DNA of 38,782 bases from positions 1 to 38,782 of the forward strand of contig VGXI01000008.1 of NCBI GenBank assembly GCA_016873475.1, in the 5' to 3' direction. The stretch comes from a bacterium (lineage in GTDB: Bacteria > Krumholzibacteriota > Krumholzibacteriia > JACNKJ01). A model generated the notes under the pieces. It worked only from the letters and a program-made list of their open reading frames with translations. It was not told the DNA's origin and did not search any database. Every line of letters begins with the position of its first letter. Positions within the stretch are counted from its first letter, which is position 1. Shown here in pieces: positions 1-38,782 of the stretch. A program made the translations under genes and the position numbers.

Positions 1-532
1 TTTTGACGATTTGGGCCGGTACGCCGGCCGCCACGCTGCCGTCCGGCAGGTCGATGTTCACCACGGCGTTCGCGCCCACGGCCACGTCAGCGCCGATGCG
101 GATCTTCCCGAACACCTTGGCGCCGGGCCCGAAGTAGACGCGATCGCCGACGCTGGGCACGCCGCGCCGTTCGCCCCGCCCACCGACGCCGATGGTCACC
201 CCCTGGGAGAGATTGCAGTTCTCCCCGATCACGCAGCGGCTGCTGAGGACGATGCCCCCGTGGTGTCCGATGTAGAGCCCGGGACCGATGCGGGCGGCAG
301 CGGGCAAGCGGATGCCGGTCAGCAGCTCCAGCCAGAGCTGCCAGGGCTGGCGCAGGAAGCTCAGGAGGCGCGGCCAGACCCAGTGGCGTCGCTCGGCCAG
401 CCAGCGCGCGCAGCGATAGTCGATGATGGCCCAGATCGTCGGCGTGCCGAGGAGGGTCCGCAGGCGCCGCCAGGGGCCGGGCGTGCCCATGATGAAATAG
501 TAGCGGTCGAGATCGCGCTTGAGATGGGACAC
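1..532 (-). CDS. Serine acetyltransferase-like hexapeptide acyltransferase (partial, 3' end outside window)
   Basis: Reading the minus strand from a GTG at 532 gives a protein beginning VSHLKRDLDRYYFIMG. A left-handed beta-helix follows, with CysE-like signatures: NCNLSQGVTIG, then RGVPSVGDRVYFGPGAKV and a final GSVAAGVPAQIVK. The frame stays open to base 1, so only the last residues are missing. GTG 532 is preferred over GTG 538 because GAGG lies five bases upstream of it. CysE-type enzymes move an acetyl group from acetyl-CoA to a hydroxyl. In this short, serine-acetyltransferase-like branch the acceptor may instead be a sugar or polysaccharide. The gene is divergent from the acyltransferase at 635, which suggests both serve surface polysaccharide or a similar pathway. 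The acceptor is an inference. Confidence 0.8.
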   Translation of the reverse strand, partial: MSHLKRDLDRYYFIMGTPGPWRRLRTLLGTPTIWAIIDYRCARWLAERRHWVWPRLLSFLRQPWQLWLELLTGIRLPAAARIGPGLYIGHHGGIVLSSRCVIGENCNLSQGVTIGVGGRGERRGVPSVGDRVYFGPGAKVFGKIRIGADVAVGANAVVNIDLPDGSVAAGVPAQIVK

Positions 533-599
533 GGGCACCTCGTGGGGAGCGAGTATAGGCGGGGCGGCCGCCGGCTGTCCACACGGGACGGCTTCAGGC

Positions 600-628
600 T
601 TGCCAAGACGGCAAGGGCGGCCGATACT
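600..628 (+). promoter_or_regulatory. Sigma-70-type promoter, probably giving a leaderless mRNA
   Basis: TTGCCA at 600-605 and GATACT at 623-628 are separated by 17 bases. Transcription would start about seven bases after the -10 box, on or beside the ATG at 635. No Shine-Dalgarno sequence precedes that ATG. On the other strand TATACT at 556-551 may be the -10 box of the divergent gene. Confidence 0.4.
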
Positions 629-634
629 CGCGAC

Positions 635-1201
635 ATGGAACTCCTCGCGCGGCTCGCGCGCGTTTGGCGCAATCAGCGCCTGCGCTGGCGGCAGGCCGGC
701 CTCAACGAGTACACGAACACCCCCTTCTTCCGCGAGTGCGGCCTCGCGATCGGCGAAGGCTGCCGCATCTTCAGCAACAACCCGCACGAGACTTTCGGCT
801 CCGAGCCCTACCTGATCCGCATCGGCAATCACGTGACGATCACCTCGGGGGTGAAGTTCATCACGCACGACGGCGGCACCTGGGTGTTCCGCCAGGAGGA
901 CCCGGCCTTCGACGTCTTCGGCCCCATCGAGGTGAAGGACAACGTCTTCATCGGCATCGGGACGATCCTCATGCCCGGCGTGACGATCGGCGAGAACTGC
1001 GTGATCGGCTCGCACAGCGTCGTCTCGCGCAGCATCCCCGCGAACTCGGTGGCGGCCGGTGTGCCGGCGCGAGTGATCATGGGCCTGGAGGAGTACCGCG
1101 CCAAGAAGCTCACGCAGCGCACCGTGGTGCGCGGCTTCTCGGCGGCGGAGCGGAAGGCCGTCCTCCTGCGCCTCTGGGAGAACCGGACCGAGGACTCCTG
1201 A
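635..1201 (+). CDS. Hexapeptide-repeat acyltransferase (maltose/galactoside acetyltransferase type)
   Basis: The protein has 188 residues and starts MELLARLARVWRNQRLRWR. Hexapeptide turns run through the middle (IRIGNHVTITSGVKFITHDGG, IEVKDNVFIGIGTILMPGVTIGENCVIGSHSVVSRSIPANSVAAGVPARVI). The His of FITHDGG lies where the catalytic His of LbH acetyltransferases sits. The fold is a trimeric left-handed beta-helix that uses acetyl- or acyl-CoA. An open frame continues upstream of 635, but it is antisense to the divergent acyltransferase and lacks the family pattern, so the ATG at 635 is the start. O-acetylation of a lipopolysaccharide or capsule sugar is likely but unproven. Confidence 0.85.
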   Translation: MELLARLARVWRNQRLRWRQAGLNEYTNTPFFRECGLAIGEGCRIFSNNPHETFGSEPYLIRIGNHVTITSGVKFITHDGGTWVFRQEDPAFDVFGPIEVKDNVFIGIGTILMPGVTIGENCVIGSHSVVSRSIPANSVAAGVPARVIMGLEEYRAKKLTQRTVVRGFSAAERKAVLLRLWENRTEDS

Positions 1202-1222
1202 GAAATCGCCATCGCTCCGACC

Positions 1223-1251
1223 TTGACGGCCGGCCCAGGCCTGAGTATCAT
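1223..1251 (+). promoter_or_regulatory. Promoter of the ArsR-type redox operon
   Basis: TTGACG at 1223-1228, a 17-base spacer and TATCAT at 1246-1251 make a near-consensus sigma-70 promoter. The predicted start, around 1258, falls on the palindromic operator at 1254-1271. Confidence 0.6.
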
Positions 1252-1253
1252 GC

Positions 1254-1271
1254 CATGCGCATATGCGAATG
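1254..1271. promoter_or_regulatory. Palindromic operator for the ArsR-type repressor
   Basis: CATGCGCATATGCGAATG is an 18-bp inverted repeat with one mismatched pair. Its core CGCATATGCG (1258-1267) is perfect. It covers the expected transcription start, between the -10 box and the ATG at 1296, which is a classic position for ArsR/SmtB repression. It is AT-containing in an otherwise very GC-rich setting. Confidence 0.6.
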
Positions 1272-1295
1272 TACTCATTTAGAGAGGGAGCAGGC

Positions 1296-1562
1296 ATGGA
1301 CTTCGAGCTGGCCAGCCTGAGGCTGAGGGCGATGGGACACCCCACCCGCCTGCGCATTCTCGAGTTGCTCGCCCACAGCGGCTGTTGCGTCGGCGAGATC
1401 GAGCGCCAACTCGACCTGCGCCAGTCCAACGTCAGCCAGCACCTGCGCGTGCTGCGCGACTGCGGACTGGTGACGGTGAGCCGGCAGGGCCAGACGCTCT
1501 GCTACTCGCTCAACCAGCCCCTGGTCAGCCCCCTCCTCGAGTCCCTGGAGTCCCTGGCCTGA
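1296..1562 (+). CDS. ArsR/SmtB-family winged-helix regulator, probably thiol-redox sensing
   Basis: The 88-aa protein shows the ArsR fold from end to end: MGHPTRLRILELL, the recognition helix region LRQSNVSQHLRVLRDCGLV and the wing SRQGQTLCYSL. It lacks the ELCVCDL metal site of true arsenic sensors. Instead it has Cys in HSGCCVGEI, RDCG and TLCYSL, which suits a thiol or persulfide switch of the BigR/SqrR kind. The next genes encode thioredoxin-fold and OsmC proteins, which supports this role. ATG 1296 is preceded by GGGAG. An upstream in-frame ATG at 1263 lies inside the operator and is unlikely. The redox role is inferred from context. Confidence 0.8.
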   Translation: MDFELASLRLRAMGHPTRLRILELLAHSGCCVGEIERQLDLRQSNVSQHLRVLRDCGLVTVSRQGQTLCYSLNQPLVSPLLESLESLA

Positions 1563-1605
1563 CCCCGAGCCCGGCAGGCGCCGCGGCGCCGCCGCTGGAG
1601 GCACG

Positions 1606-2655
1606 ATGAACACCGCCCCGCTCATCGACGAGCAGACCGAACAGCACCTGCGCGACTTCTTCGGCCAGCGCCTGCAGCGGACCGTGGACGTCATGCTCTA
1701 CAGCGGCCAGGAGAACGCCGAAGCCGTCGATTTCACGCGCCGCTTCCTGCGCGAGCTGGCCGCGCTCGCCGATCGCATCGCCCTCAGCGAGCGCCCCCTC
1801 GGCGACGCGGAGCGAGGCCGCGGCCTCGTCTCGCCGAGCCTCGTGCTCGGCGCCGATCTCGGCTACGCGATCGAGGTGCACGGCGCGCCGAGCGGCCACG
1901 AGGCGGGCGCGCTCGTCGAGACGCTCGGCCTCATCGGCGCGGGCGACTCGGAACTCAGCGCCGACAGCCGGGCGAAGCTGGCCGCGGTCGACAAGGCGGT
2001 CCTGCTCTACTCCTTCGTGACCCCGACCTGCCCTCACTGCCCGGGCTCGGTGCTCCAGAACCACAAGATCGCCATCGAGGCCAGGGGCAGGGTGCGTTCA
2101 GTGGCCGTCAGCGCGGCCGAGAACAGGGAACTCGCGCAGCGCTTCCGCGTGAGCAGCGTCCCCCAGCAGGTGATCAACGAGGATCCGGCCAGCAGCACGC
2201 TCGGCCGGCAGCCCGAGGGGAGCTTCGTCGACCAGGTGCTGCGCTACGGCGCCAGCGACGCCGAGACGGTGCTCGCCGCAACGGCGGCGCGCGCAGCCGA
2301 ACGGACCCGGCTCGACGAGCGGCCGACGGCGCCCCTGGCGATCACGGACGAGAACTTCGCCGCCGCGGTGGCGAAGTACCCCTTCCTCGTCGTCGACTGC
2401 TGGGCCGAGTGGTGCGGGCCCTGCCGGATGGTCGGCCCCGTCGTCGAGGCCCTGGCCGCCGAGCAGGCGGGACGGATGGTCTTCGGCAAGCTCGACACGG
2501 AGGCGAACCGCGAAGTGCCGGCCACCTACGACATCCGCTCGATTCCGACCCTCCTCGTGTTCAGGGACGGCGAGCTCGTGGATCGCCTTGTCGGCGCCAT
2601 GCCGGAGGCGGCCCTGCTGGCCAGGCTCGAGAGCCTGCTGTCGGCGGAGGCGTGA
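1606..2655 (+). CDS. AhpF N-terminal-like dithiol domain fused to thioredoxin
   Basis: The protein has 349 residues. About 1-215 form a tandem thioredoxin fold like the N-terminal domain of AhpF or protein disulfide oxidoreductases. The first half has no CxxC (LYSGQENA), while the second has TPTCPHCPG with C142 and C145. About 240-349 form a complete classical thioredoxin with AEWCGPCRMV (C270, C273) and the cis-Pro segment RSIPTLLVF. There is no signal peptide, so it is cytoplasmic. A relay of electrons from one CxxC to the other, perhaps to peroxidases or to the OsmC protein encoded next, is plausible. The stop overlaps the OsmC start by one base (TGATG), so the two are translationally coupled. 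Confidence 0.85.
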   Translation: MNTAPLIDEQTEQHLRDFFGQRLQRTVDVMLYSGQENAEAVDFTRRFLRELAALADRIALSERPLGDAERGRGLVSPSLVLGADLGYAIEVHGAPSGHEAGALVETLGLIGAGDSELSADSRAKLAAVDKAVLLYSFVTPTCPHCPGSVLQNHKIAIEARGRVRSVAVSAAENRELAQRFRVSSVPQQVINEDPASSTLGRQPEGSFVDQVLRYGASDAETVLAATAARAAERTRLDERPTAPLAITDENFAAAVAKYPFLVVDCWAEWCGPCRMVGPVVEALAAEQAGRMVFGKLDTEANREVPATYDIRSIPTLLVFRDGELVDRLVGAMPEAALLARLESLLSAEA

Positions 2656-3143
2656 TGGCGAACGACACGCTGAACGTGGAGCTCCTGCGCGTGGACGGCC
2701 TCAGCCTGGCCGCCCGCACGGGCAGCGGCCACTGGCTGAGCATGGATACCTCGTCGGCGGGCGGCGGCCACGGCGGCGCGGCGTCGCCCGTGGAGCTGGT
2801 CCTCGCCGCGCTCGCCGGCTGCATGGCGATGGACATCCTGAGCATGCTCGCAAAGATGCGGGCACGTATCGAGGATTTCCGGATCGAGGCGCGCGCCGAG
2901 CGCGCCCCCGAGCCGCCACGCGTTTTCACGAAGGTCGACCTGACGATCCGCGTGCGCGGCGACGTCAAGCCCCGCCAGATCGAGAAGGCGATCGCGCTCA
3001 GCCATGAGCGCTACTGCTCGGTGGGCGCGATGTTGAAACCGAGCGTGCCGATCGCCCATCATTACGTCCTGGAGCCGAGCACGGCCCTTGCAGACGCCGA
3101 GAGTCCCAACCCCCCAGAGGGCGCGAGCCGCAGCGATGCGTAG
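2655..3143 (+). CDS. OsmC/Ohr-family protein
   Basis: This 162-aa protein has the OsmC pattern: SPVELVLAALAGCMAMD with C56, and ERYCSVGAML with C121. These are the two redox-active cysteines that reduce organic hydroperoxides in this family. It is closer to the YhfA/OsmC-like branch than to Ohr, judging from the KPRQIEKAIALSHERYCSV segment. It starts inside the stop of the thioredoxin fusion, so it is co-transcribed with it under the ArsR-type regulator. The substrate could be an organic peroxide or a reactive sulfur species. The C-terminal 15 or so residues are Pro/Ser/Ala-rich and probably unstructured. Confidence 0.88.
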   Translation: MANDTLNVELLRVDGLSLAARTGSGHWLSMDTSSAGGGHGGAASPVELVLAALAGCMAMDILSMLAKMRARIEDFRIEARAERAPEPPRVFTKVDLTIRVRGDVKPRQIEKAIALSHERYCSVGAMLKPSVPIAHHYVLEPSTALADAESPNPPEGASRSDA

Positions 3144-3180
3144 CGCCAGAGCCAACCACGACCCAAGGAGCCTCCACCCG

Positions 3181-3741
3181 ATGATGAAGCGCATCCTCCT
3201 CAGCCTCGTCTCCGCCCTCCTCGCGCTCGGTGGCGCCCAGTCCGCCGGCGCCCTCACCGCCGTCGGCGAGGCGGCGCCGGACTTCACGTTGACCACCCTC
3301 GACGGCAAGGAGACCTACACCCTCTCCCAGCTGCGCGGGCAGGTCGTCTACCTGGACTTCTGGGCGAGCTGGTGCGGGCCTTGCCGCGCGTCCTTCCCCG
3401 AGGTGAAGGCCCTGCACGAGACCTACAAGGGCCGCCCCTTCCGCGTGCTCGCCGTGAGCCTCGACCGCAAGGCCGCCGACGGCGTCAAGTTCCTCGAGGC
3501 GCAGAAGGCGCCCTTCGTCAGCGTCTTCGACGAGGGCGGCAAGGTGGCCACGCGCTTCGGCGTGCAGGGCATCCCCACGGCCTTCCTGATCGATGCCGAG
3601 GGCAAGGTGGCGCACAGCGCGGTCGGCTTCGATCCGCAGAAGGTGTCGCAGCTGAAGGCGAAGATCGAAGACCTGCTCGGCAAGGTCGACGCCAAGGCCC
3701 AGGCGAAGCCGGCCGTCTCCAGCGCCGGCAGCGGCCGCTAG
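3181..3741 (+). CDS. Exported TlpA/ResA-type thioredoxin
   Basis: The 186-aa protein starts MMKRILLSLVSALLALGGAQSAGA, a clear Sec signal peptide. An AhpC/TSA-redoxin domain follows, with FWASWCGPCRASFPE (C65, C68) and the cis-Pro site GVQGIPTAFLID. Proteins of this type reduce disulfides outside the cytoplasm, often in apocytochrome c or other secreted proteins. AAGGAG about ten bases upstream supports ATG 3181. The gap of 37 bases after the OsmC gene leaves open whether it belongs to the same operon. Its last four bases overlap the convergent cytochrome gene in a shared CTAG. The C-terminal tail is rich in Ala/Lys/Ser and is not part of the fold. Confidence 0.9.
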   Translation: MMKRILLSLVSALLALGGAQSAGALTAVGEAAPDFTLTTLDGKETYTLSQLRGQVVYLDFWASWCGPCRASFPEVKALHETYKGRPFRVLAVSLDRKAADGVKFLEAQKAPFVSVFDEGGKVATRFGVQGIPTAFLIDAEGKVAHSAVGFDPQKVSQLKAKIEDLLGKVDAKAQAKPAVSSAGSGR

Positions 3742-4136
3742 TTGTCGAGGGCGCCCTCGGCGATCCAGCGCCCGATGCGGGCGATCGCCGAGGGCGCCAG
3801 CACGGCGCCCGGCGGCATCTGCGCACCGAAGAGCGGGTTTCCGCGGATCTTCTGGTAGAGGACGGAGGCTGTCGTGTCGCCGGCGGCCACGCGCAGCGCC
3901 CCGCCGTAGCCTCCGGCCGGCACCCCCACCAGGTTCGCGTACTCGGCCATCTCCGGCGCATGGCAGAAGCGGCAGTTGGCCTCGAGAAGAGGCAGCACCT
4001 CGGCGGCGAAGGCAACGGGCACCGGCGGCTCCTCGTCGTCGGGCGCAGGCGGAGGCGCCAGCGGTTCCCCGAGGTCCGAACAGCCGGCCGCGAGGCCGAG
4101 CACCAAGAAGAGCAGCAGGGCGCGCTGGCGTCGCAT
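3738..4136 (-). CDS. Cytochrome c-type lipoprotein
   Basis: The 132-aa product begins with a lipoprotein signal ending LGLAAGC (lipid-modified C19). A Pro/acidic linker follows, then VLPLLEANCRFCHAPEMAEYANLV with one CxxCH haem site (C55, C58, H59). QMPPGA downstream offers a Met axial ligand, and the end IGRWIAEGALDN matches the last helix of the planctomycete-type cytochrome c fold. It would act as a membrane-anchored periplasmic electron carrier. It is the last gene of a minus-strand group with the YceI fragment (one base upstream), the CxxCH porin and the transhydrogenase subunit. Confidence 0.8.
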   Translation of the reverse strand: MRRQRALLLFLVLGLAAGCSDLGEPLAPPPAPDDEEPPVPVAFAAEVLPLLEANCRFCHAPEMAEYANLVGVPAGGYGGALRVAAGDTTASVLYQKIRGNPLFGAQMPPGAVLAPSAIARIGRWIAEGALDN

Positions 4137-4137
4137 C

Positions 4138-4737
4138 TCAGCCCCCCGCGCCCGCGCGCTGTGCGCTGAGCCGCACCGTGATGCGCTGCAGCTCGTCCAG
4201 CTTCATCACCAGGAACTTGGGCCGCGGGATCGCGAAGTCCGCGAGCTTGACGGTGAACTCCGCGCGCACCGCGAGCGCCGCGCCGTCCGCGCTCAGCGTG
4301 ACGCTGACCGGCGTCAGGAGCGGCTGCGTCACGCCGTGCAGGCTGAGCTCGCCGGCCAGCGTGAGGACGGCCGTTTCGCCGGGCGCCAGGCGTCCCGGCG
4401 CCGCAATCAGCGAGTCGGCGCGAAAGCTGGCCACGGGAAAGCGCTCGGTCTCGAGGTGGTTCTCGCGCATGTGCTGGTTGCGCAAGCCGATGCCGGTGTT
4501 TTAACTCGCCAGGTCGACGCGCACCTCGACGCGGCAGCCCGCCGCGAGATCCGCCGGATCGACGGTCACCTCCCCCGAGACCTGCCGCGTCTTCCCCTCG
4601 ACGGTCTCCAAGGGCGCCTTGGAGACGAAGCTGACGAGGTTGCTCTCCGCGCCGGGCAGGATGCGGTAGAGGGCCGGCGCGGCGTCCGCCGCCCGGGCGG
4701 CAGCCAACAGCAGGCTGAGAGCGAGCAGGCGGCGCAT
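4138..4737 (-). pseudogene. YceI-family exported protein split by an in-frame TAA
   Basis: Two pieces in one frame make one YceI protein. Residues 1-78 (4737-4501) are a signal peptide and ALYRILPGAESNLVSFVSKAP through RVEVRVDLAS. A TAA codon at 4503-4501 follows, and the sequence resumes as NTGIGLRNQHMRENHLETE through KFLVMKLDELQRITVRL. In intact YceI proteins this is one continuous motif (DLASL-DTGIGLRNxHMREN), so the TAA stands where Leu is expected and no base is lost. YceI proteins are periplasmic lipocalin-like binders of isoprenoids or quinones. GGAGG precedes ATG 4737. It may be a true nonsense mutation or a base-call error. The bases around it (GAGTTAAAAC) are unusually AT-rich. Confidence 0.8.
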
Positions 4738-4755
4738 GGTGGGACCTCCGCGCGA

Positions 4756-5868
4756 TCAGTAGAGGAGGTGCAGGATCAGACTGAAGGCCTCGTAGTCAGT
4801 GGCGCCGACGGCGGGGCCGGGCTGCGCGTCCCACCAACTCATCAGGGTCGAGACGCCGACGAAGGGCGTCGCGAGCAGCTCGGCGCCGATGGCGAAGCGC
4901 CGTTCGCTGCCACTCTGCGCGCTCGCGTCCGGATCGTGGAAGTCGAAGAGAGCGCGCAGGGCGCAGCCCCGGCGCAGCGTCCAGCAGAGCTCCTGACTGG
5001 CGAGAAGCGCCGTCTGCGGCCCGCCCTCCGCGCGTTCGCGGCGCTCCCAGTCGCATTCGCCCAGCCAGGTGAGCGGGCCGAGCGCAACACAGGCGAAAGG
5101 CCCCCCGAGACGGCGCTCGCGGCCGGCCGCGGCCTCCTCTTCCCGATAGAGGGAGGCGCCGAGGCCGAGCTTGAGCGCCGCCAGTTCGCGGCGCCACTCG
5201 CCGCGCAGGGCGAGGGCCGGCCGGTTGTCGCTGTCGCGAAGCTGCCCACCGGCACCGTTGAAGATGCCGAGGCTGAGCCCGGCGCCGCTTGGCAGAAGGC
5301 CGACCTCGACGCCGACGTCCAGATCGGCGGGTGGCGCGAAGCCGGCCCGCTCGCGCACGACCTGCGTGTGATCGGCGAAGCGCCAGCCAAAGGCCGGTGC
5401 GAAACGGCCCGCCTTGAGGTAGCCGCCGGCGGGCAGCAGGAAGGCGAGTCCGTAGACCTCGCCGGCGCCGCTCAGGCTCTGCTCCAGGTGCAGCGAAACG
5501 CGCGCGTCCACCTGCAGCTGCACGTAGAGGTCGCCCTGCATCTGGAACAGGTTGTCGGCGCTCTTGCGCGCGGCGTCGGGATGGTAGCGGTAGAGCGTGC
5601 GCAGATCGACGCCGATGGCGATGCGCTCGTTGAGTTGCGGGTCGATCGCGGCCGCATCGGCCGGCGTCCGCAACGCCAGTTCGCTGGGCACGAGGTACTG
5701 GCTCGCGTAGGCGCTGCGCCTGCCGCCGCCGCTCGGGTCGTCATGGCAGAGCAGGCACTTCTGGCCGTAATGGGCGGCGTAGCGCGGCAGCGCCGCGGCA
5801 CTCTGGGCGAGGAGCAGTGGCGCCAGGGAGAGCAACAGGCGTCGGCGCCAGCGCAACAGGAAGAGCAT
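4756..5868 (-). CDS. Porin-like beta-barrel protein with an N-terminal c-haem motif
   Basis: The 370-aa product starts MLFLLRWRRRLLLSL, a signal peptide. AHYGQKCLLCHDDPSGGG follows, with a single CxxCH close to the mature N-terminus. The remaining 300 or so residues are alternating strands rich in Gly, Leu and aromatics (YLKAGRFAPAFGWRF, LKLGLGASLYRE) ending in LILHLLY. A terminal aromatic residue is typical of outer-membrane barrels. GGGAGG upstream supports ATG 5868 over longer versions. A haem plug tied to a barrel suggests electron transfer at or across the outer membrane. That role is inferred; related families are annotated only as hypothetical or cytochrome. Confidence 0.7.
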   Translation of the reverse strand: MLFLLRWRRRLLLSLAPLLLAQSAAALPRYAAHYGQKCLLCHDDPSGGGRRSAYASQYLVPSELALRTPADAAAIDPQLNERIAIGVDLRTLYRYHPDAARKSADNLFQMQGDLYVQLQVDARVSLHLEQSLSGAGEVYGLAFLLPAGGYLKAGRFAPAFGWRFADHTQVVRERAGFAPPADLDVGVEVGLLPSGAGLSLGIFNGAGGQLRDSDNRPALALRGEWRRELAALKLGLGASLYREEEAAAGRERRLGGPFACVALGPLTWLGECDWERRERAEGGPQTALLASQELCWTLRRGCALRALFDFHDPDASAQSGSERRFAIGAELLATPFVGVSTLMSWWDAQPGPAVGATDYEAFSLILHLLY

Positions 5869-5970
5869 GGGGCCTCCCGCGGCTGCAGGCTCGAGCGATG
5901 CCGGCGGCCTCGGCGACATCGCCAGCGATGTGGGCGCGCGCGGGGAGGATCCGCCCGCCGGCCCGCCGCG

Positions 5971-7116
5971 TCAGCCCAGGAGGGCCTTGACGCGCGGGTG
6001 CACCACCGCCCCGCCCTCGGTGACCAGGGTCTCCGCGATGATCTCGTCCGCGCGGTCGACGCTCAGGGCGCCGTCCTTGACCATGTTCAGCAGGAAGTTG
6101 GCGATGTTCTTGGCGAACATCTGGCTGGCGTGGAAGGGCACCTCGCTCGGCAGGTTGGCCGGGCCGAGGATGCTCACGCCCTGCTCGACCACGCAGCCGC
6201 CCGGCTGCGTGAGCTCGCAGTTGCCGCCGCGCTCGGCGGCGAGGTCGACGATCACCGAGCCGGGCGCCATGCCGCGCACCATCGCGGCCGTCACGAGGAC
6301 GGGCGCCCGCTTGCCGGGCACCGCGGCCGTCGTGATGACGACGTCGCTGTCCGCGATCACCTTTGCCAGCAGCTCGCGCTGGCGCGCGAGGAATTCCGCG
6401 CTCTGCTCGCGGGCGTAGCCGCCCGCGTCCTCGGCGCCGGCCGTGTCGAGCGACACCTCGACGAAACGCGCGCCCAGGCTCTGCACCTGCTCCTTCACCG
6501 CGGGCCGCACGTCGTAGGCCTGCACGACGGCGCCCAGCTTGCGGGCGCTGGCAATCGCCTGCAGGCCGGCGACGCCGGCGCCCATCACGAAGACATGGGC
6601 CGGCGACAGCGTGCCGGCGGCCGTCATCATCATCGGGAACATGCGCGGCAGGCGCTCGGCGGCCAGGATCACCGCGCGGTAGCCGGCGACGGTGGCCATC
6701 GAGGAGAGCACGTCCATCGCCTGGCCGCGCGTGATGCGGGGGATCAGCTCGAGGCTGAAGTGGGTGACGCCGGTCGCGGCGAGCGTCTGCGCGGCGCGCG
6801 GACTGCCGAGGGGATCGGACAGGCCGATCAGGAACTGGCCTGTGCGCAGGCGCGGCAGGTCGGCCGGCCCGGCTTCGGGGTTGGCGCCCAGGCTGCGCAC
6901 CTGGACCACGATGTCCGCCTGCGCGAAGAGCTCCGCGCGGGTCGCCAGCGTCGCGCCCTTCTCGGCGAAGGCGGCGTCGGGGATCCCGGCCGCCTCGCCC
7001 GCGCCCCGCTCGACGCAGATGCCGAGACCGGCCCGCAGCAGCGGACCCATGTTCGCGGGGACCATCGCCACCCGGCGTTCGCCGGGAAAGCTCTCCTTGG
7101 GGATGCCGACGATCAT
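5971..7116 (-). CDS. pntA: NAD(P) transhydrogenase subunit alpha, soluble domain I only
   Basis: The product of 381 residues begins MIVGIPKESFPGERRVAMVP, the start typical of the PntA/alanine dehydrogenase family. Other markers are RGQAMDVLSSMATVAGYRAV, the NAD-binding GAGVAGLQAIASARKLGA, and GNCELTQPGG. It has no membrane helices, so it matches PntAA of the three-subunit enzymes of Rhodospirillum type. That enzyme couples hydride transfer from NADH to NADP+ with proton movement. The partner genes for the membrane anchor (alpha-2) and the beta subunit are not adjacent, which is unusual. ATG 7116 fits the family start; the in-frame extension upstream has no family similarity. Confidence 0.9.
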   Translation of the reverse strand: MIVGIPKESFPGERRVAMVPANMGPLLRAGLGICVERGAGEAAGIPDAAFAEKGATLATRAELFAQADIVVQVRSLGANPEAGPADLPRLRTGQFLIGLSDPLGSPRAAQTLAATGVTHFSLELIPRITRGQAMDVLSSMATVAGYRAVILAAERLPRMFPMMMTAAGTLSPAHVFVMGAGVAGLQAIASARKLGAVVQAYDVRPAVKEQVQSLGARFVEVSLDTAGAEDAGGYAREQSAEFLARQRELLAKVIADSDVVITTAAVPGKRAPVLVTAAMVRGMAPGSVIVDLAAERGGNCELTQPGGCVVEQGVSILGPANLPSEVPFHASQMFAKNIANFLLNMVKDGALSVDRADEIIAETLVTEGGAVVHPRVKALLG

Positions 7117-7212
7117 GACGGGCAGGACCTCGTGGGGAGCGGACGCGCGGGAGAGCAGTGCCGCTCCGCCCCTGCGAAGTCCCGGCACTGCGGCGCGGCC
7201 GCGAATGCGGGG

Positions 7213-7241
7213 AGTCTAGGCGGCGCCCCCGGCCCTCGCAA
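7213..7241 (-). promoter_or_regulatory. Likely promoter of the transhydrogenase-porin group
   Basis: On the minus strand TTGCGA (7241-7236), 17 bases and TAGACT (7218-7213) fit a sigma-70 promoter, about 100 bases before ATG 7116. The rest of the 7117-7462 gap holds no gene that I can support. Confidence 0.4.
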
Positions 7242-7386
7242 GGGATTTCCCGCCGGGCGGGCGCGGTCGCGCGCGTCACCCGCTGCCGGTCGCGCACGGC
7301 TCGCGCGCGGCCCGGACGCCGCGGAGGTTCGACTCCGAAATGCCCGGAATCCGCGGCGCTTCCGGTCCGCGGCGCGATCTGCAGCC

Positions 7387-7415
7387 TTGCGCCGGCGACG
7401 ATCGGCTCCTAAGCT
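7387..7415 (+). promoter_or_regulatory. Weak candidate promoter of the homogentisate genes
   Basis: TTGCGC (7387-7392) and TAAGCT (7410-7415) have a 17-base spacer and lie about 48 bases before the HPPD start. The hexamers are poor matches, so this rests mainly on spacing and position. Confidence 0.25.
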
Positions 7416-7462
7416 CGGCGCTCCACTCCCTCCCTTCCCTCACCCTACTCCGGGAGCGATCC

Positions 7463-8551
7463 ATGTCCGTGCCGCCGATCGCGATCAGGGCCGTCCACCA
7501 CGTGGAGATCTGGGCGGGCAACGCCAAGCAGGCTGCCTACTACTACCGCAAGGGCTTCGGCTTCAGCCAAATCGCCTACGCCGGCCTCGAGACCGGCCTC
7601 CAGGATCGCACCTCCTACTGCCTCGCCGAGGGCAAGGTCAGACTCGTGCTCAGTTCGCCCCTAGCGCCCGACGGCGTGATGGGCCAGTTCCTCGACCGCC
7701 ACGGCGACGGCGTGCGCGACATCGCCTTCCTCGTCGACGACGCCGACGCCGCCTTCGCGCTCGCCGTCGCGCGCGGCGCGGAGCCCCTGCAGGCGCCCAT
7801 CGACCGCAGCGACGAGCACGGCAGCGTTCGCCACGCCGCCATCCACACCTACGGCGACGTCGTGCACAGCTTCATCTCCTTGAAGGACTACCAGGGCTGC
7901 TTCCTGCCGGGCTATCGCGAGCAGCGCCTCGAGGAGGCGGGCTTCGGTTTCAAGCTGATCGACCACATCGTGGGCAATGTCGAAGAAGGCAAGATGGACT
8001 ACTGGCGCGAGTGGTACGAGCGCGTGCTCGGCTGGACGCAGTTCCTCTCCTTCGACGACAAGGACATCTCCACCGAGTTCACGGCGCTGCGCTCGAGGGT
8101 GATGGCGAGCCCGACGGCCAACATTCGCTTTCCGATCAACGAGCCGGCCAAGGGCCTCAAGAAGAGCCAGATCGACGAGTACCTCGAGTTCAACGGTGGG
8201 GCGGGCTCACAGCACATCGCGCTGCTCACGGGCGACATCATCGCGACGGTGAGCAAGCTGAAGGCGGCCGGCATCGACTTCTTGACGGTGCCGGGGAGCT
8301 ACTACGACGCCCTGCCGCAGCGGATCGGAGCGATCGACGAGGAGCTCAGCGTGCTCGCCAAGCTGGGCGTTCTCGTCGATCGCGATGACAAGGGCTACCT
8401 GCTGCAGCTCTTCACGAAGCCGGTCGAAGACCGGCCGACGCTCTTCATCGAGATCATCCAGCGCAAGGGCAGCAACAGCTTCGGCAAGGGCAACTTCCGG
8501 GCGCTCTTCGAGTCGATCGAGCGCGAGCAGGCCAAGCGCGGCACGCTCTAG
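7463..8551 (+). CDS. hppD: 4-hydroxyphenylpyruvate dioxygenase
   Basis: The 362-aa enzyme converts 4-hydroxyphenylpyruvate to homogentisate with loss of CO2, using Fe(II) and O2. It has two vicinal-oxygen-chelate domains. The N-terminal one begins AVHHVEIWAGNAKQAAYYY. The catalytic C-terminal one begins KLIDHIVGNVEEGKMDYW. The iron ligands are H168, H251 (GSQHIAL) and E330 (LFIEIIQR). Product-site features are also present, such as SFGKGNFRALFESIE near the end. GGGAG lies before ATG 7463. The next genes carry out later steps of tyrosine breakdown, so this is a genuine catabolic HPPD and not a hydroxymandelate synthase. Confidence 0.96.
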   Translation: MSVPPIAIRAVHHVEIWAGNAKQAAYYYRKGFGFSQIAYAGLETGLQDRTSYCLAEGKVRLVLSSPLAPDGVMGQFLDRHGDGVRDIAFLVDDADAAFALAVARGAEPLQAPIDRSDEHGSVRHAAIHTYGDVVHSFISLKDYQGCFLPGYREQRLEEAGFGFKLIDHIVGNVEEGKMDYWREWYERVLGWTQFLSFDDKDISTEFTALRSRVMASPTANIRFPINEPAKGLKKSQIDEYLEFNGGAGSQHIALLTGDIIATVSKLKAAGIDFLTVPGSYYDALPQRIGAIDEELSVLAKLGVLVDRDDKGYLLQLFTKPVEDRPTLFIEIIQRKGSNSFGKGNFRALFESIEREQAKRGTL

Positions 8552-8592
8552 CGGGCCCCGCGCGGGGGGCGACGAGGCAGGGAGGGCAGCCG

Positions 8593-9510
8593 ATGCGGCT
8601 CTTCAACTACGAGCGGAGCGGCGAAGCGCGCAGCGGCCTCTGGCTGAACGGGCGCGGCTACGATCTCGAGGCGCTGCTGGGCGAGGACTGCGGTGGCCCG
8701 CTCGGCCCGCGCAATCTCGGCAGCTTGCCGGCCTGGCAAGCCCGGCTGGCCGAGCGCGCGCCGACGGTCCCGCCCCTGCCCACGACGGGCTGGCGCTGGC
8801 TACCGCCGCTTCTGCCCGCGGCGAGCTTTCGCGACTTCTACGCCTTCGAGACGCACGTCCGGCAGGCCCGCGCGCGGCGCGGCCTCGAGGTGCCGGCGGC
8901 CTGGTACCGCTTCCCGGTCTTCTACTTCTCGAATCCGCACGCGCTCTTCGGCCACGAGGCGGAGATCCCCCTGCCGCCGGACGCCGCCGAGGAATGGCTG
9001 GACTTCGAGCTCGAGATCGGCGCCGTGCTCGGCGCCGGCGGGCGCGACCTGACGCCGGCCGCCGCCGAGGCGCTGATCGCCGGCTACTGCGTGCTCAACG
9101 ACTGGAGCGCGCGACGCGTGCAGCGCGACGAAATGAGCGTCGGCCTCGGTCCGGCCAAGGGCAAGGACTTCGCGACCTCGCTCGGGCCCTTCCTCGTCAC
9201 GCCGGACGAGCTGGCCGACCGCCGGCAAGGCAAGGGCTATGCGCTCACGATGGTCGCGCGCCGTGGCGGCCGCGAGCTGTGCCGCGCCAGCTGGGACAGC
9301 ATCCACTACTCCTTCGGCGAGATGATCAGCCGCGCCTCGCAGGGCGTCGATCTGCTGCCGGGCGAGCTCTTCGGCAGCGGCACCGTCGGCGGGGGCTGCA
9401 TCCTCGAGCTTGGCGAGGAAGCGGCCGGCGGCTGGCTGGCGCCCGGCGATCGCGTGGAGCTGGAGATCGAGCGCCTGGGCACCCTCACAGGGACGATCGC
9501 CGCGTCCTGA
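8593..9510 (+). CDS. Fumarylacetoacetate hydrolase-family protein
   Basis: The 305-aa protein starts MRLFNYERSGEARSGLWLNG and has the FAH core: FRDFYAFETHVRQARARRG, FYFSNPHALFG, a metal-binding WLDFELEIGAVLG, YCVLNDWSARRVQ, GPAKGKDFATSLGP and GTVGGGCILE. These carry the acidic metal ligands and the conserved Lys of the family. In this setting it probably cleaves fumarylacetoacetate to fumarate and acetoacetate, the last step of tyrosine degradation. The family is broad, and other beta-diketone substrates are possible. GGGAGGG lies just before ATG 8593. No maleylacetoacetate isomerase gene is seen nearby. Confidence 0.9.
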   Translation: MRLFNYERSGEARSGLWLNGRGYDLEALLGEDCGGPLGPRNLGSLPAWQARLAERAPTVPPLPTTGWRWLPPLLPAASFRDFYAFETHVRQARARRGLEVPAAWYRFPVFYFSNPHALFGHEAEIPLPPDAAEEWLDFELEIGAVLGAGGRDLTPAAAEALIAGYCVLNDWSARRVQRDEMSVGLGPAKGKDFATSLGPFLVTPDELADRRQGKGYALTMVARRGGRELCRASWDSIHYSFGEMISRASQGVDLLPGELFGSGTVGGGCILELGEEAAGGWLAPGDRVELEIERLGTLTGTIAAS

Positions 9511-9521
9511 ACCGCCGCCGG

Positions 9522-9550
9522 TTTACAAGCCGGGTCGATTCGGGCACACT
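9522..9550 (+). promoter_or_regulatory. Possible internal promoter before homogentisate dioxygenase
   Basis: TTTACA (9522-9527), a 17-base spacer and CACACT (9545-9550) precede ATG 9587 by 37 bases. The -35 box is good, the -10 box weak. Confidence 0.3.
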
Positions 9551-9586
9551 CTCCCCACTGCCCCCCTCTCAACCACGGAGATCGCC

Positions 9587-10738
9587 ATGCCCTTCTACCA
9601 CCGACTGGGGACGATCCCCCGCAAGCGCCACGTCGTCTTCAAGGGCGAGGGCGGCGCCTTCCACTACGAGCACCTGATGGGCAACAAGGGCTTCACGGGC
9701 CCCGCCTCGCTGATGTACCACCTGCGCCGGCCGACCTGCCTGCGCGAGGTGCGCCTGCGCGGGCCGCTCGTCTGGGAAGCCGATCCGGATCTGCGCCTGC
9801 GGCCGCGCCACCTGCGCCTGCACCGGCTGCCCGCAGGCGGCAGCCCGACGCTCGATCGCCGGCCCATCCTCTTCAATCGCGAGGTCGCCGTCTCCTTCGC
9901 GCAGCCGGATCGCCCCGACGAGCACTTCTATCGCAACGCCCAGGGCGACGAGCTGATCTTCATCGCCGAGGGCGGCGGCCGCCTCGAGTCGACGCTCGGC
10001 TCGCTGGCCCTGCGCGCGGGCGACTACGTGGTAATCCCGCGCGGCATCATCCACCGCTTCGCGCTCGAGGGCCCGGCGCGCCTTTTGATCATCGAGTCGG
10101 CGGGGGCGGTGGAGACACCCCACCGCTATCGCAACGAGTTTGGCCAGCTCCTCGAGCACAGCCCCTTCTGCGAGCGCGACGTTCGCGGTCCGGAGCGGCT
10201 GGACACGGTGGACGAGCCGGGCGAGTTCGTCGTCCTCACCAAGCAGTACAACGCGCTGCACGAGGTGGTGATGGCGCACCACCCCTTCGACGTCGTCGGC
10301 TGGGACGGCTACTACTTCCCCTGGGCTTTCAACATCGGCGACTTCGAGCCGATCGTCGGCAGCCTGCACCAGCCGCCGCCGGTGCACCAGACCTTCCAGG
10401 GCGATGGCTTCGTGATCTGCTCCTTCGTGTCGCGGCTCTACGACTTCCACCCCGCGGCCATTCCGGCGCCCTACAACCACAGCAACGCGATGTCCGACGA
10501 GGTGCTCTACTACGCGAAGTCCGAGTTCATGAGCCGCAAGGGCATCGAGTACGGCTCGCTGACCCTGCATCCCGATGGCATACCGCACGGCCCGCATCCC
10601 GGCACGATGGAGAAGTCGATCGGCGCCCAGCGCACGAAGGAGCTGGCCGTGATGCTGGACACCTTCCGTCCCCTGCGCGTCGCCAAGCCGGCGCTCGCCG
10701 TGGAGGATGCAGACTACCTCACGAGCTGGCTGGAGTAA
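9587..10738 (+). CDS. hmgA: Homogentisate 1,2-dioxygenase
   Basis: The 383-aa enzyme opens the aromatic ring of homogentisate to maleylacetoacetate. It begins MPFYHRLGTIPRKRHVVFKG. The cupin core includes GDELIFIAEGGG and GDYVVIPRGIIHRF. The C-terminal iron site follows: H298 in PYNHSNAMSDE, E305 and H334 in HPDGIPHGPHPG. It is shorter than the eukaryotic and proteobacterial enzymes (around 430-445 residues) and belongs to the compact bacterial branch. A CGGAG ribosome site precedes ATG 9587. It is five bases from the following flavin-reductase-like gene, so the two are co-translated. Confidence 0.94.
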   Translation: MPFYHRLGTIPRKRHVVFKGEGGAFHYEHLMGNKGFTGPASLMYHLRRPTCLREVRLRGPLVWEADPDLRLRPRHLRLHRLPAGGSPTLDRRPILFNREVAVSFAQPDRPDEHFYRNAQGDELIFIAEGGGRLESTLGSLALRAGDYVVIPRGIIHRFALEGPARLLIIESAGAVETPHRYRNEFGQLLEHSPFCERDVRGPERLDTVDEPGEFVVLTKQYNALHEVVMAHHPFDVVGWDGYYFPWAFNIGDFEPIVGSLHQPPPVHQTFQGDGFVICSFVSRLYDFHPAAIPAPYNHSNAMSDEVLYYAKSEFMSRKGIEYGSLTLHPDGIPHGPHPGTMEKSIGAQRTKELAVMLDTFRPLRVAKPALAVEDADYLTSWLE

Positions 10739-10743
10739 GCGCC

Positions 10744-11364
10744 ATGGTGGGTTTCGATCTGGGTGAGATGGACCGTCGCGACAGCTATCAGCTCCTCACG
10801 CGCATCGTCGGTCCGCGGCCCATCGCCTTCGTGAGCTGCCTCGACCCCGCCGGGCGCGGCAACCTGGCGCCCTTCTCCTACTTCAATCTGGGCGGCCTCA
10901 ACCCGCCCAGCCTCGTCTTCTGCGCGACGAACACGCGCGACGGCCGCGTCAAAGACACCGTGCGCAACGTCGAGACCACGGGCGAGTTCGTGGTCAACAT
11001 GGTGACGCGCGCGATGGCCGATCGCATGAACCAGGCCTCCTGGAGCTATCCGCCCGATGTGGACGAGTTCGACGCCGCCGGCTTCGCGCGCGCCGCCGCG
11101 CTGCGCGTGAAGCCGCCGCGCGTGGCCGAGAGCCCCGTGGCGATCGAGTGCCGCCTGCACCGCATCGTGCGCCATGGCGAGGGGCCGCTGGCGAGCAACT
11201 ACGTCATCGGGGAGGCGCTCTACGTGCACATCGCCGAGAGCGTGCTGGGGCCCGTGGGGCCGGATGCGCGCAAGCTCGATCTGATCGGGCGTCTGGGCGA
11301 TGACTGGTACGTGCACGTCGCGGGCGAGGCGCTCTTCGAGCTACCCCGCCCCACAGGCGGCTAG
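10744..11364 (+). CDS. Flavin reductase-like (FMN-binding split barrel) protein
   Basis: The 206-aa protein has the flavoredoxin/flavin-reductase pattern: YQLLTRIVGPRPIAFVSCLDPAGRGNLAPFSYFNLGGLNPPSLVFC and then KDTVRNVETTGEFVVNMVTR. These residues form the FMN-binding split barrel. Homologues are common beside aromatic-ring degradation genes. Their exact job there is not settled; reducing flavin or acting as a dehydrogenase on an intermediate have been suggested. It follows the homogentisate dioxygenase by five bases and ends the operon, 16 bases before the convergent membrane operon. Confidence 0.88.
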   Translation: MVGFDLGEMDRRDSYQLLTRIVGPRPIAFVSCLDPAGRGNLAPFSYFNLGGLNPPSLVFCATNTRDGRVKDTVRNVETTGEFVVNMVTRAMADRMNQASWSYPPDVDEFDAAGFARAAALRVKPPRVAESPVAIECRLHRIVRHGEGPLASNYVIGEALYVHIAESVLGPVGPDARKLDLIGRLGDDWYVHVAGEALFELPRPTGG

Positions 11365-11380
11365 CGCCCGCACGCGGCTG

Positions 11381-12016
11381 CTAGAACAGGCTGCCCCAGA
11401 GCGAAACGAAGTAGTCCCGCATGAAGATGACCCGCTGGACGAGCAGGGCGACGCGACCCATCACGGTCAGGCCGAAGCCCGCGCCGAAGCCGATCATCAG
11501 CGTGTAGATGCCCGTGCGCGACATCACGCCCAGCACGCCGGTGTGCGGCCGCGAGAAGAAGAAGTAGGCGAGCGCGCAAACCACCCCGATCAGCGCCAGG
11601 GTGAAGTTCACGGCGGGCCAGAAGCCCGCCACCGGGCGGATCGTCCCCTCCACCTGCAGGAAGATCGCCGTCTTGAAGGCGAGCGGGATGAAGATGCCCG
11701 TCGAGATGCCCACGTAGAAGCCGAGCGCGTAGCGGCTCACCCAGCCCAGGCGGGGCGACAGGCGGAACCACATGAGGAGTCCCAGCAGCACCGGCACGAG
11801 GTAGTACCACTTCTGCTCGTAGACGATGGGGACGATCACCTTGTCGCGGAAACCCTGGTGATAGAGGAGCATCGTCCAGTAGCCGGTGGTCACGCCCACC
11901 CAGAGCCGCTCGGCAAACTTATAGAAGGGATTGTCCGCATAGAGGAAGGAGAACACGGCCAGCGTTAGGAAGACGGCCCCGCCTTGCCAGAGCAGCGTGC
12001 CCCAGTTCGCTTCCAC
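11381..12016 (-). CDS. Polytopic membrane protein, fourth gene of an unfamiliar membrane operon
   Basis: The 211-aa protein starts at GTG 12016 (VEANWGTLLWQGG), after a GGAGGG site and only two bases beyond the previous stop. Hydrophobic segments suggest five or six membrane helices: GAVFLTLAVFSFLYA, VGVTTGYWTMLLY, YYLVPVLLGLLMWF, LGFYVGISTGIFIPLAFKTAIF, AVNFTLALIGVVCALAYFFF and a Gly-rich GIYTLMIGFGAGFGLTVMGRVALL. I do not recognise the family. Tight spacing with the three upstream membrane genes argues that the products form one complex. Confidence 0.75.
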   Translation of the reverse strand: MEANWGTLLWQGGAVFLTLAVFSFLYADNPFYKFAERLWVGVTTGYWTMLLYHQGFRDKVIVPIVYEQKWYYLVPVLLGLLMWFRLSPRLGWVSRYALGFYVGISTGIFIPLAFKTAIFLQVEGTIRPVAGFWPAVNFTLALIGVVCALAYFFFSRPHTGVLGVMSRTGIYTLMIGFGAGFGLTVMGRVALLVQRVIFMRDYFVSLWGSLF

Positions 12017-12018
12017 GG

Positions 12019-12861
12019 CTACCGCCCTCCCGCGTGCGCGCGTCGCTGGGCGATGTAGCCCACGTTGGCGACGATCATGGCGATGATGATGAGCAGGTGG
12101 CTCGTCACCTGGTAGGGCATGCCGCGCGAGGCTTGGCCCGGCCGCTCGCGGAGGCTCTCGTACTCGGCGGCGCCCTTGACTCCCGGCAGCAGTCCGAAGA
12201 TCTGTCCCGACTGGAGATAGGGGTAGTAATCGGAGGCCATCACGCCGGTGACGCCCAAGGCCACCGGCACGCCGTACTTGGCATTGCCGTACTGGATCCA
12301 CATGTCGGCCACGTTGCCGCCCGCCAGCGAGACGACGCAGGCGACGTCGCTGAAGTTGTGGATGTCCTGCATCATCGGGATCGCGTCGACCGCGGTGCCA
12401 TAGTAGTCCGTCGGGAAGGGCACGCGGTAGTCGCTCCCCATGGCGAGAATCGTGATCGCCGGGTAGGGCTTGTAGCCGAGGAAGGCGTAGTGGACGTCGC
12501 GCTGCTTGCCGTGCTCCGTGGCGACACGCGTGACCAGCTCATCGACCATCGCCGGCCCGAACTGCGAGAGCGCCGTGATCACGAGGCGCAGGTCCTTGTC
12601 GAAGCACTGGTGGAGGATGGCTTCGGCCATGGGCTGAAGCTCGGCGAGCGTACTCGGATCGTAGTCGATGGCGAGATGGATGACCCCGCCCGCCGGCTGG
12701 GCTTCGATGGCCTCGTGCACGGCCCGCACCTCACCCGAGATGCCCACCGGCACCGTGAAGGGGCGCACCGCCGGCACGATGACCACCAGGGCCATCAGGA
12801 CGTAGATCCAGCGCCGATCGATATTGAGCAGCCGGTCGTACCAGGCCATGCCGTCTCTCAT
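12019..12861 (-). CDS. Membrane protein with a large soluble domain between two helices
   Basis: The 280-aa protein has one helix near the N-terminus (WIYVLMALVVIVPAVRPF), a soluble alpha/beta-looking domain of about 190 residues (GGVIHLAIDYDPSTLAELQP, DLRLVITALSQFGPAMVDEL) and a C-terminal helix (HLLIIIAMIVANVGYI). ATG 12861 lies nine bases after GAGGAG; GTG 12867 is an alternative. The end of its soluble domain (GVTGVMASDYYPYLQSGQ) resembles the matching part of the operon's first gene (FFVAATDYTLIGEELY), which hints at shared ancestry. No enzyme motif was recognised. Function unknown. Confidence 0.75.
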   Translation of the reverse strand: MRDGMAWYDRLLNIDRRWIYVLMALVVIVPAVRPFTVPVGISGEVRAVHEAIEAQPAGGVIHLAIDYDPSTLAELQPMAEAILHQCFDKDLRLVITALSQFGPAMVDELVTRVATEHGKQRDVHYAFLGYKPYPAITILAMGSDYRVPFPTDYYGTAVDAIPMMQDIHNFSDVACVVSLAGGNVADMWIQYGNAKYGVPVALGVTGVMASDYYPYLQSGQIFGLLPGVKGAAEYESLRERPGQASRGMPYQVTSHLLIIIAMIVANVGYIAQRRAHAGGR

Positions 12862-12889
12862 GCGCACACGCTCCTCGTCGCCGCAGGCC

Positions 12890-13513
12890 TCACTTGTCGC
12901 CTCCCATGTAGCCCCGCTCGATGCCGAGGATGATCTTCATGCTGTAGGAGATGGCGCCGAGGCCGACGCCGATGATGATCGCCCGCTTGGAGGCCATGTT
13001 CGGCACGGCCAGGATCCACTGCACGAGGCTGCTGTTCCAGCTCGAGAACGGCTCGGGCAAGGGCACGATGCGCAGCATCACGATGAAGGCCGTCACCAGG
13101 AGCACCGTGGCCAGCCAGGTGCGCACGCGGAAGGCGCGATAGGCGGCGCTGGCGATGTAGAAGGCCAGCATCGAGAAGATCGTCGCCTGGCAGGGGATCA
13201 TCACGTAGCTGAACAGGTTCTGGGCGAGGCTGTCCGGGCCGCTGTCGCGCCTGAAGTTGGCGATGGCCATCACCAGGAAGCCGACAATCGTGACGATCGC
13301 ATAGAAGCGCTCCCGCGGGTCCTTGCGCGCCTTGATCACCGTGCCCCGCATCAGCGAGAAGATGCCGAGCGGCAGCGCCAGGATGCCGATCACGATCACG
13401 AAGTCATTGGCGTAGGTGAAGAGGAACTCCGAGGCCGCATGGGGCACGAAGAACTGCAGCACCATGATGAGGCCCGTCACGAACACGATCAGGATGGGTA
13501 TCTGCTTCTTCAT
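12890..13513 (-). CDS. Polytopic membrane protein, second gene of the membrane operon
   Basis: The 207-aa protein begins MKKQIPILIVFVTGLIMVLQFFV and shows about six membrane segments: FVIVIGILALPLGIFSLM, FYAIVTIVGFLVMAIANF, FSYVMIPCQATIFSMLAFYIASAAY, WLATVLLVTAFIVMLRIV and AIIIGVGLGAISYSMKIILG. A basic loop (RGTVIKARKDPRERF) probably faces the cytoplasm. It starts six bases after the first gene's stop. No named family was recognised. Its position between two single-domain membrane proteins and another polytopic protein suggests a channel or scaffold subunit. Confidence 0.75.
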   Translation of the reverse strand: MKKQIPILIVFVTGLIMVLQFFVPHAASEFLFTYANDFVIVIGILALPLGIFSLMRGTVIKARKDPRERFYAIVTIVGFLVMAIANFRRDSGPDSLAQNLFSYVMIPCQATIFSMLAFYIASAAYRAFRVRTWLATVLLVTAFIVMLRIVPLPEPFSSWNSSLVQWILAVPNMASKRAIIIGVGLGAISYSMKIILGIERGYMGGDK

Positions 13514-13519
13514 GGCGCC

Positions 13520-14740
13520 TCAGACGGGTGTGCGCACGAGACGGAGGATGCCGTCCCAGTGCGCCAGGGTCAGGGCGAGAATTCCCGCAATGATGATCAG
13601 GATGATGGCGAGCTTGGCGTAGTCCTGCGCCTTGAGCGGACCGAGCTGGGCCGGCGCCCGCGAGAGATAGGCGCTGGCCGCGTAGAGCTCCTCCCCGATC
13701 AGGGTGTAGTCCGTGGCGGCGACGAAGAAGGGAATCTGCGAAACCTGATCGGTGCCGGAGATCTGGATCGCGCCCGTGCCGCTGCCCGTCTCGGCGAGGA
13801 GCAGGCTCTCGGCGTGGAAGATGCCCATGTAGAAGCAGGTCGCCGGTTTCTCGCGCCGCATGATGCCGTTGACCGCGGCGACGTAGGGGAACTGCATCGC
13901 GGACACGTAGCTGATGTTGTCGGCGCGATACACTTCCGGGCGCCCGGCCTGCGTGTAGGCTTCCTTGACCACCTCCTGGCCCATGGCCAGCATGACGGGG
14001 TCGTTGACGGGCACCAGGATCGGCGTCTGGTACTCCGCCGTGCGCCGGGCCACGCGCGACAGGATCGTGTACCCGGCAATGGTGGCCACGTCGCCGGCGG
14101 TGCCCGTGCCGAGCACGTAGAGGATCGGCGTGCCCATCTCGGTGGCGCGGCCGATCGCCTCGTCCACGGCGCCGAGGCCGGGGATCGGGCGGATGTAGAG
14201 CTCCTTGCCGCGCCGCGCCGAATTGATGAACCAGGCGACCGCGCCGCCGAAGAGCAATACGGCGACGAGGATGTTCGTCTTGCCGCGGTGGAACCAGTTG
14301 CCCTTGCCGACGCCGGTGGCCGCTCCACTCCAGGCGGTCAGGCGACCGTCGCCGCTGCGGCCGCGCACGCGCAGATGGATCGGCTCGCCGCTGGCCACGA
14401 AGGCGGGATTCGGCTGCCCTTGGGCGCTGGCGTCCTCGTCGAAGTAGACGAAGTGCTCGCTGCCGCGCGGGGCGCTGCCGACCTGGAACCAGACCGAGTC
14501 CGGCGCCGTGGGACTCGGCCCGCGCCAGATCTCGTAGACCAGGAGCTCGGCATCGTCCGGGGCGACGGACCAGCGCGCGAGCACGCCGTGGCCGTTGTCG
14601 TCGGGGCTGTCGCCGACGCGCAGTCCGGTCGGCGGGCTGAGCAGGGGCGCGACGACGAGCGTGGAGTCCTGGGCGATGGCGGCGATGGGGTGGGAGAGAG
14701 CGATGAGAAGCGGGGCGAGCGAGAGCAGTCGCTGGAGCAC
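13520..14740 (-). CDS. Exported fibronectin-III-like, two-helix membrane protein of unknown function (DUF6754-like?)
   Basis: From GTG 14740 the 406-aa product opens with a good signal peptide (LQRLLSLAPLLIALSHPIAAIAQ). A beta-rich domain like fibronectin III follows (PPTGLRVGDSPDDNGHGVLARWS, YEIWRG), then a helix (TNILVAVLLFGGAVAWFI). A probably cytoplasmic alpha/beta domain comes next (TPILYVLGTGTAGDVATIAGYTILS through PFFVAATDYTLIGEELY), with a last helix (LAIILIIIAGILALTL). ATG 14809 would add 23 residues, but it has no ribosome site and lies in the predicted -10 box. From memory it resembles proteins labelled DUF6754, which I cannot confirm here. First gene of a four-gene operon. Confidence 0.75.
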   Translation of the reverse strand: MLQRLLSLAPLLIALSHPIAAIAQDSTLVVAPLLSPPTGLRVGDSPDDNGHGVLARWSVAPDDAELLVYEIWRGPSPTAPDSVWFQVGSAPRGSEHFVYFDEDASAQGQPNPAFVASGEPIHLRVRGRSGDGRLTAWSGAATGVGKGNWFHRGKTNILVAVLLFGGAVAWFINSARRGKELYIRPIPGLGAVDEAIGRATEMGTPILYVLGTGTAGDVATIAGYTILSRVARRTAEYQTPILVPVNDPVMLAMGQEVVKEAYTQAGRPEVYRADNISYVSAMQFPYVAAVNGIMRREKPATCFYMGIFHAESLLLAETGSGTGAIQISGTDQVSQIPFFVAATDYTLIGEELYAASAYLSRAPAQLGPLKAQDYAKLAIILIIIAGILALTLAHWDGILRLVRTPV

Positions 14741-14804
14741 GAACCCTGCCTTTCGGCGCCGCCCGGGAGCCCGCAGGGCGCGGGCGGCAGCATCCCAGGC
14801 GCGG

Positions 14805-14834
14805 ATCATGGCAGGCTATCCGCATCGCTGACAA
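14805..14834 (-). promoter_or_regulatory. Candidate promoter of the four-gene membrane operon
   Basis: On the minus strand TTGTCA (14834-14829), 18 bases and CATGAT (14810-14805) precede the GTG at 14740. The -10 box covers the alternative ATG 14809, which favours the shorter protein. The -35 box lies just past the terminator of the preceding operon. Confidence 0.35.
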
Positions 14835-14836
14835 GG

Positions 14837-14866
14837 AAAAAGCGGCGCCCCCGGCGGGAGCGCCGC
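14837..14866 (-). terminator. Intrinsic terminator of the ECF sigma operon
   Basis: An 11-bp stem, GCGGCGCTCCC with GGGGGCGCCGC (one G-U pair), is followed on the minus strand by TTTTT. It lies 18 bases after the stop of the exported protein gene at 14885 and separates that operon from the membrane operon. Confidence 0.8.
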
Positions 14867-14884
14867 CTGCGGCAGCGCGCTGAC

Positions 14885-15661
14885 TCAGGGCAGCCGATAG
14901 CGCACCGTGAGCGGCAGGCGCTCGCCGGCCGCATAGTAGCGCCGCCAGAAAATCAGCGGCGCGCCCGCGTGCTCGGCCTGGAAGCTGGGCGCGGGCTCGA
15001 CGGCGACGACCGTCGCGCCGGCGGGCAAGCGCAGCGTGCGGCTGACCAGGCGGTCCTCCGGGTAGTCGCCCGCGAAGCTGTAGACCCACTCCGCGCCGTC
15101 CTGCCGCGCGACGGCCTCGTCCCGGTAGCCGACGCTCAGCGCGAGCGGCGCGCGCGGCGCCGCGGGCACGGCCAGCGCGATGACGACCTGCGTGCGGCCG
15201 CCCTGCGTCTCGAGGCGCGGCGTCAGCGCGTTGCCGAAGGCGTCGCGCACCTGCATGCGCGCCGTGCGCTCGCGCTCCCAGTCGGCGACGCCCCAGCTCA
15301 CCTGCGTCAGCAGCTCGCGGCCCTCGTTGCGCGCCTCGAGCGTGGACCAGGAGGTGGCGCCGCCCGCGCGGTCCACGTCGTCGACGACCTGGGTGACCCA
15401 CAGCGGCTGCTGCGCATCGTAGGCCGGCAGCACCGCACTGCCGTCCACGCTCGCGATCTGGCTCGCCGGCAGCTCGAGCATCACCGGCGCGCGACCCTCG
15501 CGGCCGTCGACCAGGTAGCGGCTCTCCTGCAAGGCGCGCAGGCGGCCCTCGATCACGCGGCCGTCCTTGAGGACGATCCGCGACGGGCTCGCGCTCGGCG
15601 CCCCGGCCCCGCCCGCGAGCAGCCACAGTCCCAGCAGCACGATCAGCGTGTTGCGCTTCAT
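14885..15661 (-). CDS. Exported protein of unknown function, target of the ECF operon
   Basis: The 258-aa protein starts MKRNTLIVLLGLWLLAGGAGAPS, a signal peptide. SRIVLKDGRVIEGRLRALQESRYLVDG follows, resembling the small beta motif found in many exported proteins of this type. The rest looks beta-rich, with QVSWGVADWERERTARMQVRDAFGN, VVIALAVPAAPRAPLALSVGYR and a C-terminal LPLTVRYRLP. The architecture suggests a surface or periplasmic stress protein; no catalytic motif was found. Its start overlaps the anti-sigma stop by four bases (ATGA), so the pair are co-translated. Confidence 0.75.
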   Translation of the reverse strand: MKRNTLIVLLGLWLLAGGAGAPSASPSRIVLKDGRVIEGRLRALQESRYLVDGREGRAPVMLELPASQIASVDGSAVLPAYDAQQPLWVTQVVDDVDRAGGATSWSTLEARNEGRELLTQVSWGVADWERERTARMQVRDAFGNALTPRLETQGGRTQVVIALAVPAAPRAPLALSVGYRDEAVARQDGAEWVYSFAGDYPEDRLVSRTLRLPAGATVVAVEPAPSFQAEHAGAPLIFWRRYYAAGERLPLTVRYRLP

Positions 15662-16134
15662 TGCTTTCCCCCTTCCGAGTCGCTGCGGGCCGGCGCGCAG
15701 CGCGCGCCCGGGCCCACGGTTAGCGTCAGTTCGCCGGCGCGGATCACGCCGAATTCTTCGAAGGCGCCGTCCAGGTAGGCCAGCACCGCCGCGCCGCGGC
15801 CGCCCTCACGCGCGTCGCCGCCGAGGCGGTCGCGCAAGCCGAGCGCGATGAGGACCAGCGCCGCCGCCACGAGCGCGGTCGCGCCCAGCGGCCGCCAGCG
15901 GCGAGCCGGCGCCGCGGACTCCGCGGCTGCGCTCAGGATCGCCGCACGCAGCGCGGCCGGCGGCTGCTGCGCCGCCAGTCCCTGCAGCGCCGTCCGCAGG
16001 CCTCGCCGCGCGACGACCGCCTCCGCGCAGTGCGGGCAGGCCGCGCGGTGCATCTCGCAGGCCGCCGCATCCGCGGCGGAGAGCTCGCCGTCGAGCCAGG
16101 CCTCGAGCTGCTGGGCGAAGTCCTCACAGCGCAT
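15658..16134 (-). CDS. Anti-sigma factor with zinc-finger domain and one membrane helix
   Basis: The 158-aa protein begins MRCEDFAQQLEAWLDGELSAADAAACEMHRAACPHC, the zf-HC2/ZAS signature with H29 and C33-x2-C36 as metal ligands. One membrane helix follows (LGATALVAAALVLIALGL), then a short outer domain of about 55 residues. Such proteins hold an ECF sigma factor at the membrane until a signal arrives. The gene overlaps the end of the sigma gene by 11 bases and the start of the exported protein gene by four. That order (sigma, anti-sigma, exported protein) is standard for an envelope-stress switch. Confidence 0.88.
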   Translation of the reverse strand: MRCEDFAQQLEAWLDGELSAADAAACEMHRAACPHCAEAVVARRGLRTALQGLAAQQPPAALRAAILSAAAESAAPARRWRPLGATALVAAALVLIALGLRDRLGGDAREGGRGAAVLAYLDGAFEEFGVIRAGELTLTVGPGARCAPARSDSEGGKQ

Positions 16135-16660
16135 GGCCGGACCTCCTCAGGTTCTCGCGCAGACGCGCGATCGCCTCGTGCTTGCGGGACGCCACGGTGC
16201 CGGACGGGATGTCCAGCACCGCGGCCACCGTGCGATAGGCCAGCCCCTCGACCTCGCTCAACAAGATTACGCTGCGCTGGGCCTCGGGCAGGGCGGCCAG
16301 GGCGGCCGCGAGCGCGCGGCGGAGCTCCCCCTGCTCGAGCGCCTGGGCCGGCGTGGGGCCGGGACTGGCCGCCGCGTCCGCGACCGCCGGCGCCGGATCG
16401 CGCCAGCGGGCCTCGCTGCGGCCACGCCGCCAGTCGCTCACGAGCAGGTTGCGGGCGATGCGAAAGACGAGGGCCTCGCCCGGCAGGTCGCCGCGACCCA
16501 GCGTGCGGTCCAGGCGCAGGAAGGTCTCCTGGCAGAGATCGCGCGCGCGCTCGGGGTCGCCGGTCTGGGCGCTGAGGAAGCGAAAGACGGCGGCGCCGTG
16601 GCGATCGTAGAGGGCGGCCAGCGCCGCCTGTCTCCTCTCGCCTCGCCCTCGCTCGTCCAT
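16124..16660 (-). CDS. ECF-type RNA polymerase sigma factor
   Basis: The 178-aa protein carries sigma region 2 (LYDRHGAAVFRFLSAQTGDPERARDLCQETFLRLDR, ALVFRIARNLLVSDWRR) and region 4 (ALAALPEAQRSVILLSEVEGLAYRTVAAVLDIPSGTVASRKHEAIARLR). An Ala/Pro linker joins them. Regions 1 and 3 are absent, as expected for ECF factors. ATG 16660 follows GGAGGTGAGG; an in-frame upstream ATG at 16735 lacks this support. It is held by the anti-sigma factor encoded next. The trigger is not evident. Confidence 0.92.
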   Translation of the reverse strand: MDERGRGERRQAALAALYDRHGAAVFRFLSAQTGDPERARDLCQETFLRLDRTLGRGDLPGEALVFRIARNLLVSDWRRGRSEARWRDPAPAVADAAASPGPTPAQALEQGELRRALAAALAALPEAQRSVILLSEVEGLAYRTVAAVLDIPSGTVASRKHEAIARLRENLRRSGHAL

Positions 16661-16744
16661 CGCCTCACCTCCTGTCGCGCCTTCAGCCCTGCAGACGCGC
16701 GAGGGCTTCGCTTCTTCACCGGAATCGGCGGGCATGGGAAAGCC

Positions 16745-16772
16745 CGCACAAGGTCGCTTTCGGCCTTGTGCG
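16745..16772. repeat. Inverted repeat between divergent sigma factor and nadA
   Basis: CGCACAAGG (16745-16753) and CCTTGTGCG (16764-16772) are perfect 9-bp arms around a 10-base spacer, which can itself pair to lengthen the hairpin. It lies in the 157-base gap between divergent starts, so it may be a shared operator or a leader hairpin. No T-run follows on either strand, so it is not a terminator. Confidence 0.6.
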
Positions 16773-16817
16773 CCGTCAAGCGGAGCTTCAGATTAGGGGC
16801 GCCGAGGAGGTGCCGGC

Positions 16818-17780
16818 TTGCCCATACGGCTCGAAGCGAAGCTGTCCGAGATTCCCGCCTGGCTCGACCTGGCAGCCGAGATCCGGCGCCTCAAGGTCGA
16901 GCGCAAGGCCGTGCTGCTCGCCCACTACTACCAGGAAGCGGAGATCCAGGACCTGGCCGACGTGCTCGGCGACAGCCTCGCCCTCGCCCAGGCCGCGCGC
17001 GCCACCGACGCCGAGCTGATCGTCTTCGCGGGCGTGCACTTCATGGCCGAGACGGCGAAGATCCTCAATCCCGAGCGCACGGTGGTCGTGCCCGACCTCG
17101 CGGCCGGCTGCTCCCTGGCCGACGCCTGCCCGGCGCCCGAGCTCGCGGCCTGGAAGGCGGCGCACCCCGAGCACCTCGTCGTCGCCTACATCAACTGCAC
17201 GGCGGCGACGAAGGCGCTCGCGGACATCATCTGCACCTCGGGCAACGCGGAGAAGGTGGTGAAGAGCCTGCCGCCGGATCGGCCCATCCTCTTCGTGCCG
17301 GACAAGAACCTCGGCGGCTGGCTGAACCGGAAGCTCGGCCTCGCGATGGACCTCTGGCCGGGCACCTGCATCGTCCACGAGACCTTCAGCGAGCGCAAGC
17401 TGATCGAGGCGAAGCTCGCGCATCCGGAGGCGCTCTTCATCGCGCATCCGGAGTGCGAGGAGCCCGTGCTGCGGCACGCGGACTTCGTCGGCTCGACGGC
17501 GCGCCTGCTCAGCTTCGTGACGGAGAGCCCGGCGCCGGCCTTCATCGTCGGCACGGAGACGGGCATCCTCCACCAGATGAAGAAGCGGGCGCCGGGCAAG
17601 ACCTTCTACTCGGCGCCCTACGAAGAGGGTGGCTGCGCCTGCAACGAGTGCCCGCATATGAAACTGAACACGCTCGAGAAGCTCTATCTGTGCCTGCGCG
17701 ACGTCGAGCCGCGCATCGAGATGGACGAGGCCCTGCGCCGCGCGGCGCTCGCGCCGCTCGAGCGTATGCTGGCGCTCTGA
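16818..17780 (+). CDS. nadA: Quinolinate synthase A
   Basis: The 320-aa enzyme condenses iminoaspartate with dihydroxyacetone phosphate to quinolinate, in NAD synthesis, using a 4Fe-4S cluster. Markers are [63 protein letters not shown] with C98, [11 protein letters not shown] with C213, and [18 protein letters not shown] near the end. C98, C213 and one of the last cysteines would bind the cluster. The start is TTG 16818, seven bases after GAGGAGG, and the next codons match the family N-terminus. nadB and nadC are not in the window. Confidence 0.95.
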
Positions 17781-17789
17781 GCCAGTCCC

Positions 17790-18149
17790 CTACTCCGCGT
17801 ACTTCACGCTGCACCCGTAGGGCCGCGTCTCCGCCGTGGCCACCGGCTTGCCCGCGAGAACGGCCTCGAGCGCCGCGGCGACGTAGTTGGTCTCGCCCAC
17901 GGGACCGCCGGGATTGGGGGCATCGTCGATCGCGCCCTGGTAGCGCAGCCTGCCGTCCGCGCCGATCAGGAAAAGATGCGGCGTCGTCTTGGCGCCGTAG
18001 GCCTTGCCCACCGCGCCCGACTCGTCGAGCAGCACGGGGAAGCTGAGCGCGAGGTCCTTCGCCGCCTCACCCACCGTGAGGGCGGCGGCGGGCTGGGCGC
18101 TGGCGAGCAAGCCGCAGGCGAAGAGGAAAGCAGGCAGGCTGTGGTGGAT
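17790..18149 (-). pseudogene. Degraded exported redoxin: CxxC half deleted, no normal start codon
   Basis: The readable frame gives HHSLPAFLFACGLLASA, which looks like a signal or lipoprotein leader, running straight into LTVGEAAKDLALSFPVLLD, AVGKAYGAKTTPHLFLIG and ETRPYGCSVKYAE. The latter pieces are the C-terminal half of a thioredoxin-like redoxin family of about 190 residues. The N-terminal half, with the catalytic CxxC, is absent. A TGA lies two codons upstream of the leader. The best-placed start, after GGAG, would be ATC 18149; TTG 18110 is the first ordinary start codon and would cut the leader. It follows the DsbD-like gene by three bases and was probably its redox partner. Confidence 0.65.
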
Positions 18150-18152
18150 CGA

Positions 18153-19040
18153 TCACTCCTTGGGTCGCTCCGCCGTCGGCGGAGCAGCGGTTGGATCCGC
18201 CGGCGGCGGATCGAGGGGGTGATCGAGAAAATAGTGCCGGCGCTCGCCCATCACTAGCTCGGCGAGAACGCCGCGCAGGGCCCCGCGGGCGAGCGCGCCG
18301 TGCGCGAGGCGAAGATTGAGGCGCTCGCCGATGGCCTCGCCGTCAGCCAGCGGATTGAGCAGCTCGACGCAGTCCGCCGCCGGGTAGAAGGCGAGCGAGC
18401 GAGCCCCGGGGAGCTCAACGAGTACGCCGCTTTCGCCGCGCTCGATGCGCAGCCCGGCCTCACCCACACGCAGTGGCAGCGGCAGGTCGGCACGGACCTG
18501 GGCAATCAGCCCGTCGGCGGCCGAGGGCTGGGCCGGTGCGCCGTGCAGGCAGTGGGGAAGCTGCAGGCTCAGCGAGTCGCTGCCGAAGCGGCAGGCCTCG
18601 AGGCAGGCCACCCAGTCGACGTGCCCGGTGATGCTGAGGAAGTCGCCGGGCGGCAGCGGGTCCGGCAGACGCAGCGCGGTCGTGAGGAGCAGCCGGCCCG
18701 TGTAGATGTGATCGAGGAGCTTGCCCCGCAAGAGGTGGCGCTCGGGCGCCGGCCAGCGCCAGTCCTCGAGGAAGACGACGCCCGGCGGCAAGCTGAGCTG
18801 GATCTGGGGCGCGAGGCCCGTGTCGTTGCGCCCGTTCCAGTAGAGGTGCCAGCCGGCGGCAGGCTCCAGGAGCACGCCGAGCAGCAGGGTGTCGCCGGCC
18901 GCCGCCCCCTGCCGCGAGGCGAGCAGACGGCTGCGCACTGGCGGCGCAGAAGCGACGGCCGGGGCCTCGGCCGCGCGCGGGGCCGGCGGGGGGCCGGCCG
19001 TCAGCATGAAGAGCAAGCAAAACAACAACTTGCCGTGCAT
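18153..19040 (-). CDS. Exported DsbD N-terminal-domain protein
   Basis: The 295-aa product starts MHGKLLFCLLFMLTAGPPPAPRA (signal peptide). The DsbD-alpha/ScsB-type domain follows: GWHLYWNGRNDTGLAPQIQLSLPPGVVFLEDWRWPAPERH, LPPGDFLSITGHVDWVACLEACRFG. The Cys pair in CLEAC corresponds to the conserved pair of that family. In full DsbD this domain passes electrons from the membrane part to periplasmic thiol proteins. Here the membrane and thioredoxin parts are missing, so it may act with a separate CcdA/DsbD. The C-terminal tail is Pro/Ala-rich. GGGGACG precedes ATG 19040. Confidence 0.8.
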   Translation of the reverse strand: MHGKLLFCLLFMLTAGPPPAPRAAEAPAVASAPPVRSRLLASRQGAAAGDTLLLGVLLEPAAGWHLYWNGRNDTGLAPQIQLSLPPGVVFLEDWRWPAPERHLLRGKLLDHIYTGRLLLTTALRLPDPLPPGDFLSITGHVDWVACLEACRFGSDSLSLQLPHCLHGAPAQPSAADGLIAQVRADLPLPLRVGEAGLRIERGESGVLVELPGARSLAFYPAADCVELLNPLADGEAIGERLNLRLAHGALARGALRGVLAELVMGERRHYFLDHPLDPPPADPTAAPPTAERPKE

Positions 19041-19101
19041 GTTCGTCCCCTTTGGCGGGGGAGTCTACGCGCTTCCGCGCGACCTGACAAGGCCGCCGCC
19101 C

Positions 19102-19131
19102 TTGTGGGCCGAGGCGGCAAACTGGTAAGAT
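19102..19131 (+). promoter_or_regulatory. Candidate promoter of the exported protein at 19177
   Basis: TTGTGG (19102-19107), 18 bases and TAAGAT (19126-19131) precede ATG 19177 by 45 bases. Both hexamers are partial matches. Confidence 0.3.
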
Positions 19132-19176
19132 TGAGCTTTCACCACCCCGATCCATCCGACGCGAGGACTAGACACC

Positions 19177-19689
19177 ATGAGACACCGCAACCTGCGCCGC
19201 CTTGCGATCGCCTTGCCGCTGCTCCTGGCCGCGGCCACGGCCGGCGCCGCCCTGCCGGACGGCAAGATCCTGGTCATCCAGGCCACCGCCATCGAGGGCC
19301 TCGCGGCCGTCGAGGGTGAGATCGACAGCACCTTCACGACGAGCTATGCGGTCGACGCGGGTCGTCTGAGCATCGACCGGAAAGCCCTCGGCAACCTGGA
19401 GGGCGTCCAGGCCCTCTTCCTCGTCGAGCATCGACTGGACCAGGCCGCCCGCGGAGGCCTGAACCGGCGCTTCAGCCAGGATGTCCGCGCCCTCAGGGGC
19501 GGCGACATCCGCCTGGACCTGCTGCCCAAGCTCGAGCTCGAGTACCAGCTCGCCGAGCTGGACGGCCGCCCGGCCCTGGCCGGTGACGGCGGCCGCATCT
19601 TCGCCGAGGAGGGCGCGAACGGGCCCTACCTCGTCTGGCGCATCGACGGCCTCGCGCTGGTGGACCGGGACGCCATCACCCTCCGCTAG
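19177..19689 (+). CDS. Exported protein of unknown function
   Basis: The 170-aa product starts MRHRNLRRLAIALPLLLAAATAGA, a clear signal peptide. The mature part begins ALPDGKILVIQATAIEGLAAVEGEID and continues with charged, probably beta-rich sequence (LSIDRKALGNLEGVQALFLVE, DIRLDLLPKLELEYQLAELDG). No known domain or catalytic motif was recognised. The gene stands alone, with its own candidate promoter and a strong terminator, so it is a single-gene unit. Location is probably periplasmic. Confidence 0.75.
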   Translation: MRHRNLRRLAIALPLLLAAATAGAALPDGKILVIQATAIEGLAAVEGEIDSTFTTSYAVDAGRLSIDRKALGNLEGVQALFLVEHRLDQAARGGLNRRFSQDVRALRGGDIRLDLLPKLELEYQLAELDGRPALAGDGGRIFAEEGANGPYLVWRIDGLALVDRDAITLR

Positions 19690-19708
19690 CGACGACAGGC
19701 CCCAAGCA

Positions 19709-19747
19709 CGGAGGCCCCGGCTCGCTCGCCGGGGCCTCCGTCTTTTT
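19709..19747 (+). terminator. Intrinsic terminator after the exported protein gene
   Basis: CGGAGGCCCCGGC and GCCGGGGCCTCCG form a perfect 13-bp stem with a six-base loop, followed by TCTTTTT. It begins 20 bases after the stop at 19689. The minus strand has no T-run, so it does not serve the atp operon. Confidence 0.92.
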
Positions 19748-19772
19748 GGATTGATCGTGCGCACAGCGCGGC

Positions 19773-22360
<2,588 letters not shown>

Positions 22361-22367
22361 CGCTGAT

Positions 22368-23879
<1,512 letters not shown>

Positions 23880-23880
23880 C

Positions 23881-24435
23881 TCATTCCTTTCCCAGCGGGG
23901 CCGTCAGCAACTGGTCCCGCAGGCGGCCCAGGCGTGTCCTGAGGCTGCCGTCAACGGTTTGATCGGCGAGGTGCAGCACCATGCCGGCCAGCAGCGCATC
24001 GTCGGTCGCCGTCTCCAGGAGGACGGTGGCGCCGAGGCGGCGGCTCAGCGCGGTCTCGATCCGCTCACGCTCGGCCGCGCCCAGCGCCCGCGCGCTGACC
24101 AGGCGGCCGCGCAGGCGCTGCTCGCGCTCGTCGAGCAGGCGCCGGAACATGGCGAGGACGCTGCCGAGCAGCGGCTCGCGGTGCCGGCGCAGGAGGGCGA
24201 CGAGGAAGCGCAGGGTGAGCGGCGAGGCGGCCTCGGCGAGCAGCCGCGCAAGCGCGCGCTGCTTCTGGGCGACGCCGAGCTCGGGCGACTCGAGCAGGCG
24301 GCGGAACTCGGGGCTCTCGGCCCAGAGCGACTCGAGCGTCTCGAGGTCGGCGACGACGGCCGGAACCTCGCCCCGCTCGACCGCGAGTTCGAGCAGGGCG
24401 GCCGCGTAGACCCGGGCGATGGCCGCGTGTCTCAC
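23881..24435 (-). CDS. atpH: ATP synthase subunit delta
   Basis: The 184-aa stator subunit (OSCP type) links the top of F1 to the b subunits. It starts [24 protein letters not shown] and ends with the typical [45 protein letters not shown]. The segment [40 protein letters not shown] is also characteristic. It overlaps atpF by four bases. Confidence 0.94.
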
Positions 24436-24983
24436 GACTTGTCCACCTGACTCATGAACTCACGGGCGAGGCGCTCGTGGTCCGCGTCACTGAGCGAGCG
24501 CTCGAGCAGGCGGCCGGCCACGCGCAGGCTGAGGTCGACGACCTCCGCCCGCAGCGTTTCGCGAGCGCGGTCCGTCTCCAGCTCGATCTCCCGGCGCGCC
24601 GCGGCGACGATCGCGCCTGCCTCCTGCTGCGCCTTGGCGAGCAGCTCCTCCTGCAGCGAGCGTGCCGTGGCCGTGCCCTGGTCGATGAGCTTCTGGGCCT
24701 CCTGGCGGGCGGCGGCGAGCGCGGCCTCCTGCTCGGCGAGCAGGCGCTTGCCCTCGTCGCGCGCCTTCTCGGCGTCGCTGAGCGCGGCCCGGATGTTCCC
24801 CTCCCGGCGGTCGAGGCCGTCCACGATCGGTCCCCAGGCCGTCTTCCGGAGCAGGAAGAGCAGGCCGATGAAGGTGAGGACCGTCCACAGGATGAGGCCC
24901 GGGTCCGGCGTGAGCAGGCCGAACTTGCGCCCGCCCTCGGTGGCGGCGAGGAGGGGAAGCCCGCTGGGAATCAGCTCAAGCAT
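24432..24983 (-). CDS. atpF: ATP synthase subunit b
   Basis: The 183-aa stator stalk has one N-terminal helix (PGLILWTVLTFIGLLFLLRKTAWGPI), then a long charged coiled coil (LDRREGNIRAALSDAEKARDEGKRLLAEQEAAL through the C-terminus). Only one b gene is present, so the stalk is probably a homodimer. It follows atpE by 26 bases. Confidence 0.94.
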   Translation of the reverse strand: MLELIPSGLPLLAATEGGRKFGLLTPDPGLILWTVLTFIGLLFLLRKTAWGPIVDGLDRREGNIRAALSDAEKARDEGKRLLAEQEAALAAARQEAQKLIDQGTATARSLQEELLAKAQQEAGAIVAAARREIELETDRARETLRAEVVDLSLRVAGRLLERSLSDADHERLAREFMSQVDKS

Positions 24984-25009
24984 GACTGGATCCCTTCGAT
25001 TGACTTCGG

Positions 25010-25249
25010 CTACTTGCCTGCGAGCAGGATGCAGATGACCAGCGCGAACAGGCCGATGCCTTCGATGAGCGCCGCGGCCAGGATCATGCCGCCGCGGATG
25101 TCGCCGGCCGCCTCGGGCTGGCGCGCCATCCCTTCCATCGCGGCCGCCGCCAGCTTGCCGATGCCGAAGCCGGCGCCGAAGACGGCGATGCCCGCACCGA
25201 AGCCCGCGGCCAGATGAGCGGCGTTGATCTGAGCGAGAAGCGGAAGCAT
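25010..25249 (-). CDS. atpE: ATP synthase subunit c
   Basis: The 79-aa proteolipid has two membrane helices (AAGFGAGIAVFGAGFGIGKLAAAAMEGMARQPEA and GGMILAAALIEGIGLFALVICILLAG). The loop is RQPEA, and the ion-binding Glu is E63 in ALIEGIG. No Gln/Ser-Thr sodium set is evident, so the enzyme is probably proton-driven. It forms the rotor ring. ATG 25249 gives the family start; upstream in-frame sequence is antisense to other genes. Confidence 0.95.
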   Translation of the reverse strand: MLPLLAQINAAHLAAGFGAGIAVFGAGFGIGKLAAAAMEGMARQPEAAGDIRGGMILAAALIEGIGLFALVICILLAGK

Positions 25250-25302
25250 TGAGAGTCCTCCTGGGTCAGGGTGGGCCGAAGCCCGGTTGCGCGGTCCGGC
25301 GA

Positions 25303-26283
25303 TCAGTGCTCGGGGTGGACCGCCTGGAAGATGAAGATCGTCGACAGGAACGTGAAGATGAAGGCCTGCAGGAAGGCCACGAAGATCTCGAAGGCGCTGA
25401 TCGCGACCGCGCCCGCGAAGGGCAGGACGGAGATGTAGGCGGTCTTGAGCGAGAGGCTGAAGATCAGCCCGAAGAAGGACAGGATGATGATGTGCCCGGC
25501 GATCATGTTGGCGAACAGTCGCACCGTCAGTGCGAAGGGCTTGGTGAACATGCCCATGATCTCGATCGGGATCATGATCGGCACCAGCGGCCAGGGCACG
25601 CCAGGCGGCACGAGCGCTTTCCAGTGGCCGACGAAGCCGTTCTCGCGCATGCCGCTGATCTGGGTGGCGAAGAAAGTGGTCAGGGCGAGCGTGGCGGTCA
25701 CGTTGATGTTGCCGGTGGCGGTGGCCAGCGAGGGCACGAGTCCGAGCAGGTTCGCGAACAGGATGAAGAAGAAGAAGGTGAGCAGCAGCGGCAGGAAGCG
25801 CCGGCCGACCTTCGGGCCCATGATCGTGTAGACGACCTCGTCGCGCAGGAACACGATGATCGCCTCGAAGAAATTCCGCAGGCGGCCCCGGGGCACGAGG
25901 CCGTCCCGGTCGGTCTGCCGCGCGGCGCGCGAGACGAGCAGGGTGAGCAGGATCGCCGCCAGCCAGAGCATGACGACGTGCAGCGATGGCGACGGGTCGA
26001 TCGTCAAGCTGCCGATCTTGAAGCTGGGCAGGTGGAGGTGCTCGGCGAGGTTCCACTTCAGCGAGTGGGTCAGTTCCCAGTAGTCCCGGTTGAGGACGTG
26101 GCCGAGCGGATCGAGGGCGGCGCCGTGACCGGCGCCGTGCTCGGCGGCCTGCTCGACGAGATGCTCGGCCGCCGCGACGGCGTGCTCGGCAGTCGCGGCG
26201 TGCGCCAGCGTGTCCACGGTGGCCGGGGCGTGACCGGCTGCCGCGTGGCCGCCCGCTTGCGCGCTGGCCAGGAGGATGTGCAT
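25303..26283 (-). CDS. atpB: ATP synthase subunit a, with Ala/His-rich N-terminal extension
   Basis: The 326-aa channel subunit has the essential Arg in FALTVRLFANMIAGHIIILSFFGLIFS and the helices FLPLLLTFFFFILFANLLGLVP and FVAFLQAFIFTFLSTIFIFQAVHPEH. The first 75 or so residues, rich in Ala and His (AAAGHAPATVDTLAHAATAEHAV), precede the conserved HVLNRDYWEL. They are an extension facing outside. Similar long N-termini are seen in Bacteroidetes/Chlorobi-type a subunits. ATG 26283 overlaps the atpI stop by one base. Confidence 0.95.
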   Translation of the reverse strand: MHILLASAQAGGHAAAGHAPATVDTLAHAATAEHAVAAAEHLVEQAAEHGAGHGAALDPLGHVLNRDYWELTHSLKWNLAEHLHLPSFKIGSLTIDPSPSLHVVMLWLAAILLTLLVSRAARQTDRDGLVPRGRLRNFFEAIIVFLRDEVVYTIMGPKVGRRFLPLLLTFFFFILFANLLGLVPSLATATGNINVTATLALTTFFATQISGMRENGFVGHWKALVPPGVPWPLVPIMIPIEIMGMFTKPFALTVRLFANMIAGHIIILSFFGLIFSLSLKTAYISVLPFAGAVAISAFEIFVAFLQAFIFTFLSTIFIFQAVHPEH

Positions 26284-26687
26284 CACTGTCTCGCTCCGGT
26301 CTTGCCCGGCGCTCGCCGCTGCGCCTCGCGCGAGAGCGCCCAGGCTTCGAGCGCGATCGCGAAGGGGTAGCTCAAGGCCACCGCGACGAGAAAGGCACGC
26401 AGTTCCCAGTCCGTGGCGCCCCAGACCGCCAAGCCGAGCGTGGCCAGCAGGAGGACGCGCAACAGCAGTCCCATGAAGTAGGCCCGCAAGAAGCTGAGAC
26501 TCGCCCCTCGCAGCGCCTGGCGCAGCAGCAGGAAGCTCGTGGCGACGGCAAGCAGCACCGCGATGAGGCCCGCGCTCGCCCCGTCGCGACGGGCGGGCTC
26601 AGCCGCGAGCAGCAGCCGCACGGCCACCAGGGCGATCAGCAGCAGGGCCGCGAGCCCGGACAGCATGATCCCCGCGGGGCGTCTCAC
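26283..26687 (-). CDS. atpI: AtpI-type membrane protein of the ATP synthase operon
   Basis: The 134-aa protein has four hydrophobic segments: IMLSGLAALLLIALVAVRLLLAA, GLIAVLLAVATSFLLLRQAL, AYFMGLLLRVLLLATLGLAVWGA and AFLVAVALSYPFAIALEAWAL. Size and position match AtpI, which helps assemble the c ring. The sequence is poorly conserved, so the name rests partly on gene order. It overlaps atpZ by four bases and atpB by one. Confidence 0.7.
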   Translation of the reverse strand: MRRPAGIMLSGLAALLLIALVAVRLLLAAEPARRDGASAGLIAVLLAVATSFLLLRQALRGASLSFLRAYFMGLLLRVLLLATLGLAVWGATDWELRAFLVAVALSYPFAIALEAWALSREAQRRAPGKTGARQ

Positions 26688-26977
26688 GGCAGCTTCGATT
26701 CCCCTTCCCTCCCGGCGGCATTGCCTGCTCGCGAGCGCGACTGTTCCTGGATCACCTGGCGATAGACCCAGAGGAAGCCGCCGACCGCTCCGAGCCCCAC
26801 GCCGAGCAAGGTGAAGAGGGGCAAGGTCCCCAGCTTCCCGTCAAGCCACCAGCCGCCGAGACCGTAGAGCGCCACCGCGGCGCCATAGGTCAGACCGACG
26901 TGGACCAGCGAGAGCGCACTTGCGTCCCGCCCCCGGCCCGCGAGCAGGCGTCTGGTCCACCGGTGCAGTCGCCCCAT
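26684..26977 (-). CDS. atpZ: AtpZ/AtpI-family small membrane protein
   Basis: The 97-aa protein has two helices (LVHVGLTYGAAVALYGLGGWWLDGKLG, FTLLGVGLGAVGGFLWVYRQVIQ). The G-x-W-LD-x-KLGT signature is typical of AtpZ (the putative F0F1-ATPase subunit family linked to Mg2+/Ca2+ handling). It is the first gene of the operon, about 44 bases after the predicted transcription start, and ends in an overlap with atpI. Confidence 0.85.
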   Translation of the reverse strand: MGRLHRWTRRLLAGRGRDASALSLVHVGLTYGAAVALYGLGGWWLDGKLGTLPLFTLLGVGLGAVGGFLWVYRQVIQEQSRSRAGNAAGREGESKLP

Positions 26978-27027
26978 GGCTCAGGCCCTGTGGGTGTGTT
27001 GCGGAGTGGGTTTGTCGGAGCGCGGAC

Positions 27028-27056
27028 AGGATAGCCGCGGCCCCAGCCGGAATCAA
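27028..27056 (-). promoter_or_regulatory. Promoter of the atp operon
   Basis: On the minus strand TTGATT (27056-27051), 17 bases and TATCCT (27033-27028) fit a sigma-70 promoter just before atpZ. It follows the terminator at 27120-27091, so the atp operon is insulated from the small-peptide unit upstream. Confidence 0.5.
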
Positions 27057-27090
27057 GCAGGGAATGCGGAAATTGTCACAAGCACTGGCA

Positions 27091-27120
27091 GCAAAAGGGC
27101 CTGCCCAAAGGAGCAGGCCC
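27091..27120 (-). terminator. Intrinsic terminator of the small-peptide unit
   Basis: On the minus strand GGGCCTGC and GCAGGCCC form a perfect 8-bp stem with an eight-base loop, followed by TTTTGCT. It is 67 bases after the stop of the third small frame and well upstream of the atp promoter. It therefore marks the end of a transcript coming from 27758. Confidence 0.8.
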
Positions 27121-27187
27121 TCGACGTGACTGCAGGCAAGACGGTGGCGATTCCACCCGTGGCTGATGAGTCCTCGGGAGATGCTGG

Positions 27188-27316
27188 TCAGCCGGTCCAG
27201 CGCACCTTTGCAGGCGCCAGGGTCAGCATGCCCAGCAGTTTCAGAAGAGCGAGCAGCGATCCGGAGCCCTTGTTTGCCCGCGTTCCGCTGCGGCTCTTGA
27301 TCCACCGTCTCCTCAA
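27188..27316 (-). CDS. Possible third small membrane peptide (42 aa)
   Basis: A TTG at 27316 lies six bases after GGGAGG and opens a 42-codon frame. The peptide starts with a basic segment (LRRRWIKSRSGTRANKGSG), continues as a hydrophobic helix (SLLALLKLLGMLTLAPA) and ends KVRWTG. It looks like a signal or membrane peptide ending in basic residues plus Trp, as the two TKTWW peptides do. It is the last frame before the terminator at 27120. Against it are the TTG start and its short length. No overlap with another supported gene exists. Confidence 0.4.
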   Translation of the reverse strand: MRRRWIKSRSGTRANKGSGSLLALLKLLGMLTLAPAKVRWTG

Positions 27317-27345
27317 CGCCGGCCTCCCTAGTTTTTCTCGCGATC

Positions 27346-27372
27346 CCGGCCTTCCCAAGGCGGGAAGGCCGG
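27346..27372. repeat. Perfect 11-bp inverted repeat in the small-peptide transcript
   Basis: CCGGCCTTCCC and GGGAAGGCCGG enclose a five-base loop. No T-run follows on either strand. A second stem, GCCGGAA/TTCCGGC, lies at 27408-27425. In the RNA these would sit between the second and third small frames and may affect processing or stability. The rest of 27317-27473 holds nothing else I can name. Confidence 0.6.
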
Positions 27373-27473
27373 AGCCATGACATCCAGTGAACTACCCTCG
27401 CAGAAGAGCCGGAACTGCTTCCGGCCCGGGTTCCGCTCGAACCGGGGGGAACGAGGCGGAAGTCGGGGGCGAC

Positions 27474-27539
27474 CTACCACCAGGTCTTGGTCGCCGACAG
27501 AACCGCGGCCGAGAACACGGCCATGAAGATGATCAGCAT
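27474..27539 (-). CDS. Small membrane peptide B (21 aa), TKTWW family
   Basis: ATG 27539 follows AGGAGG at a good distance. The 21 codons encode MLIIFMAVFSAAVL and then SATKTWW, ending TAG. It is a single hydrophobic helix with a short positively charged, Trp-ended tail. It is clearly related to peptide A at 27612: same MLI start, same tail, same ribosome-site strength. The last 19 bases are identical in both. It is too short to detect by ordinary gene calling. Function unknown: a secreted signal, a membrane toxin of type I kind, or a small regulator of a membrane complex are all possible. Confidence 0.7.
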   Translation of the reverse strand: MLIIFMAVFSAAVLSATKTWW

Positions 27540-27645
27540 CGATGACCTCCTTGTCTGATCACCCGCCGCCTGCGCCTTGGGTGTTCTTGCGATCCGTCGA
27601 ATCCGTCCCGCCTACCACCAGGTCTTGGTCCACCAGGTCTTGGTG
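27474..27645. repeat. Repeated DNA encoding the TKTWW tails
   Basis: CTACCACCAGGTCTTGGTC occurs at 27474-27492 and again at 27612-27630. A third, partial copy (CACCAGGTCTTGGTG) follows directly at 27631-27645. The first two end the two peptide genes; the third is the duplicated tail unit of peptide A. This shows gene duplication plus an internal 15-base duplication. Confidence 0.85.
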
Positions 27646-27686
27646 AGGAGGGCACCCGTCAGCGCAGCCAGCAGAGTGATCAACAT
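27612..27686 (-). CDS. Small membrane peptide A (24 aa), tandem TKTWW tail
   Basis: ATG 27686 follows GGGAGG. The 24 codons encode a hydrophobic MLITLLAALTGALL and then TKTWW twice, ending TAG. The doubled tail comes from a 15-base duplication. A strong -24/-12 promoter lies 57 bases upstream at 27758-27743. A longer in-frame reading from 27854 exists, but it starts upstream of that promoter and looks like random sequence. The likely product is a one-helix membrane peptide with its Trp-rich tail at the interface, or the leader and propeptide of a processed signal. I know of no described family with this tail. Confidence 0.72.
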   Translation of the reverse strand: MLITLLAALTGALLTKTWWTKTWW

Positions 27687-27742
27687 CGCTTTTCCTCCCG
27701 TTGGTGTCCTTGAGTTGCCTCTAAGGTCTACGCCTTCCCTAT

Positions 27743-27758
27743 AGCAACCCGGATGCCC
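27743..27758 (-). promoter_or_regulatory. Sigma-54 promoter of the small-peptide unit
   Basis: The minus strand reads GGGCATCCGGGTTGCT. GG and GC have exactly ten bases between them, the -12 element is a perfect TTGC, and the -24 element is GGCA. The first base and base six differ from the consensus TGGCAC. It lies directly downstream of a sigma-54 activator gene and 57 bases before peptide A. Those neighbours raise the confidence. Confidence 0.65.
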
Positions 27759-27782
27759 GGATCCCTCCCGTTGTTGCCGGAA

Positions 27783-27970
27783 GGCGACATGGAGCTCTAA
27801 GCCATTGTTGTCACGTTGATTATGTGACCGGGATGAAGCCGGCCCAGATGGCATCTACTGGCGACGGATGGAAACAAAAGGCGACAGATCGGAGCCAGAT
27901 CCTCAACCTGTTGTAATTATGGCGATTGAGCTCGACATCAACTGGCGTCACTCTGTCGCCGATCGTTTAC
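27783..27970. promoter_or_regulatory. Array of likely activator-binding sites upstream of the sigma-54 promoter
   Basis: The heptamer GGCGACA or a close variant occurs at 27783-27789, 27860-27866 (GGCGACG) and 27880-27886, and inverted as TGTCGCC at 27954-27960. The last is part of TGTCGCCGATCGTTTAC (27954-27970), which recurs exactly at 29773-29789. These sites lie about 25 to 210 bases upstream of the -24 element, where enhancer-binding proteins normally bind. This 294-base gap otherwise holds no gene. Confidence 0.5.
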
Positions 27971-27980
27971 GATCTGGGCC

Positions 27981-29702
27981 TCAGCGCTCGCGCCGCAGGT
28001 CCAGATCCCGCATCCGGCGGTGCAGGTACTGGCGGGAGATGCCGAGCCGCTCGGCCGCCGTCGTGACGCGGCCGGAGCAATCCTCGAGCGTCCGGTTGAT
28101 CTTGTCGCGCTCCACGCGCAGGAGCAGCTCCTTCAGCCCCTCGCCGCTGGAGCGCAAGCGCGCCTCTGCCGGCCGCGGGTCCAGGACGAGGTCCGCCTCG
28201 CGAAGCAGCGGCCCCAGCTCCGAGAGCGCCAAGGTGCGCTCGATGCACTTCTCGAGCTGGCGCACGTTGCCAGGCCACGGCTCCTGCTGCAGTCGGCGCA
28301 GAGCCGCGGGGGCGAGGCGCGGCCTCGACAGGCCCATGCTCTCGGCATAGCGATCGAGGAAGTGCTCGGCCAGCAGGCCGATATCCTCGGGCCGCTCGCG
28401 CAGGGGCGGCAACTCGATGGCGAGCACGTTGAGCCGGTAGAAGAGATCCTCGCGGAAGCTGCCGGCGGCGATGCGCCTCTCGAGGTCCACGTTCGTAGCG
28501 GTGATGAGGCGCACGTCCACCTTGATCTCGCCGCGCCCACCCAGGCGCCGTAGCTCGCCCGTCTCGAGCACGCGCAGGAGTTTGACCTGCAGCGCGAGCG
28601 GCATGTCCCCCACCTCGTCCAGGAAGAGCGTGCCGCCGTCGGCCTGCTCGAAGAGACCGGGCCGCTCGCTGTCGGCACCCGTGAAGGCGCCCTTCTCGTG
28701 GCCGAAGAGCTCCGCCTCGAGGAGGGTCTCGGGGATGGCGCCGCAGTTGAGCGGGATGAAGGGCCGATCGGCCCAGGGGCTTTCCGTGTGCAATGCCCGC
28801 GCGATCAGCTCCTTGCCCGTCCCGGATTCGCCGTAGATGCGGACAGCGCTGCGGTAGCGGCACATTCGCCGGAGCTGCTCGATGACGCGCAGCATGGCCG
28901 GGCTCGCCGCCAGGATGCTGCCGAAGCGCGTCCGCGCGCCCAGGGCGCTGCGCAGTTCCCGGTTCTCGGCCTGGAGCTGCTCGCTGGCCGCGCGCGCCTG
29001 CTCGAGTTCCTCCAGGCGCAGCATCGCCGCGGCGGCCAGGCGCGAGAAGACCTCCAGCACGGGCACGTCGGCCGCGCCGAAGCGACCCGGCCGCGAGCCG
29101 TCGAGATAGAGCACGCCGAGGATCCGCTCGCGCACGCGCAGGGGCGTCGCGACGACGGTCTCCAGCTCGAGGTCGAGGATGCTCTGCCGCTCCATGCCCT
29201 CGCGAGCTACCCGGCCCTGGTGGACGACGCTGCGCTTCTCGAGGATGGCGTCGCGCACCACCGAGCGGCTGATGTCGCCGAACTCCACCCCTTCCGGCGA
29301 GACGTACACGGGGCGCATCGCGCCGTCCTTGCCGATGCGGAAGAAGGCGGCGCGCTCCGCGCCGACGAGATCGAGGCCGATGGCCAGGACCCGCTGAGGC
29401 AGCTGCCGGGTGTCGCCCGCGACCAGCACCTCGGCATTCGACTCGAGGAGTTCGATGAGGCGCCGGTGCGCCGTGGCGACTCCCTCGAGCTCGGCCAGCC
29501 TGGCTTGGGCATCGCGGAGCTGGGCGAGCAGCCGCTCCCGCTCCCACTCGCCGGCCGCGGGCGGCGGGCCGGCCGGCGAGGGGGATGTCGGCGGGGACTG
29601 GGGGGCGGGCGCCGCAGCGGCGCCGTCGCGGCCGAGCAAGCGCTCGAGGGCGGCCGAGCGCGGCGGGAGGCTGCCGCCACCAGGGGGGGAATCCGCGGGC
29701 AT
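27981..29702 (-). CDS. Sigma-54-dependent activator with GAF sensor, AAA+ and Fis-type HTH
   Basis: The 573-aa protein has a Pro/Ala-rich start (1-50), a coiled coil (52-85) and a GAF domain (about 85-230). After a second coiled coil (230-256) come the AAA+ domain and a Fis-type DNA-binding domain (about 525-570, TAAERLGISRQYLHRRMRDL). The AAA+ part has Walker A GESGTGKE (291-298), the sigma-54-contacting loop GAFTGA (338-343) and Walker B LFLDEVGD (359-364). All parts needed for activating sigma-54 polymerase are intact. There is no response-regulator receiver domain, so it senses a ligand or cell state through GAF. The same 17-bp sequence flanks the gene, which suggests self-control and control of the small-peptide genes. 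Confidence 0.93.
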   Translation of the reverse strand: MPADSPPGGGSLPPRSAALERLLGRDGAAAAPAPQSPPTSPSPAGPPPAAGEWERERLLAQLRDAQARLAELEGVATAHRRLIELLESNAEVLVAGDTRQLPQRVLAIGLDLVGAERAAFFRIGKDGAMRPVYVSPEGVEFGDISRSVVRDAILEKRSVVHQGRVAREGMERQSILDLELETVVATPLRVRERILGVLYLDGSRPGRFGAADVPVLEVFSRLAAAAMLRLEELEQARAASEQLQAENRELRSALGARTRFGSILAASPAMLRVIEQLRRMCRYRSAVRIYGESGTGKELIARALHTESPWADRPFIPLNCGAIPETLLEAELFGHEKGAFTGADSERPGLFEQADGGTLFLDEVGDMPLALQVKLLRVLETGELRRLGGRGEIKVDVRLITATNVDLERRIAAGSFREDLFYRLNVLAIELPPLRERPEDIGLLAEHFLDRYAESMGLSRPRLAPAALRRLQQEPWPGNVRQLEKCIERTLALSELGPLLREADLVLDPRPAEARLRSSGEGLKELLLRVERDKINRTLEDCSGRVTTAAERLGISRQYLHRRMRDLDLRRER

Positions 29703-29731
29703 CTCAGGACCTCTGGGAGAAGGACTCTCCC

Positions 29732-29760
29732 AGTGTAGCCCGGCAGATACAGAGTGTCAA
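29732..29760 (-). promoter_or_regulatory. Sigma-70 promoter of the activator gene
   Basis: On the minus strand TTGACA (29760-29755), a 17-base spacer and TACACT (29737-29732) form a strong promoter 30 bases before ATG 29702. The -35 box is part of the inverted-repeat operator at 29755-29790. A second dyad, CTGGGAGA-N5-TCTCCCAG (29713-29733), covers the predicted start point. Confidence 0.65.
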
Positions 29761-29790
29761 CGATCCGGACAATGTCGCCGATCGTTTACA
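29755..29790. promoter_or_regulatory. Inverted-repeat operator overlapping the activator gene's -35 box
   Basis: TGTCAACGATCCGGACA (29755-29771) and the inverse of TGTCGCCGATCGTTTACA (29773-29790) share the pattern TGTnAACGATC. They face each other and end in the -35 TTGACA. The right arm also covers the stop codon of the upstream nrnA-like gene. Binding here should hinder RNA polymerase, so autorepression is likely. The right arm equals the site at 27954-27970. Confidence 0.55.
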
Positions 29791-30769
29791 GTTCCACCAG
29801 GGCCTTCCTGACCAGGGCCAGGACGCGGGACTTCACCTCCCCAACCTCGCCCCTCAGCTCGCAGCCGGAGGCGGAATGGTGCCCGCCGCCGCCGAGCTGG
29901 CAGGCGATCGCCTGGACGTTCACGCGGCCCTTGCCCCGGAAGCCCACCTTCCACTCGCCGTCCGCCGCCAGTTTGAATTGGACCACCACCTCGACGCCGG
30001 CGAGGCTCCTGGGCAGGTTGATGAAGTCGTCCTCCCCAAAGAGGGCCGCTGCCTCGGGCGGCAGGCCGTCCGCGGTGAGCGTGATCACCGCCACGCGCCG
30101 GTTCTCGTGGTACTCCAGCGACTCGAGCGCGCGCTGCATGAGCTGCAGGTAGACGGGCGAGCGCCGCTCGTGCACGAAGCTCGCGATGGCCGCCGGGTCG
30201 GCACCGCGCTCGACGAGGAGACTCGCCGTGCGGAAGACGTGGGCGTCGGTGTTCGTGTAGCGGAAGCCGCCGGTGTCGGTCATCAGGCCCGTGAAGAGGC
30301 AGGTTGCCAGCGGCGCATCGATGGCTTCCGGATCGAGGCTGCGCACGAGATCGGCGATCAGCAGCGCCGTGGCGCCGTAGCCGGTGTCCTTGAGATCGCG
30401 GGGGTCGTAGTCGCTGCCCCCGATGTGGTGGTCGATGCGCAGCAGGCGCTGGAAATCCCCGGCGGCGAAACCCGTGCGATCGACGCCCGTGCTGTCGACG
30501 ACCACGTAGAGGGTTTCCGCATAGTGCGGGTTGCGGACCTCCGCGCGCCCGTCGGCGATCGCCGCGAAGCCCGGCAGGAAATCGAACTTCGCCGAGCACT
30601 CGTAGGGGCCGAGCACGGCGACATCCACGCCGCGGGCCGCCAAGAAGCGCGCGAGGCCGAGGCAGGAGCCGAGGACGTCGCCGTCCGGGTGCTTGTGGAG
30701 CAGGAGGCGAACGCGCGGCTGCGCCAGGAGATACCGGGCGGTCTCGTGAAAGCGGTCGCTATCGATCAC
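29786..30769 (-). CDS. nrnA: DHH-family phosphoesterase, NrnA type (nanoRNase/pAp phosphatase)
   Basis: The 327-aa enzyme has the DHH motifs LLHKHPDGDVLGS (D29, D31), VVVDSTG (D92), RIDHHIG (D113, H114, H115) and TGLMTDTGGFRYTNT. The DHHA1 nucleic-acid-binding end is QLGGGGHHSASGCEL. Such enzymes degrade 2-5 nt RNAs and/or 3'-phosphoadenosine phosphate in the cytoplasm. The start is GTG 30769 (IDSDRFHE follows), with GGAGG a few bases upstream. Its 3' end overlaps the operator of the next gene, so read-through into the activator gene is possible. Confidence 0.93.
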   Translation of the reverse strand: MIDSDRFHETARYLLAQPRVRLLLHKHPDGDVLGSCLGLARFLAARGVDVAVLGPYECSAKFDFLPGFAAIADGRAEVRNPHYAETLYVVVDSTGVDRTGFAAGDFQRLLRIDHHIGGSDYDPRDLKDTGYGATALLIADLVRSLDPEAIDAPLATCLFTGLMTDTGGFRYTNTDAHVFRTASLLVERGADPAAIASFVHERRSPVYLQLMQRALESLEYHENRRVAVITLTADGLPPEAAALFGEDDFINLPRSLAGVEVVVQFKLAADGEWKVGFRGKGRVNVQAIACQLGGGGHHSASGCELRGEVGEVKSRVLALVRKALVEL

Positions 30770-30934
30770 GGCTGCCTCCTTGCGATCGGGCGAAGCTGGC
30801 GACTATAGCGCTCGGCGGGGCGCCGCGTCCAGAGGGGCGGCTGCCATCACCGGCGGCGGTCGGCGCGGAACCACTTGCCGCCCGGGGGCACATGGGCCTA
30901 CCCTGAGCGCGCACTGGCAGCGGAGGGGGTAGCC

Positions 30935-31288
30935 ATGCGCCAGCACCTGACCTTGCTCGGTTCCTTTCTCATCGCCCACAGCGTCCTCAGCCTGATCGCC
31001 GCTTTGATCATCTTCGTCTCGATCGCGGGCGGCGGCATGCTGTCGGGCGACGCGACGGCGATCGCGATCACGGGCACGGTGGGCGCCATCCTCGCCGGCT
31101 TCTTCGTCATGCTTGCCCTGCCGGGGCTGATCGCCGGCATCGGCCTGCTCCGCCGGCAGAGCTGGGCGCGCATCCTCGCGCTCATCGTCTGCATCGTCGG
31201 CCTGCTCAACATCCCGATCGGCACCGCGCTGGGTATCTACGGCATCTACGTGCTCACGCGCGACGAAGCGACGACGCAGCTCACCTGA
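30935..31288 (+). CDS. Small membrane protein of unknown function
   Basis: The 117-aa protein begins MRQHLTLLGSFLIAHSVLSLIAALIIFVSIAGGG. It has three or four hydrophobic segments (AITGTVGAILAGFFVMLALPGLIAGIGLL, ILALIVCIVGLLNIPIGTALGIYGIYVL) and ends TRDEATTQLT. The final helix pattern, with an ArgGln-Ser-Trp-Ala-Arg loop before it, is common in short bacterial membrane proteins of unknown role. CGGAGGGGG precedes ATG 30935. It stands alone between two minus-strand genes. Confidence 0.8.
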   Translation: MRQHLTLLGSFLIAHSVLSLIAALIIFVSIAGGGMLSGDATAIAITGTVGAILAGFFVMLALPGLIAGIGLLRRQSWARILALIVCIVGLLNIPIGTALGIYGIYVLTRDEATTQLT

Positions 31289-31304
31289 GGCCCACGAACG
31301 CGAA

Positions 31305-31328
31305 GGGGGCAGCCAGTCGGCCGCCCCC
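31305..31328. terminator. Hairpin between convergent genes
   Basis: GGGGGCAGCC and GGCCGCCCCC pair with one mismatch around a four-base loop, 17 bases after the stop at 31288 and 30 before the end of the aldolase gene. Neither strand has a proper T-run, so termination is only likely from position. Confidence 0.35.
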
Positions 31329-31357
31329 TCTCAACGAACACCGATCCACTCCGCCCG

Positions 31358-32410
31358 CTAGGCGACGGTGACGCTCTTGTCCAGGTAAACGTCCTGGATG
31401 GCCTGCAGCAGCTTCACGCCGTCGGCCATGGGCCGCTGGAAGGCCTTGCGGCCCGAGATCAGGCCCATGCCACCGGCGCGCTTGTTGATGACCGCCGTGC
31501 GCACCGCCTCGGCGAAGTCGTTGTCGCCCGAGGCGCCGCCCGAGTTGATCAGGCCCATGCGACCCATGTAGCAGTTGGCGACCTGCCAGCGGCAGAGATC
31601 GATCGGGTTGTCCGTGCAGAGCTGGCCATACATCGCCGGGTGGCTCTTGCCGAAGCCGACCGCCTTGAAACCGCCGTTGTTCTCGGGCAGCTTCTGCTTG
31701 ATGATGTCGGCCTCGATCGTCACGCCGAGGTGGTTGGCTTGCGCCGTGGTGTCGGCGGCGACGTGGTAATCCGTCTCCCCCTTCTTGAAGGCGTTGTTGC
31801 GCAGGTAGCACCAGAGGATGGTGGCGAGGCCGAGTTCGTGCGCGCGCGCGAAGGCCTCGGAGACCTCTTCGATCTGCCGGCTGGACTCCTCGGAGCCGAA
31901 GTAGATGGTCGCTCCCACCGCGGCCGCGCCCATGTCGTAGGCCTGCTCGACGGTGGCGAAGAGGCGCTGGTCGTACTTGGTCGGGTAGGTGAGCAGCTCG
32001 TTGTGGTTGAACTTCACAACGAAGGGAATCTTGTGCGCGTAGCGGCGCGCGACGGCGCCCAGCACGCCGAGCGTGGAGGCAACCGCATTGCAACCGCCCT
32101 CGATGCCGAGCTTCACGATGTTCTCGGGATCGAAGTAGATCGGGTTCGGTGCGAAGGATGCGCCCGCCGTGTGCTCGATGCCCTGGTCGACGGGCAGGAT
32201 GGAGACATAGCCCGTGCCCGCGAGGCGGCCGTGCTGGAAGATCCACTGCAGGTTGCCGAGGACGCGGTTGCTGCGGTCGCTGGGCGCGAAGATGCGATCG
32301 ACGAAGTCAGGTCCGGGCAGATGGAGCTGGTCCTTGGGAATGGTCTTGCAGACGTGGGTGAGCAGGCCCTCGGCATCCCCGCCGAGGATGTCCTTGGTAG
32401 ACTGAGCCAT
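31358..32410 (-). CDS. fbaB: Class I fructose-bisphosphate aldolase (FbaB/DhnA type)
   Basis: The 350-aa enzyme is the same length as E. coli FbaB. It has [76 protein letters not shown] and [15 protein letters not shown] with the Schiff-base Lys region. [13 protein letters not shown]-type phosphate-binding sequence lies near the end. It cleaves fructose 1,6-bisphosphate into two triose phosphates without a metal. GGAGG lies before ATG 32410, with its own good promoter upstream. Confidence 0.95.
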
Positions 32411-32467
32411 GGTCCTCCTTTGGAAACGGCCGCGCCGCCGGACGCCGGCAGGTTCGCGCTGGGTGGC

Positions 32468-32496
32468 ATGATAGTCGAGGGTTCTCGATTCCTCAA
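32468..32496 (-). promoter_or_regulatory. Promoter of the aldolase gene
   Basis: On the minus strand TTGAGG (32496-32491), 17 bases and TATCAT (32473-32468) make a good sigma-70 promoter, 58 bases before ATG 32410. It lets the aldolase be made independently of the kinase gene upstream. Confidence 0.6.
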
Positions 32497-32505
32497 GCCG
32501 AGAGC

Positions 32506-35500
32506 TCAGGTGTCGAGCGTGCGCAGCCGCTCGAGCACGGCCCGACGATCCGGTCGGGCCAAGAAGCGCTCGCGGACGGCCGGATCAGGGAATTGCAGCG
32601 ACAGGTCATGGAGGATGGCGACAGCGCGCTCCAGGTCCGAGCGGGCCGCGGCCCGCTCACCCGCTGCCAGCGCCAGCTCGGCCGCCTCGACGTGCAAGGG
32701 CCAGCGATGCTCCGGACTGACGAGGGTTCCGGCCACGCGAAAGGCCTCTTCGAGCGCGACGGCCGCCTCGCGGATGGCCCCCGCGCTGCGGAGTCGCCGC
32801 GCTTCGAGCTGCCAGGCCCGCGGCAGCAGTCGCCGCTCGCCGACGGCTTCCTCGTGGTCGATCACCGCGGCGAGCAGGCTGCCGTCCGGGTCCGCTGTCG
32901 GGTCCACCGCGATGAGCTCGAGTTGGTATTCGTTGCGATACCTTAGTGCATGGGCTTTGCTGAAGGCGTCGATTGCCGCTCGAAACGCCGCCGCCGCCGC
33001 CTGTACTGCGCCCCCAGCTAGATAGCGCAGGCGACCGCTGATTCCGAGGAAGAACCCTTGGAAGAGGTGATGCTCTGAGCCCAGGGTCGCTTCGAGACCC
33101 AGTTCCGTCGTCCGCCCTGCAGCTTCCAGATCACCGACCGCAAGCTCTAGCAGCGAGACCTCCTGCCTAAAGCTAAGGTGCTCCCGAACCGACTCCTGGC
33201 CTTCGATGAGATGACCTAGTCTGGAGCAGCAGCGCCGCAGTTCAACGTAGTCCCCGGATTCACGTGCGATCATGATGAGGTATGTTTCTATGTACAGCGC
33301 TCGTTTTAGCTCTCCGGTGCGCTCGGCCGAGAGTCGCAGACGCTCGACTTGGGTCCGGGCATCTGCAAGATCCCCACGATTGAGAGCTCTGAGGGCATGC
33401 GCTGCCTCAAGCCGGTGGGTGATGGTTGGGATATCCAGAGACACTGACAGTTCGGTCGCACGCTTGAAAGCGCCGTCGAGCAGCGGCCAGCGCGATCGAT
33501 CGCTCGCGGATATGATCGTCGTGGCCATGTAGACGAGAAGGTCGAACTCGAGCTGCGCGGTGTCCTGGCCTGACTGCATCTGGCCAAGGGCAGCCTCTGA
33601 TTGACGCAAGGCTTCCGCCCGGTCACCGCGATCTTCCGCGAGGCTCGCAAGCGCGATGTTGAGGATCCACGCGCCGTCGCGCCCTGCGAACCGCAGTTGA
33701 TAGCTGGCAGCGAGCTCTCTTGCTTCCGCGTGGGCACCATAGGTGCCAAGCACATTCAACTCACGAGCCGCGATCTGGATCTCGATCGGCGTCCCCCTGA
33801 TCTCTTCATCCCGCCGCTCACGCCACCTCGTCAGGAAGGCGCGAGCATCCTGAACACGACCCGCATCACTCAACTGGTAGACAAGAAAGCGGTTCAGCGT
33901 CGCGCTCGTAGCCACCTCGAGGATATCGTCGGTCCCCCAGAACCGCTCGATCGCTTCGGCAAGCCGGTCCGTTCGCACGAGACGTACGATATCGAGCAAT
34001 CCCGACAGTCTAGCGCCGGCAACTCCAGTCGAACGTCCGCAGAGGAACGATCGGATCGTATCGCAAACCTCGGCCGGAGCTCGCTCAACGATATCCAGCA
34101 CTGCCGCCTGCGGAATCGAGTCGATGAGCTCTTCTGCATTCGTCGCCTGGGCAAGGGCGAGCAGCTGGAGTCGCGCTCCTGGGCGGGATTCTGCCGCAAG
34201 CCATTGCGATGCAAAAACCGCACGCGGCAGAGGAATCGAGCAGTCCGCGACGGCATTGAGATCGGACTCGCCCTGAGGCTCGAAACGGCCACCATCGACA
34301 TTGGCCAATCGACCTCGCTTGCAGAGGTCCTGAAGTGCCTCCTCCAGGCCAGCGCGTTCTGAATCAGCGGTGGATCGCAGCTCTTCAATCGAGAAAGCCA
34401 TTGGCAGCGAGGAGAGGAGCAGCCCCCACTGAAGCTGTGGCTGCTCAGGTTCAGCAGTGTCCAGCAGCCAATCCTTGCGTAGGCGATTGAGGATCATGCT
34501 CGGATCATCCGCAAAAATGGCCTGACCGGCGTGGTCTTGAAGCAACTGAGCACTCAACAAGTGCTCGAGCACGCTACGCAGCCGCCCCGAGTCGCCACGA
34601 GCGATCTGCTCCAGACTCCGCAGCTCCTCTCGCCCTGCGCTCGCAGCCGGGCTGGTCGATGAATAGAGGTTGGCGCGCAGCCACATGGCCAGGCGTTCGC
34701 GGGTGGAGATATCCTCCACCTCGCCATTCGCTGGCCGGAGATAAAGCCGACGGGGCAGAGGCCGAAGGCCGAGCTCCGCCCGCAACCGATCCAGCCAATC
34801 CATGACGCAGCGTGCGGCATCCCTGGCTTGAAGCGTGGCTACGATGTAGGTGTCCAGCGTCCCGGGCAAATCGGCTCGGCTCGTACGCAATGAGCGCACT
34901 CGCCCGACTCGGATATCTTGCAAGAGAGCATCGCCTCTTGTTGCGAGCCAAGGCAGATGCCCCGCAATCCGTTCGTAGAAGAGGACTGCGAGCGCATGCA
35001 GATCGTCGCGCCAGGAGAGTGGCTTGCCATCCAAGCGGCCCGGAGAGAGATAGGCTGGCGTCCCGCCCAGCGCAGGTTTGCCCAGTTCGCTGAGGAGCCC
35101 GAGATCGGCCAGCAGCAACGTCGACTCCTGACCATCCTGCGCCACCAGCACATTGCTGGGCTTGAGATCAGCGTGCCCGAAGCCGAGGTGGTGAAGGTAG
35201 TCGAGGGCATCGGCGATGGGTCCGAGACCATCGAGAAGCTCGGGGAGCGCTGGGCTCCAGTCGGCCAGAGTCCTGCCTGAGAGCAGTGGGAGAAGCAGCC
35301 AGACGCGCCCCTCGGCATCGCTGCCCTGCTCCAGCACGGGAAGCAGCGCGGGGTGTTTGAAGCGAGCTGCCGCCGCCGCCTCGACAAGGAGGACTGGATC
35401 GCAGGCAGCACTGCGGCTCAGCTTGAGAGCAGCCGGGCGCCCGTGCGAGTCCTGCGAGGCGTAGATGCGTGCCGACGCACCTTCCGCGATGAGGCGCTCG

Positions 35501-35529
35501 CGGGGCGGTACGGGTGCGGTTGCGGCCAT
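32506..35529 (-). CDS. Ser/Thr protein kinase with long helical-repeat (TPR/MalT-like) region
   Basis: The 1007-aa protein has an N-terminal protein kinase domain (1 to about 265). Its ATP-binding Lys is K36 (AALKLSR), the helix-C Glu is E50, HADLKPSN gives D121 and N126, and ADLG gives D142, followed by GTPAYLSP. The Gly-rich loop is weak (AEGASARIY), but all catalytic residues are there. The remaining 740 residues are helical, with paired-helix repeats from about 560 on ([61 protein letters not shown]), like the regulatory tails of MalT or LuxR-type proteins. No AAA+ P-loop was seen and no membrane helix. The middle of the gene is less GC-rich than its neighbours. Target unknown. Confidence 0.88.
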
Positions 35530-35570
35530 GGCTGGCTCCGGGGAGGCGGTCGTCGCCAGCCTAGCGATGG

Positions 35571-35597
35571 AAAAAGGGCCCCGTCAAGACGGGGCCC
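35571..35597 (-). terminator. Intrinsic terminator between the 48-aa peptide gene and the kinase gene
   Basis: On the minus strand GGGCCCCGTC and GACGGGGCCC pair perfectly around two bases, followed by TTTTT. It comes 45 bases after the stop of the peptide gene and before the kinase start. The small gene is therefore its own transcript, with perhaps some read-through into the kinase gene. Confidence 0.9.
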
Positions 35598-35641
35598 CGC
35601 GCGACAGGAGAGGAGGAACTGAACTCGGCGTGATGATGAAC

Positions 35642-35788
35642 CTAGGGAATCGGTCGACCAGAATTGCCATCGGGCTGAACGTTCTCGTTGAACTGCACCG
35701 CCACGGCGACCCCGCTCGCCGTCTTGAAGGTCCCGAAGCCGATCAGGGAGACAAGCACGATCCAGAGGGCAAAGGTCAGGCTCTTCAT
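35642..35788 (-). CDS. Small membrane or secreted peptide (48 aa)
   Basis: ATG 35788 follows AAGGAG at seven bases. The peptide begins MKSLTFALWIVLVSLIGFG, a hydrophobic signal or anchor. A short polar tail follows (TFKTASGVAVAVQFNENV and then QPDGNSGRPIP). It ends at a TAG 45 bases before a perfect terminator, so it is a complete single-gene unit. No family is recognised. A weak -24/-12-like sequence (AGGAACCCCGCCTGCA) lies at 35843-35828. It lies directly upstream of the kinase with a repeat tail, and a ligand-receptor or precursor-target link is possible but only inferred. Confidence 0.7.
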   Translation of the reverse strand: MKSLTFALWIVLVSLIGFGTFKTASGVAVAVQFNENVQPDGNSGRPIP

Positions 35789-36124
35789 CACGTCGCTCCT
35801 TGCGTTTGTCGAGTTCGGGTAGGCCCTTGCAGGCGGGGTTCCTGTGCCAGGGAGCGGCGCCGGAGCGGACTTCCCGCGAGTCGGCAAGCCCCGCGCAGGA
35901 TGCACGGAGTCGGGATAAGTGGTCTTTTTGCAGGGAGTTGAGTCGTTGGAAAGCGCATCGGCAGGCCGAGGGGAAAGAGCGGAATCTCCGCGGCAGGGGT
36001 CGCCCGCGGGCCCGGGACGAATCCGCCTGGGGCGAATCGCCCAGCGCCGGCGGGTGCCGGCGGGAGCGGCTGGGAATGGGAGCCCCCGACGCGCTCGAAC
36101 GGGTCGCTCGCACCCCGTGGGTCC

Positions 36125-36145
36125 GATCGCGCAATCTGCGCGATC
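36125..36145. repeat. Perfect 9-bp inverted repeat in a 500-base gap
   Basis: GATCGCGCA and TGCGCGATC enclose three bases. The gap 35789-36288 holds no supported gene. Besides this repeat it has a smaller palindrome, GGGCGAATCGCCC, near 36027-36039, and very GC-rich palindromic sequence around 36160-36200. The long repeat could be an operator for either flanking gene. Confidence 0.55.
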
Positions 36146-36288
36146 CGCCCCAAGCCTGTCCGTGGCGCGCCGCGCAGGGGCGCGAGGCGCCGCGCGCGGC
36201 CCAGCGCTTCCTTTCTCGCTGCCCTCCGCGCAGGCCCGTGCTAGCCTCGCGGCCTGCGCTCTCCTGGTTGTGTATAGAGGAGACGGGG

Positions 36289-36834
36289 ATGGACGCCTTG
36301 CTGGCAACGCAGCTGCTCGGTCTCGCCCGCTGGACCCTCGAACGCTGGTGCGCCGATCAGGAGTGGCGCCGCGGTGGTCCGGGCCTGCCAACCGCGGCCG
36401 ACCGGCCGGTGGACGGCCTCTTCGTCACCCTGCGCAAGGGCGAGGCCTTGCGCGGCTGCATCGGCACGCTGGCCCGGCACCCCTCCCTCGACGCCGTCCT
36501 GCGCGAAACGGCTGTGAGCGCCGCAGGCAGCGACCCCCGCTTCCCGCCCGTCCGCGGCGAGGAGCTGCCGGGGCTGCGCATCGGCGTCAGCCTCCTCACG
36601 CCGCCGAAGCGGCTGACCGACCCCACAGCCCTGCGCATCGGCGAGCATGGGTTGATCATCGAGCGCGGCAGCCGGCGCGGGCTGCTCCTGCCTGAAGTGC
36701 CGGTCGAGTTGGGCTGGGACGTCCCCCGCTTCCTGGCCGAGGTCTGCCAGAAAGCCTTCCTGCCACCGGACGCCTGGCGGGATCCCGCCTGCCGCCTCTA
36801 CCGCTTTCGCAGCGAGCGCTGCGCGGAGCCCTAG
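36289..36834 (+). CDS. amrA: AMMECR1-domain protein (AmmeMemoRadiSam system protein A)
   Basis: The 181-aa protein has GLFVTLRKGEALRGCIGTLARHPSLDAVLRETAVSAAGSDPRFPPV, the AMMECR1 core with its invariant LRGCIG. The later segments IGVSLLTPPKRL, GEHGLIIERGSRRGLLLPEVPVELGWD and FLAEVCQKAFLPPDAWRDP are also family traits. ATG 36289 follows GAGGAGACGGGG; the open frame upstream shows no similarity. In many genomes it sits with MEMO and radical-SAM partners, but those are not adjacent here. Biochemical role unsettled. It shares CTAG stops with the convergent gene. Confidence 0.92.
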   Translation: MDALLATQLLGLARWTLERWCADQEWRRGGPGLPTAADRPVDGLFVTLRKGEALRGCIGTLARHPSLDAVLRETAVSAAGSDPRFPPVRGEELPGLRIGVSLLTPPKRLTDPTALRIGEHGLIIERGSRRGLLLPEVPVELGWDVPRFLAEVCQKAFLPPDAWRDPACRLYRFRSERCAEP

Positions 36835-38782
36835 CTCCCTGCCGGCGGCAGCGGCAGCGGACTGCCGGTACCCGCAATCCCGGCCGGCAGCGGCCGCTTG
36901 AGGAGCGGCGTGTAGCGCTGGGCGCGCTCGACGCGCTGGCGCAGGAGCGTCACGCGATCGGCCAGTTCCTGGCTCGCGGCCAGCGCGGACGCGGGGATCT
37001 GCGCCAGCAGGGCGAGGCTGGCCGGGTAGTCCTCGAGCCGAATGCCCAGGATGCGCGCCTCCTCGAGCATCAGGCCCGGATCGGTTGGCGCAGAGGCGCG
37101 GCGCTCTCGGATGCGGACGAGCTGCGATTCGGCCCGCTCGCGCCAGCGATTCAGCTTGACGCTGCGGTACTTGACCATCTCGGCGAGGGTTTCGCGCAAG
37201 GCCGGGTCGAGGGCCAGTGCGCGATCGAGACAGGTTGCGAAGAGCTCCGGTCGATCCCAGGTGTAGTAGACGAGCGCGAGATTGCCGTAGGCGAAGGCCT
37301 GGCTCGGGTCGAGTTCGATTGCCTTGTAGAAGCACTCCTCGGCACGGTCCCAATCGGCCACATCGACGCCTCGCTGCGTGTAGGCGTAGCCGAGGTTCTG
37401 CCAGGCCGCTGCCGAGCGCATGTTCTCCCGCAGCGCCTGCTGGTTGTAGAACGCCGCGCGATCCCAGTCGCCCTGACGACTCCAGTAGAAGGCGATCGTC
37501 TCCCAGTCGTCGTGGAAGTCCTTTCCCTTGACGAGCGGCAGATGCATGAATGCCCGGCTCACGACGAGCACGCCGAGAAAGAAGGCGAGGAGCCGCCAGC
37601 GCCGCTCGCGGAAGGCCCGGAGCGCGAGGATCAGCCCGTAGCCCGCGAAGGGCAGGAGCCAGACGAGCATGGGCAGCCGGTAGCGACTGGTGACGAAGAA
37701 GACGACCACGGTCCCCGCGATGGCGGCCAGGCAGGCCGCGGCCAGGCGCGTCCGGCGATCCCGGCGCAGGCCGCCGATCAGGCCGAGCACGCCGAAGGGC
37801 AGGGCGAGCGTGTACCAGACGAGCGGCGCGCGAAGGATCGGCGCGAGGTGCTCCCGGAAGAAGTAGATGTTGAAGTGGTTCGGGATCTCGTAGCTGCCGA
37901 TGAGCAGCCCGAACTTGCGCAGGAAGAGCGCGAATGCGGCGCCCGGACGCTGGGTCATGAAGGCCCAGGCGCGCCTCGCCCAGAACTGGCTGGCCTCCGA
38001 GGGCTTCACCTCGCGGCCCAGGGCCGAGGCCGCGACGCCCCGACTCGAGTTCTGCAGGTCGTACTGCATCGCCGTCGGTACCTGGAAGCCGCCGTTGGCC
38101 GTCGGGTTGTTGCCGATGAAGAGGTTGATGCCGCCGTTGCTGCTGATGAGCACCCAGTCGTCGCCCACCAGGCGATTGCGCAGGGCAATCGGCCCGACCG
38201 TTATTGCGATCCCCGCGAGCAACAGCAGGCCGCGGCGCCAGGGCCAGGCTGCGGGTCGCCGCAGCGGGCGCAGGAAGCCGATCGCGACGAGCACGATCGG
38301 CGCGAGGATGAGCAGGTTCGGCTTGCCCAGCGCCGCGAGGCCGAGCAGCACGCCGACGGCGAAGAGCTGCGGCCCGGCGAGCTTCTCGCTGGCCAGGATC
38401 CAGGCCAGCAGCGTGAGGAAGAAGAGCGTGAGCGTGATCTCGAGCAGTTCGCCGGTGTAGAAGAGAAAGGGCGCGTAGAGCACGGCAATCACGGCGGTCG
38501 CAACGCCCGCTGCCGGTCCGAAGAGGCGCCGGCCCGTGAGCGCGAGCAGCCCGGCGGTAAGCCCCGAAAGCAAGGCCTGCGCGACGCGCACCCACCAGAG
38601 TCCCGTCACCCCGGCCGGCCCCATCACCAGCGCGAGGAAGTAGGGATAGAGCGGTGCCGAGTGGAAGTAGACGCCGCTGCCCCAGAAGTCGCCGGCGAGG
38701 ATGCCCCGCGCCCGGTCCACGTACTCGATCGAGTCGCGGTGCGGCTCGTCGAAAAGCGGCTGTCCGCGCAAGGGGAACAGGT
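36831..38782 (-). CDS. ArnT/PMT-type membrane glycosyltransferase with TPR-like C-terminus (5' end outside window)
   Basis: The frame is open past base 38782, so the start and first membrane helix are missing. Visible are the acidic catalytic loop (PLFDEPHRDSIEYVDRARGILAGDFWGSGVYFHSAPLYPYFLALV) and around ten hydrophobic helices. A soluble end with tetratricopeptide-like repeats follows (WDRAAFYNQQALRENMRSAAAWQNLGYAYTQRG, DRAEECFYKAIELDPSQAFAYGNLALVYYTW). Such enzymes move a sugar from a polyprenyl-phosphate carrier to protein or lipid on the outer face of the inner membrane. The substrate is not predictable. At least 650 residues are present. Confidence 0.85.
   Translation of the reverse strand, partial: LFPLRGQPLFDEPHRDSIEYVDRARGILAGDFWGSGVYFHSAPLYPYFLALVMGPAGVTGLWWVRVAQALLSGLTAGLLALTGRRLFGPAAGVATAVIAVLYAPFLFYTGELLEITLTLFFLTLLAWILASEKLAGPQLFAVGVLLGLAALGKPNLLILAPIVLVAIGFLRPLRRPAAWPWRRGLLLLAGIAITVGPIALRNRLVGDDWVLISSNGGINLFIGNNPTANGGFQVPTAMQYDLQNSSRGVAASALGREVKPSEASQFWARRAWAFMTQRPGAAFALFLRKFGLLIGSYEIPNHFNIYFFREHLAPILRAPLVWYTLALPFGVLGLIGGLRRDRRTRLAAACLAAIAGTVVVFFVTSRYRLPMLVWLLPFAGYGLILALRAFRERRWRLLAFFLGVLVVSRAFMHLPLVKGKDFHDDWETIAFYWSRQGDWDRAAFYNQQALRENMRSAAAWQNLGYAYTQRGVDVADWDRAEECFYKAIELDPSQAFAYGNLALVYYTWDRPELFATCLDRALALDPALRETLAEMVKYRSVKLNRWRERAESQLVRIRERRASAPTDPGLMLEEARILGIRLEDYPASLALLAQIPASALAASQELADRVTLLRQRVERAQRYTPLLKRPLPAGIAGTGSPLPLPPAGS

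What the first reader, a model, noticed from the sequence alone, without database searches (positions are those of the whole stretch)
11381..14834. Four-gene operon of unfamiliar membrane proteins with two related soluble domains
An exported FN3-like two-helix protein, two polytopic proteins and a second protein with a soluble domain between two helices are packed with gaps of 2 to 28 bases. The soluble domains of the first and third products end in a similar A(T/S)DY region followed directly by a membrane helix, which suggests paralogous subunits. Together they look like one membrane complex. No transport or enzyme family was recognised.
Basis: partly seen in the sequence, partly recalled or inferred. 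Interest (0 to 1): 0.65.

Follow-up and report, generated by a model that had tools for sequence, protein, structure and literature searches.

The report
Unstudied membrane complex with ATPase partner
Four neighbouring genes encode the membrane part of a conserved but undescribed bacterial machine that, in several phyla, is inherited together with an ATP-binding protein and a helper protein, and that every one of 119 sampled genomes of one whole phylum carries.

Summary
The four-gene operon is real (minus strand, gaps of 6, 22 and 2 bases). A (14740-13520): signal peptide, FN3-fold domain, helix, DUF6754, helix. B: about six helices. C: soluble alpha/beta domain between two helices. D: about five helices. 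Only A has a Pfam family; B, C and D have none.

The genes travel together: 102 of 123 A genes are followed directly by B-C-D, and nearly all exceptions are contig ends or gene-calling misses.

The 'A(T/S)DY' motif lies 30-40 residues before the helix and is not conserved in C. Profiles do not match (probability below 1%). Charge bias puts the two soluble domains on opposite sides of the membrane.

In Nitrospirota, Planctomycetota and other phyla the operon is S-M-K-A-B-C-D. M is a GlmL/MutL-like ATPase and K a barrel/KOW-like protein. A and M co-occur almost perfectly: 46 of 46 in Nitrospirota, 57 of 62 in Planctomycetota, even where the genes are scattered. All 119 sampled Zixibacteria carry A, usually in several copies.

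I read it as an undescribed ATPase-linked inner-membrane machine. What it moves or acts on is unknown.

The parts
13520..14740 (-). Gene A (406 aa, GTG start; alternative ATG at 14809 gives 429 aa): signal peptide, FN3-fold domain, TM, DUF6754, TM
14300..14641 (-). FN3-fold extracytoplasmic domain of A (about residues 34-147)
   Evidence: AlphaFold strands 38-144; Foldseek FN3 matches, TMt up to 0.82; absent in the second operon of the same genome
13562..14305 (-). DUF6754 (PF20539) with its two flanking helices; soluble part predicted cytoplasmic
   Evidence: E 2e-112; K+R bias
12890..13513 (-). Gene B (207 aa), about six TM helices, N-in/C-in by charge; invariant L116, S122, A123, F128; R126, R129 and R177 almost invariant
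   Evidence: no Pfam/NCBIfam/PDB match
12019..12867 (-). Gene C (282 aa from GTG 12867 with GAGGAG site; 276 aa from ATG 12849): TM, Rossmann-like alpha/beta domain, TM; soluble part predicted extracytoplasmic
   Evidence: no Pfam/NCBIfam/PDB sequence match
11381..12016 (-). Gene D (211 aa), about five TM helices; invariant N29, E36, G41, G103, Q121, Y151, F152
   Evidence: no match
14840..14868 (-). terminator-like hairpin with T tract between the upstream gene (14885..15661) and A: the operon starts after it
   Evidence: shuffles of the region give 1.0 +/- 1.0 such sites, so the pattern alone is not significant

Best explanation
A-B-C-D is the membrane sector of a conserved multi-protein machine in the inner membrane of diderm bacteria. 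SHOWN by comparison: A, B, C, D are one inherited unit, often duplicated as a block; in many lineages they form one operon with S (short hydrophobic protein), M (ASKHA-type ATPase, GlmL-like MutL family) and K (barrel-sandwich plus KOW-like protein); A and M genes are gained and lost together. INFERRED: A carries its FN3 domain outside and DUF6754 in the cytoplasm; C carries a Rossmann-like domain outside; B and D form the membrane core with conserved Arg/Glu/Gln; M, through K and S, docks on the cytoplasmic side and uses ATP binding or hydrolysis to assemble, reset or drive the complex. What is moved, sensed or made is not known. I favour ATP-dependent conformational driving or reactivation of a transport or energy-transducing membrane complex. 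In the window's family the unit exists as three paralogous operons; the window holds one of them. Confidence split: one conserved complex 0.95; M and K are functional partners 0.9; ATP-driven membrane machine as described about 0.45.
For: Linkage: 102 of 123 A directly followed by B-C-D, most others contig ends or missed calls; 170 A genes in the wider set with order tally; median gaps 9.5, 2 and 3 bases. Tandem ABCD x2-3 blocks, whose positions 1/2/3 in Zixibacteria form separate clades in positional order. Extended order S-M-K-A-B-C-D in planctomycetes and in ten Nitrospirota genomes. Co-occurrence of DUF6754 and MutL: Nitrospirota 46 both, 0 either alone, 152 neither; Planctomycetota 57/5/9/175, Fisher 5e-40; window's phylum all 6 MutL genomes among the 16 with DUF6754; 28 of 30 carriers from many phyla have MutL. 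Scattered but all retained in G133, G214, G246. M keeps conserved ATP-site motifs (ATDCGSTTTKAILI, GVDIGGATTD, GSGG.LSHAP). Fusions M-K in seven fetched loci (six of them checked for N gaps, none) and S-M in one (no N gap). Topology from charge bias.
Against: No biochemical evidence. The window operon has no S, M or K next to it; in this genome M and K lie on another contig (C89) where K is cut by the contig end. Ten of 16 DUF6754 genomes of the window's phylum have no detected MutL, so M is not strictly required there. The co-occurrence tests ignore shared ancestry (Nitrospirota carriers may be one clade). A few lone A genes exist (L027, L055, L069, second A of L066). The MutL family is better known from cytoplasmic cobalamin enzymes, so its role here could be chaperone-like. 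AlphaFold models rest on 15-18 sequences and no complex could be modelled.
Confidence: 0.5

Rival explanations
1. M and K are a reactivase or chaperone pair, as proposed for GlmL-type proteins with cobalamin mutases, and A-D is an unrelated or indirectly linked membrane complex (for example corrinoid or substrate uptake) serving a B12 enzyme.
For: M belongs to Pfam MutL; true GlmL-like protein next to methylaspartate mutase subunit S exists in the same phylum (L162).
Against: M scores far below the GlmL cut-offs (218 of 475 and 150 of 204 bits) and forms its own score class (845-1140 bits against 115-134 for GlmL-like). Of 2308 proteins in the fetched loci only 3 show a B12-binding motif, one of them the GlmS control. 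M, K and A share one operon in order.
Confidence: 0.15
2. A-D is a membrane-embedded enzyme complex: the two Rossmann-like domains bind nucleotide or substrate on either side of the membrane and M/K are its assembly factors.
For: Invariant acidic residues E311, E317, D344, E350, E351 and D373 in A, and E231 in C; Foldseek matches of C are Rossmann enzymes and Moco carrier/LOG-like proteins.
Against: No match to C reaches E 0.001 and TM-scores are low; no known active-site motif was recognised; neighbouring metabolic genes differ between lineages.
Confidence: 0.2
3. A-D is a structural envelope scaffold and M an actin-like filament or clamp organising it, as PilM and FtsA work with membrane partners.
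For: FN3 domain outside on most A proteins; M has the ASKHA fold class; universal and multi-copy in sampled Zixibacteria.
Against: M resembles GlmL rather than FtsA/PilM; B and D have many conserved charged or polar residues in or near helices, more than a scaffold needs; the FN3 domain is missing in some operons.
Confidence: 0.15

Closest known systems
DUF6754 (Pfam PF20539)
   Same: A carries the whole domain (profile positions 2-249 of 257, E 2e-112).
   Different: Pfam gives no function and describes neither the B-C-D partners nor M/K/S; no paper in the library mentions DUF6754 or PF20539.
GlmL / MutL family (PF13941; NF040745, NF040744, TIGR01319)
   Same: M is a MutL-family ASKHA ATPase with conserved ATP-site motifs.
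   Different: M is about 600-640 aa, below all GlmL-type cut-offs, a separate score class, and tied to a membrane complex instead of a cobalamin mutase.
ASKHA ATPases with membrane partners (PilM-PilNOP, FtsA)
   Same: Works-like analogy only: a cytoplasmic actin-like ATPase attached to an inner-membrane complex (from general knowledge).
   Different: No sequence relation tested or seen; partners have different architecture.

Membership tests
DUF6754 (PF20539) | score above Pfam gathering threshold over the whole domain | tested here: met
   375 bits against cut-off 27
Fibronectin type III fold (A N-terminal domain) | seven-strand beta sandwich matching solved FN3 domains | tested here: met
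   Foldseek E down to 7e-6; 1k85 TMt 0.82
Fibronectin type III fold (A N-terminal domain) | Pfam FN3 sequence match | tested here: not met
   no FN3 family at E <= 1
A and C as paralogues | profile-profile similarity of the soluble domains | tested here: not met
   hhalign probability below 1% with 18/15 and with 123/108 sequences
A and C as paralogues | same fold | tested here: inconclusive
   both models read helix then six strand-helix units between two TM helices; the two models could not be superposed here
MutL family (PF13941), gene M of related loci | score above Pfam threshold | tested here: met
   425 bits against 27
GlmL (methylaspartate mutase accessory protein) | score above NCBIfam equivalog/subfamily cut-offs | tested here: not met
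   218 of 475, 201 of 600, 150 of 204 bits
GlmL (methylaspartate mutase accessory protein) | gene next to a cobalamin mutase | tested here: not met
   no B12-binding mutase motif beside S-M-K-A-B-C-D loci; present beside the GlmL-like control L162
Known transporters or pumps | B or D matching a Pfam/NCBIfam/PDB family | tested here: not met
   no significant match
Anti-phage defence systems | match to PADLOC models | tested here: not met
   no match for A, B, C, D, M, K
ATP-driven membrane complex | ATP hydrolysis by M coupled to A-D | not testable with these tools
   needs biochemistry

The most novel reading that the evidence does not exclude
A new kind of ATP-powered inner-membrane machine, S-M-K-(A-B-C-D)n, in which a GlmL-related ASKHA ATPase drives or resets a four-subunit membrane sector with sensor or catalytic domains on both faces, present as one to several paralogous sectors per cell and shared by Zixibacteria, WOR-3, Planctomycetota, Nitrospirota, Eisenbacteria and other phyla.
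Probability: 0.4. Interest if true: 0.88.

Novelty: categorically new. Interest (0 to 1): 0.72.

Why it matters
A seven-gene system that is universal in the sampled genomes of one phylum, in perfect step with its ATPase in another, and held in complete genomes of Nitrospirota and Planctomycetota, is probably doing something basic in the cell envelope, yet three of its four membrane subunits have no named family and no paper was found. It also gives the MutL/GlmL family, so far tied to B12 enzymes, a second and much wider context that can be tested.

Tried and rejected
Paralogy of A and C from the A(T/S)DY motif: rejected. Apparent fusion of A with an S49 peptidase in L181: rejected, the join is a 100-N scaffold gap. 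MutL-only genomes as counter-examples: two of those looked at (G305, G343) hold ordinary GlmL-type proteins, G343's beside methylaspartate mutase subunit S, and G162 and G176 hold S-M (or S-M-K) near a contig end or without A; the rest were not resolved. ECF sigma / anti-sigma genes upstream as part of the operon: not supported, a terminator-like hairpin lies between them. Acyl-CoA dehydrogenase, glycine-cleavage, PPDK, efp-accBC and HisC neighbours: lineage-specific. B12-mutase link: no motif. Foldseek of A is dominated by the FN3 part, so DUF6754 itself remains without a fold assignment. Literature: nothing on DUF6754, PF20539 or PF13941.

Full report
WHAT IS IN THE WINDOW. The four genes lie on the minus strand: A 14740..13520 (or from ATG 14809), B 13513..12890, C 12867 (or 12849)..12019, D 12016..11381. 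Gaps are 6, 22 and 2 bases. The GTG at 14740 is the likelier start of A: it has a ribosome-site-like AAAGGCAGGG upstream and begins a classical signal peptide, whereas ATG 14809 has none. A terminator-like hairpin followed by T's at 14868-14840 separates A from an upstream gene, anti-sigma (zf-HC2) gene and ECF sigma gene on the same strand. Downstream, a convergent flavin reductase gene ends at 11364. Against the relative L044 all four genes show dN near 0.21-0.23 and dS 0.55-0.77, so they are kept as proteins.

WHAT THE PROTEINS ARE. A is DUF6754 (PF20539, E 2e-112), with no function assigned. Its AlphaFold model has an all-strand N-terminal domain that Foldseek matches to FN3 domains (target TM-scores up to 0.82), then helix, alpha/beta domain, helix. 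B, C and D have no Pfam, NCBIfam, PADLOC or PDB sequence match. C models as a Rossmann-like alpha/beta domain between two helices (mean pLDDT 87); its best structural matches are generic Rossmann proteins, none with E at or below 0.001. All four are highly conserved in 103-123 relatives, including E311, E317, D344, E350, E351 and D373 in A, S122 with near-invariant R126 and R177 in B, Q216 and E231 in C, N29, E36 and Q121 in D.

The letters ATDY (A) and ASDY (C) are present, but about 30 and 40 residues before the helices. D344 of A is invariant (123 of 123); the matching residue of C is D in 30 of 108. Profile comparison gives probability below 1% with small and large alignments. Averaged over the families, Lys+Arg counts beside the helices put A's soluble domain in the cytoplasm (4.4 after helix 1 and 2.3 before helix 2, against 1.6 and 0.7 on the far sides) and C's outside (3.2 and 3.8 on the far sides, against 1.5 and 1.4). 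The one point left for a common origin is the same order of strands and helices in the two models, which is weak because Rossmann-like folds are common.

THE FOUR TRAVEL TOGETHER. The genome has a second ABCD operon on contig C10, without FN3. Among 123 A genes from the window's phylum and from Zixibacteria, WOR-3/Stahlbacteria, Fermentibacteria, Poribacteria, Latescibacteria, Cloacimonadota, Planctomycetota and Nitrospirota, 102 are followed directly by B, C and D; most others are contig ends or missed gene calls. True lone A genes are few (L027, L055, L069, second A of L066). Many genomes carry two or three ABCD blocks head to tail. In a tree of A, blocks 1, 2 and 3 of Zixibacteria arrays form three separate clades, so the arrays are old and position-specific; the window's A falls with block 3. 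The window's family holds three paralogous operons: the window type, a type beside hisC without FN3, and a type linked to M.

THE LARGER SYSTEM. Upstream of A many loci carry K (about 375 aa, barrel-sandwich/KOW-like by my reading; weak Biotin_lipoyl match below threshold), M (MutL, PF13941, E 4e-127), S (100-150 aa, motif like VPAxxFLExxKPLxFLG) and sometimes T. In planctomycetes and in ten Nitrospirota genomes, several of them on single chromosome-sized contigs, the order is S-M-K-A-B-C-D. A and M co-occur: Nitrospirota 46 with both, none with one, 152 with neither; Planctomycetota 57 both, 5 only A, 9 only M, 175 neither; window's phylum 6 M genomes, all within the 16 A genomes; 28 of 30 A carriers from other phyla have M. 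In G133, G214 and G246 the operon is broken up: K-A is in one place (M-K-A in G214), D lies elsewhere, and M is separate in G133 and G246, yet all are kept. All 119 sampled genomes of the Zixibacteria phylum have DUF6754, mostly 3-6 copies. The window's genome has M and K on contig C89, with K cut by the contig end, so a third operon is probably lost in an assembly gap.

M IS NOT GlmL. Operon M proteins score 845-1140 bits on their own profile, a class of M-K fusion proteins 460-486, and ordinary GlmL-like proteins (one of them beside methylaspartate mutase subunit S) 115-134. Operon M falls below every GlmL-type cut-off. Its ATP-site motifs are conserved. Only 3 of 2308 proteins in the fetched loci have a B12-binding motif, one being the GlmS control.

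HOW IT MOST LIKELY WORKS. Shown by comparison: one inherited ABCD unit; linkage and co-inheritance with M, K and S. Inferred: B and D form the membrane core, A presents DUF6754 to the cytoplasm and FN3 to the outside, C presents a Rossmann-like domain outside, and M, through K and S, uses ATP to assemble, reset or drive the complex. The cargo or reaction is unknown. I give 0.95 to 'one complex', 0.9 to 'M and K are partners', about 0.45 to the ATP-driven mechanism.

LIMITS. The co-occurrence tests do not correct for ancestry. Gene calls are from a simple script of mine and miss genes in some AT-rich loci; misses were rechecked in six frames. Structure models use shallow alignments; no multimer could be run. 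The literature library is open-access only.

Noticed in passing
L151:8878-11409, L152:3923-6898, L154:5002-7875, L155, L156, L157, L158: A separate class of proteins of about 820-990 aa fuses a MutL-type ATPase to a K-like domain and is not next to ABCD; it may be a one-gene relative of the M-K pair.
   Followed up: partly
L047, L050, L059, L076, L079, L091, L094, L184: Three ABCD blocks in tandem in Zixibacteria; block positions 1, 2, 3 are old separate clades, suggesting three specialised or co-assembling sectors.
   Followed up: partly
L165 (G000:C89:1-2439): The window's own genome has M and K at a contig end, K truncated; a third ABCD operon is probably lost in the assembly gap.
   Followed up: yes
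L181:8321-10708: Apparent fusion of DUF6754 with a signal-peptide peptidase (S49) is an artefact of 100 N's in the scaffold.
   Followed up: yes
L171:5246-6487, L175:12476-13738: In Nitrospirota the gene after D encodes a Memo-like protein (PF01875 in L171; similar sequence in L175); possible extra partner or mere neighbour.
   Followed up: no
window 7463-11364 (+): Compact tyrosine-degradation-like cluster: glyoxalase/HPPD-like, FAA hydrolase, homogentisate dioxygenase-like cupin, flavin reductase.
   Followed up: partly
window 14885-16735 (-): ECF sigma factor, zf-HC2 anti-sigma-like protein and an exported protein without a family form a small operon just upstream of A, ending in a terminator-like hairpin.
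   Followed up: partly
L029:11130-13157: S and M are fused in one 675-aa open frame (no N's), one more sign that S works with M.
   Followed up: yes

Follow-up and report, generated by a model that had tools for sequence, protein, structure and literature searches.

A Family of Tiny TKTWW-Tailed Peptides beside a Sigma-54 Activator and a MASE9–HD-GYP Gene in One Family of Krumholzibacteriota

What is encoded between a sigma-54 activator gene and the atp operon in a genome of the Krumholzibacteriota (GCA_016873475.1), and what might its products do? The window analyzed here is the whole 38,782-nucleotide stretch of contig VGXI01000008.1. A preliminary description, made from the letters of the DNA, had proposed a sigma-54-driven unit of two or three tiny membrane peptides at this place. 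Our analysis finds a two-gene TKTWW unit on the minus strand, between a GAF/AAA+/Fis activator gene and the atp operon, with the following parts and neighbors.

27981..29702, minus strand: sigma-54 activator (enhancer-binding protein), 573 aa, GAF + AAA+ + Fis-type HTH (Pfam GAF_2, Sigma54_activat, HTH_8)
27961..27974, minus strand: inverted repeat GATCG-TAAA-CGATC just behind the activator gene, read directly
27742..27757, minus strand: sigma-54-type -24/-12 site GGCATCCGGGTTGCTA, GG-N10-GC
27694..27699, minus strand: ribosome site GGGAGG of peptide 1, read from the sequence
27612..27686, minus strand: peptide 1, MLITLLAALTGALLTKTWWTKTWW, 24 aa, with a doubled tail, TKTWWTKTWW
27615..27644, minus strand: tail word ACCAAGACCTGGTGG of peptide 1 (15 nt), present twice in exact tandem
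27546..27552, minus strand: ribosome site AAGGAGG of peptide 2, read from the sequence
27474..27539, minus strand: peptide 2, MLIIFMAVFSAAVLSATKTWW, 21 aa
27346..27372, minus strand: 11-bp hairpin CCGGCCTTCCC-GCCTT-GGGAAGGCCGG, separating the TKTWW peptides from the type-3 frame
27188..27316, minus strand: type-3 peptide, TTG start, 42 aa, MRRRWIKSRSGTRANKGSGSLLALLKLLGMLTLAPAKVRWTG, ending in ...LLALLKLLGMLTLAPAKVRWTG (KVRWTG)
27091..27120, minus strand: hairpin GGGCCTGC...GCAGGCCC followed by TTTT, read directly and folded; probably a terminator
26684..26977, minus strand: AtpI-like first gene of the atp operon, a neighbor outside the unit

The four genomes of the family that were searched, namely, the window's own (G000), G001, G002, and G003, belong to four different genera. 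The whole unit lies at the same place in G000, G001, and G003, always in the order NrnA-like gene, activator, sigma-54-type site, TKTWW peptides, hairpin, a peptide with the end ...AP-x-K-x-RW, and atp operon; there are two, three, or three TKTWW peptides per unit in the three genera, and the NrnA-like gene ahead of the activator, a DHH gene, is present in all three. In G003 the peptides between the activator and the atp operon are MFITAPMLIALTALILGKTKTWW, MFLTLTVPMLIALTAVIYGKTKTWWGTP, and MFITATMFAALTAILLGYTKTWW, while G001 has MLIFSLFASASVFTAFLTKTWWDIS and two near-copies with the ends TKTWWNIG and TKTWWDHS; a purine-rich ribosome site precedes each peptide in both genomes. These two other genera keep the frames and tails, against intergenic surroundings that have for the most part diverged. 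The comparison thus upholds the proposal of a complete, conserved unit that gene calling easily misses: the outcome named beforehand as refuting it, no conservation of frames or tails in relatives, did not occur. As a side observation, the window also encodes, two genes upstream of the DHH gene (32506-35529), a 1007-aa protein with an N-terminal Ser/Thr kinase domain, the long remainder of which gave no confident Pfam match.

The 24- and 21-codon frames, with their strong ribosome sites and TKTWW tails, are present as described and at the coordinates given, but the doubling of the tail in peptide 1 by a 15-nt tandem copy had been missed. Strong hairpins occur in G001 and G003 at the place matching that at 27346..27372. 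Because both genomes carry, behind their hairpin, a second peptide type with invariant A-P-x-K-x-R-W, orthologous to the type-3 peptide and at the equivalent place, the 42-codon frame, previously listed as a possible third one, is real. The hairpin described as a clean terminator does exist, but its T-run is short; a scan that requires five T residues omits it because it has only four. G-C rich hairpins stand ahead of atp in G001 and G003 too, and the unit seems to end before atp. An atp promoter of its own, also claimed, was not recovered: a scan for sigma-70-type promoters gave none on either strand of 26950-27990, where the phylum's promoters may differ from the scan's model.

The activator itself is a clear member of its class, with its AAA+ sigma-54-interaction domain matching Pfam PF00158 at 6e-70. 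Its orthologs at the equivalent place score 62-65% in G001 and G003 and 47% in G002, and its gene adjoins atp in all four family genomes. The GG-N10-GC spacing of the -24/-12 element is exact, as had been noted, but as a match in a single genome it is no better than chance: shuffling the 294-base leader gives a P of about 0.14, and the window contains several chance sigma-54-type matches equal to or better than it. The site becomes convincing because the identical 16-mer occupies the same place in three genera (G000, G001, and G003); no other match to it at zero or one mismatch was found in the four family genomes. The inverted repeat at 27961..27974 has a counterpart at the same place in G001 (TCGTAAACATGTGTTTACGA), and we infer that it may be a binding site of the activator.

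G002 keeps the activator and atp, but no peptide was seen there. What follows its activator, at a distance of 135 nt, is a sigma-54-like site that leads into a strongly structured non-coding stretch (L097:828-985, minus strand) with a terminator-like end (z of -3.8; 1 of 200 shuffles as stable), which is possibly a small RNA in place of the peptides.

The activator-driven peptides have 21 to 28 residues: an initiator Met, a body of 14 to 19 residues, and then Thr-Lys-Thr-Trp-Trp. Their bodies are strongly hydrophobic (Eisenberg mean of 0.70 to 0.80, with a low moment), and most of them bear no charge ahead of the tail region. In an alignment of the peptides the TKTWW tail is the sole invariant part. 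Because peptide 1 carries it twice and four other peptides continue for three residues beyond it, the tail behaves as a module that does not require a free C terminus. Its Thr codons are ACC at 23 of 24 sites, compared with about 0.46 of the Thr codons in neighboring genes; counted once per lineage, the figure is 11 of 12 (P = 0.0014). Thus, a constraint on the RNA or DNA may add to the one on the protein.

Among the 80 phylum genomes searched, the tail word occurs in three, all of the family. As a DNA word, TKTWW-stop gave seven in-frame matches in these three and none in the 77 other phylum genomes, which comprise the fourth family member and all other phylum families in the sample; the reversed pattern, used as a control, gave one match across all 80. 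A peptide profile run against 78 genomes of the class gave 11 matches, all in the same three genomes; these are the training sequences plus one near-copy, so that the values for peptide 1 (4.4e-5) and peptide 2 (2.8e-9) in their own genome are those of sequences that are themselves part of the profile. The next-best profile matches (E of 0.04) lie in longer frames and were treated as chance, as were two matches of the exact tail word in viral contigs, which are without a hydrophobic ORF. A plasmid search with the 900-bp region gave no match, and the stretch downstream of the activator in other families showed no peptides with TKTWW-like tails. Judged by these sequence counts, the peptides are far beyond chance, and the existence of a real peptide family is near certain. 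The earlier statement that no described family matches them stands: Pfam, NCBIfam, PADLOC, and PDB gave no match to the peptides, PHROGs gave one weak match to the peptide described next (E of 0.048, function unknown), and in the literature searched the word TKTWW was found only in one unrelated tomato paper.

A further member of the family, peptide B, is encoded on another contig, outside the window and so beyond the view of the preliminary description. It has 20 residues (MFKFIIDLFFGDLLLTKTWW in G000, MFKFIFDLFFGDLLLTKTWW in G003, and MFKFIFDLFFGDMMLTKTWW in G001; consensus, MFKFI(I/F)DLFFGD(LL/MM)LTKTWW), and its gene is directly upstream of one for a 434-aa MASE9 + HD-GYP protein of the c-di-GMP phosphodiesterase type. 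Its body is less hydrophobic and more amphipathic than those of the activator-driven peptides, with Lys and Asp present and a higher moment. Between genomes, peptide B genes differ at 8 to 9 nucleotides and the peptides at 1 to 3 residues, where neutral simulation predicts about 6. For G000 and G003 (9 nucleotide differences, 1 amino acid difference, neutral expectation of 6.4), none of 4,000 simulations was as low, and the other two genome pairs gave P values of 0.006 and 0.003. These simulations indicate that peptide B is under purifying selection at the protein level. The ribosome site of peptide B can be paired by its own leader, through a CCUCC stretch in G001 and G003 and through GCCUCA with UGAGGU in G018, which makes RNA control of the peptide possible. 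At the gathering threshold, Rfam matched neither the window nor any of seven related loci; when five HD-GYP loci were scanned permissively, three matches appeared, all weak and irrelevant.

Several other families share the gene order of the HD-GYP locus, RsfS-ArgS-PfkB-unknown-HD-GYP-PurM (names from reading the translations). No TKTWW-like peptide was seen at this locus in families f3, f6, f7, and f8, and the MASE9-HD-GYP gene of G002, a genome that is 77% complete, was not found. In two genomes of family f5, a tiny ORF with a strong ribosome site and a basic/Trp end (MFWVLGSKIRW and MRWLMSVMLAGHIKW) lies upstream of HD-GYP. Trp-ending tiny ORFs behind GAGGTG number about 11 in ten genomes, and these two stand out among them by their position; they could be leader peptides. 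In both (L154 and L155) no ribosome site is visible for the HD-GYP start codon, which follows the tiny ORF at a distance of about 33 nt; the two frames are possibly coupled in translation. We also observed AGCGNAGCG-type repeats ahead of the tiny ORF in the window's family, f1, and in f5 (L133:1330-1400, L135:1320-1392, L134, L154, and L155).

The two loci are themselves linked across families. An activator from another family, used as query, has as its best match in each of the four family genomes the window's activator or its ortholog. Outside the family, 14 genomes have both genes on one contig, and in 13 of them (all but G022) a distance of 4 to 20 kb separates the activator ortholog and the MASE9-HD-GYP gene. 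In family f3, the sigma-54-type sequence TGGCAY-N7-TGC stands ahead of HD-GYP in 9 of 11 genomes (L136, L137, L140-L145, and L147), with about 0.1 expected in each; it is absent in both genomes of the window's family that were scored. The window's family has the activator and HD-GYP genes apart, on different contigs (G001, with its long contigs, shows this clearly), and both of the separated loci carry TKTWW peptides. A different sigma-54 activator gene is situated just beyond PurM, near HD-GYP, in G000 (L091:9990-11498), G003 (C96:60843), and G001 (C253:82684). The presence of this other activator gene calls for caution about the link between the two loci, and binding of any activator to the f3 HD-GYP promoters is putative.

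The preliminary description had left signal, toxin, and regulator readings side by side; the genomic links favour the regulator. The reading that we prefer, at a probability of roughly 40%, is that the peptides are membrane-seated regulators that act through their tail. They would be made and would insert into the cytoplasmic membrane or settle on it, the Lys/Trp/Trp tail lying at the interface, and the tail would be the recognition element for one membrane partner shared by all of them. Small hydrophobic regulators are known as a kind: CydX, KdpF, and SpoVM-like proteins are single-helix small membrane protein regulators. The TKTWW peptides resemble them in having 20 to 40 residues, one hydrophobic or amphipathic helix, and a likely membrane partner, but differ in the absence of any sequence match, the invariant tail, the tandem sigma-54-driven copies, and the restriction to one bacterial family; as far as searchable, the TKTWW family and its arrangement are new. 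The leading candidate for the partner is the MASE9-HD-GYP phosphodiesterase, a contact inferred from guilt by location. Peptide B would then be the enzyme's regular partner, with the copies made under the activator either supplementing it or competing with it, and in this way the activator's signal would reach c-di-GMP turnover. It would be as if the peptide link had replaced an older transcriptional one, in which a sigma-54 promoter of its own drove the HD-GYP gene. This full relay, with the tail engaging MASE9, is a tentative and in our view rather doubtful extension. The synteny of the unit in three genera and the exact tail at two separate loci count for the preferred reading, as do the protein-level selection on peptide B, the hydrophobic bodies, the modular tail, the nearness of the activator ortholog to HD-GYP in other families, the f3 sigma-54-type sites, and the tiny ORFs of f5. 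Against it count the conservation of the tail at the nucleotide level, more than a role of the protein alone would call for; G002, of the same family, where no peptide was seen beside the same activator and atp; the other activator gene near HD-GYP; and the chance that the f5 ORFs are leader peptides.

That the peptides are instead type I toxin-like, depolarizing the membrane or lowering ATP when induced and otherwise restrained by an RNA, is unlikely. In their small size, hydrophobicity, and tandem copies they resemble Ldr, Ibs, and ZorO. The last of these, a tandemly duplicated peptide of 29 aa, has a 5'-UTR that conceals its ribosome site (PMC8309996), and one TKTWW leader, that of peptide B, could do the same by pairing (G001, G003, and G018). 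The TKTWW peptides differ, however, in their dedicated activator, their strictly conserved tail, and the member fixed beside HD-GYP; an invariant tail with purifying selection is unusual for depolarizers, a stable place beside a conserved gene speaks against the toxin, PADLOC and Pfam are silent on the peptides, and an antisense promoter over the unit was not seen, although this is a weak test. A streptococcal type of signal, in which the hydrophobic body would be the signal segment and a TKTWW-containing fragment the pheromone, fares worse and is very unlikely. ComS/XIP pheromones carry a Trp-Trp motif. The tiny hydrophobic precursors of ComS/XIP and SHP are indeed reminiscent of the TKTWW peptides, whose tail is invariant on a variable body and doubled in peptide 1. 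Unlike in those systems, the tail is not always terminal, with three variable residues after it in four peptides; no sequence relation is shown, the peptides are co-located with an HD-GYP enzyme and not with a cytosolic peptide receptor, and no Rgg/ComR-type receptor was found among the scanned neighbors (activator, DHH, aldolase, kinase, MASE9-HD-GYP, and one unassigned protein).

Two further readings are each quite unlikely. Translation of the tiny frames, through their terminal Trp codons or a stalling tail, might control the genes downstream in the manner of attenuation. Adjacent Trp codons in a tiny ORF recall the trp leader peptides, which contain tandem Trp; hairpins come after the frames, one frame is directly upstream of an enzyme gene, and the f5 HD-GYP start about 33 nt behind its tiny frame, with no ribosome site, fits as well. 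But the TKTWW frames occur in two or three tandem copies in a unit that seemingly ends before atp, neither atp nor HD-GYP is related to Trp, and the hydrophobic body, needless for a codon-sensing leader, is kept at the protein level. Alternatively, the transcript may be, or also be, a regulatory RNA, with the word ACCAAGACCTGGTGG as an RNA or pairing element and the peptides secondary. The bias of the tail toward a single Thr codon agrees with this, as does the structured, peptide-free stretch with its terminator-like end behind the sigma-54-like site of G002. Yet, in the family's units, the word is always in frame and closes, or nearly closes, a hydrophobic ORF that has a ribosome site of its own. 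Most of the variation in peptide B is synonymous, and the two chance viral-contig matches of the word show no such ORF. The least probable reading makes the peptides small modulators of ATP synthase. The unit adjoins the atp operon in all three genera, but atp adjacency as an explanation of function is disfavoured because G002 keeps it without peptides and one member lies far from atp, beside HD-GYP.

We return, then, to membrane-seated regulators acting through the tail. The peptide family occurs in three genera and at two loci, beside a sigma-54 activator and beside a membrane-sensor c-di-GMP enzyme. It also shows that exact-tail DNA words can bring to light peptide families whose members are too small for the usual searches by homology. 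If the preferred reading holds, these bacteria would offer a concrete and testable example in which peptides some 20 residues long act between an activator of transcription and an enzyme of the membrane.
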